64,000 bases of DNA from contig NZ_CADFDB010000003.1 in the NCBI RefSeq assembly GCF_902832845.1, positions 186,001 to 250,000 on the forward strand. Reading direction: 5' to 3'. The notes under the pieces are model-generated. The model was given only the letters and a program-made list of their open reading frames with translations. It was not told the origin of the DNA and did no database searches. Origin of the DNA: Burkholderia metallica. Lineage in GTDB: Bacteria; Pseudomonadota; Gammaproteobacteria; Burkholderiales; Burkholderiaceae. Shown here in pieces: positions 1-64,000 of this stretch (positions are counted from its first letter, which is position 1; the number at the start of each line of letters is the position of its first letter). The translations under genes were made by a program, and so were the position numbers.

Positions 1-302
1 GTCGCGAACGCGCGGCTCCGATAGTACGCCACCTGCAACGGTGTGCGAGTAGGCAACGCGAGCAACGTATTGACGTACGACCGCCGCCGGGACAGAAAAA
101 CTCGTTCGACACGATCGAACACCCCGTCGTCAGGCAGTTCGGCGTACAGTTCTTCGTCGGTCTCGCACAGGCTCAGCAACGTCAGCGAGTAATGGCGGGA
201 CAGCATCCGGCACAGGTGATAGATCCGCAACTTGTCCCCACCGATCACCGGATACGGAAACCGGGGGGTCAGCACCAGCAATTTCTTCCTGTCCCGGCTC
301 AT
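1..302 (-). CDS. Glycosyltransferase family 4, N-terminal part (cut by window edge)
   Basis: The gene starts with ATG at 302 and runs off the left end of the window, so only about 100 N-terminal residues are visible. They begin MSRDRKKLLVLTPRFPYP and continue VIGGDKLRIYHLCRMLS. This hydrophobic strand followed by PxPxxGGxxLRxxHLxxxL is typical of the donor-independent N-terminal Rossmann half of GT-B, GT4-type glycosyltransferases. The start codon overlaps the stop of the preceding glycosyltransferase gene (ATGA at 302-299), so the two are translationally coupled and this is the distal visible gene of the O-antigen operon. The sugar donor and linkage cannot be told, because the EX7E donor-site motif lies outside the window. 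Confidence 0.8.
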   Translation of the reverse strand, partial: MSRDRKKLLVLTPRFPYPVIGGDKLRIYHLCRMLSRHYSLTLLSLCETDEELYAELPDDGVFDRVERVFLSRRRSYVNTLLALPTRTPLQVAYYRSRAFA

Positions 303-1375
303 GACAGACGCGCCCAAAAAGCGTCGAGCGCAGGACGCACGGCCGATTCCGAGAAGGATTGTGCGCGCGCCATGCCGTCGCCGACGGCCACATCGTAGCG
401 CGTGCCGTCGCACCATACCTTGCCGATCTGTTCAGCCATTTCTTCCACCGAATAGGGATCGAATTGCAGCCCGCAGCCGCCGGCGATTTCAGGCATCGAA
501 GTCGTGTTGCTGCACGCAACCGGCGTACCCGACGCCATTGCCTCGAGCAACGGAATACCAAATCCTTCGAATAACGAAGCAAACACGAACGCATGGGCAC
601 GCCGGTAGTGCTCGCGCAGTTCGCTCCGAGATACGTAACCGAGCAGTTCGACGACACCCGCGAGTCCGAGCGCGTCCGCCTGCCCGAGAAAATACGCGTG
701 ATGTTCGGACTTGATCCCGGCGATCCGCAGCATGGCGTCGTTGCCGAGCGCCGGCCGGGCAATGGCGAACGCCTGCAGGAGACGCTCGACGTTCTTGCTC
801 GGCGCCTCGCCCGCGACCGTGAACAGATACGGCTCGCGCGCCGCCCGACTCAGCGGCGGCGCGAACCAGTCGTCGGAAATCGTGCAGGGAATGACATGCA
901 CGTCGTCCTCACGCAACCCGAGCTTCTCTACCAGCTCGCGCTGCGTAAATCGCGAGATGGTCAACACGACGTCCGCTCGGCATGCCAGACGAGGCACGAC
1001 GTGCCGTCGGTAGACGCGACCGGCAGTCTGGTATAGCGATCGCGCCGGCGGCAACTCGCGCCACGGCTTCATGTAGATCAGGTCATGGACGACCGCGATC
1101 AACCGGGTGTTGCCGATGGAGCGCAGCGGCCCCGTGTTGTACGGGCACAGCAGATAGTCGAGCTTCTGCTCGCGACACCGGCGAGGCAACTCGACCTGCT
1201 CCCACCACGGAAAGAAACCGTGCCCCTTGCTGACGCACGGCCATTCGTCGGCCCGCACGCCGCTCGGGCCCAGCCCGAGCACCGACGCACCGACCGGCGC
1301 CACCAGTTGCCTGGCGAACCGGCCCATGCCCCGGTAGTTGCCGACCATCCACGTGATATCGACCCCCAATTTCAC
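299..1375 (-). CDS. Glycosyltransferase family 4 (O-antigen assembly)
   Basis: A 358-residue GT-B glycosyltransferase starting at GTG (1375). The N-terminal half opens MKLGVDITWMVGNYRGMGRF, a GxGRF-type acceptor-side motif. The C-terminal half carries the GT4 donor signature EGFGIPLLE (the EX7E pair that contacts the nucleotide-sugar) followed by SGTPVACSNTTSMPEIAGG. No signal peptide or membrane segment is present, so it should act in the cytoplasm on lipid-linked glycan. It follows another GT4 gene after 25 bases and overlaps the next by ATGA. The cluster supplies GDP-D-rhamnose and dTDP-L-rhamnose, so a rhamnosyl- or mannosyltransferase role is plausible, but the donor is not readable from sequence. 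Confidence 0.88.
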   Translation of the reverse strand: MKLGVDITWMVGNYRGMGRFARQLVAPVGASVLGLGPSGVRADEWPCVSKGHGFFPWWEQVELPRRCREQKLDYLLCPYNTGPLRSIGNTRLIAVVHDLIYMKPWRELPPARSLYQTAGRVYRRHVVPRLACRADVVLTISRFTQRELVEKLGLREDDVHVIPCTISDDWFAPPLSRAAREPYLFTVAGEAPSKNVERLLQAFAIARPALGNDAMLRIAGIKSEHHAYFLGQADALGLAGVVELLGYVSRSELREHYRRAHAFVFASLFEGFGIPLLEAMASGTPVACSNTTSMPEIAGGCGLQFDPYSVEEMAEQIGKVWCDGTRYDVAVGDGMARAQSFSESAVRPALDAFWARLS

Positions 1376-1400
1376 GCGGCGCCCCTCGAAACGAATTGGC

Positions 1401-2548
1401 TCATGAACTACGTGTCCCGTCCAAAACAGCCTGGTAGACGGCCAGCGTCTTTTCCGCGCAGGCCGGCCAGTTCAGCTCGCGCGCCCGCACCAGCCCGGCT
1501 TCGCGCAGCACGTCGGCCGTACTAGGTTGCTCGACGATCATTCTCATGCCGTCGGCGATTTCGCCCGTCTGCAACGGATCGACGAGAATCGCCGCATCGC
1601 CCGCGACTTCGGGAACGGACGTCGTGCTGGACGCCACGACCGGCAATCCCGACGCGAAGGCTTCCACGACCGGCAGCCCGAAGCCTTCGCACAGCGACGC
1701 GAACACGAGCGCGCTGGCCGACTGCATCAGCGCGCGCACGTCGTGATCGGGCAGATACTGGAGCCAGCGAACGCTGCCTTCGCCGTCTGCGCGCAGGCGT
1801 GCAACGAGTTGTTCGCAGCCCCACCCGGCCCGACCGACGATGACCAGCGGTATCGCGCGACGCAGGTCCACCGGCAAGCTCGCGTGCGCGTCGAGCACCC
1901 GCTCGAGGTTCTTCCGCGGTTGCAGCGTCCCCACACACAGGAAGAATTGCGTCGGCAAGCCAAGCCGCTTCAGTACCTCGGCGCGCTCGGCTTGATCGAT
2001 CCGTTCGAAGAAACGAGGATGCACGCCCAGCGGAACGACGGAAATCCGTTCCGGCGCAATACCGAAATGCTCGACGATTTCCCGCTTCGAATAATCGGAG
2101 ATCGTGATCACATGGTCGGCCCAGGTTCCCGAGCGACGCAACAGCCAGCGGCGCAGCGCCGCCAGCCGAATCGTCGTCCATTCCGGATGCGACAGCGGAA
2201 TCGCGTCCATCAGCGTCGCAATGACCGGTATCGAAGACAGTTTGGGAATCAGGTGATCCGTCGCATGAAACACGTCCACGCGTTCTGCGCGCAGCGCCTT
2301 TTCGTCGATGGACGTCCAGGGTGTCACGGCGCCCAGCACCGTCGCGACCTCATGCCGGCCGAGATTGACTGGTGGCCGAGCCCCCGGAAACACATCGTTG
2401 CCGGCAACCGCACCAAAGCCGGCGGGAACGAGACCGATCCCGCCCCGCGCCAGCAGCGCCCGTCCCAATTCGCGGGTATACGAACCGATGCCGTCAACAC
2501 CGCCATGCGCACTGCTCCGGGCCAGCGCAGTCGTACCGAATCCAACCT

Positions 2549-2552
<4 letters not shown>
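1401..2552 (-). CDS. Glycosyltransferase family 4 (O-antigen assembly)
   Basis: A 383-residue GT4 glycosyltransferase. I place the start at GTG 2552 (VKVGFGTTALARSS), whose GTGA overlaps the stop of the upstream rmd gene; an in-frame extension further upstream reads through rmd in another frame and has an arginine-rich shadow composition. Motifs are GIGSYTRELGRAL in the acceptor half and CEGFGLPVVEAFASGLPVV in the donor half, the latter containing EX7E. Like its neighbour it contains LCVGTLQPRKNLERVL, a common mannosyl/rhamnosyltransferase-type donor-domain segment. It is soluble with no leader and presumably adds one residue type of the O-antigen repeat. Substrate is unknown. Confidence 0.88.
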
Positions 2553-4493
<1,941 letters not shown>

Positions 4494-7400
4494 TTACGAA
4501 AGTGATGCGCTTTTTGTAAAAAGCTTCGCCAGGTCGCGAGAACTTTGGGCCCAGGTCAAATAAGCCATGGCTTCGGACGAAGGCGCCTGCCCCCTGCTTT
4601 CAAGTTCCAGCCAGGCGTTGATTTCAACGGCCAGATCCTGACCGGTCTCACTGGAGAAATAATAGGCATGATCTCCAGCGACTTCCCGGAACACCGGGAT
4701 ATCCCGGGCAATGATGGGAATCCCGTGTTGAGCCGCCTCGATCAACGGAAGGCCGAAGCCCTCTCCGTATGAGCCGGCAATCAAGCACGACGATGCGGCG
4801 TAAAGCGCTTCCAGATATTCGTCGCTGATACCCTCCATCCAGAACAGGCGCCGGCCGAGTTCCGGATGCTTCTTCAGCCGCGGGACCAGATCCCCCACCA
4901 ACCAACCTTGCTTGCCCACCAGGACAAGGTTGACCTGCCGATTTTCCTGCCAGAGCCGTTCGAATGCATCCAGGATCTGCGCATGCCCCTTGCGAGGCTC
5001 CAGCGTCCCGACCATCAGGAAGGATGGCGATTGCTTCAGCGTCGCCAGCAAGTTCCCGGCATCGGCGGGAAGTCCCATCGACGCGACAGAATTTTGAATA
5101 TCCGCACCCAGGTGGAACCAGTCGATCGCGAAGCGGGCTGCGCGCTCCGGCGCATGTTGCGCCATCCATCGAGCCAGATCGCCCGCAACGGCCTCCGAAA
5201 TGCAGAACGCCCCGTCGCTCTCCGCGACGACGTCCAGCCACTTGGCGAAATTCTCGGCGACGCCGGGGCCGAAATATTGGGGCAGGAAAATGCACAGCAG
5301 GTCGTATACAACAAACTTGACCTGCACGCCCTGGTGCCGGAGCTTCTGGTAGAACGCACGCTGCGCCGGCACGAGCTCCGGCGCGAGGTCCAGGCCGAGA
5401 AACATGTCGCCCGGCCCGTAATCGACAGGCGCGTCATGCAGCCACGCGTCTTCGAAACCCATCAGCTTGGCCGTAAATCGGCGGGCATAGGTATACGACT
5501 GCGCCGCCGTCGCATAAACCGGCTCCACCCTGAACCCGGCGGGGGGATGCTCCAGCCATTCCTTGACAAGACTCCTCACCACCCGCTGGATGCCGCTTTT
5601 CGCATCGTGCCGAGCGAGTTCGGAAATATCCACCAGCAGTTGCCGCTTCGCGTTGCGCGGCACGACGTTGCGGGCCATGGCCAGCGCGGCCTGCTGCAAC
5701 TGGTTGTCCTCGGTGGCGCCTGCCTCGGCGATGATCGCGCGTGCCAGCATCGCGGGATGAGCCAACCCGGCAACATGGAAGCGCTCGATTGCATCGCGAT
5801 ACTGTTGCGCGCACAGATCCGGCGCGTGGCGACTGACGATGAGCTGCCGTGCGGTTCGACCCAGTTTCGTCCGCAACTCGGTATCGGTGCGCAAGGTTTC
5901 CAGCGCCTCGACGAGTTGCTGCTCGGTAAACGCGTCCGGCAGTTTCCATACCGCATCGTCGTCGAGGTCGGCCATGCTGCCATTCGCGTTGACGATGACG
6001 GGCTTGCCGTAATTCATGCAATCCAGCACGGCTGCGGACGTCTCGCCTCTCGACAACGTTCGCAACTGCACGCCGACATCGGCGGCTGCAAGATACTGAC
6101 GGAAAACCGAAGCATCCGCCCAGCCTGTAATCCGGATGTTGGCATTCGAACCGAGATTGCGGATCAGGCGAGACACGTCCTGCCCGTATTGCCCCGAATG
6201 ATTCTCGCCGACGAAAACCAGATGACAAGTCGAATCCTTGACCAGATTCGAAGCAGACCAGGCCTTCAGCAGCTCGAGATTCAGCTTCATCGGCCCAAGC
6301 AATCCGAATGCGCAGACCAGATAGTCGCTTTCTCCGATGCCGAGCGCAGCGCGCGCGCCGAGTCTGTCGAAATCGACGTCGGTCGCACGAGCCAACGGAA
6401 TCTCGACCCAGTCATCGACATCGCCGCCATACCAATGCATGGCCTGGCGTTTCGAATTCTCCGAGTGAACGATCAGGCCCAGACTCTTCTGAATGACCTC
6501 CAGGCTGCACGGGTATTTCCAAACGATGTCAGCGGGGTCTGCATTCCGATGACGTTCGGCCAATCCTGCGTAGCCGTGGTTCTCATACAAAGCCTGCGAC
6601 CAACTGCCCGGCAGCCATCCCTGGCTGTCCATTTCCGCAACGATGCCGGACAGGAAAAAGTCATGCAGGACCACCACCCCGGGAACGACGTCCAGAAGCG
6701 GGAACATATAACGATGGAACGACGAATTGCCAAAGTGATAGACGACACGGTCATACAGGCCGGCATTGTCCAGGAACCACTGAGGAGACCTCACCGTCAC
6801 GCCATCGAACTGCGGATTCCCCGCGGTATCAGGGTCGACGATGACGTCGATGTCGTAGAAATGCGCAAGCTCGGGTAGCAGTTCGGCACTGTAGTCCGCA
6901 ATACCGGTGCGCGCAGGCGGCAGCGGAGAGACATAGGCGAGCTTCGGGCGCTGCGACTCGTGTCGATGCGTGGGCTGCTTGCCCCGGGCATGCCACTGCT
7001 CCATGGCCGCGATGGTGCGGCGTGCGCTTTCGTCCCACGAAAACCGGCGCGACTGCTCTTTCCCATGCCGAATCAAGGCTTCCCGGAACGGCGCATCGGT
7101 CAGGCCGCGATGTATCGCGTCGGCAATCGCCGCGTCGGAGTGCGGATCGAACAATGCATCGTCCCAACCGATGACTTCCGGCAAACTGGACGTGTTGGCG
7201 CCAATGACGGGCGCCCCGCAGCGCATCGCCTCCAGCGCGGGCAAACCGAAGCCCTCGTGCCACGACGGGAAGACAAACAGCGTGCACAGGTTGTAGAAAT
7301 ACAGCAAATCCTCGTCCGGAACGAATCCGGTCAGCACCACCTCGCCCTGGCTCAGGCCATGCTGCTGCGCGAGGCGCTCGAGTTCTTGCCGATTCGCGGG

Positions 7401-8204
7401 TTGCACCGAACACACGATCGCCAATTGGTGATCACGTCGTACCGCTTCAGGCAAAAGCGCATAGGCCCGAATCAGGCCTTCGACGTTCTTGCGGTGATCG
7501 ATGCCGCCGGTGTACAGGACAAACGGTTTCGTCAGCCCATATTGCTTGCGCAGCGCCGCTTCCCGTTCCGGGGAAACGTCGATGGACTGGAATGCATCGT
7601 CTGCATCGGTGCCGATGTTGACCGAGCAGTCCGCGGGTAGCCCCAGATGCTCAATGCCTTCCCGACGCGAGGACTCCGAAATACCCAGCCATAAATCGGC
7701 CCGGCGCAGATGCTCGATCTTTTCCAGGTACCAGGACTTGATGACCGGATTGTTCAGATACGGATCGGGGTTGATATACGGAATCAGGTCGTAAAGCGTG
7801 ACCGCGACCGGAATGTCGTGCTGCAGGCGATGGACGCTCGTGACCGCGTCGTCGCCAAGCCCTTCGAACAGACTCGTGACATAAATGAAATCCGGCTTCA
7901 ATGCGCACAGGAAGGACTCGAATCCCAGCTCCGCCGCATGCCGCCGCCAATCGTTCGATTTTTCGACATGCGCCACGGGGGCGGCAGCGTGCCAGACCCG
8001 AATGTTCTCGAGCGGCAGCACGTTCGAAAACGCCTCGCGAATGGGCTCGATGGTCTCGGGAAACAGGTCGCTCAGCGCCAGAAAAATCTCGTGCTCTCCG
8101 CGATTGCGCACCAGGCCCTTCGCAATCGCCTGCGTGTAACGGCCGATGCCTCGATTGCGCGAACCGGTGCTCTGCGCACCTTGCATATCGATGACGATCC
8201 GCAT
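4494..8204 (-). CDS. Three-domain glycosyltransferase (O-antigen polymerising candidate)
   Basis: A 1236-residue cytoplasmic protein made of three consecutive GT-B modules. Module 1 (about 1-410) begins MRIVIDMQGAQ and has EGFGLPALE at 317-325. Module 2 (about 420-815) begins with KLAYVSPLPPARTGIADYS and has the variant donor motif ETSAAVLD at 721-728, with Asp in place of the second Glu. Module 3 (about 850-1236) begins with LLVDISELARHDAKSGIQR and has EGFGLPLIE at 1148-1156. The start is ATG 8204, sharing a base with the stop of the upstream methyltransferase (TGATG). Multi-module transferases of this kind (WbdA in E. coli O8/O9a is the known comparison) build the polymer backbone in ABC-exported O-antigens. 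Base composition looks lower in GC than the window average, suggesting acquired DNA. Confidence 0.9.
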   Translation of the reverse strand: MRIVIDMQGAQSTGSRNRGIGRYTQAIAKGLVRNRGEHEIFLALSDLFPETIEPIREAFSNVLPLENIRVWHAAAPVAHVEKSNDWRRHAAELGFESFLCALKPDFIYVTSLFEGLGDDAVTSVHRLQHDIPVAVTLYDLIPYINPDPYLNNPVIKSWYLEKIEHLRRADLWLGISESSRREGIEHLGLPADCSVNIGTDADDAFQSIDVSPEREAALRKQYGLTKPFVLYTGGIDHRKNVEGLIRAYALLPEAVRRDHQLAIVCSVQPANRQELERLAQQHGLSQGEVVLTGFVPDEDLLYFYNLCTLFVFPSWHEGFGLPALEAMRCGAPVIGANTSSLPEVIGWDDALFDPHSDAAIADAIHRGLTDAPFREALIRHGKEQSRRFSWDESARRTIAAMEQWHARGKQPTHRHESQRPKLAYVSPLPPARTGIADYSAELLPELAHFYDIDVIVDPDTAGNPQFDGVTVRSPQWFLDNAGLYDRVVYHFGNSSFHRYMFPLLDVVPGVVVLHDFFLSGIVAEMDSQGWLPGSWSQALYENHGYAGLAERHRNADPADIVWKYPCSLEVIQKSLGLIVHSENSKRQAMHWYGGDVDDWVEIPLARATDVDFDRLGARAALGIGESDYLVCAFGLLGPMKLNLELLKAWSASNLVKDSTCHLVFVGENHSGQYGQDVSRLIRNLGSNANIRITGWADASVFRQYLAAADVGVQLRTLSRGETSAAVLDCMNYGKPVIVNANGSMADLDDDAVWKLPDAFTEQQLVEALETLRTDTELRTKLGRTARQLIVSRHAPDLCAQQYRDAIERFHVAGLAHPAMLARAIIAEAGATEDNQLQQAALAMARNVVPRNAKRQLLVDISELARHDAKSGIQRVVRSLVKEWLEHPPAGFRVEPVYATAAQSYTYARRFTAKLMGFEDAWLHDAPVDYGPGDMFLGLDLAPELVPAQRAFYQKLRHQGVQVKFVVYDLLCIFLPQYFGPGVAENFAKWLDVVAESDGAFCISEAVAGDLARWMAQHAPERAARFAIDWFHLGADIQNSVASMGLPADAGNLLATLKQSPSFLMVGTLEPRKGHAQILDAFERLWQENRQVNLVLVGKQGWLVGDLVPRLKKHPELGRRLFWMEGISDEYLEALYAASSCLIAGSYGEGFGLPLIEAAQHGIPIIARDIPVFREVAGDHAYYFSSETGQDLAVEINAWLELESRGQAPSSEAMAYLTWAQSSRDLAKLFTKSASLS

Positions 8205-9538
8205 CACGCCCCCTCCTTCTTGCTGTAGCGCTTCGCCGCAAAAGCCATTGCAGCATGGATTTGTTGCGCGCGCGGGCTCAGGCTTTCCGGCGGCAAGTCG
8301 GGCCGCGGACGATAGGGGTTCACAGTCCCGGAAACAACGGGAATCAATCGTTGCTTGAGACCGGGAAAACGATTGAGCACGGAAACGGCGAACCGCCTGA
8401 ACGAAGGATGCTTGTCGCCGAATCGTGCAGCCTGCTGAATAATGCGCTTGAGTCCAGCCTTGAAAACCGTCTTCCCCTGGCCCTTCAGCACAAGCGCCAC
8501 AATCCGAAGCGGCCGAGTAATTTTCCACGACGTGCTGTGATACATGGCATGCAGTTGAGCATGCGCCTGATGCATCATGGCCTCGGCCTGTTCGAGCCGT
8601 GCCTGCAGTTCAAGCACCTGGCGCTCGTCGACAAGCTGGCGTCGCTCCTCGATACGCTGATATCGCTCCTCTGCGGACGTCAACTGCTCCGTCACCGTCT
8701 GCAGACGGTCGATCAGTTCGCTCCACCGCTTTGCGGAAAGCCGCATCGCCTCCTCCGCACGCTCCACCTTCGCGTCGACATGAGAAAGATTCGCGGCAAG
8801 CCGTGTTTCGTAGCGATCGGCGAGGGTGTCGATCGTCAGGCCGTAGTCGGCATCGAATGCCGAATCGAACTCGCCTTGCGTCGAGCCGGCCTCCTTCTGC
8901 GCAACGATCGCATAATCGGGGCTCACGCTACCGAGAATGTTCAACAGGTGCACCTTCGTCTGCGCATCGTGCAACGCCTCGGGCTCCTGCAGGCGCACCA
9001 CCTTCACCCGATCGAACCCCGCGTGCTCGGCAACGAACGAAAGCAGCAGCGGCGGCACCGGCTTCTGATGCGACGGATCGATGTAGAAATTGCACGTCGC
9101 GACCGCGATATTCTCCGGATTGGGCGTCTCGAGTATGAGCAGGCCACCGGGTTTCAACACGCGCAGCGCTTCGCTCACGAGCGTCTTCAATTGCTCGAAG
9201 CTCACGTGTTCGACGACGTGAAAAGCCGAGATCAACGCATGGCTGTTCGAGTCGAGCGTCGCGAGATGCGCGATCGCGTCGCCCTTCGATACCGGCAGAT
9301 TTCGCTCACGGCACGCCTCGAGCATTTCGTCGTCGAGATCCACACCCGACGCGACAAATCCGGCCTCGATCATCAGCTCCAGCCACTCGCCGCGACCACA
9401 CCCGACGTCGAATGTCATCGCGCCCGGATGCAACGACGCCAGCGGCTGGAAGAACGCTGCGTATTTCGCCAGCCGGCTTTTGATCAGATCTCGCGACCCG
9501 CGATGCCGGTCCTCGAACGCACGATAAAAACTGTCCAC
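8204..9538 (-). CDS. SAM-dependent methyltransferase with coiled coil, probable O-antigen chain terminator
   Basis: A 444-residue protein. Residues 1-200 form a class I methyltransferase with motif I FDVGCGRGEW (about 43-52), the acidic SGVDLDDEML after strand 2, and LETPNPENIA after strand 5. Residues about 250-335 are a long charged helix rich in Glu, Arg and Gln that should form a coiled coil, followed by STSWKITRPLR (about 335-345), an element often seen in O-antigen enzymes, and a basic C-terminal tail. GTG 9538 is used as start: it has GAGGAG nine bases upstream and overlaps the wzt stop (TAGTG). Linkage to a Wzt with a carbohydrate-binding domain suggests a WbdD-like capping role. No kinase domain is present. 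Confidence 0.85.
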   Translation of the reverse strand: MDSFYRAFEDRHRGSRDLIKSRLAKYAAFFQPLASLHPGAMTFDVGCGRGEWLELMIEAGFVASGVDLDDEMLEACRERNLPVSKGDAIAHLATLDSNSHALISAFHVVEHVSFEQLKTLVSEALRVLKPGGLLILETPNPENIAVATCNFYIDPSHQKPVPPLLLSFVAEHAGFDRVKVVRLQEPEALHDAQTKVHLLNILGSVSPDYAIVAQKEAGSTQGEFDSAFDADYGLTIDTLADRYETRLAANLSHVDAKVERAEEAMRLSAKRWSELIDRLQTVTEQLTSAEERYQRIEERRQLVDERQVLELQARLEQAEAMMHQAHAQLHAMYHSTSWKITRPLRIVALVLKGQGKTVFKAGLKRIIQQAARFGDKHPSFRRFAVSVLNRFPGLKQRLIPVVSGTVNPYRPRPDLPPESLSPRAQQIHAAMAFAAKRYSKKEGA

Positions 9539-10758
9539 TACGGCAAACTCCTCACCGTCGTCGGCAGCCACGCCACACCGACGAAGTCATCCATCTTTAT
9601 GTTCACGACGTTGAACACCAGCGCGTGATCCCGCCACTGGTAGTTGTTTGCAAGATGCGCATCGCCCGTGTGCAACGCAACGGCGACCGAGTAGCTGCCC
9701 ACGCCGATATTCGCCAGGAATTCGAAATGCAATTCCACCGTCTGGCCTTCGGCGAGATCGACCAGCACCTGCTTCAGGTGATAAGTATTCGTTCCGAACA
9801 CCGTCTGCCCGAGCCGGTCCTTGATCATGTACCCGACGACCAGCTCCGGAATCGCCTTGACGCATTTGACCTTGACGCGCAACGCGACTGGCTGCGCGAC
9901 GCCAATGATCTCGACCGGCTGGCCGGACTGATCGAGCAGCGTGACCTCGTCGATCAGCGCCTCGCCGGTTCCCGAAATGGTCTGCACCGCGCCGCTGTCC
10001 AGCTTTTCCTGCCTGACCTCGCTGTTCTCGCGGTCGGCCAGCATCGCGTTGTAGTAGTCCATGACTGCCTCGGGCGGCCCCTCCATCTCCAGCCGTCCCG
10101 CATTCAGCAGGATCGCGCGATCGCAAATGGCCTGAATCGCAGCCTTGTCGTGCGCAACGATCAACAGCGTCGTGCCCTGCCTGCCGAACTCGCGGATGCG
10201 GTCGAAGCTCTTGTGCTGGAAATAGGCATCACCGACGGACAGCGCTTCGTCGACGATCAGCACGTCGGGCCGGCGAGCCGTCGCGACGCTGAACGCGAGA
10301 CGCATCTGCATGCCGCTGGAATAAACGCGCACGGGTTGATCGATGTATTCGCCGATTTCGGCAAACGCCTCGATCTCCGGCATCATCGCAGTCAGTTCGT
10401 CGACGCTATAGCCCAGCAACTGACCGGCCATCATCACATTCTGCCGACCAGTGAAATCCGGATGAAACCCCATCCCCAGCTCGAGCAGTGCGGCGACGCG
10501 CCCGGTCATAGTCACGCTGCCGACGGTCGGCTGTGTGGTCCCGACGATCATTTTCAGCAGCGTGCTCTTGCCCGCGCCATTGATACCGATAATGCCGATC
10601 GCCTCGCCGGCGCGCACCGAAAAATTCAGGTCACGCAGCACCCAGTGAAGCTTGTGATGCTGCTTGCGACGCGGGTCCATCCACTCGACGAGTCGCGACC
10701 AGCGCGTCGGGTACTGCTTGTAGGCCTTGCCCAGATTGGTAACGGTAATGGTGCCCAT
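9538..10758 (-). CDS. wzt: O-antigen ABC transporter ATP-binding protein with C-terminal glycan-binding domain
   Basis: A 406-residue Wzt. The nucleotide-binding domain (about 1-245) has Walker A GINGAGKST (58-66), the signature SSGMQMRLAF, Walker B VLIVDEALSVGD and the switch histidine in LLIVAHD. About 160 further residues (roughly 250-406) are the beta-rich C-terminal domain found in Wzt proteins that recognise a modified non-reducing end of the glycan; short Wzt proteins lack it. Together with Wzm it exports the finished undecaprenyl-linked O-polysaccharide to the periplasm. ATG 10758 shares a base with the wzm stop, and its own stop overlaps the methyltransferase start, so exporter and capping enzyme are translationally linked. 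Confidence 0.95.
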   Translation of the reverse strand: MGTITVTNLGKAYKQYPTRWSRLVEWMDPRRKQHHKLHWVLRDLNFSVRAGEAIGIIGINGAGKSTLLKMIVGTTQPTVGSVTMTGRVAALLELGMGFHPDFTGRQNVMMAGQLLGYSVDELTAMMPEIEAFAEIGEYIDQPVRVYSSGMQMRLAFSVATARRPDVLIVDEALSVGDAYFQHKSFDRIREFGRQGTTLLIVAHDKAAIQAICDRAILLNAGRLEMEGPPEAVMDYYNAMLADRENSEVRQEKLDSGAVQTISGTGEALIDEVTLLDQSGQPVEIIGVAQPVALRVKVKCVKAIPELVVGYMIKDRLGQTVFGTNTYHLKQVLVDLAEGQTVELHFEFLANIGVGSYSVAVALHTGDAHLANNYQWRDHALVFNVVNIKMDDFVGVAWLPTTVRSLP

Positions 10759-11552
10759 CAGAGTTCATCCACCATTTCGCCCGCATGCTTGCGGAACAGG
10801 CCGAGGCCAAAAAGACACAGGCCGACGCCCAGCGCGGCCGGCAGCCAGAGCGTCTGCCAGTCCGGCCATACACGCTGCACCAGCACGACCTGGAACGACT
10901 GAATTACTGGTGCCATCGGATTGAATCGCATCGCCGACTTCACGGTCTCCGGGAGGATGTTGACCGAATAGACAATCGGCGTCAGCCAGAACCAGAAATT
11001 CAGCACGATCCCGAAGAACTGCCCGACATCGCGGAAAAATACGTTCAGTACGCCCAGCGTGACGCCAAGACCAATTGCGAACAGTGTCATCACCAGCAGC
11101 ACCGGAAAAATCGCGAGGTACGAAATGCCGGGGAAATTGCCGCTGATCACCAGGAACGTGGTAAACAGCGCGAACACGATCACGAAACTGACCAGCGCAT
11201 TGGCGACCACGATCACCGGCAGGCACAGCCGCGGAAAACTCAGCTTCTTCAGCAAATTGGCGTTGTCAATGAAAGCAGTTTGCCCGCGACTGACGACTTC
11301 CACGAACATGCCCCACGGCAGAACGCCAGCGCACAGGTGAACGCTGTACGCGAAGGTACTGTCCACGCCGGGCAACCGGGCATGCATCACCCGCGAGAAG
11401 ATCACCGTATAGACGACGATCATCGCGAGCGGATTGAGGACGGTCCATGCCGCGCCCAGCAGGGAATTACGGTACTTGGACTGGAATTCCCGCTTGACGC
11501 TTCCCAGAATGAAGCCGCGATAGGCCCACAGGGCTCTCAGCATGCCCAGCAT
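10758..11552 (-). CDS. wzm: O-antigen ABC transporter permease
   Basis: A 264-residue ABC-2-type integral membrane protein beginning MLGMLRALWAYRGFILGS. The conserved amphipathic stretch VKREFQSKYRNSLLGAAW precedes about six hydrophobic helices (VLNPLAMIVVYTVIF, VIVVANALVSFVIVFALF, FPVLLVMTLFAIGLGV and so on), the standard Wzm/KpsM layout. It forms the channel that passes undecaprenyl-linked O-polysaccharide across the inner membrane with Wzt. The start ATG 11552 overlaps the manC stop (TGATG); a second ATG three codons later is possible. No Wzx flippase or Wzy polymerase is seen in the window, consistent with ABC-dependent export. Confidence 0.95.
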   Translation of the reverse strand: MLGMLRALWAYRGFILGSVKREFQSKYRNSLLGAAWTVLNPLAMIVVYTVIFSRVMHARLPGVDSTFAYSVHLCAGVLPWGMFVEVVSRGQTAFIDNANLLKKLSFPRLCLPVIVVANALVSFVIVFALFTTFLVISGNFPGISYLAIFPVLLVMTLFAIGLGVTLGVLNVFFRDVGQFFGIVLNFWFWLTPIVYSVNILPETVKSAMRFNPMAPVIQSFQVVLVQRVWPDWQTLWLPAALGVGLCLFGLGLFRKHAGEMVDEL

Positions 11553-13000
11553 CAAGCCCGCCCGTACACATCTTGGAAGCGAACGATGTCGTCCTCTCCC
11601 AGATACTCGCCACTCTGCACTTCGATCATCACGAGGTCCAGCACGCCCGGATTCTCGAGACGATGCTTGTGGCCGGCGGGAATATACGTGGACTCGTTGG
11701 TCCGGACAAAGATCTCCTGGTCGCCGTTGACGACCTTGGCCATCCCGCTGACGACGATCCAGTGCTCGCTGCGGTGGTGGTGCATCTGCAGGCTCAGGCT
11801 CGCACCCGGCTTGACTTCGATGCGCTTGATCTTGAACCGCGGGCCTTCTTCCAGCACCGTGTAGGTGCCCCACGGACGGCTCACGGTGCGGTGCAGCTTG
11901 TACGCGTCGTGATTGCGTTTCTTCAGGCGGGCGACCACCTGCTTCACATCCTGCGCGCGGTCGGGGTGGGCGACCAGCAGCGCGTCCGGCGTATCGATAA
12001 TCATCAGGTCGGCCACGCCGACCGACGCCACGACGCGATCCTGCGTCTGAACGTACATGTTGCGGCTATCGACGAAGATCGCATCGCCGACGGCCCGGTT
12101 GCTGTCCTGGTCGGGCTCGACCAGATCACGCACCGCGCCCCACGAGCCGATGTCGCTCCAGCCGAAGCTGGCGGGCACCACCGCCACGTTCGACGAGCGC
12201 TCCATCACTGCATAGTCGATCGAGATGTCGGGCATCTTCTCGAACGAATCGGCCGGAATCTCGAGCATCTGCGTCGACGTCTTGTTGCCTTCCTGCAGCG
12301 CTGCCCAGCATGCCTCGGCGGCCGCGGCGACATCCGGTGCATGACGGGCCATCTCGTCGAGAATGACGCCGGCCTTGAAACAGAACATGCCCGAGTTCCA
12401 CAAGTAATTGCCGGCTGCCAGGTACTCCGCCGCCTTTGCCGCATCCGGCTTCTCGACGAAGCGCAGCGCTGCCCGGCCAGCCCCGACCGGCTCTCCTGCT
12501 TCGATATAGCCGAAGCCGGTATCCGGGCTCGTCGGCACGATACCGAACGTCACCAGCCGGCCCTGCTTCGCGAGTTCGGCCGCACTCGCGACGGCCGCCA
12601 CGAAGCCCTTCTGGTCTTGCACGAGGTGATCGGCCGCCAGCACGAGCATCAATGCGTCGCGTCCGTATTTCTCAGCGACATGATGCGCCGCCATTGCCAC
12701 GGCGGGCGCCGTGTTGCGACCGGCCGGTTCGAGCATGAATACGCCGGGCCGCTGTTCGCCGAGCGCCGCGCCCACGAACTCGTCCTTGCTCATGAAGTAG
12801 TAGTCGCGGTTGGTGACCGTCAGCAACTCTCCCTGCGACGCGTCCTCACCGCCGCCTACCACCGCGGCAGCGCGGCGGTAGGTTTTCAGCAGCAGACTCT
12901 CGCCATCGGCGAGCTTCATGAACGGTTTGGGATGCCCTTCGCGAGAGACGGGCCAAAGTCGCGTACCGGCACCACCGGACAGGATGACGGGGATTAACAT
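11552..13000 (-). CDS. manC: Mannose-1-phosphate guanylyltransferase / mannose-6-phosphate isomerase
   Basis: A 482-residue bifunctional enzyme giving GDP-mannose. The N-terminal nucleotidyltransferase has GGAGTRLWPVSR (9-20) with HPKPFMKL just after and FVEKPD further on. The C-terminal type II phosphomannose isomerase cupin shows RPWGTYTVLE, SLQMHHHRSEHW and GHKHRLENPG, the metal-binding histidines. I choose ATG 13000 because GGAG lies eight bases upstream; in-frame upstream starts lack such a site. It is the first gene of the second transcription unit, behind a TATAAT promoter, and feeds Gmd. No phosphomannomutase gene is present here, so Man-1-P must come from elsewhere. Confidence 0.95.
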   Translation of the reverse strand: MLIPVILSGGAGTRLWPVSREGHPKPFMKLADGESLLLKTYRRAAAVVGGGEDASQGELLTVTNRDYYFMSKDEFVGAALGEQRPGVFMLEPAGRNTAPAVAMAAHHVAEKYGRDALMLVLAADHLVQDQKGFVAAVASAAELAKQGRLVTFGIVPTSPDTGFGYIEAGEPVGAGRAALRFVEKPDAAKAAEYLAAGNYLWNSGMFCFKAGVILDEMARHAPDVAAAAEACWAALQEGNKTSTQMLEIPADSFEKMPDISIDYAVMERSSNVAVVPASFGWSDIGSWGAVRDLVEPDQDSNRAVGDAIFVDSRNMYVQTQDRVVASVGVADLMIIDTPDALLVAHPDRAQDVKQVVARLKKRNHDAYKLHRTVSRPWGTYTVLEEGPRFKIKRIEVKPGASLSLQMHHHRSEHWIVVSGMAKVVNGDQEIFVRTNESTYIPAGHKHRLENPGVLDLVMIEVQSGEYLGEDDIVRFQDVYGRA

Positions 13001-13372
13001 CACATTCACTCCACATTTAGTATTCATTGGCGAAGCCAACGCCTTCGCCACTTACATCCATACACCCGCCGGCTTGGTTGCCAGTCGGTCATGCGAGACC
13101 CGGCCGGAACGGAATTATAGCCGGCACCACTCCCCCCGAAAACGACGGTTGACCCGGAACGGCCGCCAGGCAAGGCCCGACGACGCCTTCCGCGCAATCG
13201 TTCGCCCTCGCGTCGTCTCCCCCGGCGGGAACAACCGGACGTTACCGCCCTGTCACATGCCGCGGCAAATGTGTCAGACCAGGCACCATCCCTGGTCCGC
13301 GAGCGATCCGCTGCGATCTTTATTAGGGTCTGATCCTGCTCGACAGTCAGCACATACGCAGGGAGACAGGGA
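13001..13372. other. Intergenic region between rmlD and manC
   Basis: This 372-base gap separates two minus-strand units of the O-antigen locus. It holds the TATAAT candidate at 13114-13119 and a perfect inverted repeat GACCAGG-N7-CCTGGTC at 13277-13297, which could form a hairpin after rmlD; no T-run follows it, so it is not a canonical terminator. A 126-codon open frame across the gap (13024-13404) has arginine-rich shadow composition and I do not call it a gene. Confidence 0.5.
13114..13119 (-). promoter_or_regulatory. Candidate -10 element for the manC-wzm-wzt unit
   Basis: On the minus strand this reads TATAAT exactly, in the context GGCTATAATTCC. A recognisable -35 is weak (TTTTCG at 17 bp spacing). 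Transcription from here would start near 13107 and give a leader of about 107 nucleotides before manC. Confidence 0.45.
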
Positions 13373-14272
13373 TCATTCGGCCAGACACAGCGCCAGTGCC
13401 TCACGCCAGTGCGGCATTTGCAGTCCGAACGTTGCGCTCAGCTTGTCGAGCGCCAGCCTCGAATTCGCGGGTCGCTTCGCCGGCGCTGGATAGTCGGACG
13501 ACGTGATCGGTACGACTTTCGGCGCATCCAACGCCATCGCGGCCGCAAAGATGGCTTCGGCAAAACCGCACCACGACGTGGCACCGGCCGAGGTCAGGTG
13601 ATAGACGCCGGATCGGCGCGCCCACCAGTCTGCCTCGGTCGATGCGTTGCCCTGCGCGACGATGTGCGCCGTGGTGGCGGAGATGGTCTTCGACCACGTC
13701 GGTGCGCCGACCTGGTCCGCGACGATCCGCAGCTCCGGTCGCTCGGCGCCCAGCTTCAGCATCGTCAGCAGGAAGTTCCTGCCGCGCCGGCCATACACCC
13801 AGCTCGTTCGAAGGATCAGATGCGCGCAGCCGGCCGCCGCAATCGCCAGTTCGCCGTCACGCTTGGTCGCGCCATACACATTGGCGGGATTCGTCGCATC
13901 GGTTTCCGCGTATGCCTCAGTGTTCGTACCGTCGAACACGTAGTCAGTCGAATAGTGAATGAGCGCGCCGCCGCCGCGCGCCATCTCCTCCGCGAATACA
14001 CGCGGCAGGTCGGCATTCAGGCGGCGTGCGGCATCGACATCGGTCTCTGCCTGATCCACCGCCGTATACGCGGCAGGGTTGACGATCAGGGACGGCTTCA
14101 CGTCCCGCACGAACGTGCGCACGCGCGCGAGATCGGACAGATCGAGTGTCGACCTGTTGCACGGCACCACACGCCCGAGCCCCTGCAGCGCCCGCAACAG
14201 CTCGAAACCGATCTGTCCGTTCACTCCCGTCACGAGGATCGTCGGTGCGGCGTTCATGTCACTTTTACGCAT
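13373..14272 (-). CDS. rmlD: dTDP-4-dehydrorhamnose reductase
   Basis: A reductase of 294-299 residues for the last step of dTDP-L-rhamnose synthesis (NAD(P)H reduction of dTDP-4-keto-L-rhamnose). It shows the dinucleotide motif GVNGQIG near the N-terminus, SLIVNPAAYTAVDQAE, STDYVFDG and the catalytic YGATK, all in RmlD order, and the closing LALDKLSATFG region. Two starts are possible: ATG 14272 ([10 protein letters not shown]), overlapping rmlC by eight bases, or ATG 14257 (MNAAPTILVTG), eight bases after the rmlC stop. It is the last gene of the rmlBACD unit. Confidence 0.95.
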   Translation of the reverse strand: MRKSDMNAAPTILVTGVNGQIGFELLRALQGLGRVVPCNRSTLDLSDLARVRTFVRDVKPSLIVNPAAYTAVDQAETDVDAARRLNADLPRVFAEEMARGGGALIHYSTDYVFDGTNTEAYAETDATNPANVYGATKRDGELAIAAAGCAHLILRTSWVYGRRGRNFLLTMLKLGAERPELRIVADQVGAPTWSKTISATTAHIVAQGNASTEADWWARRSGVYHLTSAGATSWCGFAEAIFAAAMALDAPKVVPITSSDYPAPAKRPANSRLALDKLSATFGLQMPHWREALALCLAE

Positions 14273-14816
14273 AAACGTCGGATTCGCTCAATCGCTTGCC
14301 GGCTGCGTCCTTCGATGCCAGGATCGGCTCACCGTCGATCGGCCACGCGATTCCAATCTCCGGATCGTTCCAGACAATGCTGCGCTCGTGCTCGGGGAAC
14401 CAGTAATCAGTGGTCTTGTAAAGGAATTGCGCGGCCGCCGACAACACGACGAAACCATGCGCGAAACCGGGCGGCACCCAAAGCTGACGATGATTGTCCG
14501 CCGACAAAACCATGCCAACCCACTTCCCGAAATTCGGCGAGCTGCGACGAATGTCCACCGCCACATCGAATACCTCGCCCTCGATCACGCGCACGAGTTT
14601 GCCCTGCGCATGTTCGATCTGGTAATGCAGCCCGCGCAGTACGCCCTTCGTCGATCGCGAATGGTTGTCCTGGACGAATTCGACGTCGGCCCCGACGCCT
14701 TGCGCGAACTCGCGCGCGTTGAAGCTTTCGTAAAAATAACCGCGCGTGTCGCCGAAGACCTTCGGCTCGATGAGCTTGACTTCGGGGAGTGCCGTTGCCG
14801 TTACGTGGATTGCCAT
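14265..14816 (-). CDS. rmlC: dTDP-4-dehydrorhamnose 3,5-epimerase
   Basis: A 183-residue cupin epimerase. It carries [11 protein letters not shown], the active-site RGLHYQ (61-66; the His is the general base), [13 protein letters not shown] and FAHGFVVLS, in the standard RmlC order and at the usual length. The chosen start is ATG 14816 ([13 protein letters not shown]), overlapping the 3' end of rmlA by 16 bases; longer frames upstream read through rmlA. The enzyme epimerises dTDP-4-keto-6-deoxy-glucose at C3 and C5 before RmlD acts. Confidence 0.96.
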
Positions 14817-15694
14817 GCGACCTGGTGGGTGAGTAGGTTCCTGAGATACTGTCCGTAAGCGTTCTTCGCGAGCGGCTGCGCCAATTTCAGCACCTGCTCC
14901 GCGTCGATCCAATCGCGGCGGTACGCGATCTCCTCGGGACACGCGACCACGAGCCCTTGACGCTTCTGCAGCGTCGCGATGAACGTCGCCGCCTCGATCA
15001 GCGAATCGTGCGTGCCTGTATCGAGCCACGCGTAGCCGCGTCCCATGATCTCGACATTCAATGCACCGTCCGCGAGATACCGTGAATTGACGTCCGTGAT
15101 TTCCAGTTCACCGCGCGCCGACGGCTTGATGTCTGCCGCGATGCTGCACACGCGGTTGTCATAGAAGTACAGCCCGGTAACCGCATACTGCGAACGCGGC
15201 TGCGCAGGCTTCTCCTCGATCGACAACGCGCGGAAGTTCCGATCGAACTCCACCACGCCGTAACGCTCGGGGTCTTGAACGTGGTAGGCGAATACGGTCG
15301 CACCCGCACTGCGCTCGTTCGCACGCTCGAGTTGCTTCGCAAGATCGTGTCCGTAGAAAATGTTGTCGCCGAGAATGAGCGCCGAAGGATCGTTGCCGAC
15401 GAAGGTCCGGCCGATCATGAACGCCTGCGCAAGTCCGTCCGGCGACGGCTGCGTCGCATACTCGATATTCATCCCCCACTGGCTGCCATCGCCGAGCATC
15501 GACTCGAAACGCGGCGTGTCCTGCGGTGTCGAGATGATCAGCACGTCCCGAATGCCCGCGATCATCAGCGTCGACAGCGGGTAGTAAATCATCGGCTTGT
15601 CGTATACCGGCAGCAACTGCTTCGATACCGCGTGTGTAATCGGATACAGCCGCGTGCCTGAACCGCCGGCGAGAATGATGCCCTTGCGTGCCAT
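14801..15694 (-). CDS. rmlA: Glucose-1-phosphate thymidylyltransferase
   Basis: A 297-residue nucleotidyltransferase making dTDP-glucose from Glc-1-P and dTTP. The N-terminus [20 protein letters not shown] contains the GGSGTRL phosphate-binding loop, followed by [18 protein letters not shown] and EEKP in the sugar-binding region; [10 protein letters not shown] is also present. ATG 15694 has AGGAG five bases upstream. It begins 12 bases after rmlB, in the common rmlBACD order. Confidence 0.97.
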
Positions 15695-15705
15695 CGCCAC
15701 TCCTG

Positions 15706-16767
15706 TCAAACGCGCTCTGCGTAGTTGGTCTCGACCCACTTTCGGTATTCGCCCGAAGCCACCTCGTCCGACCACGCCTGGTTTTCGAGATACCAGGCAA
15801 CGGTCTTCGCGAGACCGGTCGCGAACGTCTCGGCCGGCTTCCAGCCCAGTTCGCGCTCCAGCTTGCGCGCGTCGATTGCATAACGGCGATCGTGCCCCGG
15901 GCGATCCTTCACGTACGTGATCTGGTCACGATACGAGCCTTGCGCCATGGGTCGCGCGTTGTCGAGCAGATCGCACAGCGTATGTACGACGTCGAGGTTC
16001 GTCATTTCGTTCCAGCCGCCGACGTTGTAGGTTTCGCCGGGTATGCCGCGCGCGAGCACTTCGCGAATCGCGCTGCAATGATCGCCGACGTACAACCAGT
16101 CGCGCACGTTCTGGCCGTCGCCGTAGACGGGCAACGGCTTCCCGGCGAGTGCATTCGCGATCATCAACGGAATGAGCTTTTCGGGGAACTGATATGGACC
16201 ATAGTTGTTCGAGCAATTCGTCGTGAGCGTCGGCAGGCCGTACGTATGATGATAGGCACGCACCAGGTGATCGGAGCCCGCCTTCGTCGCCGAGTACGGG
16301 CTGTTGGGCGCATAAGGTGTCGTTTCGGAGAACTGCGGATCGGTGGCAGACAGCGAACCGAACACTTCGTCGGTCGATACGTGCAGGAAACGGAAGGTCG
16401 CTCGCTCCGAATCGGGCAACGCGCTCCAGTAATGACGCGCGGCCTCGAGCAGCGTAAAGGTACCGACCACGTTGGTCTGAACGAACTCGGCCGGACCGTG
16501 AATGGAGCGATCGACGTGGCTTTCCGCCGCGAAATGCAGGATCGCGCGCGGCCGATGCGCGGCGAGCAGCGCGTCGAGCGCCGCACGGTCGCAGATGTCG
16601 ACACGGGCAAACACGTGCTTCGGGCTTCCGTTCAGCGATTGAAGCGTGCGAAGGTTGCCTGCGTAGGTCAGTTTATCGACATTGAGTACGGCCTCGTCGG
16701 ATTGACGCAGCCAGTCGATTACGAAATTGGCACCGATAAAACCCGCGCCACCCGTCACCAGGATCAT
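15706..16767 (-). CDS. rmlB: dTDP-glucose 4,6-dehydratase
   Basis: A 353-residue extended SDR dehydratase, first gene of the L-rhamnose unit. It shows GGAGFIG (6-12), [21 protein letters not shown] with the catalytic acid pair, and [11 protein letters not shown] with Tyr and Lys. I choose ATG 16767 ([10 protein letters not shown]) because GGGAG is centred about eight bases upstream; an ATG six codons earlier lacks this. It is transcribed away from apaH, behind the candidate promoter at 16925-16930. Confidence 0.97.
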
Positions 16768-17109
16768 GAGGCTCCCTCTAGTCATACATGGCTGGCCTCA
16801 AGCCCGAGCCGCCACGAATTCTGAACGCGGCAACGTCGCCGTGCGCGCCCCCCAAGGCGGGCATTCTAACTGCTGACCGTAACTGTCAAAGTCATGAAAT
16901 GCTAATTTTGTTGCGAAGCAGTCGATTATAAGAAACGCGGCTACTCGAAGGCCACGTCGCTAACAACTTGATACAGTGTACCGGACCTGCAAAACTCCAT
17001 AATTTCCCATTCAAATCAATAGGTTAAAATCTCACCAAGGCGCCTTAGACCACATTGCGGCGATCACCCTTTTCCGTCTCGCGTCAAGTTTTGTGACACA
17101 TTGCCTCTC
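16768..17109. other. Divergent intergenic region rmlB / apaH
   Basis: These 342 bases are distinctly AT-richer than the flanking genes, mainly from 16860 to 17040. Besides the minus-strand TATAAT at 16925-16930, the plus strand has TAAAAT at 17025-17030, a possible -10 for apaH with no convincing -35. This marks the boundary of the O-antigen locus. Confidence 0.5.
16925..16930 (-). promoter_or_regulatory. Candidate -10 element for the rmlBACD unit
   Basis: The minus strand reads TATAAT exactly, within the AT-richer divergent region between rmlB and apaH. No good -35 is visible at 16-18 bp. The predicted leader to rmlB is about 150 nucleotides, long enough for attenuation or antitermination control. 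Confidence 0.45.
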
Positions 17110-17949
17110 ATGACCCATACCCCCATCGCCATCGGCGACATCCAAGGCTGTCATTCCGCTTTCCAGGCCTTACTCGAGAAGCTTTCCGCCCCCGCCGACA
17201 CGCCGCTGTGGGTCGCGGGCGACGTCGTCAACCGCGGCCCCGGCTCCCTCGCCGCGCTGCGCACCCTCGTCGACCTCGGCTCGCGCGCGACGGTCGTACT
17301 CGGCAATCACGATCTCCACCTGCTCGCGGTCTCCGCCGGCCTGCGCACCGAACGCCCGGGCGACACCATCGGCGAAATCCTCGACGCACCCGACGCCGAC
17401 GCATTGCTCGACTGGGTCCGCCACCGCCCGTTCGCGCACTTCGAACACGGCATGCTGCTCGTCCATGCAGGCGTACTACCGCAATGGGACACCACGCTCG
17501 CGCTCGAACTCGCCGACGAACTCCAGCGCGCGCTGCGCGCCCCCGACTGGCGCGACACGCTTCAAGGCCTGTACGGCAACGAACCGAACCAATGGAACCC
17601 GAACCTGAAAAAACGCGACCGGATGCGCGTCGCGTTCAACGCGTTCACGCGCGTGCGCTTCTGCACACCGGACGGCGCGATGGAATTCAAGGCGAACGGC
17701 GGCCCCGACAGCGCGCCGCCCGGCTATCTGCCGTGGTTCGACGTACCGGGGCGCCGCACGGAAGACGTGACCGTCGTGTTCGGGCACTGGGCCGCGCTCG
17801 GCCTGATACTGCGCGAGAACGTCGTCGCGCTCGATTCCGGGTGTGTGTGGGGTAACCAGCTGTCGGCCGTGCGGCTGACGGCCGATCCGGCGCAGCGCAC
17901 GGTCACGCAAGTGCAGTGCGACGCGTGCCGCGCGCCGGGCGGAGAGTGA
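17110..17949 (+). CDS. apaH: Symmetrical bis(5'-nucleosyl)-tetraphosphatase (Ap4A hydrolase)
   Basis: A 279-residue metallophosphatase splitting Ap4A into two ADP. The N-terminus MTHTPIAIGDIQGCHSAFQ has the phosphoesterase motif GDIQGC; GDVVNRGP and GNHDLHLL follow in the PPP-family order, with VHAGVLPQWD and FGHWAALG near the C-terminal half. An in-frame TTG three codons earlier (17101) exists but ATG 17110 fits homologues. It stands alone on the plus strand between the O-antigen cluster and the convergent pyr operon, whose last stop lies only 33 bases away. Confidence 0.96.
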   Translation: MTHTPIAIGDIQGCHSAFQALLEKLSAPADTPLWVAGDVVNRGPGSLAALRTLVDLGSRATVVLGNHDLHLLAVSAGLRTERPGDTIGEILDAPDADALLDWVRHRPFAHFEHGMLLVHAGVLPQWDTTLALELADELQRALRAPDWRDTLQGLYGNEPNQWNPNLKKRDRMRVAFNAFTRVRFCTPDGAMEFKANGGPDSAPPGYLPWFDVPGRRTEDVTVVFGHWAALGLILRENVVALDSGCVWGNQLSAVRLTADPAQRTVTQVQCDACRAPGGE

Positions 17950-17981
17950 TTACACGCTGATTCGCGGGGCCGGGAAGCGCA

Positions 17982-18839
17982 TCAACCCTCGCGCCCCGGC
18001 ACCGGCGCGTCGGCCGTCTCGTTGCCCGCCGCCCCCATGCCGAGCTCGGTCGCCGGATACGCATGCCTGGCCAGTTCCGCGAGCGACTCGGCCGTCGGCT
18101 TGCCGACCTTCGCCTGCAGCGTCGCAAGCGCGGCCGCGATCGCGTCGCGCGCCGCCGCGGACGTCGCCCGCCGGTCGCCACCCGGCGCGATCGGATCGCA
18201 CACGTACAGATGCACGACGAGCGGGCCGCCGCGCAGCACCATATCGAGCGACTTGCCGAGCGCCAGATCCCCCGTGTAGGCGGGCGCGACCGACTGCCGC
18301 CCCTGCGCGTCCTCGTACATCAGACAGATCGGCTGCACCGCGCAGCCGGCCGATACGGCCGACTGGAACAGGTTCGCATGGAACGGCAGCAGTTCCTGCC
18401 CGTCGGTCGTCGTGCCTTCCGGAAACACGCACATCAGCCCGCCGTTGCGCAGACGTTCGGCCATCTCGTGCATGACCCGCATCGCCTCGGTGCGCTTCTC
18501 GCGCTGCAGGAACACGGTGTCGAGCTTTTCGGCGAGCCAGCCGACGACCGGCCACTGCCGCACCTCTGCCTTCGACACGAACGGCGTCGGCCGCCACGCG
18601 TTGACCGCGTAGATGTCGAGCCACGACACGTGGTTGCCGACCACGAGCGCACTCGCGTCGAGCCGCGCACCGTCGTTGTGGACGACGAGACGCATCCCGC
18701 AGATCCGCAGCAGCTTGAGCGACCAGCGGCGCGTCAGCTCGGCGCGCCGCGCGGGCGTGACGTGCGAAAAACGCAGCGCGACGGTCACCATGCCGCGCAA
18801 CAGGTGAAAAACGAGACGCAGCTTCCGAATGGCGGTCAT
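17982..18839 (-). CDS. plsC: 1-acyl-sn-glycerol-3-phosphate acyltransferase family protein
   Basis: A 285-residue PlsC-like acyltransferase. The N-terminal hydrophobic LRLVFHLLRGMVTVAL is a likely membrane anchor. Motif I is NHVSWLD (HX4D), and motif III is FPEGTTTDGQELLPFH, which binds the glycerol phosphate. A polar, alanine-rich C-terminal tail ends near AGNETADAPVPG. It would acylate lysophosphatidate at the inner membrane, or act on another acyl acceptor such as an aminoacyl lipid. It follows the dihydroorotase homologue by 19 bases and is the last gene of the pyr operon. Confidence 0.88.
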   Translation of the reverse strand: MTAIRKLRLVFHLLRGMVTVALRFSHVTPARRAELTRRWSLKLLRICGMRLVVHNDGARLDASALVVGNHVSWLDIYAVNAWRPTPFVSKAEVRQWPVVGWLAEKLDTVFLQREKRTEAMRVMHEMAERLRNGGLMCVFPEGTTTDGQELLPFHANLFQSAVSAGCAVQPICLMYEDAQGRQSVAPAYTGDLALGKSLDMVLRGGPLVVHLYVCDPIAPGGDRRATSAAARDAIAAALATLQAKVGKPTAESLAELARHAYPATELGMGAAGNETADAPVPGREG

Positions 18840-18858
18840 GGCGAAGATCCGGCGTGGT

Positions 18859-20136
18859 TCAGGAGCGCTCGAACGCGATCTGCCCGGCGACGAGCGTCGT
18901 GCGCACGCAGGCGGGCAGTTCGTAGCCGAGGAACGGCGAGTTGTGGCCCTGGCTCTTCAGCGCACGCGGCTCGACGCGCCAGTGCGCACGCGGATCGAAC
19001 ACGCACAGGTCGGCCGCGCCGCCTTCGGCGAGGCGCCCCGCCGGCAGTTGCAGCACGTCGGCCGGCGCGGACGTGATGCGGCGCAGCGCCTGCGCAAGCG
19101 GCGTACGCGTTTCATCGGCCCACTTCAGCGTCAGCGACAGCAGCAGTTCGAGCCCCGTCGCGCCCGGCGTCGCCTCGCCGAACGGCAGCAGCTTCTCGTC
19201 GTCGTCGACCGGCGTGTGGTCGGAGCAGATCGCATCGATCGTGCCGTCGGCGAGCGCCGCGCGAATCGCTTCGCGATCACGCTCGCTGCGCAGCGGCGGA
19301 TCGAGCCGGAACTGCGAATCGAAGTAGCCGATGTCGACGTCGATCAGGTGCACGTGGTTCACACCGACGTCGCAGGTCACGGGCAGTCCCTCGGCCTTCG
19401 CCGCGCGCACGAGCGCGAGCCCGGCCGCCGACGACAGCCGCGCGAGGTGCACGCGTGCGCCCGTCACGCGCATCAGTTCGAAAATCGTATGCAGCGCGAT
19501 CGTCTCGGCCGCGACCGGCACGCCGGACAGCCCGAGCCGCGACGCGAGCGCGCCGCTCGCGGCGACGCCGCCGCGGCCGATGAACGCGTCTTGCGGGCGC
19601 AGCCACGTGGTATAGCCGTAGGTGCTCGCGTACTGCAGCGCACGCAGCAGCACCTGCGTGTCGCGCACCGGCACGTTGGCATGCGTGAAGCCGATGCAGC
19701 CGGACTCGGTCAGCGCGACCATCTCGGTGATCACTTCGCCCTTGAGGCCGACGGTCAGCGCGCCGAGCGGATGGACGTTCGCCTGGTGCAAATTGCGCGC
19801 GCGGTATCGGAGCATCTCGACGAGGCCCGGCTCGTCGAGCACGGGGTCGGTATCCGGCGGGCAGACGAGAGTCGTGACGCCGCCCGCGACGGCCGCGGCC
19901 ATCTCGGACGCGAGCGTCGCCTTGTGCTCGTAGCCCGGCTCGCGCAGCCGCGCGCACAGGTCGACGAGGCCGGGCGCGACGATCTGGCCCGATGCGTCGA
20001 TCGTCTTGTCCGCGTTGAAACCGGCCGGCGCCGTGCCGAGCGCGGCGATCTTGCCGTCCGCGACGAAAACGTCGGCCTGCCGCTCGGTGCCGGCGACCGG
20101 ATCGATCAGCGTGCCGCCTTTGATATGAATCTTCAT
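18859..20136 (-). CDS. pyrC: Dihydroorotase-like protein (pseudo-dihydroorotase, PyrC'/PyrX type)
   Basis: A 425-residue amidohydrolase-fold protein of type I dihydroorotase length, directly downstream of pyrB. Catalytic dihydroorotases have an HxH zinc pair just before LREPG; here the segment reads GLVDLCARLREPG, so the pair is Cys and Arg. The later TDHAP-type site reads CSDHTPVDDDE. These changes match the non-catalytic PyrC' known from Pseudomonas, which is needed structurally to assemble the aspartate transcarbamoylase dodecamer. A functional dihydroorotase should be encoded elsewhere. It may be annotated simply as pyrC. It sits 52 bases after pyrB and 19 before the plsC-like gene. Confidence 0.9.
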   Translation of the reverse strand: MKIHIKGGTLIDPVAGTERQADVFVADGKIAALGTAPAGFNADKTIDASGQIVAPGLVDLCARLREPGYEHKATLASEMAAAVAGGVTTLVCPPDTDPVLDEPGLVEMLRYRARNLHQANVHPLGALTVGLKGEVITEMVALTESGCIGFTHANVPVRDTQVLLRALQYASTYGYTTWLRPQDAFIGRGGVAASGALASRLGLSGVPVAAETIALHTIFELMRVTGARVHLARLSSAAGLALVRAAKAEGLPVTCDVGVNHVHLIDVDIGYFDSQFRLDPPLRSERDREAIRAALADGTIDAICSDHTPVDDDEKLLPFGEATPGATGLELLLSLTLKWADETRTPLAQALRRITSAPADVLQLPAGRLAEGGAADLCVFDPRAHWRVEPRALKSQGHNSPFLGYELPACVRTTLVAGQIAFERS

Positions 20137-20188
20137 GCGCTGTCTGTGAATGCGTTGATTGCGTGAATAGGGATGCGCGAAAGCGGGC

Positions 20189-21220
20189 TCAGTCGCTGTT
20201 GCCGGCGACGATGCCCATCACCGCCATCCGCACGGCGATGCCGAACGTGACCTGGTTGAGGATCACCGACTGCGGGCCGTCGGCGACCTGCGAATCGATC
20301 TCGACGCCGCGGTTCATCGGACCCGGGTGCATCACGATCGCGTCGGGCGCGGCGAGCGCGAGGCGCTCGGGCGTCAGGCCCCAGGTCTTGAAGTATTCCT
20401 GCGCGGAAGGCAGCAGCGCGCCGCTCATCCGCTCGTTCTGCAGGCGCAGCATGATGATCACGTCGACGCCCTTCAGCCCTTCGTCGAGGTTGTGGAACAC
20501 CTTCACGCCCATCTGCTCGAGACCGCCCGGCAGCAGCGTGCGCGGGCCGATCGCCCGCACTTCCGGCACGCCGAGCGTGGTGAGCGCGTGGATGTCGGAG
20601 CGCGCGACGCGCGAATGCAGGATGTCGCCGACGATCGCCACGCGCAGCTTCGTGAAGTCGCGCTTGTAGTGACGGATCGTGTACATGTCGAGCAGGCCCT
20701 GCGTCGGGTGCGCATGGCGGCCGTCGCCGGCATTGATCACGTGCACGTGCGGCGCGCAGTGCTCGGCGATCAGGTACGGCGCGCCGCTCGATGCGTGGCG
20801 CACGACGAACAGGTCGGCATGCATCGCCGACAGGTTGTTGATCGTGTCGAGCAGCGACTCGCCCTTGCTCGTCGACGACGCGTTGATGTTCAGGTTCAGC
20901 ACGTCGGCCGACAGGCGCGTCGCGGCGATCTCGAAGGTCGTGCGCGTGCGGGTCGAGTTCTCGAAGAACAGGTTGAACACGGACTTGCCGCGCAGCAGCG
21001 GCACCTTCTTCACTTCGCGGTCCGTCACGCTGACGAACTGCTCGGCCGTATCGAGGATGTGGTTGACGATCGAGCGCGGCAGGCCCTCGATCGACAGCAG
21101 GTGCTTCAGCTCGCCGTTTTTCGTGAGCTGCGGGTTGCCCTTCAGGAAGCCGTAGCGGAACCGGTCGGGGCTCGCGGCCGCAGCGGGATTGCCGGTGCGG
21201 CCAGTGGTGTCGGTGGTCAT
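20189..21220 (-). CDS. pyrB: Aspartate carbamoyltransferase catalytic subunit
   Basis: A 343-residue ATCase making N-carbamoyl-aspartate from aspartate and carbamoyl phosphate. The carbamoyl-phosphate motif [12 protein letters not shown] and [16 protein letters not shown] are present, followed by RLQNERM and a terminal [14 protein letters not shown] 21220 ([12 protein letters not shown]) gives an N-terminal extension of about 30 residues before the conserved core, a feature of the PyrB class that pairs with PyrC' rather than with a PyrI regulatory subunit. It lies 73 bases after pyrR. Confidence 0.96.
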
Positions 21221-21293
21221 GATGTGCGTGATTCCAACTATGCAAACGGGCCGCGGAGCAAACCAGCGGCCCGGGATACGGTTCGCGTGTCGT

Positions 21294-21806
21294 TCAGGCG
21301 TCGTGCGCCTCGACGCGCAGCGTGAACTGCGCGTCGTCGCGTGCGAGCACGAGCGTCGCATCGGCCGGCACGTCGAGCGCGCCGCCCGCGAAGCGCGCGG
21401 CGACCGGCAGCTCGCGGCCGCCGCGATCGGCGAGCACCGCGAGCTCGACCGCGGCCGGACGGCCGTAGTCGAACAGTTCGTTGAGCGCCGCGCGCACGGT
21501 GCGACCGGTGTACAGCACGTCGTCGACGAGCACGATGCGCGCGCCGTCGACGTCGAACGGCAGCGACGTCGGGCTGGCCTGGCTATGCAGCCCCTTCTTC
21601 GCGTAATCGTCGCGGTGCAGCGCGACGTTCACGACGCCGAACGCCGGCGCGCCGAGATCGCGCGCAAGGCGCTCGGCGAGCCATGCGCCGCCGCTGTAAA
21701 TGCCGGCGAGGCGTGGGCCGCCCGGTTCGGCGAACGCCGTGCCGTACGCGGCGCGGATCTGGTCGAGCAGGACGCGGTAAAGCGCCTCGGCGTCAATGGT
21801 GCTCAT
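21294..21806 (-). CDS. pyrR: PyrR family uracil phosphoribosyltransferase / pyrimidine operon regulator
   Basis: A 170-residue type I phosphoribosyltransferase. The PRPP loop is [17 protein letters not shown], diagnostic of PyrR, preceded by [14 protein letters not shown] and LHRDDY. In Gram-positive bacteria PyrR binds pyr mRNA to cause attenuation; in proteobacteria its regulatory role is less established, and residual uracil phosphoribosyltransferase activity may matter more. Its start overlaps the 3' end of ruvX by 14 bases, and pyrB follows after 73 bases. Confidence 0.94.
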
Positions 21807-22242
21807 GGTCGGACAATTGATCGAGATACTGTTGAAGGATCACGCGGGCGGCCTCGGCATCGAGCATCTCGGCCCGGGCGCGGCCGCGCACGTTGCGCTC
21901 GCGCAGCCCGGCTTCGGCCTCGACCGACGAGTAGCGCTCGTCAACCCACGTGACGGGCAGCCCGAAGCGGCCGTTCAACTGGTTGCCGAAGCGCTTCGCC
22001 TGTTGCGTCATGTCGTGCGGCGTACCGTCCGGATGCATCGGCAGGCCGACGACGAGCGCGTCCGGCCGCCATTCGGCCAGCAGGTCGCCGACCGCCTTGA
22101 AGCGGTGTTCGCGGTTCAGGTTCTGGATCACGACGAGCGCACGGGCCGAGCGCGTCAGCGCATTGCCGACCGCGACGCCGATCCGTTTTTCGCCGTAGTC
22201 GAACGCGAGGAGCGTCGCATCGCGCGCGCTCGCGCCACTCAT
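21793..22242 (-). CDS. ruvX: Putative pre-16S rRNA nuclease / Holliday junction resolvase-like protein
   Basis: A 149-residue YqgF/RuvX family protein with an RNase H-like fold. The signatures are [17 protein letters not shown] near the N-terminus, [11 protein letters not shown] in the middle and [11 protein letters not shown] near the C-terminus, supplying the acidic active-site residues. Family members process the 5' end of 16S rRNA. The start is ATG 22242, overlapping the yqgE stop as ATGA; open frames extending further upstream lie within yqgE. The yqgE-ruvX-pyrR order is common in beta-proteobacteria. Confidence 0.95.
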
Positions 22243-22817
22243 GCGTGCCCTGCTTCGCCGGACAGCATCGACGAGCTGACCCCGAGCAGGCCGAGGGCGG
22301 CTTCGAAGCGCTCTTCGGCCGGCGTGTCGAACACGATGCGCGGATCGGCGGCCACCGTCAGCCAGCCGTTGCGGGAAATCTCTTCCTCGAGCTGCCCCGC
22401 GCCCCAGCCCGCATGGCCGAGCGTCAGCAGGAAGCGCTTCGGGCCGGTGCCCGTCGCGACCGCCTCCAGCACGTCCTTCGACGTGGTCATCTCCAGCCCG
22501 CCCTCGACGGACATCGACGAGTTGTAGCTCGCGCCCTCCACCGGCTCGTGCAGCACGAAGCCGCGCTCGGTCTGGACCGGGCCGCCGAAGTACACCGGGA
22601 TGTGCAGCAGCGGCTCGATGTCGAGCTTCAGGTCGATGCGATTGAACAGCGATTCGAGGTCGATATCGGTAGGACGATTGATGACGAGGCCGAGCGCGCC
22701 GCGCTCGCTGTGATCGCAAAGATAGACCACCGTTCCCGAGAACGTCGGATCGGCCATGTTCGGCATGGCGATCAGGAACTGGTTGGTGAGATTGATGCGA
22801 TCGGAAGGCTTTGACAT
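22239..22817 (-). CDS. yqgE: YqgE/AlgH family protein (UPF0301)
   Basis: A 192-residue conserved protein. It shows [15 protein letters not shown] near the N-terminus, [19 protein letters not shown] and [13 protein letters not shown], and a late [15 protein letters not shown], all hallmarks of the YqgE/AlgH family. No signal peptide is seen and its biochemical function is not established. ATG 22817 ([10 protein letters not shown]) is chosen over an upstream in-frame ATG because homologues begin here. It heads the run yqgE-ruvX-pyrR-pyrB-pyrC'-plsC. Confidence 0.94.
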
Positions 22818-22999
22818 GGTTTGAATTTTAGCAAAGACGCCGCGGCCTGACCGGGCCGCGATCAACAAGCAACGCCGCGCCGCGCTGGCAACGGCGCACG
22901 CGGATCACATGGCACTCTAACACGCGCGCGGGGGCTGTCGGCAGCGTGTTGCGGGCCCGCGCGGCAAGGGCAGCCGCCACGTGTTCGCCCCCTCGTTCG

Positions 23000-24301
23000 T
23001 CAGGCCCGGCCGAGCGCCGCGCCGAGTGCGCCGCACGCCGCGGTGAGGTCCGGCGGCGCGACGCCGGCCGCGATCTTCAGCAGCGCCGCGCGCAGCATGT
23101 CGGACGCGTGGCCGTGCGCAGCGAGGCCGCCGTCGGCGAGCGGCACGCCGTGCGCCGCACGCCGCCACGCGAGGCCGAGCGTGTCGGCCAGGAGCGCCGC
23201 GTGGCCGAGCCCGAGCGCGCATGCGGCCGTACCGACCCGGTACGCGGCGCCGGACGCATGCCACGCGGCACCCGCGTCGGCCGCGGCCGGATCGGCCGCG
23301 AGGTCGGCCATCGACGCATCGGCCGTCTGCAGGAAATCCTCATAGGCATGCGCATTGACCGTCACGACGCCGAGCGCACGCGTCGGGGCGGCGGCCACCG
23401 CATCATGCTCGGCCCGCGCGGCATCGGCCTCCCACAGCGCTTCGGATGCGGGGGTGCCGGCGACGTGCCAATCGACCGTCAGCCCGTAGTCGTGCAGCAC
23501 ATCGACGAGCGCGACATCCTCGGCCGCGGCGCCGAACAGCGCGAAATCGCGCCACAGCAGCGCCACCGCCTCGCGTACGAATTCGGGCGGCGCACTGCGC
23601 CGGCCCTGCGCGTGCTCGCCGAGCAACAGGTTCGTGCGCGCGAGAAAGCGCTTCAGCTCGGGCGCGCCGGTTGCCCGCAGCGCCCCCGTGCATGCGGCCG
23701 CGAGCCGCCAGAAATCGTACGGGTCGTCGCCGGCGAGCGCGGCCTGCATCGCATCGAGTTCGTCGAGGGCCGCGTCGGGCGCGCCGGGTTCGGCGCGCAG
23801 CACGCCAAGCAGCGCCTGTTCGTAGCGCGCACGAATCCGGGTCGCGATCGCATCGGGCAACACGCGCAGCGTGGCCGGCGGCACCGCGCGGCCCACAAGC
23901 GCGAGCGCGTCCAGCGGCGCGGCCGCGCGCAAGTCGGCGGCGCTTTGCGCACGCAATGCACGGAAATGGTCGAAGAGAACCGGCGAGCATGCGAGCTCGC
24001 GCAAATTGTGGCGGCTGACGGCTGCCCGGAAATCGTGCAGCGCGGCGCGCCAGCCGGCCGAAGTCGGCTCGACGGCGACGAGCGGCACGGCGGCCGCCAG
24101 TTGCCCCGCGAAACGCGCGGCCGGCAGCCACCCGGCTTCCGCCAGCACGGCCGCCGCTGCGGACAGCGGCGCGGCCGCGTCGTCGCGATGCTCGAACGCG
24201 TCGGCCGCCGCCGCAAGCCATGCGTCGGCCGCGCGCACGGCCCCGCCACGGGGGTTGGGCAGTGCGTCAGGGTGGGGAACGTTCGCCGGTTCTGGCCTCA
24301 T
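23000..24301 (-). CDS. Unrecognised alanine-rich protein
   Basis: A protein of 433 residues from ATG 24301 (a GTG two codons earlier is possible). I do not recognise it. It is extremely rich in alanine (over a quarter by eye) with regularly spaced Leu, Arg and Asp, and looks predominantly helical; no signal peptide, membrane span or metal motif is visible. Segments such as LGEHAQGRRSAPPEFVREAV and ALLWRDFALFGAAAED resemble the helical repeats in the N-terminal part of PilL/ChpA-type chemotaxis kinases, but no phosphoacceptor histidine motif can be pointed to. It lies between rubredoxin and yqgE on the same strand. Confidence 0.75.
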   Translation of the reverse strand: MRPEPANVPHPDALPNPRGGAVRAADAWLAAAADAFEHRDDAAAPLSAAAAVLAEAGWLPAARFAGQLAAAVPLVAVEPTSAGWRAALHDFRAAVSRHNLRELACSPVLFDHFRALRAQSAADLRAAAPLDALALVGRAVPPATLRVLPDAIATRIRARYEQALLGVLRAEPGAPDAALDELDAMQAALAGDDPYDFWRLAAACTGALRATGAPELKRFLARTNLLLGEHAQGRRSAPPEFVREAVALLWRDFALFGAAAEDVALVDVLHDYGLTVDWHVAGTPASEALWEADAARAEHDAVAAAPTRALGVVTVNAHAYEDFLQTADASMADLAADPAAADAGAAWHASGAAYRVGTAACALGLGHAALLADTLGLAWRRAAHGVPLADGGLAAHGHASDMLRAALLKIAAGVAPPDLTAACGALGAALGRA

Positions 24302-24405
24302 GGACACGCGCGCCTGTCATCGTCAAGTCGCTCGCTCGCGCCTCGACGCGCGAGCGCCGGGTCGAGGCGAGGCCTGAGCGGGGTGTCCGTGGGCCAACGG
24401 TCCGG

Positions 24406-24576
24406 TCAGATCTGGACCATCTCGAAGTCTTCCTTGCGGGCGCCGCATTCAGGACACGTCCAGTTGATCGGAACGTCTTCCCAGCGCGTGCCCGGGGCAA
24501 TGCCCTCTTCCGGCAGCCCAGCTTCTTCGTCGTAAATCCAGCCACAAATCAGGCACATCCAGCTCTTGTATTCCAT
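24406..24576 (-). CDS. rubA: Rubredoxin
   Basis: A 56-residue rubredoxin, MEYKSWMCLICGWIYDEE at the N-terminus, with the two CxxC knuckles CLIC and CPEC that bind one iron, and the conserved WTCPECGARK. It is a cytoplasmic one-electron carrier, typically serving alkane hydroxylases or reducing oxygen-stress enzymes. An in-frame ATG at 24615 would add 13 residues (MAPEFTDFPDAAK); I prefer the shorter form because rubredoxins usually start here, though no strong ribosome site favours either. It is divergent from thiD. Confidence 0.95.
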   Translation of the reverse strand: MEYKSWMCLICGWIYDEEAGLPEEGIAPGTRWEDVPINWTCPECGARKEDFEMVQI

Positions 24577-24829
24577 CTTAGCCGCGTCGGGAAAGTCGGT
24601 AAATTCGGGAGCCATGATGGTACCGTGTCGGGGCCGGACTGCCTAGCAATCGCGCTGGAGTAGGGTGACTACGTTGCGCTGCGCTAAAAAATCCGTCGTG
24701 CGGGCCGGATTCCGCCGCATAATGGCTGAAAAGTGCGGCCTGCCGGGCAACACAGGGCCGACAACGCCCATTTCGCCTCGCCGTCCGCATCTCCGTCGCT
24801 TTTCCGTTTTTCTCTTGCCCCATTTTTAC

Positions 24830-25696
24830 ATGTCCAGCAACGCCCCTCCGATCGTCCTCACCTTCGGCCTGTCCGATCCCACCGGCGGCTCCGGCCTCCA
24901 AGCCGATCTGATGACCCTGGCGAGCATGGGCTGTCACGGCGTGTCCGTCCTGACGGGCTACACCGTGCGCGACTCGGCCGCCTGCGACGAAGTGACCGGC
25001 CTCGATCCCGACGTGGTCGCCGCCCAGGCGCGCATGCTGCTCGAAGACATGCCGGTTGCGGCGTTCAAGATCGGCGCGGCGACGCGCGCGGAAGTCGTGA
25101 GCGCGATCGCCGAAGTCGTCGCCGACTACGACGGCGTGCCGCTCGTGCTCGCGCCGGACTTCACGCTCGACGACGAACACGTACTCGCCGCCGACGACCT
25201 GCGCGAATCGATCGCCGACCTGCTGGCGCCGCAAACCACGCTGCTGGTCGCCGACTACGCGACGCTGATCGCGCTCGCGCAGCCGGACGGCGACGCCGAG
25301 GCGCCGAATCTCGACGCGGCTGTGTCGCACCTGCTGTCGCAGGGCTGCGAGTACATCCTGTCGTCCGAGACGGGCTCGCACCGGCTCGTCAACACGCTGT
25401 ACGGCGAGGAAGGCCAGCTCCGCGAGGACATGTGGGATCGTTCGCCGCACCGGCTGATGGGGATTACCGACACGCTGGGCGCGGCCATCGCGGCGCTGCT
25501 CGCGAATGGCCAGGAGCCGCCCGAGGCGGTACGCGAAGCGCAGGAGTATCTGTATCAGGCCGTGCGTGACGCGTTCCGGCCCGGCATGGGTGCATACCTG
25601 CCCGACCGGTTCTTCTGGGCGCGCAGCAACGAAGACTCGGACACGCCGCCGGCCGTGAAGGCCGACCCGGCGCCCAGGACGTCGCACCGGCATTGA
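24830..25696 (+). CDS. thiD: Hydroxymethylpyrimidine/phosphomethylpyrimidine kinase
   Basis: A 288-residue ribokinase-fold kinase for thiamine pyrimidine synthesis. The N-terminus MSSNAPPIVLTFGLSDPTGG carries the GxSDPTGGSGLQADL motif (typical ThiD reads SDSGGGAGIQAD), and the C-terminal half has DTLGAAIAALLA with the catalytic aspartate (typical DTxGxGD); the anion hole Gly-Ala-Gly-Cys-Thr is partly altered. It also has an unusual acidic, Pro-rich tail after the last helix. Because of these substitutions, a related kinase activity remains possible. ATG 24830 is chosen; the in-frame extension upstream is not conserved in character. Confidence 0.85.
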   Translation: MSSNAPPIVLTFGLSDPTGGSGLQADLMTLASMGCHGVSVLTGYTVRDSAACDEVTGLDPDVVAAQARMLLEDMPVAAFKIGAATRAEVVSAIAEVVADYDGVPLVLAPDFTLDDEHVLAADDLRESIADLLAPQTTLLVADYATLIALAQPDGDAEAPNLDAAVSHLLSQGCEYILSSETGSHRLVNTLYGEEGQLREDMWDRSPHRLMGITDTLGAAIAALLANGQEPPEAVREAQEYLYQAVRDAFRPGMGAYLPDRFFWARSNEDSDTPPAVKADPAPRTSHRH

Positions 25697-25801
25697 CGCG
25701 AACACGGCGGGGCATGCCCCGTCGTCGCCCATGCAACGGCCTCGGGACGCGACATCGTCGGCCACCCTGCGCACGCATCGAAATCCGCGCGCACATAAAA
25801 A

Positions 25802-25830
25802 AAGACCCGCATCGCTGCGGGTCTTTTTCT
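25802..25830. terminator. Bidirectional rho-independent terminator between thiD and groEL
   Basis: A perfect 9-bp stem AAGACCCGC / GCGGGTCTT (25802-25810 and 25817-25825) with a 6-base loop, an A-tract on its left and a T-tract (TTTTTCTTT) on its right. It can therefore stop transcription from both convergent genes. Confidence 0.92.
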
Positions 25831-25882
25831 TTGGCTGGAACGCGCATCGCTGCACGTTCCGGACACCGTCGACCGAAGTCGA

Positions 25883-27526
<1,644 letters not shown>

Positions 27527-27569
27527 CTAACTCCTTGAATTCTTGGGAATATGTACCGTCGGTGGACGC

Positions 27570-27863
27570 TTACTTCGCGTTGACCACGGCCATGATGTCT
27601 TCTTCGCGCATGACCAGCAGTTCGCTGCCGTCGACCTTCACGGTCTGGCCTGCGTACTTGCCGAACAGGACGCGATCGCCGACCTTCACGTCGAGCGCGA
27701 TCGGTGCGCCCTTGTCGTCACGCTTGCCCGGGCCGACGGCCAGAACTTCACCCTGGTCCGGCTTTTCGGCAGCGGCGTCGGGGATCACGATGCCCGAGGC
27801 GGTCTTGGTTTCCTGATCCAGGCGCTTGACGATCACGCGATCGTGCAAAGGACGAAGGTTCAT
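27570..27863 (-). CDS. groES: Co-chaperonin GroES (10 kDa)
   Basis: A 97-residue Gro[20 protein letters not shown] at the start, the mobile loop [16 protein letters not shown] that docks on GroEL, and [18 protein letters not shown] 27863 has GGAG five bases upstream; a GTG two codons earlier is not needed. It is the first gene of the groESL operon, directly downstream of the heat-shock control region. Confidence 0.99.
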
Positions 27864-27936
27864 ATTCACTCCTCTCTTGACTGAGATTGAAGAACGCTTA
27901 GGGAATCTGCCCGGCTTGTCGCCCGGCAGAGAATTG

Positions 27937-27963
27937 TTAGCACTCTCGTGCAGCGAGTGCTAA
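27937..27963 (-). promoter_or_regulatory. CIRCE operator (HrcA binding site)
   Basis: TTAGCACTC (27937-27945), nine bases, GAGTGCTAA (27955-27963): an exact copy of the canonical CIRCE inverted repeat. It lies 74 bases before groES and overlaps the last base of the -10 element, so HrcA bound here would block transcription start. Confidence 0.97.
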
Positions 27964-27992
27964 TTATATGGACGGGTTTTGACAAATTCAAG
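27963..27992 (-). promoter_or_regulatory. Overlapping sigma-70 and sigma-32 promoters for groESL
   Basis: On the minus strand TTGAAT (27991-27986), 17 bp, TATAAT (27968-27963) is a near-perfect sigma-70 promoter. The same DNA reads CTTGAA (27992-27987), 14 bp, TCCATAT, close to the sigma-32 consensus CTTGAA / CCCCATNT. Heat-shock sigma and vegetative RNA polymerase could both start here, under CIRCE/HrcA repression. Confidence 0.8.
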
Positions 27993-28389
27993 AAGGGAAT
28001 CCGGAGGAATTTTCGGCGCGGGTGCGCGGCGGGAAAAGCCTCGCGGAACAACAAAAAATCTTTCCAAAACAATACTTTGCCAAACATCACCTGCCTGACC
28101 GGCGGGCCCCGCGCGGCCCGCGCATCTCATCCAGCCCCGTTTGGACCCCGGGAAACCCCGGAGTTCCCGCCACCGACGGCATCACATCATGAAACGTGCA
28201 GCGGCGTCGATTCCGTCCGCTGACGCGCCCCCTCCGGCCCACGGCCGGACGCCCCCTCCTCCTGCCCCGCCGACCCATCGGTCCGCATCGATGCATGCAT
28301 TTTCATTACGCAGATATTTACGGTTTACCTCTGAACTAAACACGCGACGCACCACGCCCGTAAACCCACGCATTACATTCCGTAATTTA

Positions 28390-28408
28390 GATGCGAATCA
28401 TTCTCGTT
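28390..28408 (+). promoter_or_regulatory. Fur box upstream of the iron operon
   Basis: Read on the minus strand this 19-mer is AACGAGAATGATTCGCATC, matching 16 of 19 positions of the palindromic Fur site AATGAGAATNATTCTCATT. It ends four bases before the -35 hexamer of the downstream promoter, a position suited to repression by Fe-Fur. Confidence 0.8.
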
Positions 28409-28412
28409 TACA

Positions 28413-28441
28413 TTGACTTTCCCATTTAACACTCCTACGAT
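28413..28441 (+). promoter_or_regulatory. Sigma-70 promoter for the iron operon
   Basis: TTGACT (28413-28418), 17 bp, TACGAT (28436-28441). Start of transcription is expected near 28448, leaving a leader of about 97 nucleotides before the porin gene. The Fur box abuts its upstream edge. Confidence 0.7.
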
Positions 28442-28544
28442 GCGCCGCGTCGCGCTCATCTTCATGCTCTGGCCAACCCGTGCCACGCATCCGGACAGCG
28501 ACCGACAAGCAGGATTCCAAACTAAATAGAACTACGGATTTGAT

Positions 28545-30011
28545 ATGAAGTTTGCGTCGTCCCAAGGAGACAGCGTCCGCGCCCGGATGCGCCCCGCCGC
28601 CTGTGCGGCCATTCTCGCGTGTGCATCGTTCGCGAGCGGCACCGCTTTCGCCGACGTGCCGGTCGACGCACAGCCCGAAGCCCCCGAGGCCGACCTCGCG
28701 ATCCAGGCGAAGCCGACCAACATGTGGACCGGCATCTGGACCCGCCAGAGCCTGCTCGGCGACATGGGCGGCATCCGCCCGTGGCTCGGCAAGTACGGCG
28801 CGACGCTGCAGATCACCGAAACCAGCGAATACCTCGCGAACCTGCGCGGCGGCCTGAACCGCGGCGGCGCGTACGACGGACTGACGACGGCGACCCTGAC
28901 GGTCGACACGCAGAAAGCGATCGGCTTGGCCGGCGGCACGTTCAACGTCAGCGCGCTGCAGATCCACGGCACCAACCTGAGCGCGCGCAACCTCGGCACG
29001 CTCAACACCGCGAGCGGCATCGAGGCGCAGGGCACGACGCGCCTGTGGGAGCTGTGGTACCAGCAGTCGTTCCTCGACAAGCGCGTCGACGTGAAGATCG
29101 GCCAGCAGAGTCTCGACCAGGAATTCATGGTCAGCACGTATGCGAACACGTTCGTCAACACGATGTTCGGCTGGCCCGCGCTGCCGTCGTACGACCTGCC
29201 CAACGGCGGCCCCGCGTATCCGCTCGCGGGCCTCGGCGTGCGCGTGCGCGCGCAGATCACGCCGACGCTCACCGCGCTCGCGGGCGTGTTCGACGGCGAT
29301 CCGCTCGGCAACAACCCGAACAACCTGAGCGGCACCAATTTCAACCTGCACAACGGCGCGCTCTACATCGGCGAGCTGCAGTACGCGCTGAACCAGCCGT
29401 CCGACGGCGAAATGGATACCGGCCGCTCGAACGGGCTGCCGGGCACCTACAAGATAGGCGTCTGGTATCACAACGGCCGCTTCGCGGACCAGAACGTGGG
29501 CACCGACGGGCTGTCGCTGTCGGATCCCGCGTCGAACGGCAACGCGCAGCAGCGTCACGGCAACTACAGCTTCTACGCGGTGGCCGACCAGATGATCTGG
29601 CGCCCCGACCCGAGCGGCGCGAAGAGCCTCGGCGTGTTCGCACGCGTGATGGGTGCGCCGGGCGACCGCAACCTGGTGAGCTTCTCGGCCAACGCGGGGA
29701 TCGTGCTGAAGGCGCCGTTCGAAGGCCGCGACAACGACAGCGTCGGCCTCGGCGTCACGTACATCCAGGTCGGCAACCACGTGACCGACCTCGACCAGAG
29801 CGCACGGACGTTCGCGAGCGGCCCGTACGGCGTGCGCACGCGAGAGACGACGCTCGAAGCGACCTACCAGTACCAGGTCACCCCGTGGTGGATCGTCCAA
29901 GCCGACGCGCAGTACACGTTCAATGCAGGCGCCGGCCAGAACCCGAGCGACGCGACCCAGCCGCTGCGCAACACGTTCGTGCTCGGCGCGCGTACGACGA
30001 TCACGTTCTGA
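28545..30011 (+). CDS. OprB-family (carbohydrate-selective type) outer-membrane porin
   Basis: A 488-residue outer-membrane porin. A signal peptide of about 36 residues ends AACAAILACASFASGTAFA. The mature part begins with TNMWTGIWTRQSLLGDMGGI and RPWLGKYGATLQITETSEYL, the GxRxxLxxxGxxxxxxxxxE opening of OprB porins, continues with alternating beta-strand patterning, and ends in an aromatic-hydrophobic strand TTITF with terminal Phe, as required for Bam recognition. The family is named for sugar uptake, but here the gene is the first of a Fur-boxed operon with iron genes, suggesting passage of an iron complex. It starts at ATG 28545. Confidence 0.88.
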   Translation: MKFASSQGDSVRARMRPAACAAILACASFASGTAFADVPVDAQPEAPEADLAIQAKPTNMWTGIWTRQSLLGDMGGIRPWLGKYGATLQITETSEYLANLRGGLNRGGAYDGLTTATLTVDTQKAIGLAGGTFNVSALQIHGTNLSARNLGTLNTASGIEAQGTTRLWELWYQQSFLDKRVDVKIGQQSLDQEFMVSTYANTFVNTMFGWPALPSYDLPNGGPAYPLAGLGVRVRAQITPTLTALAGVFDGDPLGNNPNNLSGTNFNLHNGALYIGELQYALNQPSDGEMDTGRSNGLPGTYKIGVWYHNGRFADQNVGTDGLSLSDPASNGNAQQRHGNYSFYAVADQMIWRPDPSGAKSLGVFARVMGAPGDRNLVSFSANAGIVLKAPFEGRDNDSVGLGVTYIQVGNHVTDLDQSARTFASGPYGVRTRETTLEATYQYQVTPWWIVQADAQYTFNAGAGQNPSDATQPLRNTFVLGARTTITF

Positions 30012-30038
30012 GCGACGCGCCCACGCTGCCCTTTTTCG

Positions 30039-30060
30039 CGCGCCGCCCGGACGGCGCGCT
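30039..30060 (+). other. Intercistronic hairpin
   Basis: GCGCGCCG (30039-30046), six bases, CGGCGCGC (30053-30060): a perfect 8-bp GC stem in the 64-base gap after the porin gene. No T-run follows, so it may protect the porin mRNA end or cause partial termination, lowering expression of the downstream genes. Confidence 0.5.
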
Positions 30061-30075
30061 CCCCAGGAGACTCAC

Positions 30076-31209
30076 ATGATTCAATCCGCCCCGCTTCGCC
30101 GCTTCGCGACGGGTGCGCTGGCCGCCGCCGCGCTGACGGCCGCCGCCGGCGCATTCGCCGAGCCGCAAGGTTTCCTCGAAACGCTGCATCGCCACGTCAC
30201 GCTCGTCAACACGGTGCCGGACAACGGCGACCAGAACCCGTACGCGATCGCGATCGCGCCGGTATCGGCCGGCACGATCCAGGCGGGCGACGTGCTCGTC
30301 GACAACTTCAACAACTCGGCGAACCTGCAAGGGACCGGCAGCACGATCGTCGACTACCGCCCGTCGACGAAGCAGTTGAGCCTGTTCGCGGCGATCCCGC
30401 GCGACCTGAAGGCGTGCCCGGGCGGCGTCGGCCTGTCGACGGCGATGACGATGCTGAAGTCGGGCTGGGTGATCGTCGGCAGCACGCCGAGCAACGACGG
30501 CACGACCAACACCAAGGGCGCCGGCTGCCTGATCGTGCTCGATCCGCAGGGCAAGGTCGCGTCGACGTGGTCGACTCCGAACATCAACGACCCGTGGGGC
30601 AACATGGCCGTGGTCGACCGCGGCGACAGCGCGACGCTGTTCGTCAGCATGGCCGGCTTCGGCGTCGGCGGCGCGAACGGCAATCCGCCCGTCTACAAGC
30701 AGGCGACCGTGCTGCGTCTCGACCTCGACGTGCCGGCGGGCAAGCCGCCCGTCATCAAGCAGGAAACGGTGGTCGCGAGCGGCCTCGGCGCGCAGGCCGA
30801 CAAGGGCGTGTTCCTGGTCGGCCCGACCGGCCTCGCGCTGTCGGGCGACCAGAAGAAGCTGTACGTGTCGGACGCGATCGGCAACCGCATCGTCGAGATC
30901 GACGACCCGCTCACGCGCGACACCAGCGCGGGCGTCGGCCGCCAGGTCACAGCCGACGGCTTCCTGCGCCGCCCGCTCGCGCTCGCGACCGCGCCGAACG
31001 GCCACCTGCTCGCGACCAACGCGCAAAACGGCCAGGTCGTCGAGATCGACCCGGTTGCCGGCAAGCAGATCTACGCGCGCTGGATCAATACCGACAAGGC
31101 GCAGACGCCTCCCGGCAACGGCAACCTGTTCGGCATCGCGATGACGCCCGAAGGCGACGGTTTCTACTACGTCGCGGACGACGTCAACACGCTGTTGCTC
31201 GCGAAATGA
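30076..31209 (+). CDS. Secreted beta-propeller (NHL/YVTN-like) protein
   Basis: A 377-residue exported protein. The signal peptide is MIQSAPLRRFATGALAAAA followed by a cleavage region TAAAGAFAEP. The mature part shows repeated blades of the type GDVLVDNFNNSANLQG, LYVSDAIGNRIVEID and LLATNAQNGQVVEIDP, characteristic of six-bladed NHL/SMP-30-like propellers. No catalytic motif can be named. ATG 30076 has AGGAGA seven bases upstream. It lies between a porin and a Tat-exported DyP peroxidase in a Fur-boxed operon, so a periplasmic role in binding or presenting an iron-containing substrate is a guess. Two cysteines (CPGG, GCLI) could form a disulfide. Confidence 0.85.
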   Translation: MIQSAPLRRFATGALAAAALTAAAGAFAEPQGFLETLHRHVTLVNTVPDNGDQNPYAIAIAPVSAGTIQAGDVLVDNFNNSANLQGTGSTIVDYRPSTKQLSLFAAIPRDLKACPGGVGLSTAMTMLKSGWVIVGSTPSNDGTTNTKGAGCLIVLDPQGKVASTWSTPNINDPWGNMAVVDRGDSATLFVSMAGFGVGGANGNPPVYKQATVLRLDLDVPAGKPPVIKQETVVASGLGAQADKGVFLVGPTGLALSGDQKKLYVSDAIGNRIVEIDDPLTRDTSAGVGRQVTADGFLRRPLALATAPNGHLLATNAQNGQVVEIDPVAGKQIYARWINTDKAQTPPGNGNLFGIAMTPEGDGFYYVADDVNTLLLAK

Positions 31210-31220
31210 CGGAGCCCATC

Positions 31221-32528
31221 ATGGCTGACGATCTCGACCGGCCGCCGCGCACCGCCCGGCGCGGCTTCCTGAAGGCGGGCGGCGCCGCCGTGGCCGCCGG
31301 CCTCGCCGCGGCGGCGATCCCGGCCGCGAAGGCCGCGGATGCGGCCGCCGCCGCACCTGCCGCTCCCGCGTCCGCGCACGACGGCGTCGAACCGTTCTAC
31401 GGCCGGCACCAGAGCGGCATCACGACACCGCAGCAGCGCCACGCGTATTTCGCGGCGCTCGACCTGACGACGGCCCAGCGCGCGGACGTCATCGCGCTGC
31501 TGAAGACCTGGACCGACGCCGCCGCGCGGATGACGCGCGGCGACACCGCGCTGCCTCTCGCCGCGACGGGCGGCGACGAAGCTCCGCCGGCCGACGGCGG
31601 CGACGCGCTCGGCCTCGGCCCCGCGCGCCTGACGGTCACGTTCGGCTTCGGTCCCGGCCTGTTCGCGCTCGCGGGTAAGGACCGCTACGGCCTCGCGAAG
31701 CATCGCCCCGCCGCGCTCGTCGACCTGCCGCGGTTCAACGGCGACCAGTTGCTGCCGGAGAAGACCGGCGGCGACCTGTTCATCCAGGCGTGCGCGGACG
31801 ACGCGCAGGTCGCGTTCCACGCGGTGCGCCAGCTCGTGCGCCTCGGCGCGAAAGCGACGCAGATGCGCTGGGGCCAGGCCGGTTTCACATCGGGCAAGCC
31901 CGGCGAAACGCCGCGCAACCTGATGGGCTTCAAGGACGGCACGATGAATCCGCCGATGTCCGATCCGGCCGCGATGAACGAATTCGTGTGGGCCGGCAGC
32001 GAAGGCCCGGCATGGATGAACGGCGGCACCTACACGGTCGTGCGCCGCATCCGCATCACGCTCGAGCACTGGGACAACACGGAACTGGGCTTCCAGGAGC
32101 AGGTGGTCGGCCGTCACAAGTACAGCGGCGCGCCCCTTGGCCAGAAGAACGAGTTCGAGGCGCTCGATCTCGATGCGACCGACAAGGACGGCAACCCGGT
32201 GATCCCCGACAACTCGCACGCGCGCCTCGCGTCGCCGCAGTTGAACAACGGCGCGCAGATCCTGCGCCGCGCGTACTCGTACAACGACAGCACGAACTTC
32301 TACATCGAGCGCTGGCCGCCGTGGCGCCAGCAGACCGAGTACGACGCGGGGCTGATGTTCGTCGCGCACCAGCGCGACCCGCGCAAGGGCTTCATTCCGA
32401 TCAACGAGAAGCTCTCGAAAATGGACATCATGAACCAGTTCACCACGCACGTCGGCAGCGCGATCTTCGCGTGCCCGCCGGGCGCGCAACCGGGTTCGTA
32501 TATCGGCGCCGCGCTGTTCGACGCATGA
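31221..32528 (+). CDS. Tat-exported DyP-type heme peroxidase (EfeB-like)
   Basis: A 435-residue DyP peroxidase. The twin-arginine motif RRGFLK (13-18) and an alanine-rich hydrophobic stretch direct it folded to the periplasm. The family motif GFKDGT is at 236-241, with catalytic Asp239; the proximal heme ligand is probably His333 in NSHARLASP, and a distal arginine lies in QILRRAYSY (about 349-350). EfeB-type enzymes oxidise phenolics and have been reported to release iron from heme. ATG 31221 has GGAG six bases upstream; ATG 31206 is also in frame. It precedes a ferric ABC transporter. Confidence 0.92.
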   Translation: MADDLDRPPRTARRGFLKAGGAAVAAGLAAAAIPAAKAADAAAAAPAAPASAHDGVEPFYGRHQSGITTPQQRHAYFAALDLTTAQRADVIALLKTWTDAAARMTRGDTALPLAATGGDEAPPADGGDALGLGPARLTVTFGFGPGLFALAGKDRYGLAKHRPAALVDLPRFNGDQLLPEKTGGDLFIQACADDAQVAFHAVRQLVRLGAKATQMRWGQAGFTSGKPGETPRNLMGFKDGTMNPPMSDPAAMNEFVWAGSEGPAWMNGGTYTVVRRIRITLEHWDNTELGFQEQVVGRHKYSGAPLGQKNEFEALDLDATDKDGNPVIPDNSHARLASPQLNNGAQILRRAYSYNDSTNFYIERWPPWRQQTEYDAGLMFVAHQRDPRKGFIPINEKLSKMDIMNQFTTHVGSAIFACPPGAQPGSYIGAALFDA

Positions 32529-32593
32529 CGACGCACAGCGCGAGCCAACGCACCCCTTCCCGGCGCAGCCGGATGCAACCTGCTGAAAACCAC

Positions 32594-33628
32594 ATGAATA
32601 CTTCACCCGTTAGCCGCCCGCTGCGGCACCTGATTTCCGCGGCGGCCGCCGCGCTGATGCTGACCGGCGCGCTGCACGCCGTGCGCGCGCATGCCGCGAC
32701 CCTCACGCTGTACAACGCGCAGCACGAGCAGGTCGTGAACCAGCTCGTCAAGGACTTCGAAGCGCAGAGCGGCATCACCGTGAAGGTGCGCTCGGGCGAA
32801 GGCCCGGCACTCGCCGCGCAGCTCGTCGCGGAAGGCGACCGCACGCCGGCCGACGTGTACTTCACCGAGAACTCGCCGGAACTCGTGCTGCTCGACCACA
32901 AGGGGCTGTTCGCGAAGACCGACGGCGCCACGCTGCAATCGGTGCCCGCGCGCTTCAACCCGGCGGACGGCAACTGGGTCGGCGTGCTCGCGCGCGAGAA
33001 CGTGCTCGTCTACAACACCGCGAAAATCCAGCCGCAGCAATTGCCCGCATCGCTGCTCGATCTGGCGAAGCCCGAATGGAAGGGCAAGGTCGGCGTCGCG
33101 CCGAGCGATGCGGACTTCCTGCCGCTCGTGAGCGCGGTGCTCGCGCTGCACGGCGAAGCCGCGACGCTGCAATGGCTGAAGGGCCTGAAGGCGAACGCGC
33201 AGATCTTCGACGACGACGAAGGCGTGACGGCGGCCGTCAACCGCGGCGGCGTGCTGACCGGCATCGTCAACAACTACTACTGGGACCGCCTGCACGCCGA
33301 GCTCGGCGACAAGTCGACCCGCAGCGCGATCTACCACTTCGGCAAAGGCGACGTCGGCGGTGCCGTCAACGTGTCGGGCGCCGCGGTGCTGAAGGCGTCG
33401 AAGCACCAGGCGGACGCGCAGAAGTTCGTCGCGTATCTCGTCAGCGAGCGCGCGCAGAAGCTGATGGCCGGCGGCCACATCAGCTTCGAATATCCGCTGC
33501 ATCCGGGCGTCGCGCCCGATCCGATCCTGAAGCCGTTCAACGAACTGAGCCCGCCGGCGCTGACGTTCGAACAGCTCGGCGACGACAGCCAGGCCGGCAA
33601 GCTGCTGCGCCAGGCAGGCCTGCTCTGA
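32594..33628 (+). CDS. Periplasmic ferric-iron-binding protein (FbpA/SfuA-like)
   Basis: A 344-residue ABC solute-binding protein with a Sec leader ending ALHAVRAHA (about residue 34). The mature part opens ATLTLYNAQHEQVVNQLVKD, typical of Fe(III)-binding proteins, and has the tyrosine pair NNYYW (228-229) used to coordinate ferric iron, plus DVYFTENSPEL in the anion-binding region. It captures Fe3+ in the periplasm for the following permease. ATG 32594 is preferred; ATG 32573 would add seven residues. It follows the DyP gene by 65 bases. Confidence 0.93.
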   Translation: MNTSPVSRPLRHLISAAAAALMLTGALHAVRAHAATLTLYNAQHEQVVNQLVKDFEAQSGITVKVRSGEGPALAAQLVAEGDRTPADVYFTENSPELVLLDHKGLFAKTDGATLQSVPARFNPADGNWVGVLARENVLVYNTAKIQPQQLPASLLDLAKPEWKGKVGVAPSDADFLPLVSAVLALHGEAATLQWLKGLKANAQIFDDDEGVTAAVNRGGVLTGIVNNYYWDRLHAELGDKSTRSAIYHFGKGDVGGAVNVSGAAVLKASKHQADAQKFVAYLVSERAQKLMAGGHISFEYPLHPGVAPDPILKPFNELSPPALTFEQLGDDSQAGKLLRQAGLL

Positions 33629-33630
33629 CC

Positions 33631-35229
33631 ATGAGCGACGCCGTGTCCCGCACGGCGAGCACCGCGCGCGACGGCGAGCGCACCGCGACACGGCGGCGCC
33701 CGTCGCGCGCGCTCGTTGCCGCAGCCGCGTGCGGGCCGCTCGCGATCCTGCTGCCGCTCGGCTTCACGCTTTACCGCGCGGCCACCTTCGGCGTCGACGA
33801 TGCGATCGAGCTGCTGTGGCGCCCGCTCGTCGGCGAACTGCTGGTCAACACGCTGTCGATCACGCTCGCCGCGACCCTCGCGTGCGCGCTGCTCGGCACG
33901 GCGCTCGCGTGGTTCATCGAGCGCACCGACCTGCCGGCCCGGCCGCTGTGGACCGCGCTCGCGGCCGCCCCGCTCGCGGTGCCGCCGTTCATCACGAGCT
34001 ACGCGTGGGTATCGTTGAGCCTCGATCTGCAGGACTTCCTCGGCGCGCTGATCGTGCTGACTTCCGCATACTTCCCGCTCGTCTACCTGCCGGTGGCCGC
34101 CGCGCTGCGCGAGCTCGATCCCGCGCTCGAAGAAAGCGCGCGCACGCTCGGCTGCTCGCCGTGGCATACGTTCTTGCGCGTCGTGCTGCCGCAGCTGCGC
34201 CCCGCACTGTGCGGCGGGATGCTGCTCGTCGCGCTCGGCGTGCTGTCCGAGTTCGGCGCGTTCCAGTTGCTGCGCTTTCGCACGTTCACGACCGAGATCT
34301 ATGCGGAATACCGCACCGCGTTCGACGGCGGCGGCGCATCGCTGCTCGGCTGCGTGCTGATCGCGCTGTGTCTGCTGTGCCTCGCGATCGAGGCACGCGC
34401 ACGCGGCCATGCGCGCTACGGTCATACGCACCGCGCCGCGCGCCGCGTCGCGATGCGTTATCCGCTCGGGTATCTGCGCGGCCCCGTCACCGTCTCGTTC
34501 GCCGCGGTTGCAGCGGCGACGCTCGGCGTGCCGCTCGCGATGATCGGCTACTGGCTCACGCAGCAGGGCGCGGCCGCCGTCACGCCGGCCGACGTATCGC
34601 CCGAGCTGCTGTGGCAGGCGACGCTCGCGTCGTCCGGCTACGGGCTGACGGCGGCGGCCGTCACGACGCTGCTCGCGCTGCCGCTCGCGTTCCTGCTGGT
34701 CCGTTATCCGGGCCGCGTCGCGACGCTGCTCGAGCGCACGGCGATGACCGTGCAGGGCGTGCCGGGCATCGTCGTCGCGCTGGCGATCGTGTCGATCACG
34801 GTGCGGCTGCTGCAGCCGCTCTACCAGAGCGCACCGGCGCTCGTCGCCGCCTACGCGATCCTGTTCCTGCCGCTCGCGGTCGTCAGCGTGCGCGCCGCGC
34901 TGTCGCACGTGCAGGTCCGGCTCGAGGAAACCGCGCGCTCGCTCGGCCTCGGCTGGCGCGCGACGCTCACGCGCGTGGTGCTGCCGCTCGCGGCGCCCGG
35001 CCTCGGCGCGGCCGCGACGATGGTGTTCATCTCGGTCGTGACGGAACTCAACGCGACGCTGCTGCTGTCGCCGATCGGCACGCGCACGCTCGCGACGCAG
35101 GTGTGGAGCGATACGGCGACGCTCGCGTTCGCCGCCGCGGCGCCCTATGCGGCGCTGCTCGTCGCGCTGTCGCTCGGCGCATCGGGACTGCTGTTCCTGC
35201 TGCTCGGCCGCGCATCGGTGCGCGACTGA
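33631..35229 (+). CDS. Ferric-iron ABC transporter permease (fused FbpB-type)
   Basis: A 532-residue membrane protein with about twelve hydrophobic helices arranged as two homologous halves, as in FbpB. Each half carries an EAA-type loop: LEESARTLGCSPWHTFLRVV in the first and LEETARSLGLGWRATLTRVV in the second, the contact sites for the ATPase. It forms the inner-membrane channel for Fe3+. ATG 33631 lies two bases after the stop of the binding-protein gene. A separate gene for a second permease is not needed. Confidence 0.94.
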   Translation: MSDAVSRTASTARDGERTATRRRPSRALVAAAACGPLAILLPLGFTLYRAATFGVDDAIELLWRPLVGELLVNTLSITLAATLACALLGTALAWFIERTDLPARPLWTALAAAPLAVPPFITSYAWVSLSLDLQDFLGALIVLTSAYFPLVYLPVAAALRELDPALEESARTLGCSPWHTFLRVVLPQLRPALCGGMLLVALGVLSEFGAFQLLRFRTFTTEIYAEYRTAFDGGGASLLGCVLIALCLLCLAIEARARGHARYGHTHRAARRVAMRYPLGYLRGPVTVSFAAVAAATLGVPLAMIGYWLTQQGAAAVTPADVSPELLWQATLASSGYGLTAAAVTTLLALPLAFLLVRYPGRVATLLERTAMTVQGVPGIVVALAIVSITVRLLQPLYQSAPALVAAYAILFLPLAVVSVRAALSHVQVRLEETARSLGLGWRATLTRVVLPLAAPGLGAAATMVFISVVTELNATLLLSPIGTRTLATQVWSDTATLAFAAAAPYAALLVALSLGASGLLFLLLGRASVRD

Positions 35230-35257
35230 GCGCCGCCCTTTTTCTCCCGGAACGCCC

Positions 35258-36307
35258 ATGAGCGAACTACGCATCCACGGCCTGTCCAAATCGTTCGGAT
35301 CGCATACGGTCCTGCACGACATCGATCTCACGGTGCGGCGCGGCTCGCGGCTCGCGCTGCTCGGCCCGTCCGGCAGCGGCAAGACGACACTGCTGCGCGT
35401 GCTGTGCGGCTTCGAGCGCGCCGAGCGCGGCATCGTCGAAATCGACGGGCGCCGCGTGGCCGCGCCCGACGTGCACCTGCCGCCCGAACAGCGCCGGATC
35501 GGCTACGTGCCGCAGGAAGGCGCGCTGTTTCCGCACTTGTCGGTGGCCGACAACATCGCGTTCGGGCTGCCGCGCGCGGCGCGGCGGCGCCATCATCGCG
35601 TCGACGCTCTGCTCGAGATGGTCGGGCTGCCCGCGTCGTATGCGAGCCGTGCGCCGCAGCAGCTGTCCGGCGGGCAGCAGCAGCGCGTCGCGCTCGCACG
35701 CGCGCTCGCGCCCGAGCCGTCGCTCGTGATCCTCGACGAACCGTTCTCCGCGCTCGACACGTCGCTGCGCCACGAGACGCGCAGCGCGGTGGCCGATGCG
35801 CTCGCCGCGGCGGGCGCGACGTCGGTGCTCGTCACGCACGACCAGCCCGAGGCGATGACGCTCGGCGACGAAGTGGCGGTGATGTGGCACGGCCGGCTCG
35901 TGCAGACGGCCGCGCCGCAGACGCTGTACCGGCAGCCCGTCACGCGCGACGTCGCATCGTTCGTCGGGCAGGCGGTGCTGCTCGCCGGCCGCGTGCGCGG
36001 CACGCGCATCGACTGCGCGCTCGGCGAACTGCCGCTCGTCGCGCCGCTGCTCGACGGGCCGGCCGACGCGATGCTGCGTCCCGAACAGATCGGCATCGTG
36101 CCGCTCGCGCAGGCCGGCACGGCAGGCGGCCACACGGCCCGCGTCGAAGCCGCGCAGTTCGCGGGCCAGGACGCCGACGTGCTCGTGCGCCTCGATACCG
36201 ATCGCGACGTGCAGGTGCGCGTGCGCGTGCCGGGGCACCGGTGCCCGGCCGTCGGCGAGCACGTCGCGCTGATGGTGGACGGTGCGGTGATGGCGTACGC
36301 ACGCTGA
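35258..36307 (+). CDS. Ferric-iron ABC transporter ATP-binding protein (FbpC-type)
   Basis: A 349-residue ABC ATPase. Walker A is GPSGSGKTT, the signature LSGGQQQRVALARAL, Walker B LVILDEPFSALD and the switch VLVTHDQPEAM. The C-terminal 120 residues (from about 235) form a TOBE-like regulatory domain, as in FbpC, which senses imported iron. It energises the preceding permease. ATG 35258 follows the permease stop by 28 bases. It is the last gene of the porin-propeller-DyP-Fbp set and runs toward the convergent ECF operon. Confidence 0.94.
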   Translation: MSELRIHGLSKSFGSHTVLHDIDLTVRRGSRLALLGPSGSGKTTLLRVLCGFERAERGIVEIDGRRVAAPDVHLPPEQRRIGYVPQEGALFPHLSVADNIAFGLPRAARRRHHRVDALLEMVGLPASYASRAPQQLSGGQQQRVALARALAPEPSLVILDEPFSALDTSLRHETRSAVADALAAAGATSVLVTHDQPEAMTLGDEVAVMWHGRLVQTAAPQTLYRQPVTRDVASFVGQAVLLAGRVRGTRIDCALGELPLVAPLLDGPADAMLRPEQIGIVPLAQAGTAGGHTARVEAAQFAGQDADVLVRLDTDRDVQVRVRVPGHRCPAVGEHVALMVDGAVMAYAR

Positions 36308-36366
36308 GCGGCGCGGCGCGCGGCGCTTCCGCACGCTGGCGCACGCTGTCGCGCACTCACCCGCAT

Positions 36367-36882
36367 TCAGGCATCGGCGCAGCCCGCATCGGACAACGGC
36401 CGGAACGTGCGGCCATCCGTCTCGACGGCCGCGCCCAGCAGGCGTGCGAGCCCCTTCGCGCCTTCGCGCATCACGACGTCGTGATTCCATCGGAACAGCG
36501 GGCGGCCGAGCGGCTCCAGCCAGTTCATCCAGCGCGCGTGCGTGTGGATGTGCCAGTCGTAGCGCACGATCGTGCGTGCGCCGGCGGCGACGAACGACCA
36601 GCATCCGTCGCCCTCGATCGCGCCGCTCGCGCGGCCTTCGAGCACATGCGGCGGCTCGACGCGCCGCACGCGCATGTCGAAGGTCAGCCGGTAGGGCAGC
36701 GCCCCCTTCCACGTATACCGGTGCAGCGCACCAACCCCGCGCGCGTCGCCCGGCTCGATCTCGACGGTGCTCACCGCGCCCTTCCACCAGTCGGGCCAGC
36801 GGTCGACCTGGTAGATCGCGCCCCACACCACCACGAGCGGCGCGTTCACGCGCCAGGTCGTCGAGAACCGGTATTCCGCCAT
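36367..36882 (-). CDS. SRPBCC (START/polyketide cyclase-like) protein
   Basis: A 171-residue protein with the helix-grip fold pattern: MAEYRFSTTWRVNAPLVVVW as first strand and helix, YQVDRWPDWWKGAVSTVEIE, then TFDMRVRRVEPPHVLEGRAS, WSFVAAGARTIVRYDW and a long C-terminal helix NHDVVMREGAKGLARLLG. Members bind hydrophobic ligands or act as cyclases; nothing in the pocket identifies a ligand. No signal peptide is visible, so it is cytoplasmic, unlike its operon neighbours. ATG 36882 follows the LolA-like gene by 44 bases. It is the last gene of the ECF-sigma operon. Confidence 0.85.
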   Translation of the reverse strand: MAEYRFSTTWRVNAPLVVVWGAIYQVDRWPDWWKGAVSTVEIEPGDARGVGALHRYTWKGALPYRLTFDMRVRRVEPPHVLEGRASGAIEGDGCWSFVAAGARTIVRYDWHIHTHARWMNWLEPLGRPLFRWNHDVVMREGAKGLARLLGAAVETDGRTFRPLSDAGCADA

Positions 36883-36926
36883 GCGGCCTCCATCACGCGT
36901 GTCTACGGCCTGCGTCAGCGCACCGC

Positions 36927-37559
36927 TCAGGGTGCGAAAAAGCGTTCGGGAAACGCGACGTCGATTTCGACGTCGTCGAGCGTCACGGTTTCGAGCGGCA
37001 CGTCGCCGTCGTCCGCGAAGCTGACGACCTTCAGCGGAAAGCCGTCCTCGGTATCCAGCCACAGCCGGTAGCGATGCACGCCGTCGACCACATGCGCGGG
37101 CGCACCGGTGACCGACACGCGCAGCGCGGTCCGGCCGCCGACGGCCTCCTCGCCTTCGGTCACCGTCGCACCGCCCTCCTGCAGCGCATGGACGTTGCGC
37201 AGCAGTTCGCCGACGTCCGACCGGTCGACCCGGTGGCCGCTGCGGTCGCGCACGAGCGGATTGGACGGCGACAGCGTGAGCGCGGGCGGCGCATGTTCGC
37301 CGAACGGGCGCAGCCGCACCTTGCCGTCGCCGGGATCGTACGCGAGCACCGCGCCGCGATGCGGCGACACGAAATCCATCCGCACGAAACCCGGTTTCAG
37401 GTACGCATAGCGGAATTCGGTGTGTTCGCCGCCGCGCGCCGACGAACGGATCGTCGCGCGATACGAGCGGACGTGGTCGAAATGCGCCTGCGCGACGGTC
37501 ACGGGATCGGCGGTCATGCTCGCTCCTATCAGGCTCGCGGCCAGCAACGCGGCGATCAC
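36927..37559 (-). CDS. LolA-like / DUF1571-type secreted protein
   Basis: A 210-residue protein starting at GTG 37559, which overlaps the upstream cupredoxin stop (GTGA). A short leader (IAALLAASLIGASMTADP) lacks strong positive charge. The body has YRATIRSSARGGEHTEFRY, KPGFVRMDFVSPHRGAVLAY and RYRLWLDTEDGFPLKVVSF, the half-barrel pattern of outer-membrane lipoprotein-sorting (LolA/MucB-like) and DUF1571 proteins. It probably works in the periplasm binding a lipid or sensing acylated ligands. In ECF operons, MucB/RseB proteins of similar fold restrain the anti-sigma factor, which is one possible role here. Confidence 0.8.
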   Translation of the reverse strand: MIAALLAASLIGASMTADPVTVAQAHFDHVRSYRATIRSSARGGEHTEFRYAYLKPGFVRMDFVSPHRGAVLAYDPGDGKVRLRPFGEHAPPALTLSPSNPLVRDRSGHRVDRSDVGELLRNVHALQEGGATVTEGEEAVGGRTALRVSVTGAPAHVVDGVHRYRLWLDTEDGFPLKVVSFADDGDVPLETVTLDDVEIDVAFPERFFAP

Positions 37560-37987
37560 GGCGCCGCCTCGACTTCGAGCACGCCTTCCATCCCGCGCTC
37601 GCGATGGCTCCTGAAAAACAGCAGCCGATGCGTGCAATAGTAGGCGAACCGACCCGGCTGCGCTGGCGTGAAGCGAAACGTCCTCGGCGTCGTGCCGAGC
37701 TCGGTGTGCACCGCGATGCCGGCCTGCGGCGCAGAGATTTCGAAGCTGTGCGGCACCACGCCGGGTTCGGCCGAGACGGTCAGCTCGACCGGCACGCGCG
37801 CCCGCACGATCACGTGGTTCGGCCGGAAGAAATAGCTGCCGCCGACGATCGCCACCCGCTGCACGCCGTCGGCGTCGACGGGTACGCGCACCGGCGTGTC
37901 ACCGTCCGCCCGAGCAAGCACGGTGCCCGCGGCGAGCAACGCCGGCACCAGCATCGGCACGAGCCGCTTCGTCATCGTCATCTTCAT
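37556..37987 (-). CDS. Periplasmic cupredoxin-like copper protein
   Basis: A 143-residue protein with leader MKMTMTKRLVPMLVPALLAA and a cleavage region TVLARADG. The mature domain is a plastocyanin-like fold: VPHSFEI supplies the first copper histidine, and YYCTHRLLFFRSHRERGMEG supplies Cys, a second His and Met with the last two spaced HX4M, consistent with a type 1 copper site with an expanded loop. It would act as a periplasmic electron carrier or copper sensor. It follows the anti-sigma gene by 28 bases and overlaps the LolA-like gene. Confidence 0.88.
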   Translation of the reverse strand: MKMTMTKRLVPMLVPALLAAGTVLARADGDTPVRVPVDADGVQRVAIVGGSYFFRPNHVIVRARVPVELTVSAEPGVVPHSFEISAPQAGIAVHTELGTTPRTFRFTPAQPGRFAYYCTHRLLFFRSHRERGMEGVLEVEAAP

Positions 37988-38015
37988 CGCCTGCTCGGTG
38001 CCGGCGCCGGGCGCG

Positions 38016-38798
38016 TCAGCCCTTCCACGCGTCGGTCGGGCCGCCGAGCGCACCGCACGCGTCGATCGCGAGTTCGCGCAGGCGCCGTTCGTCGCCCTGC
38101 CCGGACAATGCGTAACCCATTCCGCGATCCGACCAGAAATACGTGTAGCGGCCGGCGGCCGACATCGCCTGCGGCGCGAGCCGACGGGCATCGTACGCCG
38201 TCATGTACAGCGTCACGCGCGCGCCGTCCGCGCGCTGGTACATCAGTTGCGCGGCCGGCCCCGCGTCGCCGGGGAGCAGCCGGCCGCCGAGCAGCGTGTA
38301 GCCGTATTCGTCGAGCGACGGCGCGCGCACGGGCCGCCCGAGACGCGCGGACAGCCATGCGACGAGACGTTCCGGATCGCCCGCATCGACTTCGACCGGA
38401 TGCTGGCGGTCGGCCACGTACGTCGCATACGCAACATCCGCGCGCGCGGCGAACGCCGGTTCGCTGCCGAACGTCATCCAGCCTGCATGCAGCGCGATGC
38501 CGATCAGCAGCCCCGCCGCGAGCCCGGCGAGCGCATGGGCGAGCCCGCGCCGGCGCGGCGCGCGGCGCTGCACGAACAGCGCGGGCGCAGCGGCCGGCAG
38601 CGGGAACAGCGCCTGCAGCGCGTCGCGCTGCGCGCGGTAATGCGCGAATCGTTCGGCTTCCTGCGGATCGGCCTGCAGGCGTTCGAGCACCTCGCGACGC
38701 TCGGCGGCCGAAAGCTCGCCGTCCAGCAGCGCGGACAGCAGTTGCGCCGACGCATCGGCATCCTGCTCGTTCGAAGGCTTGTGCGGTTCGTCCATCAT
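38016..38798 (-). CDS. Membrane anti-sigma factor
   Basis: A 260-residue protein with a cytoplasmic N-terminal helical domain (LLSALLDGELSAAERREVLE and ERFAHYRAQRDAL), the usual anti-sigma opening, then one membrane span around residues 78-100 (LAHALAGLAAGLLIGIALHA), then a periplasmic domain of about 150 residues. The zinc motif HX3CX2C of many anti-sigma factors is absent. ATG 38798 overlaps the sigma gene stop (ATGA), the standard coupling of the pair. The periplasmic part presumably senses the signal that frees the sigma factor. Confidence 0.9.
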   Translation of the reverse strand: MMDEPHKPSNEQDADASAQLLSALLDGELSAAERREVLERLQADPQEAERFAHYRAQRDALQALFPLPAAAPALFVQRRAPRRRGLAHALAGLAAGLLIGIALHAGWMTFGSEPAFAARADVAYATYVADRQHPVEVDAGDPERLVAWLSARLGRPVRAPSLDEYGYTLLGGRLLPGDAGPAAQLMYQRADGARVTLYMTAYDARRLAPQAMSAAGRYTYFWSDRGMGYALSGQGDERRLRELAIDACGALGGPTDAWKG

Positions 38799-39310
38799 GT
38801 CTTCCCGATCACGCGTAACGCGGCCGTGCCGTGCGCCGATGGCTCGTCCGACAACAGCGAACGCATCTGCGCGCGCGCCCGCGCGAGCCGCGACATCACC
38901 GTTCCCACCGGTACGCCGAGCACCTGTGCGGCATCGCGATAGCTCAACTCCTCGAGCGCGACCAGCAGCAGCACCTCGCGCTGTTCGACCGGCAACCGGT
39001 ACAGCGCGCGCTGCACGTCGCGCAGCACGAGCCCGCCGATCTCGCCGGCCGGTGCGGCCATCGTCTGCCACGGTGCGGTGGCGTCGTCGACCGCGATCTC
39101 GTGCCGCGCGCGCAACTGGTCGATGAAGCGGTGCCGCAACAGCGTCAGCAGCCATGCGCGCAGGTTGCCGCCATCGCGCGGCGGGCGGTTCAACGCGCGC
39201 TCGAGCGTGTCCTGCACGAGATCGTCCGCCCATGCGCGGTCGCCCGTCAGCGCACGCGCATAGCGCGTGAGATGCGGCAACCACACCAGCAGATCCGATT
39301 CGTAGCTCAT
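38795..39310 (-). CDS. ECF RNA polymerase sigma factor
   Basis: A 171-residue group IV sigma factor. Region 2 shows LPHLTRYARALTGDRAWADD and DDLVQDTLERAL, then LLTLLRHRFIDQLR; region 4 shows LPVEQREVLLLVALEELSYR followed by the helix-turn-helix AAQVLGVPVGTVMSRLARAR. Regions 1.1 and 3 are absent, as expected. ATG 39310 is used. The gene overlaps its anti-sigma partner and lies 28 bases after the small secreted protein gene; it most likely drives its own operon. Confidence 0.95.
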   Translation of the reverse strand: MSYESDLLVWLPHLTRYARALTGDRAWADDLVQDTLERALNRPPRDGGNLRAWLLTLLRHRFIDQLRARHEIAVDDATAPWQTMAAPAGEIGGLVLRDVQRALYRLPVEQREVLLLVALEELSYRDAAQVLGVPVGTVMSRLARARAQMRSLLSDEPSAHGTAALRVIGKT

Positions 39311-39338
39311 CAGGAGGCCTCGCGCGCCGCCCGCCCGG

Positions 39339-39698
39339 TCACGGACGCGCGACGTGCCACATGCCGCCGATCCCGTCACCGCCCGCATCGCCGGGCTTGC
39401 GATCCTGCTTCCACCGATACAGCGGGCGCCCGCGGTATGCCCATTGCTTGCTGCCGTCGTCGCGCGCGACGAGACCGAGCGCGCCCGTTGCCTTGTCGTA
39501 CGCGTCGGCGAGCGCGGGCGGCCAGTTGGCCGCGCATGCGCTGTCGCACGCGCTCTTGCCGGGCGCATCGCGATCGAAGACGTACAGCGTCATGCGATCT
39601 TCGTCGACCAGTTTCCCGTCGCCGGCCCGGGGCGGTTCCGCGGCGGCCGGCCGCACGATGGCCACCGTCAGCGCGGCGGCGACGAATATCCGTTTCAT
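39339..39698 (-). CDS. Small secreted protein, COG4315 type
   Basis: A 119-residue exported protein with leader MKRIFVAAALTVAIVRPAAA. The mature part has the paired motifs of the COG4315 family: LVDEDRMTLYVFDRDAPGKS with CDSACAANWPPA, and a second WAYRGRPLYRWKQDRKPGD. The two cysteines in ACDSACAANW are conserved in the family and may form a disulfide or bind a ligand. Function is unknown. ATG 39698 has AGGAG upstream. It is the first gene before the ECF sigma/anti-sigma pair and may be part of that regulon. Confidence 0.87.
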   Translation of the reverse strand: MKRIFVAAALTVAIVRPAAAEPPRAGDGKLVDEDRMTLYVFDRDAPGKSACDSACAANWPPALADAYDKATGALGLVARDDGSKQWAYRGRPLYRWKQDRKPGDAGGDGIGGMWHVARP

Positions 39699-39905
39699 GT
39701 CCTGTCTCCTTGGCACGTTATCGCGACATGGCGGCGCCGGTCGGGACGATCGGCTTCGTCACGATCATTATCCCGCCGGCCGGTTCTGCCGGGATGCGGT
39801 ATGTAAACGGATGGAGACGGCCGGTTATTCCACGCCGCTCGCTGGTCGACGCGCGTGTCGGCAGCGGCCGTTCATGCGACGAAAGAAAGCGGGACACCCA
39901 AAGAC

Positions 39906-39937
39906 AACGCGGCATGACATCCCTGTCATGCCGCGTT
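39906..39937 (-). terminator. Strong hairpin downstream of the repeat-protein gene
   Basis: A perfect 14-bp inverted repeat (AACGCGGCATGACA at 39906-39919; complement at 39924-39937) with a TCCC loop. It lies 80 bases past the repeat-protein stop. The following T-tract on the minus strand is poor (GTCTTTGGG), so it may terminate inefficiently. Confidence 0.6.
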
Positions 39938-39977
39938 GCGCGACCCGTTGCGCGACCCGTTGCGCGACCCGTTGCGC
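39935..39977. repeat. 12-bp tandem repeat, about 3.6 copies
   Basis: Unit GTTGCGCGACCC, three exact copies from 39935 to 39970 and a partial fourth. It abuts and partly shares the right arm of the adjacent hairpin. Confidence 0.9.
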
Positions 39978-40016
39978 ACGGCGGCCGATCCTGCGCCGCC
40001 GTGCTCGCCCGGCCCG

Positions 40017-43000
40017 TTACTTCGGCAGTGCGCCCGTCAGCGACTGGAGCAGCGACGACACCGGTGCGAGCGGGTTGCCCGGCGTGCCGTTGCCCGAGTG
40101 CGGCGTGACCGACAGGCCCGGCGCGGAGCCGAGTGCCGTGCCCACCGTCGTGCCGACGGCGTTGACGACCGTCGCCGTCGCGTTGGCGCCCGTCGTCAGC
40201 AGCGAGCCGACCGCACCCGCCGTGCCGCCGGCCGCGTTCGCGCCCGAGCCGAGCAGGCTGCCGCCCGCCGCCGCCGTCGAGCCGGCCGCGCCGGACAGCG
40301 CGCCGGCCGCTTGTCCGAGCGCCACCGGACCGTTCGCGAGCGCGCCCGTCACCGAACCGAGCGCACCGGTCAGCGCGCCTGCCGGGTTGCTGCCGCCGGT
40401 CAGGCCGCTCACGAGGTTCGTGATCGGGGCGATCGGGTTGCTGCCTGCCGCGCCCGACAACGTGCCGACGACCTGGTTCACGACGCCTTGCACCGGCGCC
40501 AGCGGGTTCGAGCCGCCGAGGTTGCCGAGTGCGCCGACGACGGAGCCGACCGCGTTACCCAGTGCGTTCGTGGCCGTGCCGACCGCATTGTTGTTGCTGA
40601 GCGTGCCGACGACCTGGTTCACGACGCCTTGTACCGGCGCCAGCGGATTCGACCCGCCGAGGTTGCCGAGTGCGCCCGTCACCGAGCCGAGTGCGCCGGT
40701 CAGCGCGCCGGCCGCGTTGCCGCCCGTCGGCAGCGCGTTCTGCAGGCCGTTGACGAGGTTCGTGATCGGCGTGATCGGGCTGCCGCCGCCGACGCCGGAC
40801 AGCGTGCCGACGACCTGGTTCACGACGCCTTGTACCGGCGCCAGCGGATTCGCGTCGCCGAGCGTGCCCGCGAGCTGCGTGACGACGCCTTGCACCGGCG
40901 CGAGCGGGCTACCCGCACCACCGACGTTGCCGAGCGTGCCGGTGATCGTGTTGACCGCGCTGCTCAGCGCGCCGGCCGGGTTACCGCTGCCGAGCGTGCC
41001 GGTGACCTGGTCGACGACGCTCTGGATCGGTGCCAGCGGGTTCGAGCCGCCGCCGATACCGCCCAGAGCACCCGTTACCGTGCCGAGCGCGCCGGTCAGG
41101 GCGCCAGCCGGGTTGCCGCTGCCGAGCGTGCCCGTGACTTGATTCACCACGCCTTGCACCGGCGCCAATGGGTTCGAACCGCCGCCGATGCCGCCCAGAG
41201 CGCCCGTTACCGTGCCGAGTGCACCGGTCAGTGCGCCTGCCGGGTTGCTGCTGCCGAGCGTGCCCGTCACTTGGTTCACTACGCCTTGTACTGGCGCCAG
41301 CGGGTTCGAGCCGCCGCCGATGCCGCCCAGAGCACCCGTTACCGTGCCGAGCGCGCCGGTCAGTGCGCCGGCAGGGTTGCCGCTACCGAGTGCACCCGTG
41401 ACTTGGTTCACTACGCCTTGCACCGGCGCCAGCGGGTTCGAGCCGCCGCCGATGCCTCCCAGAGCACCCGTTACCGTGCCGAGTGCGCCTGTCAATGCGC
41501 CTGCCGGGTTGCTGCCGAGTGCGCCCGTGACTTGATTCACTACACCCTGCACCGGTGCCAGCGGGTTCGAGCCGCCGCCGATGCCGCCCAAAGCGCCTGT
41601 TACCGTGCCGAGTGCGCCGGTCAATGCGCCTGCCGGGTTGCCGCTGCCGAGTGCACCCGTGACTTGATTCACCACGCCTTGCACCGGCGCCAGCGGATTC
41701 GAGCCACCACCGACGCCACCCAATGCGCCCGTGACCGTACCGAGAGCGCCAGTCAGTGCGCCTGCCGGGTTGCCGCCACCAAGGGCACCCGTGACTTGAT
41801 TCACCACGCCTTGCACCGGCGCCAGCGGACTCGAGCCACCACCGACACCGCCCAATGCGCCCGTCACCGTGCCAAGTGCGCCGGTCAGTGCACCTGCCGG
41901 ATTGCCGCCGCCCAGCGCGCCCGTCACTTGGTTCACTACGCCTTGCACCGGTGCCAGCGGGCTCGTACCGCCGCCGATGCCGCCCAGAGCGCCCGTCACC
42001 GTGCCGAGTGCGCCGGTCAGTGCGCCTGCCGGGTTGCCGCTGCCCAGCGCGCCCGTGACTTGATTCACCACGCCTTGCACCGGCGCCAGCGGATTCGAGC
42101 CGCCACCGATGCCGCCCAATGCGCCCGTTGCGGTACCGAGTGCGTTGCTCAATGCCCCGGTCGCCGTGTTCAGCGCGCCCGTCAGCGCACCAGCCGGGTT
42201 GCCGCCACCCAGCGCGCCCGTCACCTGATTCACGACACCCTGAACGGGTGCCAACGGGTCCGCGCCGCCACCGATGGCGCCCAGCGCGCCCAACGCCCCC
42301 GTCACGTTGCCGATCGCACCGGTCAACGTACCTGCCGGATTGCCAGCGCCTAGCTCGCCCGCCACCGTACCGAGTGCCCCCGTCAACGCACCAGCCGGGT
42401 TGCCGCTACCGAGTGCGCCTGTGACTTGATTGACGACGCCTTGAACCGCCCCCAGCGGGTACGATCCACCGCCGACATTACCCAGCGCCCCGGTCACCGT
42501 GCCAAGCGCACCCGTCAACGCACCCGCCGGATTGCCGCTACCGAGCGCGCCGGTCACCGTACCAAGCGCACCCGTCAACGCACCGGCCGGATTGCCGCCA
42601 CCGAGCGCACCCGTGACTTGATTCACCACGCCTTGAACCGGTGCCAGCGGATTCGCGCCACCGCCGACGCCACCCAATGCGCCCGTGACCGTGCCAACCG
42701 CGTTGCTGAGGGTCCCCGTCGCCGTATTCAGCGCACCGGTCAACGCACCCGCCGGGTTGCCGCCGCTCAGCGCACCCGTGACCTGGTTCAATACGCCCTG
42801 GACCGGCGCGAGCGGCTGCACCGTGCCGCCACCACCGCCGAGTGCGCCCGTCACCGCCCCCACGGCACCGGACAGCACCTGGCCGGGATCGCCCAGCGAC
42901 GTCTGGATCGCGCCTGCCCCGCCGGCCGCCACGGTGACCGAGCCCAGCGGCGACGTACCCGTCGCGACCAACCCGACCGACACGCTGTGCGTCGGCGGGT

Positions 43001-43124
43001 TGACGATCACTTGCGGGATCGGAAGCGCATCCAGCCCCCCCGCCAGCGCGGAACCCGAAGCCAGCACCCCGAACACCGCCGCGACCGACAGCGCCACACC
43101 CGTCAATTTGAAATTGTGTCCCAT
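40017..43124 (-). CDS. Large secreted repeat protein (44-residue units)
   Basis: A protein of about 1035 residues. The leader MGHNFKLTGVALSVAAVFGV ends near ASGSALA. After a short unique region come 17 copies of a unit built on PLAPVQGVVNQVTGAL, then NPAGALTGALGTVTGAL, joined by GGxGGGS linkers. The usual period is 44 residues (132 bp); copies 5-13 are nearly identical and outer copies degenerate. Lys, Arg, Glu and His are almost absent from the repeats. It is not Gly-X-Y collagen, though similar Burkholderia proteins may be annotated that way. ATG 43124 is preferred, with GGGGA upstream. No anchor motif is seen; a surface or matrix role is a guess. Confidence 0.88.
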   Translation of the reverse strand: MGHNFKLTGVALSVAAVFGVLASGSALAGGLDALPIPQVIVNPPTHSVSVGLVATGTSPLGSVTVAAGGAGAIQTSLGDPGQVLSGAVGAVTGALGGGGGTVQPLAPVQGVLNQVTGALSGGNPAGALTGALNTATGTLSNAVGTVTGALGGVGGGANPLAPVQGVVNQVTGALGGGNPAGALTGALGTVTGALGSGNPAGALTGALGTVTGALGNVGGGSYPLGAVQGVVNQVTGALGSGNPAGALTGALGTVAGELGAGNPAGTLTGAIGNVTGALGALGAIGGGADPLAPVQGVVNQVTGALGGGNPAGALTGALNTATGALSNALGTATGALGGIGGGSNPLAPVQGVVNQVTGALGSGNPAGALTGALGTVTGALGGIGGGTSPLAPVQGVVNQVTGALGGGNPAGALTGALGTVTGALGGVGGGSSPLAPVQGVVNQVTGALGGGNPAGALTGALGTVTGALGGVGGGSNPLAPVQGVVNQVTGALGSGNPAGALTGALGTVTGALGGIGGGSNPLAPVQGVVNQVTGALGSNPAGALTGALGTVTGALGGIGGGSNPLAPVQGVVNQVTGALGSGNPAGALTGALGTVTGALGGIGGGSNPLAPVQGVVNQVTGTLGSSNPAGALTGALGTVTGALGGIGGGSNPLAPVQGVVNQVTGTLGSGNPAGALTGALGTVTGALGGIGGGSNPLAPIQSVVDQVTGTLGSGNPAGALSSAVNTITGTLGNVGGAGSPLAPVQGVVTQLAGTLGDANPLAPVQGVVNQVVGTLSGVGGGSPITPITNLVNGLQNALPTGGNAAGALTGALGSVTGALGNLGGSNPLAPVQGVVNQVVGTLSNNNAVGTATNALGNAVGSVVGALGNLGGSNPLAPVQGVVNQVVGTLSGAAGSNPIAPITNLVSGLTGGSNPAGALTGALGSVTGALANGPVALGQAAGALSGAAGSTAAAGGSLLGSGANAAGGTAGAVGSLLTTGANATATVVNAVGTTVGTALGSAPGLSVTPHSGNGTPGNPLAPVSSLLQSLTGALPK
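40420..42830 (-). repeat. Intragenic tandem repeats of the secreted repeat protein
   Basis: About 17 tandem units, mostly 132 bp, marked at DNA level by recurring CACCTTGATTC-like and CCTTGCACCGGCGCCAGCGG blocks. Units between about 41030 and 42130 are the most alike, which favours slippage or recombination that would change protein length in 44-residue steps. One unit is three bases short. Confidence 0.9.
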
Positions 43125-43620
43125 CTTTATTTTCCCCATCTCGGTTGGCACAACGTTGATAAAGCATGGGGACGGATTGCACGAAGTGTGCCAATTCCAA
43201 AAACGGGCTGATTTCGTCTGCTTATTGACGCTTAATAGCGATTTTTAATCGAATTCAGCCGAAATACACGGCCGCGGCACGGCAATCGTCAGATGAAAAA
43301 GATCGACGGAACACCGATGTAACGTAACGTTTGCGAGCCGCGCGGTAACGTGTTCCGGTACATACCGCGTAACACCGGAGCACGTCGCGTGACGATGCGC
43401 CACACCGACCGGGCCGGCTGCCCATTACGCATTTCAGCAATATGAAAATGCATTGATAAATCGCCTATTTCCTTATTTTCCTTATTTGGCGATTATCTTT
43501 CTTGCCGATTACGCAGATCATTTCCGATTGCGTGATTTCCGTTAATTCGGATAGCAAACTGAAACATTGTGAAGACTGCGCCGCAGTCGGCGCGCATGCG
43601 GGGCCGCGCGCGCCGCCAGA
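43125..43620. other. AT-rich regulatory region upstream of the repeat protein
   Basis: Nearly 500 bases without a gene. Besides the sigma-54-type promoter it has a perfect inverted repeat CGATT-TTT-AATCG at 43239-43251, about 50 bases upstream of the -24 element, and the pair AATCGCC (43459-43465) / GGCGATT (43488-43494). CGATT recurs at 43490, 43506 and 43525. These are candidate enhancer-binding-protein sites. Confidence 0.5.
43177..43194 (-). promoter_or_regulatory. Sigma-54-type promoter of the repeat-protein gene
   Basis: Minus strand reads TTGGCACACTTCGTGCAA: GG (43192-43191), exactly ten bases, GC (43180-43179), matching the consensus TGGCAC-N5-TTGCA except for one base. The predicted start is near 43167, about 43 bases before the ATG at 43124. 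Confidence 0.65.
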
Positions 43621-44865
43621 TCAGCCGAAGCGTGCGGGCCGGTATGGATGGGGATCGATATAGGTCGGCGCGCCCGTCATCATTTCGGCGAGCAGGCGCC
43701 CGGTCGCGGGGCCGAGCGTGAGCCCGTGGTGGCAATGCCCGAATGCGAACCATAGATGGCGATGGCGCGGCGCGGGCCCGATCACCGGGCGCATGTCGGG
43801 CGTGCACGGCCGCATGCCGAGCCACGGTTCGGGATCGAGCCGCTCGCCGATGCCGAACGCGTCGCGCGCGAGCGGCTCCGCCCGTGCGAGCTGCACGCCG
43901 GTCGGCGGTGCGCCGCGCAGCGCGATCTCGACGCCGGTCGTGAGCCGCAGGCGGCCGCCCTCCATCGGCGCGACGACGAAACCTTCCTCGGTATCGCACA
44001 CCGGCACGTTCAGCGGCGTACGCGTCGGCCGGTAATGCATGTGGTAGCCGCGCTTCGCCCGCAGCGGAATCCGGTAGCCGAGCGGCTCAAACACGTGATC
44101 GGACCACGGCCCGAGCGCGACCACGGCCGAACGCGCCGAGATCGGCCCGTGTTCGGTGCCGACCCGCCAGCCGTCGTCCACCTGCACGAGTGTCCGTGCA
44201 TCGCCGAGTACGAACGTGCCGCCGTCGCGCTCGAACAGCCGTGCATACGCCTTGGTCAGCCCGCCGGGGCTCGACACGGTCTTCGGGTCCTGCCAGTGGA
44301 ATGCGCCGCAGAACGCGTCGCCGATACCGGGTTCGCGTGCGCGCAACGCACGGGCATCGAGCACCGTCATCCGCAGCCCGTGCGCGTCGGCCACGCGCTG
44401 CTGCACGCGCGCTTCCGCATCGAACAGCGCGGGCGAACGGAATGCCTCGATCCACCCGCCGTCATGCACGAGCGGCTGCGCATCGGTGCGCGCGAGCAGC
44501 GCGTCGTGCTCGACCACGCTCGCCGCGACGAGCGGCAGCAGGTCGCGCGCGGCGGCGGCGAGCCGCTGCGGCGACGATTCGCGCCAGAAGCGCGCGAGCC
44601 AGCCCGCATACGCGGGCAGCGCCCGGTAGTCCCAGTACAGATCGACCGAGCGGTTGCGTGCATAGCGCAGCAGCGTGCCGAGCCGGCGCGGAAACGCATA
44701 CGGCACGACCGACGAGCGCTCGATCAGCCCCGCATTGCCGTGGCTCGTTTCCTCGCCCGGCGCGCGCCGGTCGACGAGCGCGACACGAAGCCCGCGATCC
44801 TGCAGATGCAGCGCCGACGACACGCCGACGATGCCGGCCCCCAGAACGATGACGTCGAAATCCAT
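43621..44865 (-). CDS. FAD-dependent D-amino-acid dehydrogenase (DadA/DauA-like)
   Basis: A 414-residue DAO-family flavoprotein. The FAD motif is VIVLGAGIVGVSSALHLQDR at the very N-terminus, followed by RRAPGEETSHGNAGLI; the C-terminal flavin contact is WLGMRPCTPDMRPVIGPAP and FAFGHCHHGLTLGPATGRLL. It should oxidise a D-amino acid to its 2-oxo (imino) acid and pass electrons to the respiratory chain. Substrate is not readable, but linkage to an ornithine-cyclodeaminase-family gene and a DauR-type regulator recalls the D-arginine system dauBAR of Pseudomonas. It is 67 bases downstream of the solute-binding-protein gene, on the same strand. Confidence 0.88.
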   Translation of the reverse strand: MDFDVIVLGAGIVGVSSALHLQDRGLRVALVDRRAPGEETSHGNAGLIERSSVVPYAFPRRLGTLLRYARNRSVDLYWDYRALPAYAGWLARFWRESSPQRLAAAARDLLPLVAASVVEHDALLARTDAQPLVHDGGWIEAFRSPALFDAEARVQQRVADAHGLRMTVLDARALRAREPGIGDAFCGAFHWQDPKTVSSPGGLTKAYARLFERDGGTFVLGDARTLVQVDDGWRVGTEHGPISARSAVVALGPWSDHVFEPLGYRIPLRAKRGYHMHYRPTRTPLNVPVCDTEEGFVVAPMEGGRLRLTTGVEIALRGAPPTGVQLARAEPLARDAFGIGERLDPEPWLGMRPCTPDMRPVIGPAPRHRHLWFAFGHCHHGLTLGPATGRLLAEMMTGAPTYIDPHPYRPARFG

Positions 44866-44932
44866 GGTTCCCCGTACTGCGTCGAAAGTCGATGCGACAC
44901 GCGCCGGCGCGACGGCCGGCGCGCGGCGGTGG

Positions 44933-45712
44933 TTACTTCGCGACGATGTCGCGCTTGAAGTACTTCTGCGACAGCGCGCTGAGCGTGCCGTCCTTCTTCA
45001 GCGCGTCGAGCGCGCCGACGATCTTCGCCTGCAGCGCCTTGTCGCCCTTGCGCATCCCGAAGCCCGTGCCTTCGCCGAGGGTCGCCGGATCCTTCAGCGG
45101 CTCGCCGACGATCTGGTAGTCGCGGCCGGCCGGCTTGTCGAGGAAACCGTCCTGCGCGGTCTGCGCTTCCTGCACGGCCGCGTCGAGGCGACCCGCGACG
45201 AGATCGGCGTAGATCTGGTCCTGATCCTGGTACGACACGACGGCCACGCCCGCGTCGGCCCAGTGCGCCTTCAGGAAATCCTCCTGCGACGAGCCCTGCA
45301 GCACGCCGACGTGCTTGCCGCGCAGGCTCGCGACGTTGGGCCGCAGCGGCGAGCCGCGCTTCGCGATCATCACGATCGGCACCACGTAGATCGCCGGCGT
45401 GAAGTCGATGCTCTGCCGGCGCTTCGCGGTGATGTTCATCGCCGAGTTGATTGCGTCGAACTTGCGCGCCTGCAGCGCCGGGATCAGGCCGTCGAACGCA
45501 TTCTCGACCCATACGCATTTCATGTTCAGCTTCGCGCACACCGCGTTGCCGATGTCGACGTCGAAACCCTGCAGCTGGCCGGCCGGCGTCTTGCTCTCGA
45601 ACGGCGGATAGGCGGCTTCGATCCCGAAGCGCAACGTGGTTTGTTCCGCATGGGCCGTGACGGCCGCGCAGGCAAGCGCCGCAACGGCGCAAAGGGAGAG
45701 CTTCCAGTTCAT
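44933..45712 (-). CDS. Amino-acid ABC transporter solute-binding protein (ArgT/HisJ-like)
   Basis: A 259-residue periplasmic protein with leader MNWKLSLCAVAALACAAVTA ending HAE. The mature domain begins TTLRFGIEAAYPPFESKTPA, then GFDVDIGNAVCAKLNMKCVW and FDGLIPALQARKFDAINSAM, the family 3 pattern for lysine/arginine/ornithine/histidine-binding proteins; two cysteines likely form the usual disulfide. No permease or ATPase gene is adjacent, so it may lend specificity to a transporter encoded elsewhere. It is co-directional with the FAD dehydrogenase, fitting uptake of the same D- or basic amino acid. Confidence 0.92.
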   Translation of the reverse strand: MNWKLSLCAVAALACAAVTAHAEQTTLRFGIEAAYPPFESKTPAGQLQGFDVDIGNAVCAKLNMKCVWVENAFDGLIPALQARKFDAINSAMNITAKRRQSIDFTPAIYVVPIVMIAKRGSPLRPNVASLRGKHVGVLQGSSQEDFLKAHWADAGVAVVSYQDQDQIYADLVAGRLDAAVQEAQTAQDGFLDKPAGRDYQIVGEPLKDPATLGEGTGFGMRKGDKALQAKIVGALDALKKDGTLSALSQKYFKRDIVAK

Positions 45713-45839
45713 GACGGTCCTTCCGTTCCGGATTGAGGCGATGAAGATCGGTACACGACGGCGCCGGCCAGGCGCCGGATCGACATTCGAAAAGCGGCGG
45801 CCCGCACGCGGCGACGCATCGTGTCCTGCACGCGAAATA

Positions 45840-45854
45840 TAGACTCAAAGTCTA
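45840..45854. promoter_or_regulatory. Inverted repeat, candidate operator 1 (TAGAC-N5-GTCTA)
   Basis: TAGAC, TCAAA, GTCTA: perfect 5-bp arms. GGACTATAG follows at 45859-45867 as an imperfect extra half-site. It lies 128 bases upstream of the solute-binding-protein gene. Confidence 0.55.
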
Positions 45855-46004
45855 CTATGGACTATAGGGGATACGTGGATCGCGCCCCGAGGAGCGACGT
45901 CGGAACGTCGCCAGTCGCGCGGAATTCCGTTGATTCTTCTACGTTTTTCCGTGATCCATCGACAACTCGAAGTCTCAAAAAGAAAAATCATCCAGATTTC
46001 GTTT

Positions 46005-46017
46005 GTCTATATTAGAC
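46005..46017. promoter_or_regulatory. Inverted repeat, candidate operator 2 (GTCTA-N3-TAGAC)
   Basis: GTCTA, TAT, TAGAC: the same half-sites as at 45840-45854 in the opposite arrangement, 75 bases upstream of the ornithine-cyclodeaminase-like gene. Shared half-sites suggest one regulator for both divergent units. Confidence 0.55.
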
Positions 46018-46092
46018 TTTTCGTCCATCACGAACACCGCCGGACAGCGTCGAATGAGACGGACCTGTCCGGCCCCGACCGGAGATGTCCCC

Positions 46093-47055
46093 ATGACGCA
46101 AACCGCCCCGAATCTGCCGCTGACCGTCGACGAAGCCGCGGTGCGCGCCGCGCTGCCGTCGCTCGACGTGCTCGGCACGCTGCGCCGCATGTTCGCGTCG
46201 CTCGCCGCAGCGCGCGCGGTGCAGCCGCCGCAAACGCTCACGCTGTTTCCCGACCAGGCCGGCGACTTCATCACGTATCTCGGCGCGCTCGCCGACGCGC
46301 AGGTGTTCGGCGCGAAGCTGTCACCTTATGTCGTGACGGGCGGCAAACCCATCGTGACCGCCTGGACCGCGCTGATGTCGATGCGCACGGGCCAGCCGCT
46401 GATGTGGTGCGACGCGGGCCTGCTGACCGTCGAGCGCACGGCCGGCACGACCGCGCTCGCGGTCGACTGCCTCGCGCCGCGCGGCGCGCGCCATCTCGCG
46501 ATCGTCGGCGCGGGCGCGGTCGGCCTCGCGCACCTGCGGCACACGGCGGGATTGCGCGACTGGGAGACGATCCGCGTGTACTCGCCCGCGCTGGCCGGCG
46601 ACACCGCACAGCAGGCGACGCTCGCGCAACGCGATCCGCGCGCCCGCGCCGCCGCGAGCGTCGAAGCCTGCGTGCGCGACGCGGACGTCGTGATGCTGTG
46701 CACGTCGTCGGGCACGCCGGTGCTCGGCGACGGAATGCTCACGCGCCCCGCGCTCGTCACGTCGATCAGCACGAACGTCGCGCGCGCGCACGAGATCCCG
46801 CCCGCGTGGCTGCCCGACATGGACGTGTACTGCGACTACCGGCACACGACGCCCGCGAGCGCCGGCGAGATGCAGATCGCGGCGGCCGAGCACGGCTGGG
46901 ACCCCGCGCGAATCGTCGGCGACCTGCCCGCGCTCGTCGCCGGCGCCTGTCCGGCGCCGTCGTACGCACGTCATGCGTTCTTCCGCTCGATCGGCCTCGG
47001 GCTCGAGGACATCGCGATCGCGCACGCGCTGTACACGCATCTCACGCGCGCATGA
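46093..47055 (+). CDS. Ornithine cyclodeaminase / mu-crystallin family oxidoreductase (DauB-like)
   Basis: A 320-residue NAD(P)-dependent enzyme. The N-terminal half has the substrate loop PPQTLTLFPDQAGDFITYLG and FGAKLSPYV with the family lysine; the nucleotide motif is LAIVGAGAVGLAHLRH (about 135-150). Members reduce imino acids, deaminate ornithine or make opines. In Pseudomonas the family member DauB reduces 2-ketoarginine with ammonia to L-arginine, paired with DauA and DauR as seen here. ATG 46093 has GGAG eight bases upstream. It is divergent from the dehydrogenase pair and upstream of the regulator gene. Confidence 0.88.
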   Translation: MTQTAPNLPLTVDEAAVRAALPSLDVLGTLRRMFASLAAARAVQPPQTLTLFPDQAGDFITYLGALADAQVFGAKLSPYVVTGGKPIVTAWTALMSMRTGQPLMWCDAGLLTVERTAGTTALAVDCLAPRGARHLAIVGAGAVGLAHLRHTAGLRDWETIRVYSPALAGDTAQQATLAQRDPRARAAASVEACVRDADVVMLCTSSGTPVLGDGMLTRPALVTSISTNVARAHEIPPAWLPDMDVYCDYRHTTPASAGEMQIAAAEHGWDPARIVGDLPALVAGACPAPSYARHAFFRSIGLGLEDIAIAHALYTHLTRA

Positions 47056-47186
47056 GCGGCACGCGCACGCGGGGCCGATACAATGGCGCAACCGCCGCGG
47101 CGGCCGCGCGCGGGCGCACGGGCATGCCGGCCAACGGCGTGCCGCGACGTCTGCCCGATGCGCCGCCCGGCCCCCGTCCACCCGAG

Positions 47187-47846
47187 ATGGCGACACCGAT
47201 GCGCAAGAAGAAATCCCCCGTCAAAGACCTGCTGCTCACCCGCTATGCGCCGATCGCCGACGGTATCGCCGCGCTGTTCTTCCCGTACGCGGAAGTCGTG
47301 ATCCACGACCTGCACGACCAGACCGTGCTGTATCTCGCGAACAACCTGTCGAAGCGCGAGGTCGGCGACGATTCCGCGCTCGAGGAAATCGATCATTCGG
47401 CGCGCGAGCGCGTGATCGGCCCGTACGAGAAGCTGAACTGGGACGGCCGGCGGATGCGCTGCGTGAGCAACGTGCTGTTCGACGACGAAGGCCGCCCGGC
47501 CGGGATGATGTGCATCAACTTCAACATCGCGGTGTTCGACGAGGTGCGCGCGACGCTCGACCTGTTCATCAAGGGCGCGGGCGTCGTCGCGCAGCCGGAC
47601 GAGCTGTTCCGCGACGACTGGCAGGAGCGCATCAACACGTTCCTGCACGGCTGGCTGCGCGAGCGGCAGGTCGGGCTGAACGGGCTCACGCGCGAGCATC
47701 GGCGCGAGCTCGTCGAAGCGCTCTACGCGGAAGGCGCGTTCCGTGGCAAGAGCGCGGCGAACTACGTCGCGAACGTGCTCGGGATGGGGCGCGCGACGGT
47801 CTACAAGCACCTCAAGCACCTGAAGGAAACGCAGGGCGACGCGTAG
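47187..47846 (+). CDS. YheO/DauR-type transcriptional regulator (PAS-like domain plus HTH)
   Basis: A 219-residue regulator. The YheO-like PAS domain (about 10-125) has YAPIADGIAALFFPYAEVVI, HDLHDQTVLYLANNLSKRE and MMCINFNIAVFDE; the C-terminal helix-turn-helix is REHRRELVEALYAEGAFRGK followed by AANYVANVLGMGRATVYKHL. It probably senses a small ligand such as an amino acid and controls the divergent locus. ATG 47187 (MATPMRKKKSP) is chosen; ATG 47199 or 47124 are alternatives. It lies about 130 bases after the DauB-like gene on the same strand. Confidence 0.88.
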   Translation: MATPMRKKKSPVKDLLLTRYAPIADGIAALFFPYAEVVIHDLHDQTVLYLANNLSKREVGDDSALEEIDHSARERVIGPYEKLNWDGRRMRCVSNVLFDDEGRPAGMMCINFNIAVFDEVRATLDLFIKGAGVVAQPDELFRDDWQERINTFLHGWLRERQVGLNGLTREHRRELVEALYAEGAFRGKSAANYVANVLGMGRATVYKHLKHLKETQGDA

Positions 47847-47981
47847 ACAACGCGCGTCGCCGTGGTTCGGTAGCCAGCGCTCGACGCAGGCCGGGATCGG
47901 CAGCCGCTATCGGGACGCCGCTTCCGTGTCTATGCTTCGGGAAACGCCCCGCGCCCGTTTCGCGTAGCCGCATGACCACGC

Positions 47982-48045
47982 CGAAGCACCGAAGCACCGA
48001 AGCACCGAAGCACCGAAGCACCGAAGCACCGAAGCACCGAAGCAC
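47982..48045. repeat. 8-bp simple sequence repeat, eight copies
   Basis: Eight exact tandem copies of CGAAGCAC fill 64 bases without interruption. The array ends eight bases before TATAGT (48053-48058), a possible -10 for the DsbA-family gene, so any -35 would lie inside the array. The length is prone to change by slipped-strand mispairing. Confidence 0.97.
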
Positions 48046-48092
48046 AAAATGATATAGTCCCGGTTACATTTTTTTGCTGCCCGGAATCGCCC

Positions 48093-48824
48093 ATGACGAC
48101 CGCTCCCGCCCCGACTGCCCGCCCGACCCTGACCGTCGAGATCTGGTCCGACCTGATCTGCCCGTGGTGCTGGATCGGCAAGCGCCGTTTCGACGAGGCG
48201 CTCGCCGCGTTCGCGCATGCGGAGCGTGTCGACGTCGCGCTGCGCGCGTACCGGCTGATGCCGGGCCAGCCCGTCGAGCCGGTCGAGGCGATGCTGGCCG
48301 GCAAGTACCGGATGTCGCCCGCGCAGGTCGACCAGATGCTGCGCCAGGTGACCGATGCGGCCGCGAGCGTCGGGCTGCGCTACGACCTGCCCGGCACGCT
48401 CGTCGGCGACACGCTCGACGGCCACCGGCTCGTGAAGCTCGCGGAAGCGACGGGCCGCGCGCACGCGCTGACCGAGCGGCTGTACCGCGCGTATTTCTGC
48501 GAGCACGGCTCGCTGTTCGATCACGCCGAGCTGACCGAATTCGCGGTCGAAGCCGGGCTCGAACGTTCGGCCGTCGAAGCCGTGCTGCGCAGCGACGCGT
48601 ACCGCGACGACGTCGAAGCCGACGCCGCGCGCGCCGCGCAGATCGGCGGACGCGGCGTGCCGCTGTTCGTGTTCGGCGGCCGCTATGCGGTGTCGGGCGC
48701 GCAACCGGCCGACGCGTTCGCGCAGGCGCTCGACCAGGCGTGGCGCGACGGCATCGTCGAACTCGACGGCGGCGACGCGGCCGCGTGCGGCCCCGACGGC
48801 TGCGAACTGCCGGCGCGCGCGTAA
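48093..48824 (+). CDS. DsbA family (FrnE-like) oxidoreductase
   Basis: A 243-residue thioredoxin-fold protein without a signal peptide, so cytoplasmic. The redox motif CPWC is in VEIWSDLICPWCWIGKRRFD near the N-terminus, and the cis-proline loop is GGRGVPLFVFGGRY in the C-terminal half, with YRAYFCEHGSL in the helical insertion. FrnE-type proteins are linked to protection against oxidative stress. An additional C-terminal cysteine pair (AACGPDGCEL) is notable and could make a second disulfide. It stands alone, behind the 8-bp repeat array. Confidence 0.92.
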   Translation: MTTAPAPTARPTLTVEIWSDLICPWCWIGKRRFDEALAAFAHAERVDVALRAYRLMPGQPVEPVEAMLAGKYRMSPAQVDQMLRQVTDAAASVGLRYDLPGTLVGDTLDGHRLVKLAEATGRAHALTERLYRAYFCEHGSLFDHAELTEFAVEAGLERSAVEAVLRSDAYRDDVEADAARAAQIGGRGVPLFVFGGRYAVSGAQPADAFAQALDQAWRDGIVELDGGDAAACGPDGCELPARA

Positions 48825-48964
48825 CGTCCGCCGCATTCGTCGCGCGCTTGCCCTCCTGCCGCGCGACTACGCTTCGCTGCTGCCACAAACCGGCAGGAAG
48901 CACGCGCCGATGACGTCTACAATGCCTCCTTTCAAATAACTGTCAGAAAGAAGGCTGAGCGCCC

Positions 48965-50404
48965 ATGACCCACGGTATCCACGGCGAGAAGCGCTGGTAC
49001 GCGTTGATCGTCCTCTGCCTCGGCGTGCTGATGATCGTGCTCGACAGCACGATCGTGAACGTTGCGCTGCCGTCGATCAGCACCGATCTCCATTTCACCG
49101 AGACGGCCCTCGTGTGGGTCGTGAACGCGTATCTGCTGACGTTCGGCGGCTGCCTGCTGCTCGGCGGCCGGCTCGGCGACCTGTACGGCCAGCGGCGCAT
49201 GTTCCTCGCGGGCCTCGTCGTCTTCACGCTCGCATCGCTCGCATGCGGCCTCGCGCACTCGCAGACGATGCTGATCGCCGCGCGCGCCGTGCAGGGGATC
49301 GGCGGCGCGGTGGTATCGGCCGTCGCGCTGTCGCTGATCATGAACCTCTTCACCGAGCCCGGCGAACGCGCGCGCGCAATGGGCGTGTACGGCTTCGTGT
49401 GCGCGGGCGGCGGCAGCATCGGCGTGCTGCTCGGCGGCCTGTTGACGAACGCGCTGTCGTGGCACTGGATCTTCCTCGTCAACCTGCCGATCGGGGTCGC
49501 CGTCTATGCGATGAGCGCCGCGCTGCTGCCGCGCCTGCGCGCGCCGGCCGGCACCGCGCGACTCGACGTCGCGGGCGCGATCACCGTGACGGCATCGCTG
49601 ATGCTGGCCGTGTACGGGATCGTCGGCGGCAACGAGGCCGGCTGGCTGTCGACGCAGACCGTCGCGCTGATCGGCGCGGCCGTCGTGCTGCTCGCGCTGT
49701 TCGTCGCGATCGAATCGCGCGCCGCGCATCCGCTGATGCCGCTGTCGCTGTTCGCCGCGCGCAACGTCGCGCTCGCGAATGTGATCGCCGTGCTGTGGGC
49801 GGCCGCGATGTTCGCATGGTTCTTCCTGTCCGCGCTGTACATGCAGCGCGTGCTCGGCTACGGGCCGCTGCAGGTCGGTCTCGCGTTCCTGCCGGCGAAC
49901 CTGATCATGGCCGCGTTCTCGCTCGGGCTGTCGGCGCGGATCGTGATGCGCTTCGGAATCCGCGGCCCGATCGCGGCCGGCCTGCTGATCGCGGCCTGCG
50001 GCCTCGCGCTGTTCTCGCGCGCGCCGGTGGACGGCGGGTTCGTGTGGCACGTGCTGCCCGGCATGACGCTGCTCGGCATCGGCGCGGGCGTCGCGTTCAA
50101 CCCGATGCTGCTCGCCGCGATGAGCGACGTCGATCCGGCCGATTCGGGGCTCGCATCGGGGATCGTCAACACCGCGTTCATGATGGGCGGCGCGCTCGGG
50201 CTCGCCGTGCTCGCGAGCCTCGCGGGCGCCCGCACCGATGCACTCGCGGCAGCGAACGCCGCCCCGCTCGACGCGCTGAACGGCGGCTACCACGCGGCCT
50301 TCGCGTTCGGCGCGGCGTTCGCCGCGCTCGCGGCGCTGATCGGGCTCGCGCTGCGCATCCGCCGGCAGCAAGCCGTCGACGGCGCCGGCCCCGCGATGCA
50401 CTGA
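48965..50404 (+). CDS. MFS drug-efflux transporter, DHA2 (EmrB/QacA) family
   Basis: A 479-residue transporter with about 14 hydrophobic segments. The family motifs are LDSTIVNVALPSI in the first helix (motif D1), GGRLGDLYGQRRMFLAGLVV (motif A) and AARAVQGIGGAVVSAVALSL (motif B/C). It would export drugs or dyes using the proton gradient. No EmrA-type membrane-fusion partner is adjacent, so it probably works as a single-component pump. ATG 48965 is used. A TSUP permease follows about 325 bases later. Confidence 0.93.
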   Translation: MTHGIHGEKRWYALIVLCLGVLMIVLDSTIVNVALPSISTDLHFTETALVWVVNAYLLTFGGCLLLGGRLGDLYGQRRMFLAGLVVFTLASLACGLAHSQTMLIAARAVQGIGGAVVSAVALSLIMNLFTEPGERARAMGVYGFVCAGGGSIGVLLGGLLTNALSWHWIFLVNLPIGVAVYAMSAALLPRLRAPAGTARLDVAGAITVTASLMLAVYGIVGGNEAGWLSTQTVALIGAAVVLLALFVAIESRAAHPLMPLSLFAARNVALANVIAVLWAAAMFAWFFLSALYMQRVLGYGPLQVGLAFLPANLIMAAFSLGLSARIVMRFGIRGPIAAGLLIAACGLALFSRAPVDGGFVWHVLPGMTLLGIGAGVAFNPMLLAAMSDVDPADSGLASGIVNTAFMMGGALGLAVLASLAGARTDALAAANAAPLDALNGGYHAAFAFGAAFAALAALIGLALRIRRQQAVDGAGPAMH

Positions 50405-50729
50405 CGAGCGGCGGCCGGCAGCGGCCGGCGACGCCATCGATCCGGGGGCGCGCATCGTCGCGCCCTTTTTCGCGTGCCGGACCCGGCATGCGCGCCCGAT
50501 TCGCCGGGCCGGCCCCGGGCCCGTCGTCGCGGCAAGGACCGGCCACCAAGCCCCCCGCTCCGCCCGAACGCCTGTCCGACCGCCGCCCAGCAGCCCGCCG
50601 CACGGGCTTTTCCACCCGATTTTTAACGCAGTCGTACATCAACCCGCCACATTTGCGACAATGGCGGACTTTGACGCGCGCGCAGCGGCCGCGCGCCGCC
50701 GCCGAACGCCGCATAACCGCCTGCTTCCG
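50405..50729. other. Intergenic region between the MFS and TSUP genes
   Basis: 325 bases with no convincing gene. Near 50450-50480 there is CGGGGGCGCGCATCGTCGCGCC followed by CTTTTTCG, a possible rho-independent terminator for the MFS gene. The rest shows no recognisable site. Confidence 0.45.
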
Positions 50730-51518
50730 ATGTCACTTCCCCATATCGATCTGCTGTACTCGTTGTCCGGCCTGTTCGTCGGCATTCTCGTCGGCCTGAC
50801 GGGGGTCGGCGGCGGTTCGTTGATGACGCCGATCCTCGTGCTGCTGTTCGGCGTCCACCCTGCGACGGCGGTCGGCACCGACCTGCTGTACGCGGCCGCG
50901 ACCAAGGCCACCGGCACGCTCGTGCACGGGCTGAAGGGCTCGATCGACTGGCGCATCACGGGCCGGCTCGCGGCGGGCAGCGTGCCGGCCGCGGCCGTCA
51001 CGCTGTGGTGGCTGCATACGCACGGGATGAATACGCCGGGCACCGCGCGGATGATCCAGCTCGTGCTGGGCATCGCGCTGCTGCTCACGTCGCTCGCGCT
51101 GATTTTCCGGCCGCAGCTGACCGCGTTCGCTGCGCGCAACCCGCTCGCGCCGAACCCCGCGCGCACGCTGTGGTCGACGATGCTGACGGGCGCCGTGCTC
51201 GGCGTGCTCGTGTCGATGACGTCGGTCGGCGCCGGCGCCATCGGCGTGACGGTGCTCCTGCTGCTGTACCCGGCGCTCGCGACGACCCGCATCGTCGGCT
51301 CCGACATCGCGCACGCGGTGCCGCTCACGCTCGTCGCAGGCATGGGTCACTGGCTGCTCGGCTCGGTCGACTGGTCGATGCTGCTGTCGCTGCTGCTCGG
51401 CTCGCTGCCCGGTATCGTGCTCGGCAGCCTGCTGTCGGCGCGCGCGCCCGAGCGGCTGCTGCGCAACCTGCTCGCCGCGACGCTCGTCGCGGTCGGCGTG
51501 CGGCTCGTGCTCGCGTAA
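50730..51518 (+). CDS. TSUP (TauE/SafE) family sulfite exporter-type permease
   Basis: A 262-residue membrane protein with about seven to eight hydrophobic helices in two repeats. Each repeat opens with the family glycine motif: GLTGVGGGSLMTPILVLLFG in the first and SMTSVGAGAIGVTVLLLLYP in the second. VGTDLLYAAATKATG and VGSDIAHAVPLTLVAG are the paired second motifs. Members move sulfite, sulfoacetate or other organosulfur anions. Substrate is not readable here. ATG 50730 (MSLPHIDLLYSLSG) is preferred over longer forms. Confidence 0.9.
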   Translation: MSLPHIDLLYSLSGLFVGILVGLTGVGGGSLMTPILVLLFGVHPATAVGTDLLYAAATKATGTLVHGLKGSIDWRITGRLAAGSVPAAAVTLWWLHTHGMNTPGTARMIQLVLGIALLLTSLALIFRPQLTAFAARNPLAPNPARTLWSTMLTGAVLGVLVSMTSVGAGAIGVTVLLLLYPALATTRIVGSDIAHAVPLTLVAGMGHWLLGSVDWSMLLSLLLGSLPGIVLGSLLSARAPERLLRNLLAATLVAVGVRLVLA

Positions 51519-51849
51519 GCGCGGCGGCGGCCACGCCGCGCATCGGCACCTTCCCTCTTCCCGGCGAATCACGCCGCCACGTCACCCGGCCGCCGCTTCA
51601 TGAGGATTTTGTCTGGCGAATCCTCGATAGAAAGCCGTTCATCCCCGTTCCGAGGATGCGCAACACCGTCTCGTGAGGTCTCCGCGGCGACACGCCCGCC
51701 CCCCAACAAAACGATGCCCCGTCAGTCCGTGACCGACGGGGCACCTTGGGGAACGACGGCACTGCGATGGGCCCGCGCTACGAAACGAACCGCAGCACGT
51801 TACCCGGCAGGCCGGCATCACGTCGGGCGGCGCACGCCGCCCGCGTCAC
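51519..51849. other. Convergent intergenic region TSUP permease / S10 peptidase
   Basis: 331 bases; apart from the terminator at 51715-51743 I see no gene or repeat. Confidence 0.5.
51715..51743 (-). terminator. Terminator of the S10 peptidase gene
   Basis: TGCCCCGTC (51715-51723) pairs with GACGGGGCA (51735-51743) to give a 9-bp stem with an 11-base loop. On the minus strand it is followed by TCGTTTTGTT. It lies 107 bases past the peptidase stop, between convergent genes. Confidence 0.8.
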
Positions 51850-53685
51850 TCACTGCCCCTGCTGCTGCAGCTTCTGCTGCTTGAGCTGCTGCGTGCGCGC
51901 CTGCAGCTTCAGCACGCGCTGCAGTGCGGTGCGGTTCGCGAGGATGCCGTCGTAGAAGTTGGCGAGATCGCCCTTCAGCGCGGTCCGCGACGCGTCGTTC
52001 AGGTAGATCATGTGGCCCGACGGGTAGTTCTTGATCGTCAGGTTCTGCGCCTTGAGCGTCGGGTCGAGCGGCATCTGCGCGAGCGTCAGCTCCGTCTGGT
52101 GGAACGGCGTGACGGCGTCGAAATAGCCGTTCGCCGACAGCACCTTCAGGTCCGGGTTCACGCTCATCGTCGACGCGAGGTCGCCGGCCGTGTACAGCGT
52201 ATTGCCGCCACCCTTGTTCGCGCCGGTCGGGTCGATGTGGCTGAAGTCCCAGTTGTTGAAGACCTGGTCGTTCAGGTCCACGAACGACGACGTCGACGTG
52301 TACTTGAGGTCGGTGTTGATGTAGCTGTTCCACAGCACCGTGTACGCGCCGCCGACGTTCGTGATCGACGGATCGTTGCTGCCCGAGTTCGGCAGGATGT
52401 ACGGCGCGATGCCCTTGCCCGTGAAGTTCGCGCGCCCGTCGTACTGGCCGATCTGCGTGCCCGGCACGAGCGTCAGGAAGAACGTGTACGGCGGGTTGTC
52501 GTCCGACGACGGCACGTTGCCGAGCGCGGCCGGGTTGCCGAACGTCTGGATCAGCGACGTCGGGTCCGTGCCGATGTACGAGCCCATCTGCTGCGCGGTC
52601 TGCAGGTTCAGGTTCAGCCGCACGTTCACGAAACCGCCGTCCTGCGGGTTCGGCTTCTGCGCGAGCGGCGCGAGCGTGTTGTCCGCGTAGTTGCGCGCCT
52701 GGATCATGTACGCGTCGAGATCGGTCGGCGTCGGGTTGAGCGTCGTCTTCTTCCAGTAGAACGCATCGGCCGCGAGCGTCGGGAACGTGCCCGGCGCGGA
52801 CAGCGCGTTCGCGTAGTCGAGGATCGACGACTGCAGCGTGATCCCGTTCAGGTCGATGCCGTCCTCATGCAGCACCCACGATACGACCGCGCTGCGCGCG
52901 GTGCCGTACGACTCGCCGTACAGGAACTTCGGCGAATTCCAGCGCGAGTACTTGGTCAGGTAGCGCTGGATGAAGCGGTCGATCGAGCGCGCATCCTGGT
53001 CGGTGCCCCAGAAATCCTTGTTCTTCGCCGGGGCGATCGCCGCCGAGTAACCGGTGCCGACCGGGTTGATGAACACGAGGTCGGTGCGGTCGAGCAGGCT
53101 GTCCGGGTTGTCGAGCAGCTTGTACGGCGCGGGCGGCGTGAAGTTCGGGAACGACGACTGCAGACGCTTCGGCCCGTACGAGCCGAGCAGCAGGTAGACC
53201 GACGACGAGCCGGGACCGCCGTTGTAGAAGAACGTGACCGGGCGCGGCTTCGACGGGTCCGGATTGTCCTGCGTGTACGCGACGTAGAACATCTTCGCGT
53301 TCGGGGCCGACGTGACCGGATCGATCGTCGTCAGGTGGCCGGTGGTGGCCGTGTACTTGATCGTCTTGCCGCCGATCGTGACCTGGCGGTGCACGACGGC
53401 CGCGCCTTCCGTCGCATCCGTGACCGCGTCGTTCGGCCCGGTGCCGTACACGTCGGTGTCGACGTACGGCTGGTCGGCCGCGGCGGCGGCCGTTGCGTTG
53501 GTGTTGGCCGACGTGCTGCCGCTGGACGTCGCGGCGGCGGCGGCGGCCGAAGCGGCCGGGCTCGGCCCGTCGTCGCCGCCGCACCCCGTGACGAGCAGCG
53601 CCGCGGCCGCTGCCGCGGCGAGCGGTACGCTCAGTGTCGTTCCGAATAGCGCGAAACCGTCTTTCAAGGACTTCCGTGTCGTCAT
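51850..53685 (-). CDS. S10 serine carboxypeptidase-like lipoprotein
   Basis: A 611-residue exported protein. The leader MTTRKSLKDGFALFGTTLSV ends in the lipobox LLVTGC, so it should be an anchored lipoprotein, followed by a low-complexity Ala/Ser/Thr linker (about 40-70). The alpha/beta-hydrolase part has NGGPGSSSVYLL (oxyanion region), DLVFINPVGTGYS, and the nucleophile serine in YGESYGTARS, with a C-terminal His in YPSGHMIYL; this is the peptidase S10 arrangement. The Gln-rich C-terminus (QQLKQQKLQQQGQ) is unusual. It may hydrolyse peptide C-termini or related esters outside the inner membrane. No linked genes. Confidence 0.9.
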   Translation of the reverse strand: MTTRKSLKDGFALFGTTLSVPLAAAAAAALLVTGCGGDDGPSPAASAAAAAATSSGSTSANTNATAAAAADQPYVDTDVYGTGPNDAVTDATEGAAVVHRQVTIGGKTIKYTATTGHLTTIDPVTSAPNAKMFYVAYTQDNPDPSKPRPVTFFYNGGPGSSSVYLLLGSYGPKRLQSSFPNFTPPAPYKLLDNPDSLLDRTDLVFINPVGTGYSAAIAPAKNKDFWGTDQDARSIDRFIQRYLTKYSRWNSPKFLYGESYGTARSAVVSWVLHEDGIDLNGITLQSSILDYANALSAPGTFPTLAADAFYWKKTTLNPTPTDLDAYMIQARNYADNTLAPLAQKPNPQDGGFVNVRLNLNLQTAQQMGSYIGTDPTSLIQTFGNPAALGNVPSSDDNPPYTFFLTLVPGTQIGQYDGRANFTGKGIAPYILPNSGSNDPSITNVGGAYTVLWNSYINTDLKYTSTSSFVDLNDQVFNNWDFSHIDPTGANKGGGNTLYTAGDLASTMSVNPDLKVLSANGYFDAVTPFHQTELTLAQMPLDPTLKAQNLTIKNYPSGHMIYLNDASRTALKGDLANFYDGILANRTALQRVLKLQARTQQLKQQKLQQQGQ

Positions 53686-54240
53686 TATTGCCTCTCGAAC
53701 AGAACGATAAATACCGCCGGTCGCAAAGGATCATTTGCGCCGGCGCTCCGCACCGGGAATGCATTCGTTATGCGACGCACTCCGAGTTTTTTACCGGTTC
53801 GGCGAATACCGACCGGCATGATTTACCCCCACCTGCATTTCCGCAACCGCACAATGGAATCAATTCCATTGCAAACGACAATTCAATAATCCGCAGCAGT
53901 AACGATTCAATTCGCGAATTTGCACATGCACAAAATCGACGGCAAAAGCATGCCCTGCGAGGCGCGCCCAGAAAGGCGTCTCGTTTCGAACAAACGAACA
54001 ATCCCCCTCGGAGAAATGCCGATTAATCGCAACGCAGCGATCAATCGCAGTTCGAGCCGATTTAATAAAATCGAAAGGATCGATTAACTAAACGGAAAGG
54101 AATATCTCGTATCTGTAATTTATTAAATTAAGTGAAAATACCGGCGCATATTAGGTTCCCTATTTACCGCCGTAAAGTAATAATTTGTTACGGCGCTCGC
54201 CATTCGAAAAAAAGCGGTACGGGACCGATTCCACGCCCGC
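53686..54240. other. AT-rich intergenic region
   Basis: 555 bases, clearly AT-rich from about 53800 to 54200, between two minus-strand lipoprotein genes. It should carry the peptidase promoter near 53700-53900 but no confident element stands out. No gene or RNA is recognised; base composition suggests a remnant of acquired DNA or an H-NS-type silenced region. Confidence 0.45.
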
Positions 54241-54270
54241 AAAAAGAAAAAGCCGGACGGCGGTCCGGCT
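54241..54270 (-). terminator. Rho-independent terminator of the 3HB-oligomer hydrolase gene
   Basis: AGCCGGAC (54251-54258), GGCG loop, GTCCGGCT (54263-54270). On the minus strand the stem is followed by TTTTTCTTTTT. It starts 28 bases past the hydrolase stop. Confidence 0.92.
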
Positions 54271-54297
54271 TCGTGACGGCGGCGCGGCGGGGCGCCG

Positions 54298-56388
54298 TCA
54301 GAGCGGCACGTCGATCGCGCCGGCGCCGACCGTGATCGCGTTCGCGCCGGGCGCGGCAGAGATCGGCGGCAGGTTCGCGCTCGTCAGCGCGGGCGCGGCG
54401 CCCGGCGTGCCGCCGCGCGGCACCGTGCGGATCACCTGCGACGGCGGCAGCGGCGCGCCGTTCTTCAGGTGCTTCCACATCAGGTTCAGCGCCTGCAGAT
54501 TGTAGTAGTGGACCGGCACGAAGCGCGTGTCGAAGCCCGCCACCGGCAGGAACGCGTCGAAGTGCTGGCCGTTCGTCACCTCGTAGAACACGAGCCGGCT
54601 GCGCCCGCCTTCGCTGATGCCGTTCTGCGCGACGTACGCGCGCGATGCGTGGTTCACCGGCACGAGCGCGTCGCTGCGGCCCTGCACGATGATCGCCGGC
54701 TTGCCCTGCAGGTTCGCGTTCACGCGCACCGCGTCGACGTTCGCGGGCATCCCGAGCATCCCGTTCGTCCACAGCTGGCGCAGGCACAGCGCACCCGCGA
54801 AGCTCGCGTCGGGCGTCGCGAGCCGGTGGTCGACACCGGCGCCGTTGTTGAACACGAGGTCGATGCCGGCCGTCGGCGGCACGCCGTTGCCGACGCCGAA
54901 CACGGCCGGCATCGGCGACGTGGCGGGCGCGGCGACGGCGCCCGTCGCCGGGTTCGTCGTCGCGAAGCTGAAGTTGCACAGGTTGTCGGTGACGCGCGAG
55001 CGCGTGTAGGCGTTCGCATAGGTGACCGCGATCGCCGGAATCGCCTGCGAATCCCACATCGGTGCGTGCAGCAGGTCGGAATCGGCGAGATAGCCGGCCG
55101 CATGGAGCTGCGCGAGCGCGTCGGCGGCCTGGCTTTGCGTATCGGCGCCCGACACGAGCCCGGCCGCGGCGAGCGTCGCGCAGCGCTGCGTGCGGATCGA
55201 CTGCGTGGTCGCCACCGGCAGCGCGCTCAGGTACGGCGCGCCGGCGAGCGAGGCCGACGCGGCCGCGCACGGCTGCAGCAGGTTCGCGAGCGTCGCGTAG
55301 TCGGCCAGCGGCCGGCCGAACGACGGTACCGGCTGGCCGCCCGTGCGCACGACTGCGTTCGGCGCCATCCGCACGTTGATCTGCGGCTCGCCGACCACGA
55401 CCGCGGTGATCCAGCCGCGATTGTCCTGCTCGGCCGCCGCGAGCGACGCGCCGCCGCCGTTGCTGACCGACGCGGCGATCGTCGTGATGTCGCCGGCGCG
55501 ATAGCGCACCCCGTGCTGCGAGCCGTCGATCAGCGGTCCGAACTGCTCGTTGAGCGCCCAGTACGCGAACTCGACCGACTGCAGCGTCACGCGCCCCCAG
55601 TCCTGCTCGGGATTCTGCTGCGAATGCGCGTGCTTGAACGCATAGCGGTTCGGGAAGCGGGCATTGAAGGCCGCGAGATCGCCGCTGGTGACGTTCGCGG
55701 TAAACAGGCTCGCGGTGCCGGCCAGCACCGCGTTGGCGAGCGTGCCGTCGATCAGCGTGACGGTATCCGACATCAGCTCGTGCGCGCCGTTGCCGCCGCC
55801 CTTGTCGTTGTAGGCGACCGCGCAGCCGCGCTTGAGCGCCCATTCGCCGGCCGCGGAAATCGCGCCGTACACGCCGCGCGAGCCGGACGACGTCGCGGTG
55901 ACGATGCACGGCTGCGCGGGATCGAAGCTGGCGGGCACCTGCACGAGCAGCGTGACGTTCTTGCTGCCGCTGCCGTCGTCGGCGTACGCGAGGTATTCGG
56001 TGCCGGGGATCTTGCCTTCGCCGAGCGTGTCGTTGCCGTCGAGGTCGACGTTCGGCCCCCAGAAGCGGCCGTAGCCGCCGTTCGCGCTCATGTCGACGAG
56101 CGCGCGGTAGTTCGACCAGATCGCGAGACGGCGCAGCTCGGCCGTCGTCGGCCGGGCGGCATTCGCGAAGCCGGGGGCGACGGCCGAGCCGAGGCCCGTC
56201 TTGCCGAGGCCGGCCGTCAGCAGGTCGTCGCTCGTGCCGTCGTAGGCCGTCGTGCGCACGCTGCCGGACACGAAGCCGGGCAACCGGTTGCGCTCGGCCG
56301 AATCGTCGCCGTTGCAGGCGCCGAGCATCGCGACCGCGGCCAGCGCCGCGCCCCCTACCATCCGCCTGCCCCACCCGAGCCTCGTCAT
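54298..56388 (-). CDS. D-(-)-3-hydroxybutyrate oligomer hydrolase (lipoprotein)
   Basis: A 696-residue exported hydrolase. The leader MTRLGWGRRMVGGAALAAVA ends in lipobox MLGAC. The body matches the 3-hydroxybutyrate oligomer hydrolase family: SGSVRTTAYDGTSDDLLTAG, ATSSGSRGVYGAISAAGEWA, AYNDKGGGNGAHELMSDTV, and the nucleophile serine region TTIAASVSNGGGASLAAAEQ; QGRSDALVPVNHASRAYVAQ and TNGQHFDAFLPVAGF lie at the end, probably supplying Asp and His. It cleaves short oligomers of 3-hydroxybutyrate released from polyhydroxybutyrate. Length is typical. A strong terminator follows. Confidence 0.93.
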   Translation of the reverse strand: MTRLGWGRRMVGGAALAAVAMLGACNGDDSAERNRLPGFVSGSVRTTAYDGTSDDLLTAGLGKTGLGSAVAPGFANAARPTTAELRRLAIWSNYRALVDMSANGGYGRFWGPNVDLDGNDTLGEGKIPGTEYLAYADDGSGSKNVTLLVQVPASFDPAQPCIVTATSSGSRGVYGAISAAGEWALKRGCAVAYNDKGGGNGAHELMSDTVTLIDGTLANAVLAGTASLFTANVTSGDLAAFNARFPNRYAFKHAHSQQNPEQDWGRVTLQSVEFAYWALNEQFGPLIDGSQHGVRYRAGDITTIAASVSNGGGASLAAAEQDNRGWITAVVVGEPQINVRMAPNAVVRTGGQPVPSFGRPLADYATLANLLQPCAAASASLAGAPYLSALPVATTQSIRTQRCATLAAAGLVSGADTQSQAADALAQLHAAGYLADSDLLHAPMWDSQAIPAIAVTYANAYTRSRVTDNLCNFSFATTNPATGAVAAPATSPMPAVFGVGNGVPPTAGIDLVFNNGAGVDHRLATPDASFAGALCLRQLWTNGMLGMPANVDAVRVNANLQGKPAIIVQGRSDALVPVNHASRAYVAQNGISEGGRSRLVFYEVTNGQHFDAFLPVAGFDTRFVPVHYYNLQALNLMWKHLKNGAPLPPSQVIRTVPRGGTPGAAPALTSANLPPISAAPGANAITVGAGAIDVPL

Positions 56389-56456
56389 CGCCGCCCTCTC
56401 GATATCGTTGTCGGTCCGCCGCCGCTTCGTGCGGCTTGCGGCCTCTCAAGCGCAAA

Positions 56457-56480
56457 CGGGCCCCGGCATGCCGGGGCCCG
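56457..56480 (-). terminator. Palindromic hairpin after the BON-domain gene
   Basis: A perfect 24-base palindrome, CGGGCCCCGGCA and its complement, 45 bases past the BON gene stop. The minus-strand tail is only TTTGCG, so termination may be weak or the element may be an mRNA-stabilising hairpin. Confidence 0.55.
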
Positions 56481-56524
56481 CCTGAAAACGGGCGCGCGCG
56501 GCGCTCGCGCGCCGCCGCCCGGCA

Positions 56525-56890
56525 TCACTGCTGCTGAACCGTCAGCTTGTTCGTGACCGACGTCACGCCCTTCACGCCCTTGGCCGCTTCTTCCGCCTTG
56601 TCGATCTGGTCCTGGGCCGGCATCGTGCCTTCCAGCGTGATCGCGCCGCCCTTCGAGCGCACGACGAGGTTCGACACGTTCACGCCCGATTCCTTCGAAA
56701 TGGCCTTGCGCACCGTGTAACCCAGCTTGCGGTTCGCCTTCTTCGCGGTTTTCGCAGCGGCCTTCGGCGCGCTGGTCGCGGCCGCCGGCGCTTCCGTTGC
56801 CGCCGCATCGCTCGACTGCGCATACACGCTGCCCGACAGACAGGCCGCCACGGCGGCGACGCCCAACGCTCTCAACACGATCGACTTCAT
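56525..56890 (-). CDS. Periplasmic BON-domain protein
   Basis: A 121-residue protein with leader MKSIVLRALGVAAVAACLSG ending SVYAQ. A low-complexity Ala/Lys linker (about 26-52) precedes one BON domain: VRKAISKESGVNVSNLVVRS, GAITLEGTMPAQDQIDKAEE and GVKGVTSVTNKLTV. BON domains bind phospholipids or help assemble the envelope, as in OsmY. It is a single-domain member with no linked genes, divergent from the TAXI gene. Start ATG 56890. Confidence 0.92.
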   Translation of the reverse strand: MKSIVLRALGVAAVAACLSGSVYAQSSDAAATEAPAAATSAPKAAAKTAKKANRKLGYTVRKAISKESGVNVSNLVVRSKGGAITLEGTMPAQDQIDKAEEAAKGVKGVTSVTNKLTVQQQ

Positions 56891-57329
56891 GCTATCTCCT
56901 TATCACTCCGGAACGGCCGTGCACAGTACGGCCGGATACCCCCAAAAGCAGCCGGCCCGCGCGCGAACGGGCGGGACAGCCGGTGTTTTCCACGGCGATA
57001 CGAGAGAGGCGACACGGGCCGGCGGCCGGCGCACGCGAAAAGCGGGCCGGCCGGGCCGGGCAGCCGCCGGCCGGACGCGCCCGGTCTCATTGCGTGCCGG
57101 GTCGCGCGCGAATCGGGCGCGGCTGCGTCGCACAATGTAATCCAGCGACAGCGGAAGCGCAAAGTTTTTGACGCGGCGGCGCCCGCCGCTGTCGCCGGCG
57201 CGCCGCGCGGGGCCGCCCGACTCCCGCACGCCCGGCGAAACCGGGTACCATCGCCGCGAGAATCCGCATCGTCCGTGACAACCGCCCGACCGTCACCGAT
57301 ACGACACGCCAGCGTCATCCGCCGTCCCC
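56891..57329. other. Divergent intergenic region BON gene / TAXI gene
   Basis: 439 GC-rich bases holding the promoters of both genes. I see no gene, terminator or clear promoter hexamers. Confidence 0.4.
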
Positions 57330-58760
57330 ATGAAGCCAGCCCGCCCTCGCCCGCCCCGCCGCATCCTCACCCGCTTCGTCGCGGTGTCGTGGCGCGACCT
57401 CGCGCTGTCGATCGGCCCCACCGTGCTGCTCGCCGGCGCGGCCGTCTGGCTCGCGGTCAAGCTCATCCAGCCGGCGCCGCCGTCCACGCTCGTGATCTCG
57501 TCCGGGCCGCCCGGCAGCACGTACTGGAACGCCGCGCAGAAGTACAAGACGATCCTCGCGAAGAACGGCGTCACGCTCGACGTCCAGTCGTCCGAAGGGT
57601 CCGCGCAGAATCTCGCGCGGCTGTCGAACCCGAACGCGCCGGTCGACGTCGGCTTCGTGCAGAGCGGCATCGGCCCGAAGGAGCGCGACGAGCATCTCGT
57701 GTCGCTCGGCAGCATCGGCTACGTGCCGCTCGCGATCATGTACCGCGGCCCGGTCGTCGCGCGGCTGTCCGACTTCAAGGGCAAGCGGCTCGCGCTCGGC
57801 GCGGAAGGCAGCGGCGCGCGCGAACTGAGCCTCGCGCTGCTGAAGATGAACGGCATCGTGCCGGGCGGCTCGACCGAGCTGCTGCCGACCGCCGGCGAGG
57901 ATGCGGCCACGGCGCTGCTCGACGGCAAGATCGACGCGGCGTTCCTGTCCGGCGACTCGACGCAGATCCCGGTGATGGCGAAGCTGTTCCGCGCGCCGGG
58001 CGTGCACGTGTACTCGTTCACGCAGGCCGAAGCGTACGCGCGGCGCTTTCCGTACCTGACCGCGATCACGCTGCCGATGGGCGTCTACGATCTCGGCCGC
58101 AACCTGCCGCCCGCCGACATCCACACGGTTGCACCGACCATCGAGCTGGTCGCGCGCGACTCGCTGCACCCCGCGCTGTCCGACCTGCTGATCGAGGCCG
58201 CCCGCGAGGTGCACGGCCACGCGACGATCCTGCAGCACGCGGGCGAATTCCCGTCGGCTGTCACGCGCGGCTTCCCGCTGTCCGACGACGCCGCGCGCTA
58301 CTACAAGTCGGGCAAGACCTTCCTGTACCGACGGCTGCCGTTCTGGGTCGCGAGCCTCGTCGACCGGCTGCTGGTGGTGGTCGTGCCGCTGATCGTCGTG
58401 CTGATCCCGGGGCTGCGGCTCGTGCCGTCGCTGTACGGCTGGCGCGTGCGCTCGCGCATCTACCGCTGGTACGGCGCGCTGATCGCGCTCGAGCGCCGCG
58501 CGCTCGGCGAGCACACGGCCGAGGAGCGTGTGCAGTTGCTCGACGAGCTCGACGACATCGAGGAAGCGGTGAACCGGATGAAGATGCCGCTCGCCTATGC
58601 CGGACAGTTCTACGTGCTGCGCGAGCACATCGGCTTCGTGCGCGAACGGCTCACCGCGCACGACCACGACGCGCCGGGCACCGGCGCGCACCCGCCGCAC
58701 ACCGGAGCCGAGCCGCCGCCGGCCGGCGATCCCCCTCGGGCGACTCCCGGTTCCGCGTAG
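57330..58760 (+). CDS. Membrane-anchored TAXI-family solute receptor
   Basis: A 476-residue protein. After MKPARPRPPRRILTRFVAV a hydrophobic segment (about 25-47, LSIGPTVLLAGAAVWLAVKL) anchors it. The TAXI receptor domain (about 50-330) begins with VISSGPPGSTYWNAAQKYKT, with SSEGSAQNLARL and GSGARELSLALLKMNGI. A second span (about 338-361, VDRLLVVVVPLIVVLIPGLR) leads to a cytoplasmic helical domain of about 100 residues (RSRIYRWYGALIALERRALG, LLDELDDIEEAVNRM). No DctM/DctQ genes are near, so it is unlikely to be a normal TRAP receptor; sensing is one possibility. Confidence 0.85.
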   Translation: MKPARPRPPRRILTRFVAVSWRDLALSIGPTVLLAGAAVWLAVKLIQPAPPSTLVISSGPPGSTYWNAAQKYKTILAKNGVTLDVQSSEGSAQNLARLSNPNAPVDVGFVQSGIGPKERDEHLVSLGSIGYVPLAIMYRGPVVARLSDFKGKRLALGAEGSGARELSLALLKMNGIVPGGSTELLPTAGEDAATALLDGKIDAAFLSGDSTQIPVMAKLFRAPGVHVYSFTQAEAYARRFPYLTAITLPMGVYDLGRNLPPADIHTVAPTIELVARDSLHPALSDLLIEAAREVHGHATILQHAGEFPSAVTRGFPLSDDAARYYKSGKTFLYRRLPFWVASLVDRLLVVVVPLIVVLIPGLRLVPSLYGWRVRSRIYRWYGALIALERRALGEHTAEERVQLLDELDDIEEAVNRMKMPLAYAGQFYVLREHIGFVRERLTAHDHDAPGTGAHPPHTGAEPPPAGDPPRATPGSA

Positions 58761-58854
58761 GCGGACGATCCGCGATCATTGCCGCATGCGCGCGGCGCCG
58801 CGTAACATGGAGGCCGCCGCCAGACGCCGCACGCCCCACCCACTGGAGATCGAC

Positions 58855-59493
58855 ATGACAACCGGCCTCGATACCGCCCAGCCCGCCTGGTTCTTCGACT
58901 TCATGTCGCCGTTCTCCTATCTGCTCCTCGAACAGCACGACAAATGGCCGGACGTGCCGTTCGAACCGGTCGCCGTATCGCTGCCCGACCTCCAGCGTCA
59001 CTGGGGCCAGCGCTCCAGCGCCGACGTGCCGGCCAAGCGCGTGTTCACGTACCGCCACGCGCTGTTCCGCGCCGAGCAGCTCGGCATCCGTTTCAAGATG
59101 CCGCCCGCGCACCCGTTCGATTCCGACAAGGTGCTGCGCCTCGCGATCGCGCTGCGCGCCGATATCGCGACGGTGCTGGAGATATTCCGCTTCATCTGGC
59201 GCGACGGCAACGACCCGTCGACGCCGGAAGGCTTCGCGGCGCTGTGCGAACGCGTCGGCGTCGGCCACGGCGACGAGCTGATCGAATTCGAGGAAACCGC
59301 CGCGCAACTGGCCCGCAACAATGCCGACGCGATCGCGCTCGGCGTGTTCGGCGTGCCGACCTTCTGGATGAACCGGCAGCTGTTCTGGGGCGAGGACGCG
59401 CTGCCGATGGTGCTGTACTGCGCGCGCACGCCGAACTGGCTCGAATCGCACGAGGTCAAGCGGATCAGCACGCTGCCGAAGGGCCGGGCGTGA
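58855..59493 (+). CDS. 2-hydroxychromene-2-carboxylate isomerase family (kappa-GST-like) protein
   Basis: A 212-residue thioredoxin-fold protein without a CxxC motif: the N-terminal strand reads WFFDFMSPFSYLLLEQHDKW, with Ser in SPFSY in place of redox cysteines, as in kappa-class GST and HCCA isomerases. The cis-Pro loop is GVFGVPTFWMNRQLFWGEDA near the C-terminus. Known members isomerise naphthalene-pathway intermediates with glutathione; here no aromatic-degradation genes are adjacent, so substrate is unknown. ATG 58855 has GGAG upstream. A LysR gene follows after about 50 bases, on the same strand. Confidence 0.9.
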   Translation: MTTGLDTAQPAWFFDFMSPFSYLLLEQHDKWPDVPFEPVAVSLPDLQRHWGQRSSADVPAKRVFTYRHALFRAEQLGIRFKMPPAHPFDSDKVLRLAIALRADIATVLEIFRFIWRDGNDPSTPEGFAALCERVGVGHGDELIEFEETAAQLARNNADAIALGVFGVPTFWMNRQLFWGEDALPMVLYCARTPNWLESHEVKRISTLPKGRA

Positions 59494-59544
59494 TGGCCGG
59501 TATCACGCACGCGAACGCGCGGCTGCGGTAAGGTTACGCTTCGC

Positions 59545-60510
59545 GTGAATCACCCTTCAACGATGGAAGACGACGACCGTACCGCCTCGCTCGACATCTG
59601 GCTCGTGCGCGTGCTGCGCACGCTGCTGCTCGAGCGCAGCGTCACGCAGGCCGCGCTGCGGCTGAACCAGACGCAGCCCGCGATCAGCACCGCGCTGCGC
59701 AAGCTGCGCGAGACGCTGAACGACCCGATCCTCGTGCGCGGCAAATCCGGGATGGTGCCGACCGAATACGGCGCGTCGCTGCTCGGGGCCGCGTCGCGCG
59801 CGCTGCGCGAGGTCGACTTCATCGCGACGCCGCACGGCGACTTCGATCCGTCGTCCGCGCGGCGCACGTTCCGCGTCGCGGCGCCCGACTACCTGAACGA
59901 TTTCTTCATGCCGACGCTGATCGAGCGCTTTCGCGACGCGGCGCCGCATGCGCATCTGGAAATCGATTCGCTGAATCCCGCGCTCGATCACGCGGGCGCG
60001 CTCGAATCGGGCGCGCTCGATCTCGTGATCGGCAACTGGCCGAAGCCCGACCCGCAGTTCGCGCGCCAGGACCTGTTCTCCGACACGATCGTGTGCCTGA
60101 TGCGCGACGCGCATCCGCTCGCGCACGCGCCGCTCACGCGTGAAGCGTATGCGTCGGCCGCGCACGTCGCCCCGACGCCGTACACCGGCGACAAGCGCAA
60201 CGCGATCGAGATCGGCCTTGCACGCGCACGCCTCACGCGGCGCATCGTGACGACGCTGCCGTACTTCGGGATCGTGCCGCAGGTGTTGCTGCAGTCGGAC
60301 CTGATCTTCACGACGACGCGCCGCTTCGCGACGCACTACGCGCAACTGCTGCCGCTCGTCGTCGTCGCGCCGCCGGTGCCGTTCCCGCGCATCAAGAGCT
60401 ACCTGCTCACGCATCCGCAGCCCGACCGCCCGACCGACATCGCGTGGCTATGCGCGCTGATGCAGAGCGTGTCCGACGAGCTGACGGTCGCCCGCGCGCG
60501 CAAACGCTGA
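59545..60510 (+). CDS. LysR-type transcriptional regulator
   Basis: A 321-residue LysR regulator starting at GTG 59545 (ATG 59563 is an alternative, removing six residues). The helix-turn-helix is LLLERSVTQAALRLNQTQPA followed by ISTALRKLRETLNDPILVRG, and the C-terminal effector domain starts near RRTFRVAAPDYLNDFFMPTL. The effector domain resembles NodD/LeuO-type LysR proteins that respond to aromatic compounds. It may regulate the upstream isomerase gene, which runs in the same direction 51 bases away. Confidence 0.93.
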   Translation: MNHPSTMEDDDRTASLDIWLVRVLRTLLLERSVTQAALRLNQTQPAISTALRKLRETLNDPILVRGKSGMVPTEYGASLLGAASRALREVDFIATPHGDFDPSSARRTFRVAAPDYLNDFFMPTLIERFRDAAPHAHLEIDSLNPALDHAGALESGALDLVIGNWPKPDPQFARQDLFSDTIVCLMRDAHPLAHAPLTREAYASAAHVAPTPYTGDKRNAIEIGLARARLTRRIVTTLPYFGIVPQVLLQSDLIFTTTRRFATHYAQLLPLVVVAPPVPFPRIKSYLLTHPQPDRPTDIAWLCALMQSVSDELTVARARKR

Positions 60511-60550
60511 TACGCGGCGCAAAACGCGACGCAAAACGGCGCGCGGCCGC

Positions 60551-60952
60551 TCAGGCCGTGCAGAAGGTTTCCTGTAGATGGGCCCAGCGCACGACGCCTG
60601 CCGCGTCGCGCTCGAACACGGCGGTCGCGCGACGCGCGGGCAGTTCGCCCGCGCTCGCGTGCTGCGCTTCGAGATAGGTGATCACCGCATGCGACGTGTC
60701 GGCCGCGAGCACGCGGATGTCCGACAGCGTGATGCGCAGCCCCGGCTTGGCGCCGCCGAGCGTCGCGAACAGCGCGCGCATGCCGGCGTGATCGACCACG
60801 CGGCCGTCGGTCAGGATCATCGTGAATGCGGCGGAAAACGCGGCCATCAGCGTGTCGAGCGCGTCGGGCGCGGTATCGACGCCGGACAGCCAGCGCTCGA
60901 TGGCGACGAGGCTCGCGTCGAGCGTGTCGAGATAGATCGGGTGATCGGACAT
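60551..60952 (-). CDS. SnoaL-like (NTF2 fold) protein
   Basis: A 133-residue cytoplasmic protein. The helix MSDHPIYLDTLDASLVAIERW and LDTLMAAFSAAFTMILTDGR, then strands DIRVLAADTSHAVITYLEAQ, RRATAVFERDAAGVVRWAHL, give the cone-shaped NTF2/SnoaL/DUF4440 pattern. Function is unknown; such proteins are small-molecule enzymes or binding proteins. It starts at ATG 60952, 75 bases downstream of xdhC on the same strand, possibly in the same unit, and converges on the LysR gene. Confidence 0.82.
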   Translation of the reverse strand: MSDHPIYLDTLDASLVAIERWLSGVDTAPDALDTLMAAFSAAFTMILTDGRVVDHAGMRALFATLGGAKPGLRITLSDIRVLAADTSHAVITYLEAQHASAGELPARRATAVFERDAAGVVRWAHLQETFCTA

Positions 60953-61026
60953 GGTGCGGGCACGGTAAGGCGCGGCCCGATGCCGCGCGGCGCCGTGCAG
61001 TGTATGCAAAAACGCGCGGCGCCGCG

Positions 61027-61644
61027 CTACCGCGCGCAGGACACGTCGTCGCGCGCACGCCCCGACGCGGCCGCCTTCGCATCGGCCACCGGCATGCCCG
61101 AGCGCGCCTGCAGCAGCTCCGCGCACACGGCCACCGCGATCGCGCCCGGCGCCTTGTCGACGATGCCCGCAACGCCGATCGGGCACACCATCTCCACGAG
61201 CCGCGCCGGATCGACGCCGCGCGCGGCGAGCCGGCGCTCGAACTTCACGCGCTTGGTGCGCGAGCCGATCATCCCGAAGTACGCGTAGTCGCGCCGCCGC
61301 ATGATCTGCGCGGCGAGCGAGAAGTCGAGCGCGTGGTTGTGCGTCATCACGAGGAAGTACGCGCCGGGCGGCGCCGCGTCGACGACCGCCTCCGGCGTGT
61401 CGGTCGGCTCCGGCTGCACGTTCGGCGGACATTCGTCCGGGAACAGCTCGTCGCGCGTGTCGACCCACTGCACGACGCACGGCAGCGCGCCGAGCAGCGT
61501 GACGAGTGCGTGCCCCACGTGCCCGGCGCCGAACAGCACGATGTGCATCGGCGCCGGCGTGCCGGTCGCGCGGTTGCGCTGGCCGGTGCCCGGCTCGAAC
61601 GCCGGGTGCTGCGCGGTGCGAAGCGGGCGGGCGTGGCCGTGCAT
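61027..61644 (-). CDS. xdhC: Xanthine dehydrogenase accessory protein XdhC (C-terminal domain only)
   Basis: A 205-residue protein that matches only the C-terminal Rossmann domain of XdhC: HIVLFGAGHVGHALVTLLGA, YFLVMTHNHALDFSLAAQIM and YFGMIGSRTKRVKFERRLAA, then CPIGVAGIVDKAPGAIAVAV. XdhC normally has about 280-340 residues with an N-terminal XdhC/CoxI domain; here only about 32 residues (MHGHARPLRTAQHPAFEPG and a few more) precede the Rossmann fold. The ATG 61644 lies directly after the xdhB stop (TGACATG). XdhC sulfurates and inserts the molybdenum cofactor into XdhB. Truncation or a split gene is discussed in findings. Confidence 0.85.
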   Translation of the reverse strand: MHGHARPLRTAQHPAFEPGTGQRNRATGTPAPMHIVLFGAGHVGHALVTLLGALPCVVQWVDTRDELFPDECPPNVQPEPTDTPEAVVDAAPPGAYFLVMTHNHALDFSLAAQIMRRRDYAYFGMIGSRTKRVKFERRLAARGVDPARLVEMVCPIGVAGIVDKAPGAIAVAVCAELLQARSGMPVADAKAAASGRARDDVSCAR

Positions 61645-61645
61645 G

Positions 61646-64000
61646 TCAGCCTGCCTTCGCCGCGCGCACCGCGTTGACCGCGCGCAGGATCGATTCGCCG
61701 GTCGCCGGCGCATCGAGCGGCGGGTTCACGCGGTAGTCGCCGACCGCAGCCACCGCGTCGCGCACCGCGAAGAACACCGAGAACGGCAGCAGCAGCGGCG
61801 GCTCGCCGACGGCCTTCGAACGGTGGATGCTGTCCTCGACGTTGCGGTTCTTGAACAGCTTCACGTTGAACTCGGGCGGCGTGTCGTTCACCGTCGGGAT
61901 CTTGTACGTGGACGGCGCATGCGTCATCAGCTTGCCGCCCTTGTTCCACCACAGCTCTTCTGTCGTGAGCCAGCCCATCCCCTGGATGAACGCGCCTTCG
62001 ACCTGGCCGACGTCGAGCGCCGGGTTCAGCGACGCGCCCACGTCGTGCAGCGCATCCACACGCAGCGTGCGCATCTCGCCCGTCAGCGTGTCGATCACGA
62101 CTTCCGACACGGCCGCGCCGTACGAGTAGTAGTAGAACGGCCGGCCCTGCAGCTTCGACTGGTCCCAGTACAGCTTCGGCGTCGCGTAGAAACCGTCGGA
62201 CCACAGCTGCACGCGCGCGAGGTACGCCTTCGCGATCACTTCGCCGAACGGCACGCTCGCGCCGCCGACCCACACGAAGTCGTTGCCGAACTTCACGTCG
62301 GCCGCATCGACCTTGCCGTCGCCGAACTGCTTCGCGGCGAACACCGCGAGCCGCTCGCGCAGCTGGCGCGCCGCATCCTGCGCGGCCTTGCCGTTCAGGT
62401 CCGAGCCCGTCGAGGCCGCCGTCGCGGACGTGTTCGCGACCTTGCTCGTGTCGGTCGCCGTCACGCGGATCCGGCCGAAGCGGATGCCGAGCTCGTGCGC
62501 GACGACCTGCGCGACCTTCGTGTTGAGCCCCTGCCCCATCTCCGTGCCGCCGTGGTTCACGAGCACCGAGCCGTCGGTATAGATATGCACCAGCGCGCCG
62601 GCCTGGTTGAAGTGCGTGACGTTGAACGCGATGCCGAACTTCACCGGCGTGAGCGCGATGCCCTTCTTCAGCACCGTGTTGCGCGCGTTGAATTCGCGCA
62701 CGCCCGCGCGCCGCGCGCGGTAGTCGCTCGTCGCCTCGAGTTCGCCGAGCAGCTCGGGCAGCACGTTGTCCTCGACGGTCTGCCCGTACGGCGTCACGTT
62801 GCGCTCGGTCTTGCCGTACAGGTTCGCGTAGCGCACGTCGAGCGGATCGCGGCCGAGCGAACGCGCGATGTCGTCGAGGATGTACTCGATCGCGAACGCG
62901 CCCTGCGGGCCGCCGAAGCCGCGGAACGCGGTGTTCGACTGCGTGTTGGTCTTGCCGCAGTAGCCGGCGATCGCGACGTCGCCCAGCCAGTACGCGTTGT
63001 CGAAGTGGCACACCGCGCGCGTCATCACCGGGCCCGACAGGTCGGCCGAGAAGCCGCAGCGCGACGTCATGTCGAGCGCGACGCCGTCGATGCGGCCGTC
63101 GTCGTCGTAGCCGACGTCGAAGCGGTAATGGAAGTCGTGCCGCTTGCCGGTGATCATCATGTCGTCGTCGCGGTCCGGACGCAGCTTCACCGGGCACAGC
63201 AGCTTCCATGCGGCGAGCGCCGCGCAGCAGGCGAACAGGCCCGACTGCGATTCCTTGCCGCCGAAGCCGCCGCCCATCCGGCGGCATTCGACCAGCACGT
63301 TGTGCGACGCGACGCCGAGCACGTGCGCGACGAGGTGCTGCATCTCGCTCGGGTGCTGCGTCGAGCAGTACACGTGCATGCCGTCGTCGTCCTTCGGCAC
63401 CGCGTACGCGATCTGGCCTTCGAGATAGAACTGCTCCTGCCCGCCGAGCAGCATTTCGCCGGACTCGCGGTGCGGCGCGACGGCGAGCCGCGCGGCCGCG
63501 TCGCCGCGCGCGAGCTTCAGCGGCGGGATCACGTAGGTTTCGGCCGCCCGCGCTTCCTGCGCGGTGAGGATCGCGGGCAGCTCCTCGTAGTCGACCTGCG
63601 CGCGGCGCGCGGCGAGCCGCGCGGTTTCGTGCGACGTCGCGACGACGATGAACATCGGCTGGCCGACGAACTGCACGACGCCCTTCGCGAGCACCGGGTC
63701 GTCGTGGATGATCGGGCCGCAGTCGTTGACGCCCGGGATGTCGTCGGCCGTGAACACGGCGACCACGCCCGGCGTCGCGCGCACCGCGTCGAAGTTCATC
63801 GACACGATTCTTGCGTGCGCTTTCGCCGACAGGCCGAGCGCCGCGTGCAGCGTGCCCGCGACGACCGGGATGTCGTCGGTGTAGGTCGCGCGCCCGCTCA
63901 CGTGCAGGTGGGCGGATTCGTGCGCGCGCGAGACGTGGACCTGCGCGGCGTCGGCTTGCGGGTCGAGGGTGCTCAGGAACGGTTCTGCTTGCTGGTTCAT
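61646..64000 (-). CDS. xdhB: Xanthine dehydrogenase molybdopterin-binding large subunit
   Basis: A 784-residue molybdenum hydroxylase subunit, complete, with its ATG on the last three bases of the window. The N-terminal HVSGRATYTDDIPVVAGTLH is the standard entry of the first domain. Moco and substrate motifs are GGQEQFYLEGQIAYAVP, CRRMGGGFGGKESQSGLFAC, AFRGFGGPQGAFAIEYILDD, NHGGTEMGQGLNTKVAQVVA, and near the C-terminus the catalytic glutamate in KAVGEPPLLLPFSVFFAVRD. It oxidises hypoxanthine to xanthine and urate with the FAD/FeS subunit XdhA, expected just beyond the window. Confidence 0.97.
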   Translation of the reverse strand: MNQQAEPFLSTLDPQADAAQVHVSRAHESAHLHVSGRATYTDDIPVVAGTLHAALGLSAKAHARIVSMNFDAVRATPGVVAVFTADDIPGVNDCGPIIHDDPVLAKGVVQFVGQPMFIVVATSHETARLAARRAQVDYEELPAILTAQEARAAETYVIPPLKLARGDAAARLAVAPHRESGEMLLGGQEQFYLEGQIAYAVPKDDDGMHVYCSTQHPSEMQHLVAHVLGVASHNVLVECRRMGGGFGGKESQSGLFACCAALAAWKLLCPVKLRPDRDDDMMITGKRHDFHYRFDVGYDDDGRIDGVALDMTSRCGFSADLSGPVMTRAVCHFDNAYWLGDVAIAGYCGKTNTQSNTAFRGFGGPQGAFAIEYILDDIARSLGRDPLDVRYANLYGKTERNVTPYGQTVEDNVLPELLGELEATSDYRARRAGVREFNARNTVLKKGIALTPVKFGIAFNVTHFNQAGALVHIYTDGSVLVNHGGTEMGQGLNTKVAQVVAHELGIRFGRIRVTATDTSKVANTSATAASTGSDLNGKAAQDAARQLRERLAVFAAKQFGDGKVDAADVKFGNDFVWVGGASVPFGEVIAKAYLARVQLWSDGFYATPKLYWDQSKLQGRPFYYYSYGAAVSEVVIDTLTGEMRTLRVDALHDVGASLNPALDVGQVEGAFIQGMGWLTTEELWWNKGGKLMTHAPSTYKIPTVNDTPPEFNVKLFKNRNVEDSIHRSKAVGEPPLLLPFSVFFAVRDAVAAVGDYRVNPPLDAPATGESILRAVNAVRAAKAG

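Follow-up and report, generated by a model that had tools for sequence, protein, structure and literature searches.

A Fur-boxed porin, beta-propeller, DyP peroxidase, and FbpABC-type gene set in Burkholderia metallica: a candidate iron-uptake operon

Gene layout and promoter region

The window, that is, the whole 64,000-nucleotide stretch of DNA that was analyzed, is located on contig 3 of a host genome of 7,554,727 bases in 37 contigs. According to open reading frame and start analysis of the window, six tightly packed genes on the + strand span positions 28545–36307, with intergenic gaps of 64, −4, 65, 2, and 28 bases along the set. In order, they encode an OprB-family outer-membrane porin of 488 aa (28545–30011), an NHL-type beta-propeller of 377 aa (30076–31209), an EfeB-type DyP peroxidase of 440 aa with a twin-arginine signal (31206–32528), a periplasmic ferric-binding protein of the FbpA/HitA type of 344 aa (32594–33628), a fused two-domain ABC permease of the FbpB type of 532 aa (33631–35229; PF00528 matched in two stretches), and an ABC ATPase of the FbpC type with a TOBE domain, of 349 aa (35258–36307; PF00005 and PF08402). 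The propeller and DyP genes are joined by an ATGA overlap, with 31221 as an alternative DyP start, and an alternative start of the binding protein at 32525, overlapping the DyP stop, is possible. A terminator-like stem on the + strand at 35216–35235 overlaps the permease stop; the region has five stems of this kind, versus 4.9 expected from shuffled sequences. The left flank is occupied by a groES/groEL pair on the − strand (27570–27869 and 25883–27523, names assigned by eye), and the right flank by an open reading frame on the − strand (36367–37062).

A Fur-box core, TGCGAATCATTCTC, was found on the + strand at 28392–28405, ending seven bases upstream of the −35 hexamer of a sigma-70-like promoter, TTGACT-17-TACGAT (+ strand, 28413–28441). 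In the consensus scan, this promoter was the only promoter-like site on the + strand within 27900–36600. The six co-directional genes behind a Fur box and a promoter, as described in an earlier sequence-only reading, were thus confirmed by gene, family, and site analysis.

As a 19-mer, the Fur site matches the E. coli consensus at 12 of 19 positions, and 120 sites with at least 11 matches to that consensus occur on both strands of the 64-kb window. The single Fur box was therefore rejected as strong evidence by itself. With the 14-base pattern TGMGAATNRTTCTC, which was drawn up partly after seeing the sites in these loci, TGCGAATCATTCTC was the sole exact match in the window, and two sites with at most one mismatch were found versus 0.17 expected. 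Since the single box is weak, the evidence for Fur is taken from the conservation of the site in relatives.

Conservation of the six genes and the Fur site

Named loci were collected by the propeller, the best 80 of 194 relatives being taken. The six genes were present in the same order and on the same strand in 77 of these 80 loci, and the remaining three (L017, L023, and L030) were incomplete because of contig ends. One of the complete loci is L039 of Paraburkholderia xenovorans LB400, a soil strain, where a Fur core also precedes the porin. Three loci from other families of the order (L097–L099) also carried all six genes, giving 80 of 83 distinct loci overall; L095 and L096, which repeat L065 and L067, were excluded from this total. 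The scattered, unlinked occurrence of homologues that would have refuted the sequence-only reading was not found in the genus and its neighbors. Pairwise protein distances of the six genes correlated at 0.80–0.94 (82 loci, the repeats L095 and L096 included, and the window), which shows joint descent and not coupling in a comparison confined to operon genes.

Among 65 genomes of the genus, 39 have an orthologue of the propeller; 38 of these also have the DyP, and 35 of those 38 the binding protein, so that the sets are nested. At E 1e-50, the binding protein was found at most once per genome. The 26 genomes with no propeller orthologue include G719, where a paralogue of 38% identity is present. 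The DyP gene adjoins the propeller gene in 36 of the 38 genomes, and in G673 and G718 the two are on different contigs of fragmented assemblies. No DyP was found in the fragmentary assembly of G725 (1100 contigs), and no binding protein in that of G718 (830 contigs). In G700 and G703, the porin, propeller, and DyP are kept with neither binding protein nor permease, and a short ATPase remnant lies behind the DyP. The porin occurs with no propeller in G706 and G710, in the latter beside a permease remnant. Judging by the nested occurrence and these remnants, the ancestral state of the genus was probably the six-gene form, which is undergoing decay.

In the case of the Fur site, 77 of the 80 propeller-found loci (best 80 of 194 relatives) offer 450 bases 5′ of the porin. 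Within these bases, the core was exact in 66 loci and present with at most one mismatch in 74, and L017, L027, and L035 lacked even a one-mismatch core; as the genomes are related and the sites non-independent, these counts are not probabilities. For comparison, 797 kb of largely coding DNA on the downstream side of the porin starts in the same loci yielded no exact and seven near sites. A Fur core within two mismatches was absent from all seven porin paralogues of the genus that lie outside the operon (L189, L190, and L203–L207). Decayed operons that retain the porin keep the core, including L201 and L202, in which the porin alone is left. When 17 further loci were scanned (L095–L105, L111, L199–L202, and L208), a site within two mismatches was found in 12, with L097 and L104 needing both mismatches. 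L099, L101, and L102 had no site within two mismatches upstream of the porin, L111 had one only within the open reading frame, and the sequence of L100 does not extend upstream. Thus, the Fur box claimed earlier is weak as a single site but is conserved at the promoter in relatives. Judged by sequence, the operon would be Fur-repressed and co-transcribed.

The encoded proteins and their settings elsewhere

The porin matched PF04966 with 332 bits over model positions 2–372 of 372, corresponding to a full-length OprB domain, and matched the Porin B structures 4gey/4gf4 with an E value of 5e-21. In the same genome, a porin paralogue and a trehalase gene are arranged tail to tail, which fits carbohydrate use, and the same arrangement is seen in L189 and L190, both of the genus. 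Relatives near iron genes were found in L195, beside FtrABCD, and in L189, L190, and L194, within 1–2 kb of Nramp genes. L204 and L205 showed weak Nramp-like matches alone, 3.5–4 kb away, and L192, L193, L196–L198, L203, L206, and L207 had no iron-marker relatives near the porin, except that L197 and L207 each showed a distant ATPase match. The trehalase neighbors and the loci with no iron marker ruled out a constant link between porin relatives and iron. The porin and propeller had been regarded as non-standard partners of Fbp and EfeUOB systems, a view that needs correcting for the porin. According to the accessible text of one report (PMC2631029), FeoP of Acidithiobacillus, encoded at or close to feoABC, is a porin-like protein of the OprB family for which a Fur box is predicted, and a kelch-domain protein of Leptospirillum is linked to EfeU and a cupredoxin. 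Given these cases, it is less odd to find a porin, or indeed a propeller-type protein, next to iron oxidation and import.

The propeller was matched weakly in Pfam, with 24.7 bits for SGL, below the cut-off of 26.3, and 20.2 bits for NHL (cut-off 20). A profile of 17 propellers matched NHL propellers of known structure, namely, the Pizza designs, SOQ1, and TRIM71, the best stretch being about 80 residues; the mean column identity over these 17 relatives was 73%. A signal peptide was judged by eye. Cys 114 and Cys 151 were invariant in all 83 aligned sequences and may form a disulphide. The propeller in the window shares 97% identity with its counterparts in Burkholderia sp. D-99 and B. lata. 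Paralogues of 35–42% identity occur in 14 of the 65 genus genomes; at the six paralogue loci that were fetched (L112–L117), the other five operon genes were not found alongside, the gene lists of L112, L113, L115, and L116 being checked by eye. These loci ruled out an iron link for the propeller family as a whole. No metal motif was recognised in the propeller, and its proposed capture of an iron or heme complex was not supported. Our guess is that it probably acts as a scaffold or as a handover partner in the periplasm.

The DyP passed the curated EfeB-type model TIGR01412 with 461 bits (cut-off 428). Its heme-pocket residues D244, H338, and R355 were kept in 83 of 83 aligned sequences, and the twin arginine in 81, with a gap in the other two. 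A match of this type above 350 bits was obtained in 25 of 300 genomes of the order, 14 of them with no propeller, which ruled out a constant pairing of the DyP type with the propeller. Eleven propeller-free DyP loci were fetched, from nine of these 14 genomes and as second DyP genes of G192 and G253. An FTR1 gene was located 1–3 kb upstream in nine of the 11, and in L187 this FTR1 gene is part of an FtrABCD-type cluster; L183 and L184 run out at a contig end. Since FTR1 lies upstream in nine of 11 propeller-free loci, the DyP type appears tied to ferric import, and by its gene neighbors the arrangement in the window would represent a further importer partner for it.

The binding protein matched HitA, SfuA, YfuA, and FbpA structures with E values of 1.8e-76 to 5e-56 (1.8e-76 to 1.2e-69 for the HitA, SfuA, and YfuA chains), with a full-length alignment to HitA. 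H44, Y228, and Y229 were found in 83 of 83 sequences and E92 in 80, the other three having Ser; these four correspond to the Fe(III) ligand positions of FbpA/HitA. FbpA proteins bind Fe(III), and the protein can be considered a candidate Fe(III) binder of the ferric FbpA/HitA type. Its gene is adjoined by those of the permease and ATPase. The ATPase scored 225 bits against the ferric ABC ATPase model PRK11432, below the cut-off of 496, and a higher 283 bits against a 2-aminoethylphosphonate ATPase model, also below its cut-off. A ferric-type importer at the operon end together with a DyP, as first read from the sequence, was supported by the structure matches and by TIGR01412, which assigns the DyP to the EfeB type.

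The sample of 300 genomes of the order contained the propeller in 11 genomes at 12 loci. At all 12, the porin precedes and the DyP follows the propeller, and FbpABC lies behind the DyP in six. In the others (L100–L105), no FbpABC relative was found within 5–7 kb behind the DyP; a Bfd gene and a ferritin-family gene are located upstream of the trio in L102, and an Nramp gene downstream in L105. The DyPs of L101–L105, from four of the five trio genomes, scored 352–424 bits versus the EfeB cut-off of 428. In a sample of the phylum, the propeller was found in four of 398 genomes, three of which had already been counted, and G620, related at the phylum level only, carries the trio with no FbpABC. 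Since the trio occurs without FbpABC, the porin, propeller, and DyP look like a front end with a separable importer. Accordingly, the six genes are kept together as had been suggested for a complete pathway, but the pathway is not a fixed unit of six, as the trio is also found without its importer.

Other iron importers were found in the same genomes. Two FTR1 genes are located on contigs 20 and 23 of the host genome, and at least one FTR1 gene is present in each of the 65 genus genomes; thus, the operon is not the sole possible iron route. Of 16 genomes that carry either the operon, the trio, or a porin remnant, 13, the host genome included, showed no match to the FeoB C-terminal domain, and four (G033, G078, G160, and G620) lack FTR1.

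Proposed pathway and comparison with known systems

Starting from the gene content and order, their conservation, the Fur core, and the heme-pocket and Fe(III)-ligand positions, all of which were observed, we infer a substrate, a direction of the redox step, and a role of the porin. The locus is probably a Fur-repressed iron-uptake operon free of a TonB receptor, resembling EfeUOB with FbpABC in place of EfeU and EfeO, as far as its sequence indicates. Iron would diffuse in through the OprB-type porin as Fe(II) or a small weak chelate. In the periplasm, the exported DyP of the EfeB type would use hydrogen peroxide to oxidize Fe(II), and the FbpA-type protein would capture the Fe(III), which the FbpBC transporter would import. 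According to the accessible text of one paper (PMC4481299), B. subtilis imports the Fe(III) that its EfeB forms by oxidizing Fe(II). Because of this precedent and the kept FbpA ligand positions, the production of Fe(III) for FbpA by the DyP is the simplest reading. However, the DyP need not feed FbpA, as the trio occurs without FbpABC. More tentatively, and with somewhat less than even confidence, the porin, propeller, and DyP may form a portable, TonB-independent front end of the outer membrane and periplasm that is coupled to varied importers (to FbpABC in Burkholderiaceae and in certain other families, and possibly to Nramp or unlinked importers elsewhere), with the propeller as a new iron-handling partner of DyP.

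Three other explanations were weighed. Iron held on sugar acids or dicarboxylates, with the porin and propeller recognizing the ligand and the DyP or a redox change freeing the iron, is an unlikely account. The OprB family is by name one of carbohydrate-selective porins, the best Pfam match of the propeller is SMP-30/gluconolactonase-like, and L191 has, behind a porin relative that carries a Fur core, a gene judged by eye to be similar to a dicarboxylate symporter. However, that SGL match is below the cut-off and covers 84 residues, and no sugar importer family is present among the six proteins. The release of iron from heme, with the DyP acting as a deferrochelatase on heme that comes in through the porin or is retained on the propeller before FbpABC imports the iron, is slightly less likely still. 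Three points count against it: OprB porins are channels for small sugars, a TonB receptor is usually required for heme, and it is disputed whether EfeB proteins have deferrochelatase activity. No heme receptor, heme-binding, or heme ABC transporter family was found among the six proteins, and heme as a substrate, which the sequence-only reading had offered, was not supported. In its favor, TIGR01412, whose cut-off the DyP exceeds, is named as a deferrochelatase/peroxidase subunit, and such activity was reported for FepB of S. aureus in the accessible text of the same paper (PMC4481299).

The least probable of the three is a defense against peroxide under iron stress, in which the DyP mainly clears periplasmic peroxide, FbpABC recovers stray Fe(III), and the porin and propeller serve otherwise. 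DyP proteins are peroxidases and the trio exists without the importer, but the occurrence of the DyP is nested with that of the ferric binding protein, a Fur-type core lies at the promoter, and the EfeB type goes with FTR1 elsewhere.

The preferred reading, oxidation of Fe(II) by the DyP followed by import through FbpABC, bears on ferrous iron in the genus. According to the accessible text of a review (PMC5681537), most pathogenic Burkholderia lack Feo, and it is asked how B. cenocepacia acquires ferrous iron, its FtrABCD appearing to use ferric iron. Among the 65 genus genomes, the operon would be a candidate for a ferrous-iron step in those 39 that have the propeller; the best 80 named loci do not include B. 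cenocepacia. It would also give an iron setting to a propeller of unassigned function and to some OprB porins, and pair an EfeB-type peroxidase with another kind of importer. No description of the six-gene set was found in full-text literature, a weak negative as most subscription papers were outside reach; the main text of a Burkholderia iron-uptake review does not contain EfeB, FbpA, or peroxidase.

Compared with known systems, the operon resembles EfeUOB (YcdNOB, and FepCAB in Listeria and Staphylococcus) in having a Tat-exported EfeB-type DyP beside an Fe(III) importer. Unlike EfeUOB, it has no EfeU (FTR1 permease) and carries an ABC-type permease (PF00528) instead, and no EfeO family is present among the six proteins, where FbpABC, the porin, and the propeller are found. 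With FbpABC, HitABC, and SfuABC, it shares the H, E, Y, and Y ligand positions and the adjacent permease and ATPase. A single-chain fused permease also occurs in known systems of this type, but to our knowledge they have not been described with a porin, propeller, or DyP in one operon. FeoP-FeoABC of Acidithiobacillus likewise has an OprB-family porin, a predicted Fur box, and an iron importer alongside, whereas its importer is FeoB, no DyP or propeller is named in the accessible text, and the porins are likened by description only (PMC2631029). FtrABCD of Bordetella, Brucella, and Burkholderia is also siderophore-independent and oxidizes Fe(II) before import, as stated in the accessible part of the review (PMC5681537), although a cupredoxin is the oxidant there and, going by L195 and L187, an FTR1 permease the importer; in L187, an EfeB-type DyP follows the FtrABCD-type cluster. 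EfeB-type uptake itself is known; what is new here is the proposed combination of EfeB-assisted ferric uptake with FbpABC as the importer and with two additional components.

Operon remnants and propeller paralogues

Decayed forms of the six-gene operon were found in four of the loci fetched from other genomes. The importer was gone from L199 and L200, leaving an ATPase remnant, while the porin and a permease remnant were left in L202 and only the porin in L201. Paralogues of the propeller with 35–42% identity were found at other sites in the genus (L112–L117), and in L112, L115, and L116 the paralogue was followed by proteins that resembled one another and had a hydrophobic N-terminus.

Iron genes beside DyP or the trio

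In the case of L187, an EfeB-type DyP gene followed an FtrABCD-type cluster. The porin-propeller-DyP trio of L102 was immediately preceded by Bfd and ferritin-family genes at L102:1440-2316.

Further putative regulatory sites

A second Fur-core-like site with one mismatch was located by pattern matching at 20289-20302 of the window. At L191:5811-8707, a Fur core was present at a relative of the operon's porin, followed by a gene resembling, by eye, a dicarboxylate symporter; this pair may possibly link iron and dicarboxylates.

A CIRCE-like site at 27937-27963, upstream of the minus-strand groES/groEL pair, perfectly matched the CIRCE pattern, TTAGCACTC-N9-GAGTGCTAA. The pair would be expected to be under HrcA-type control.
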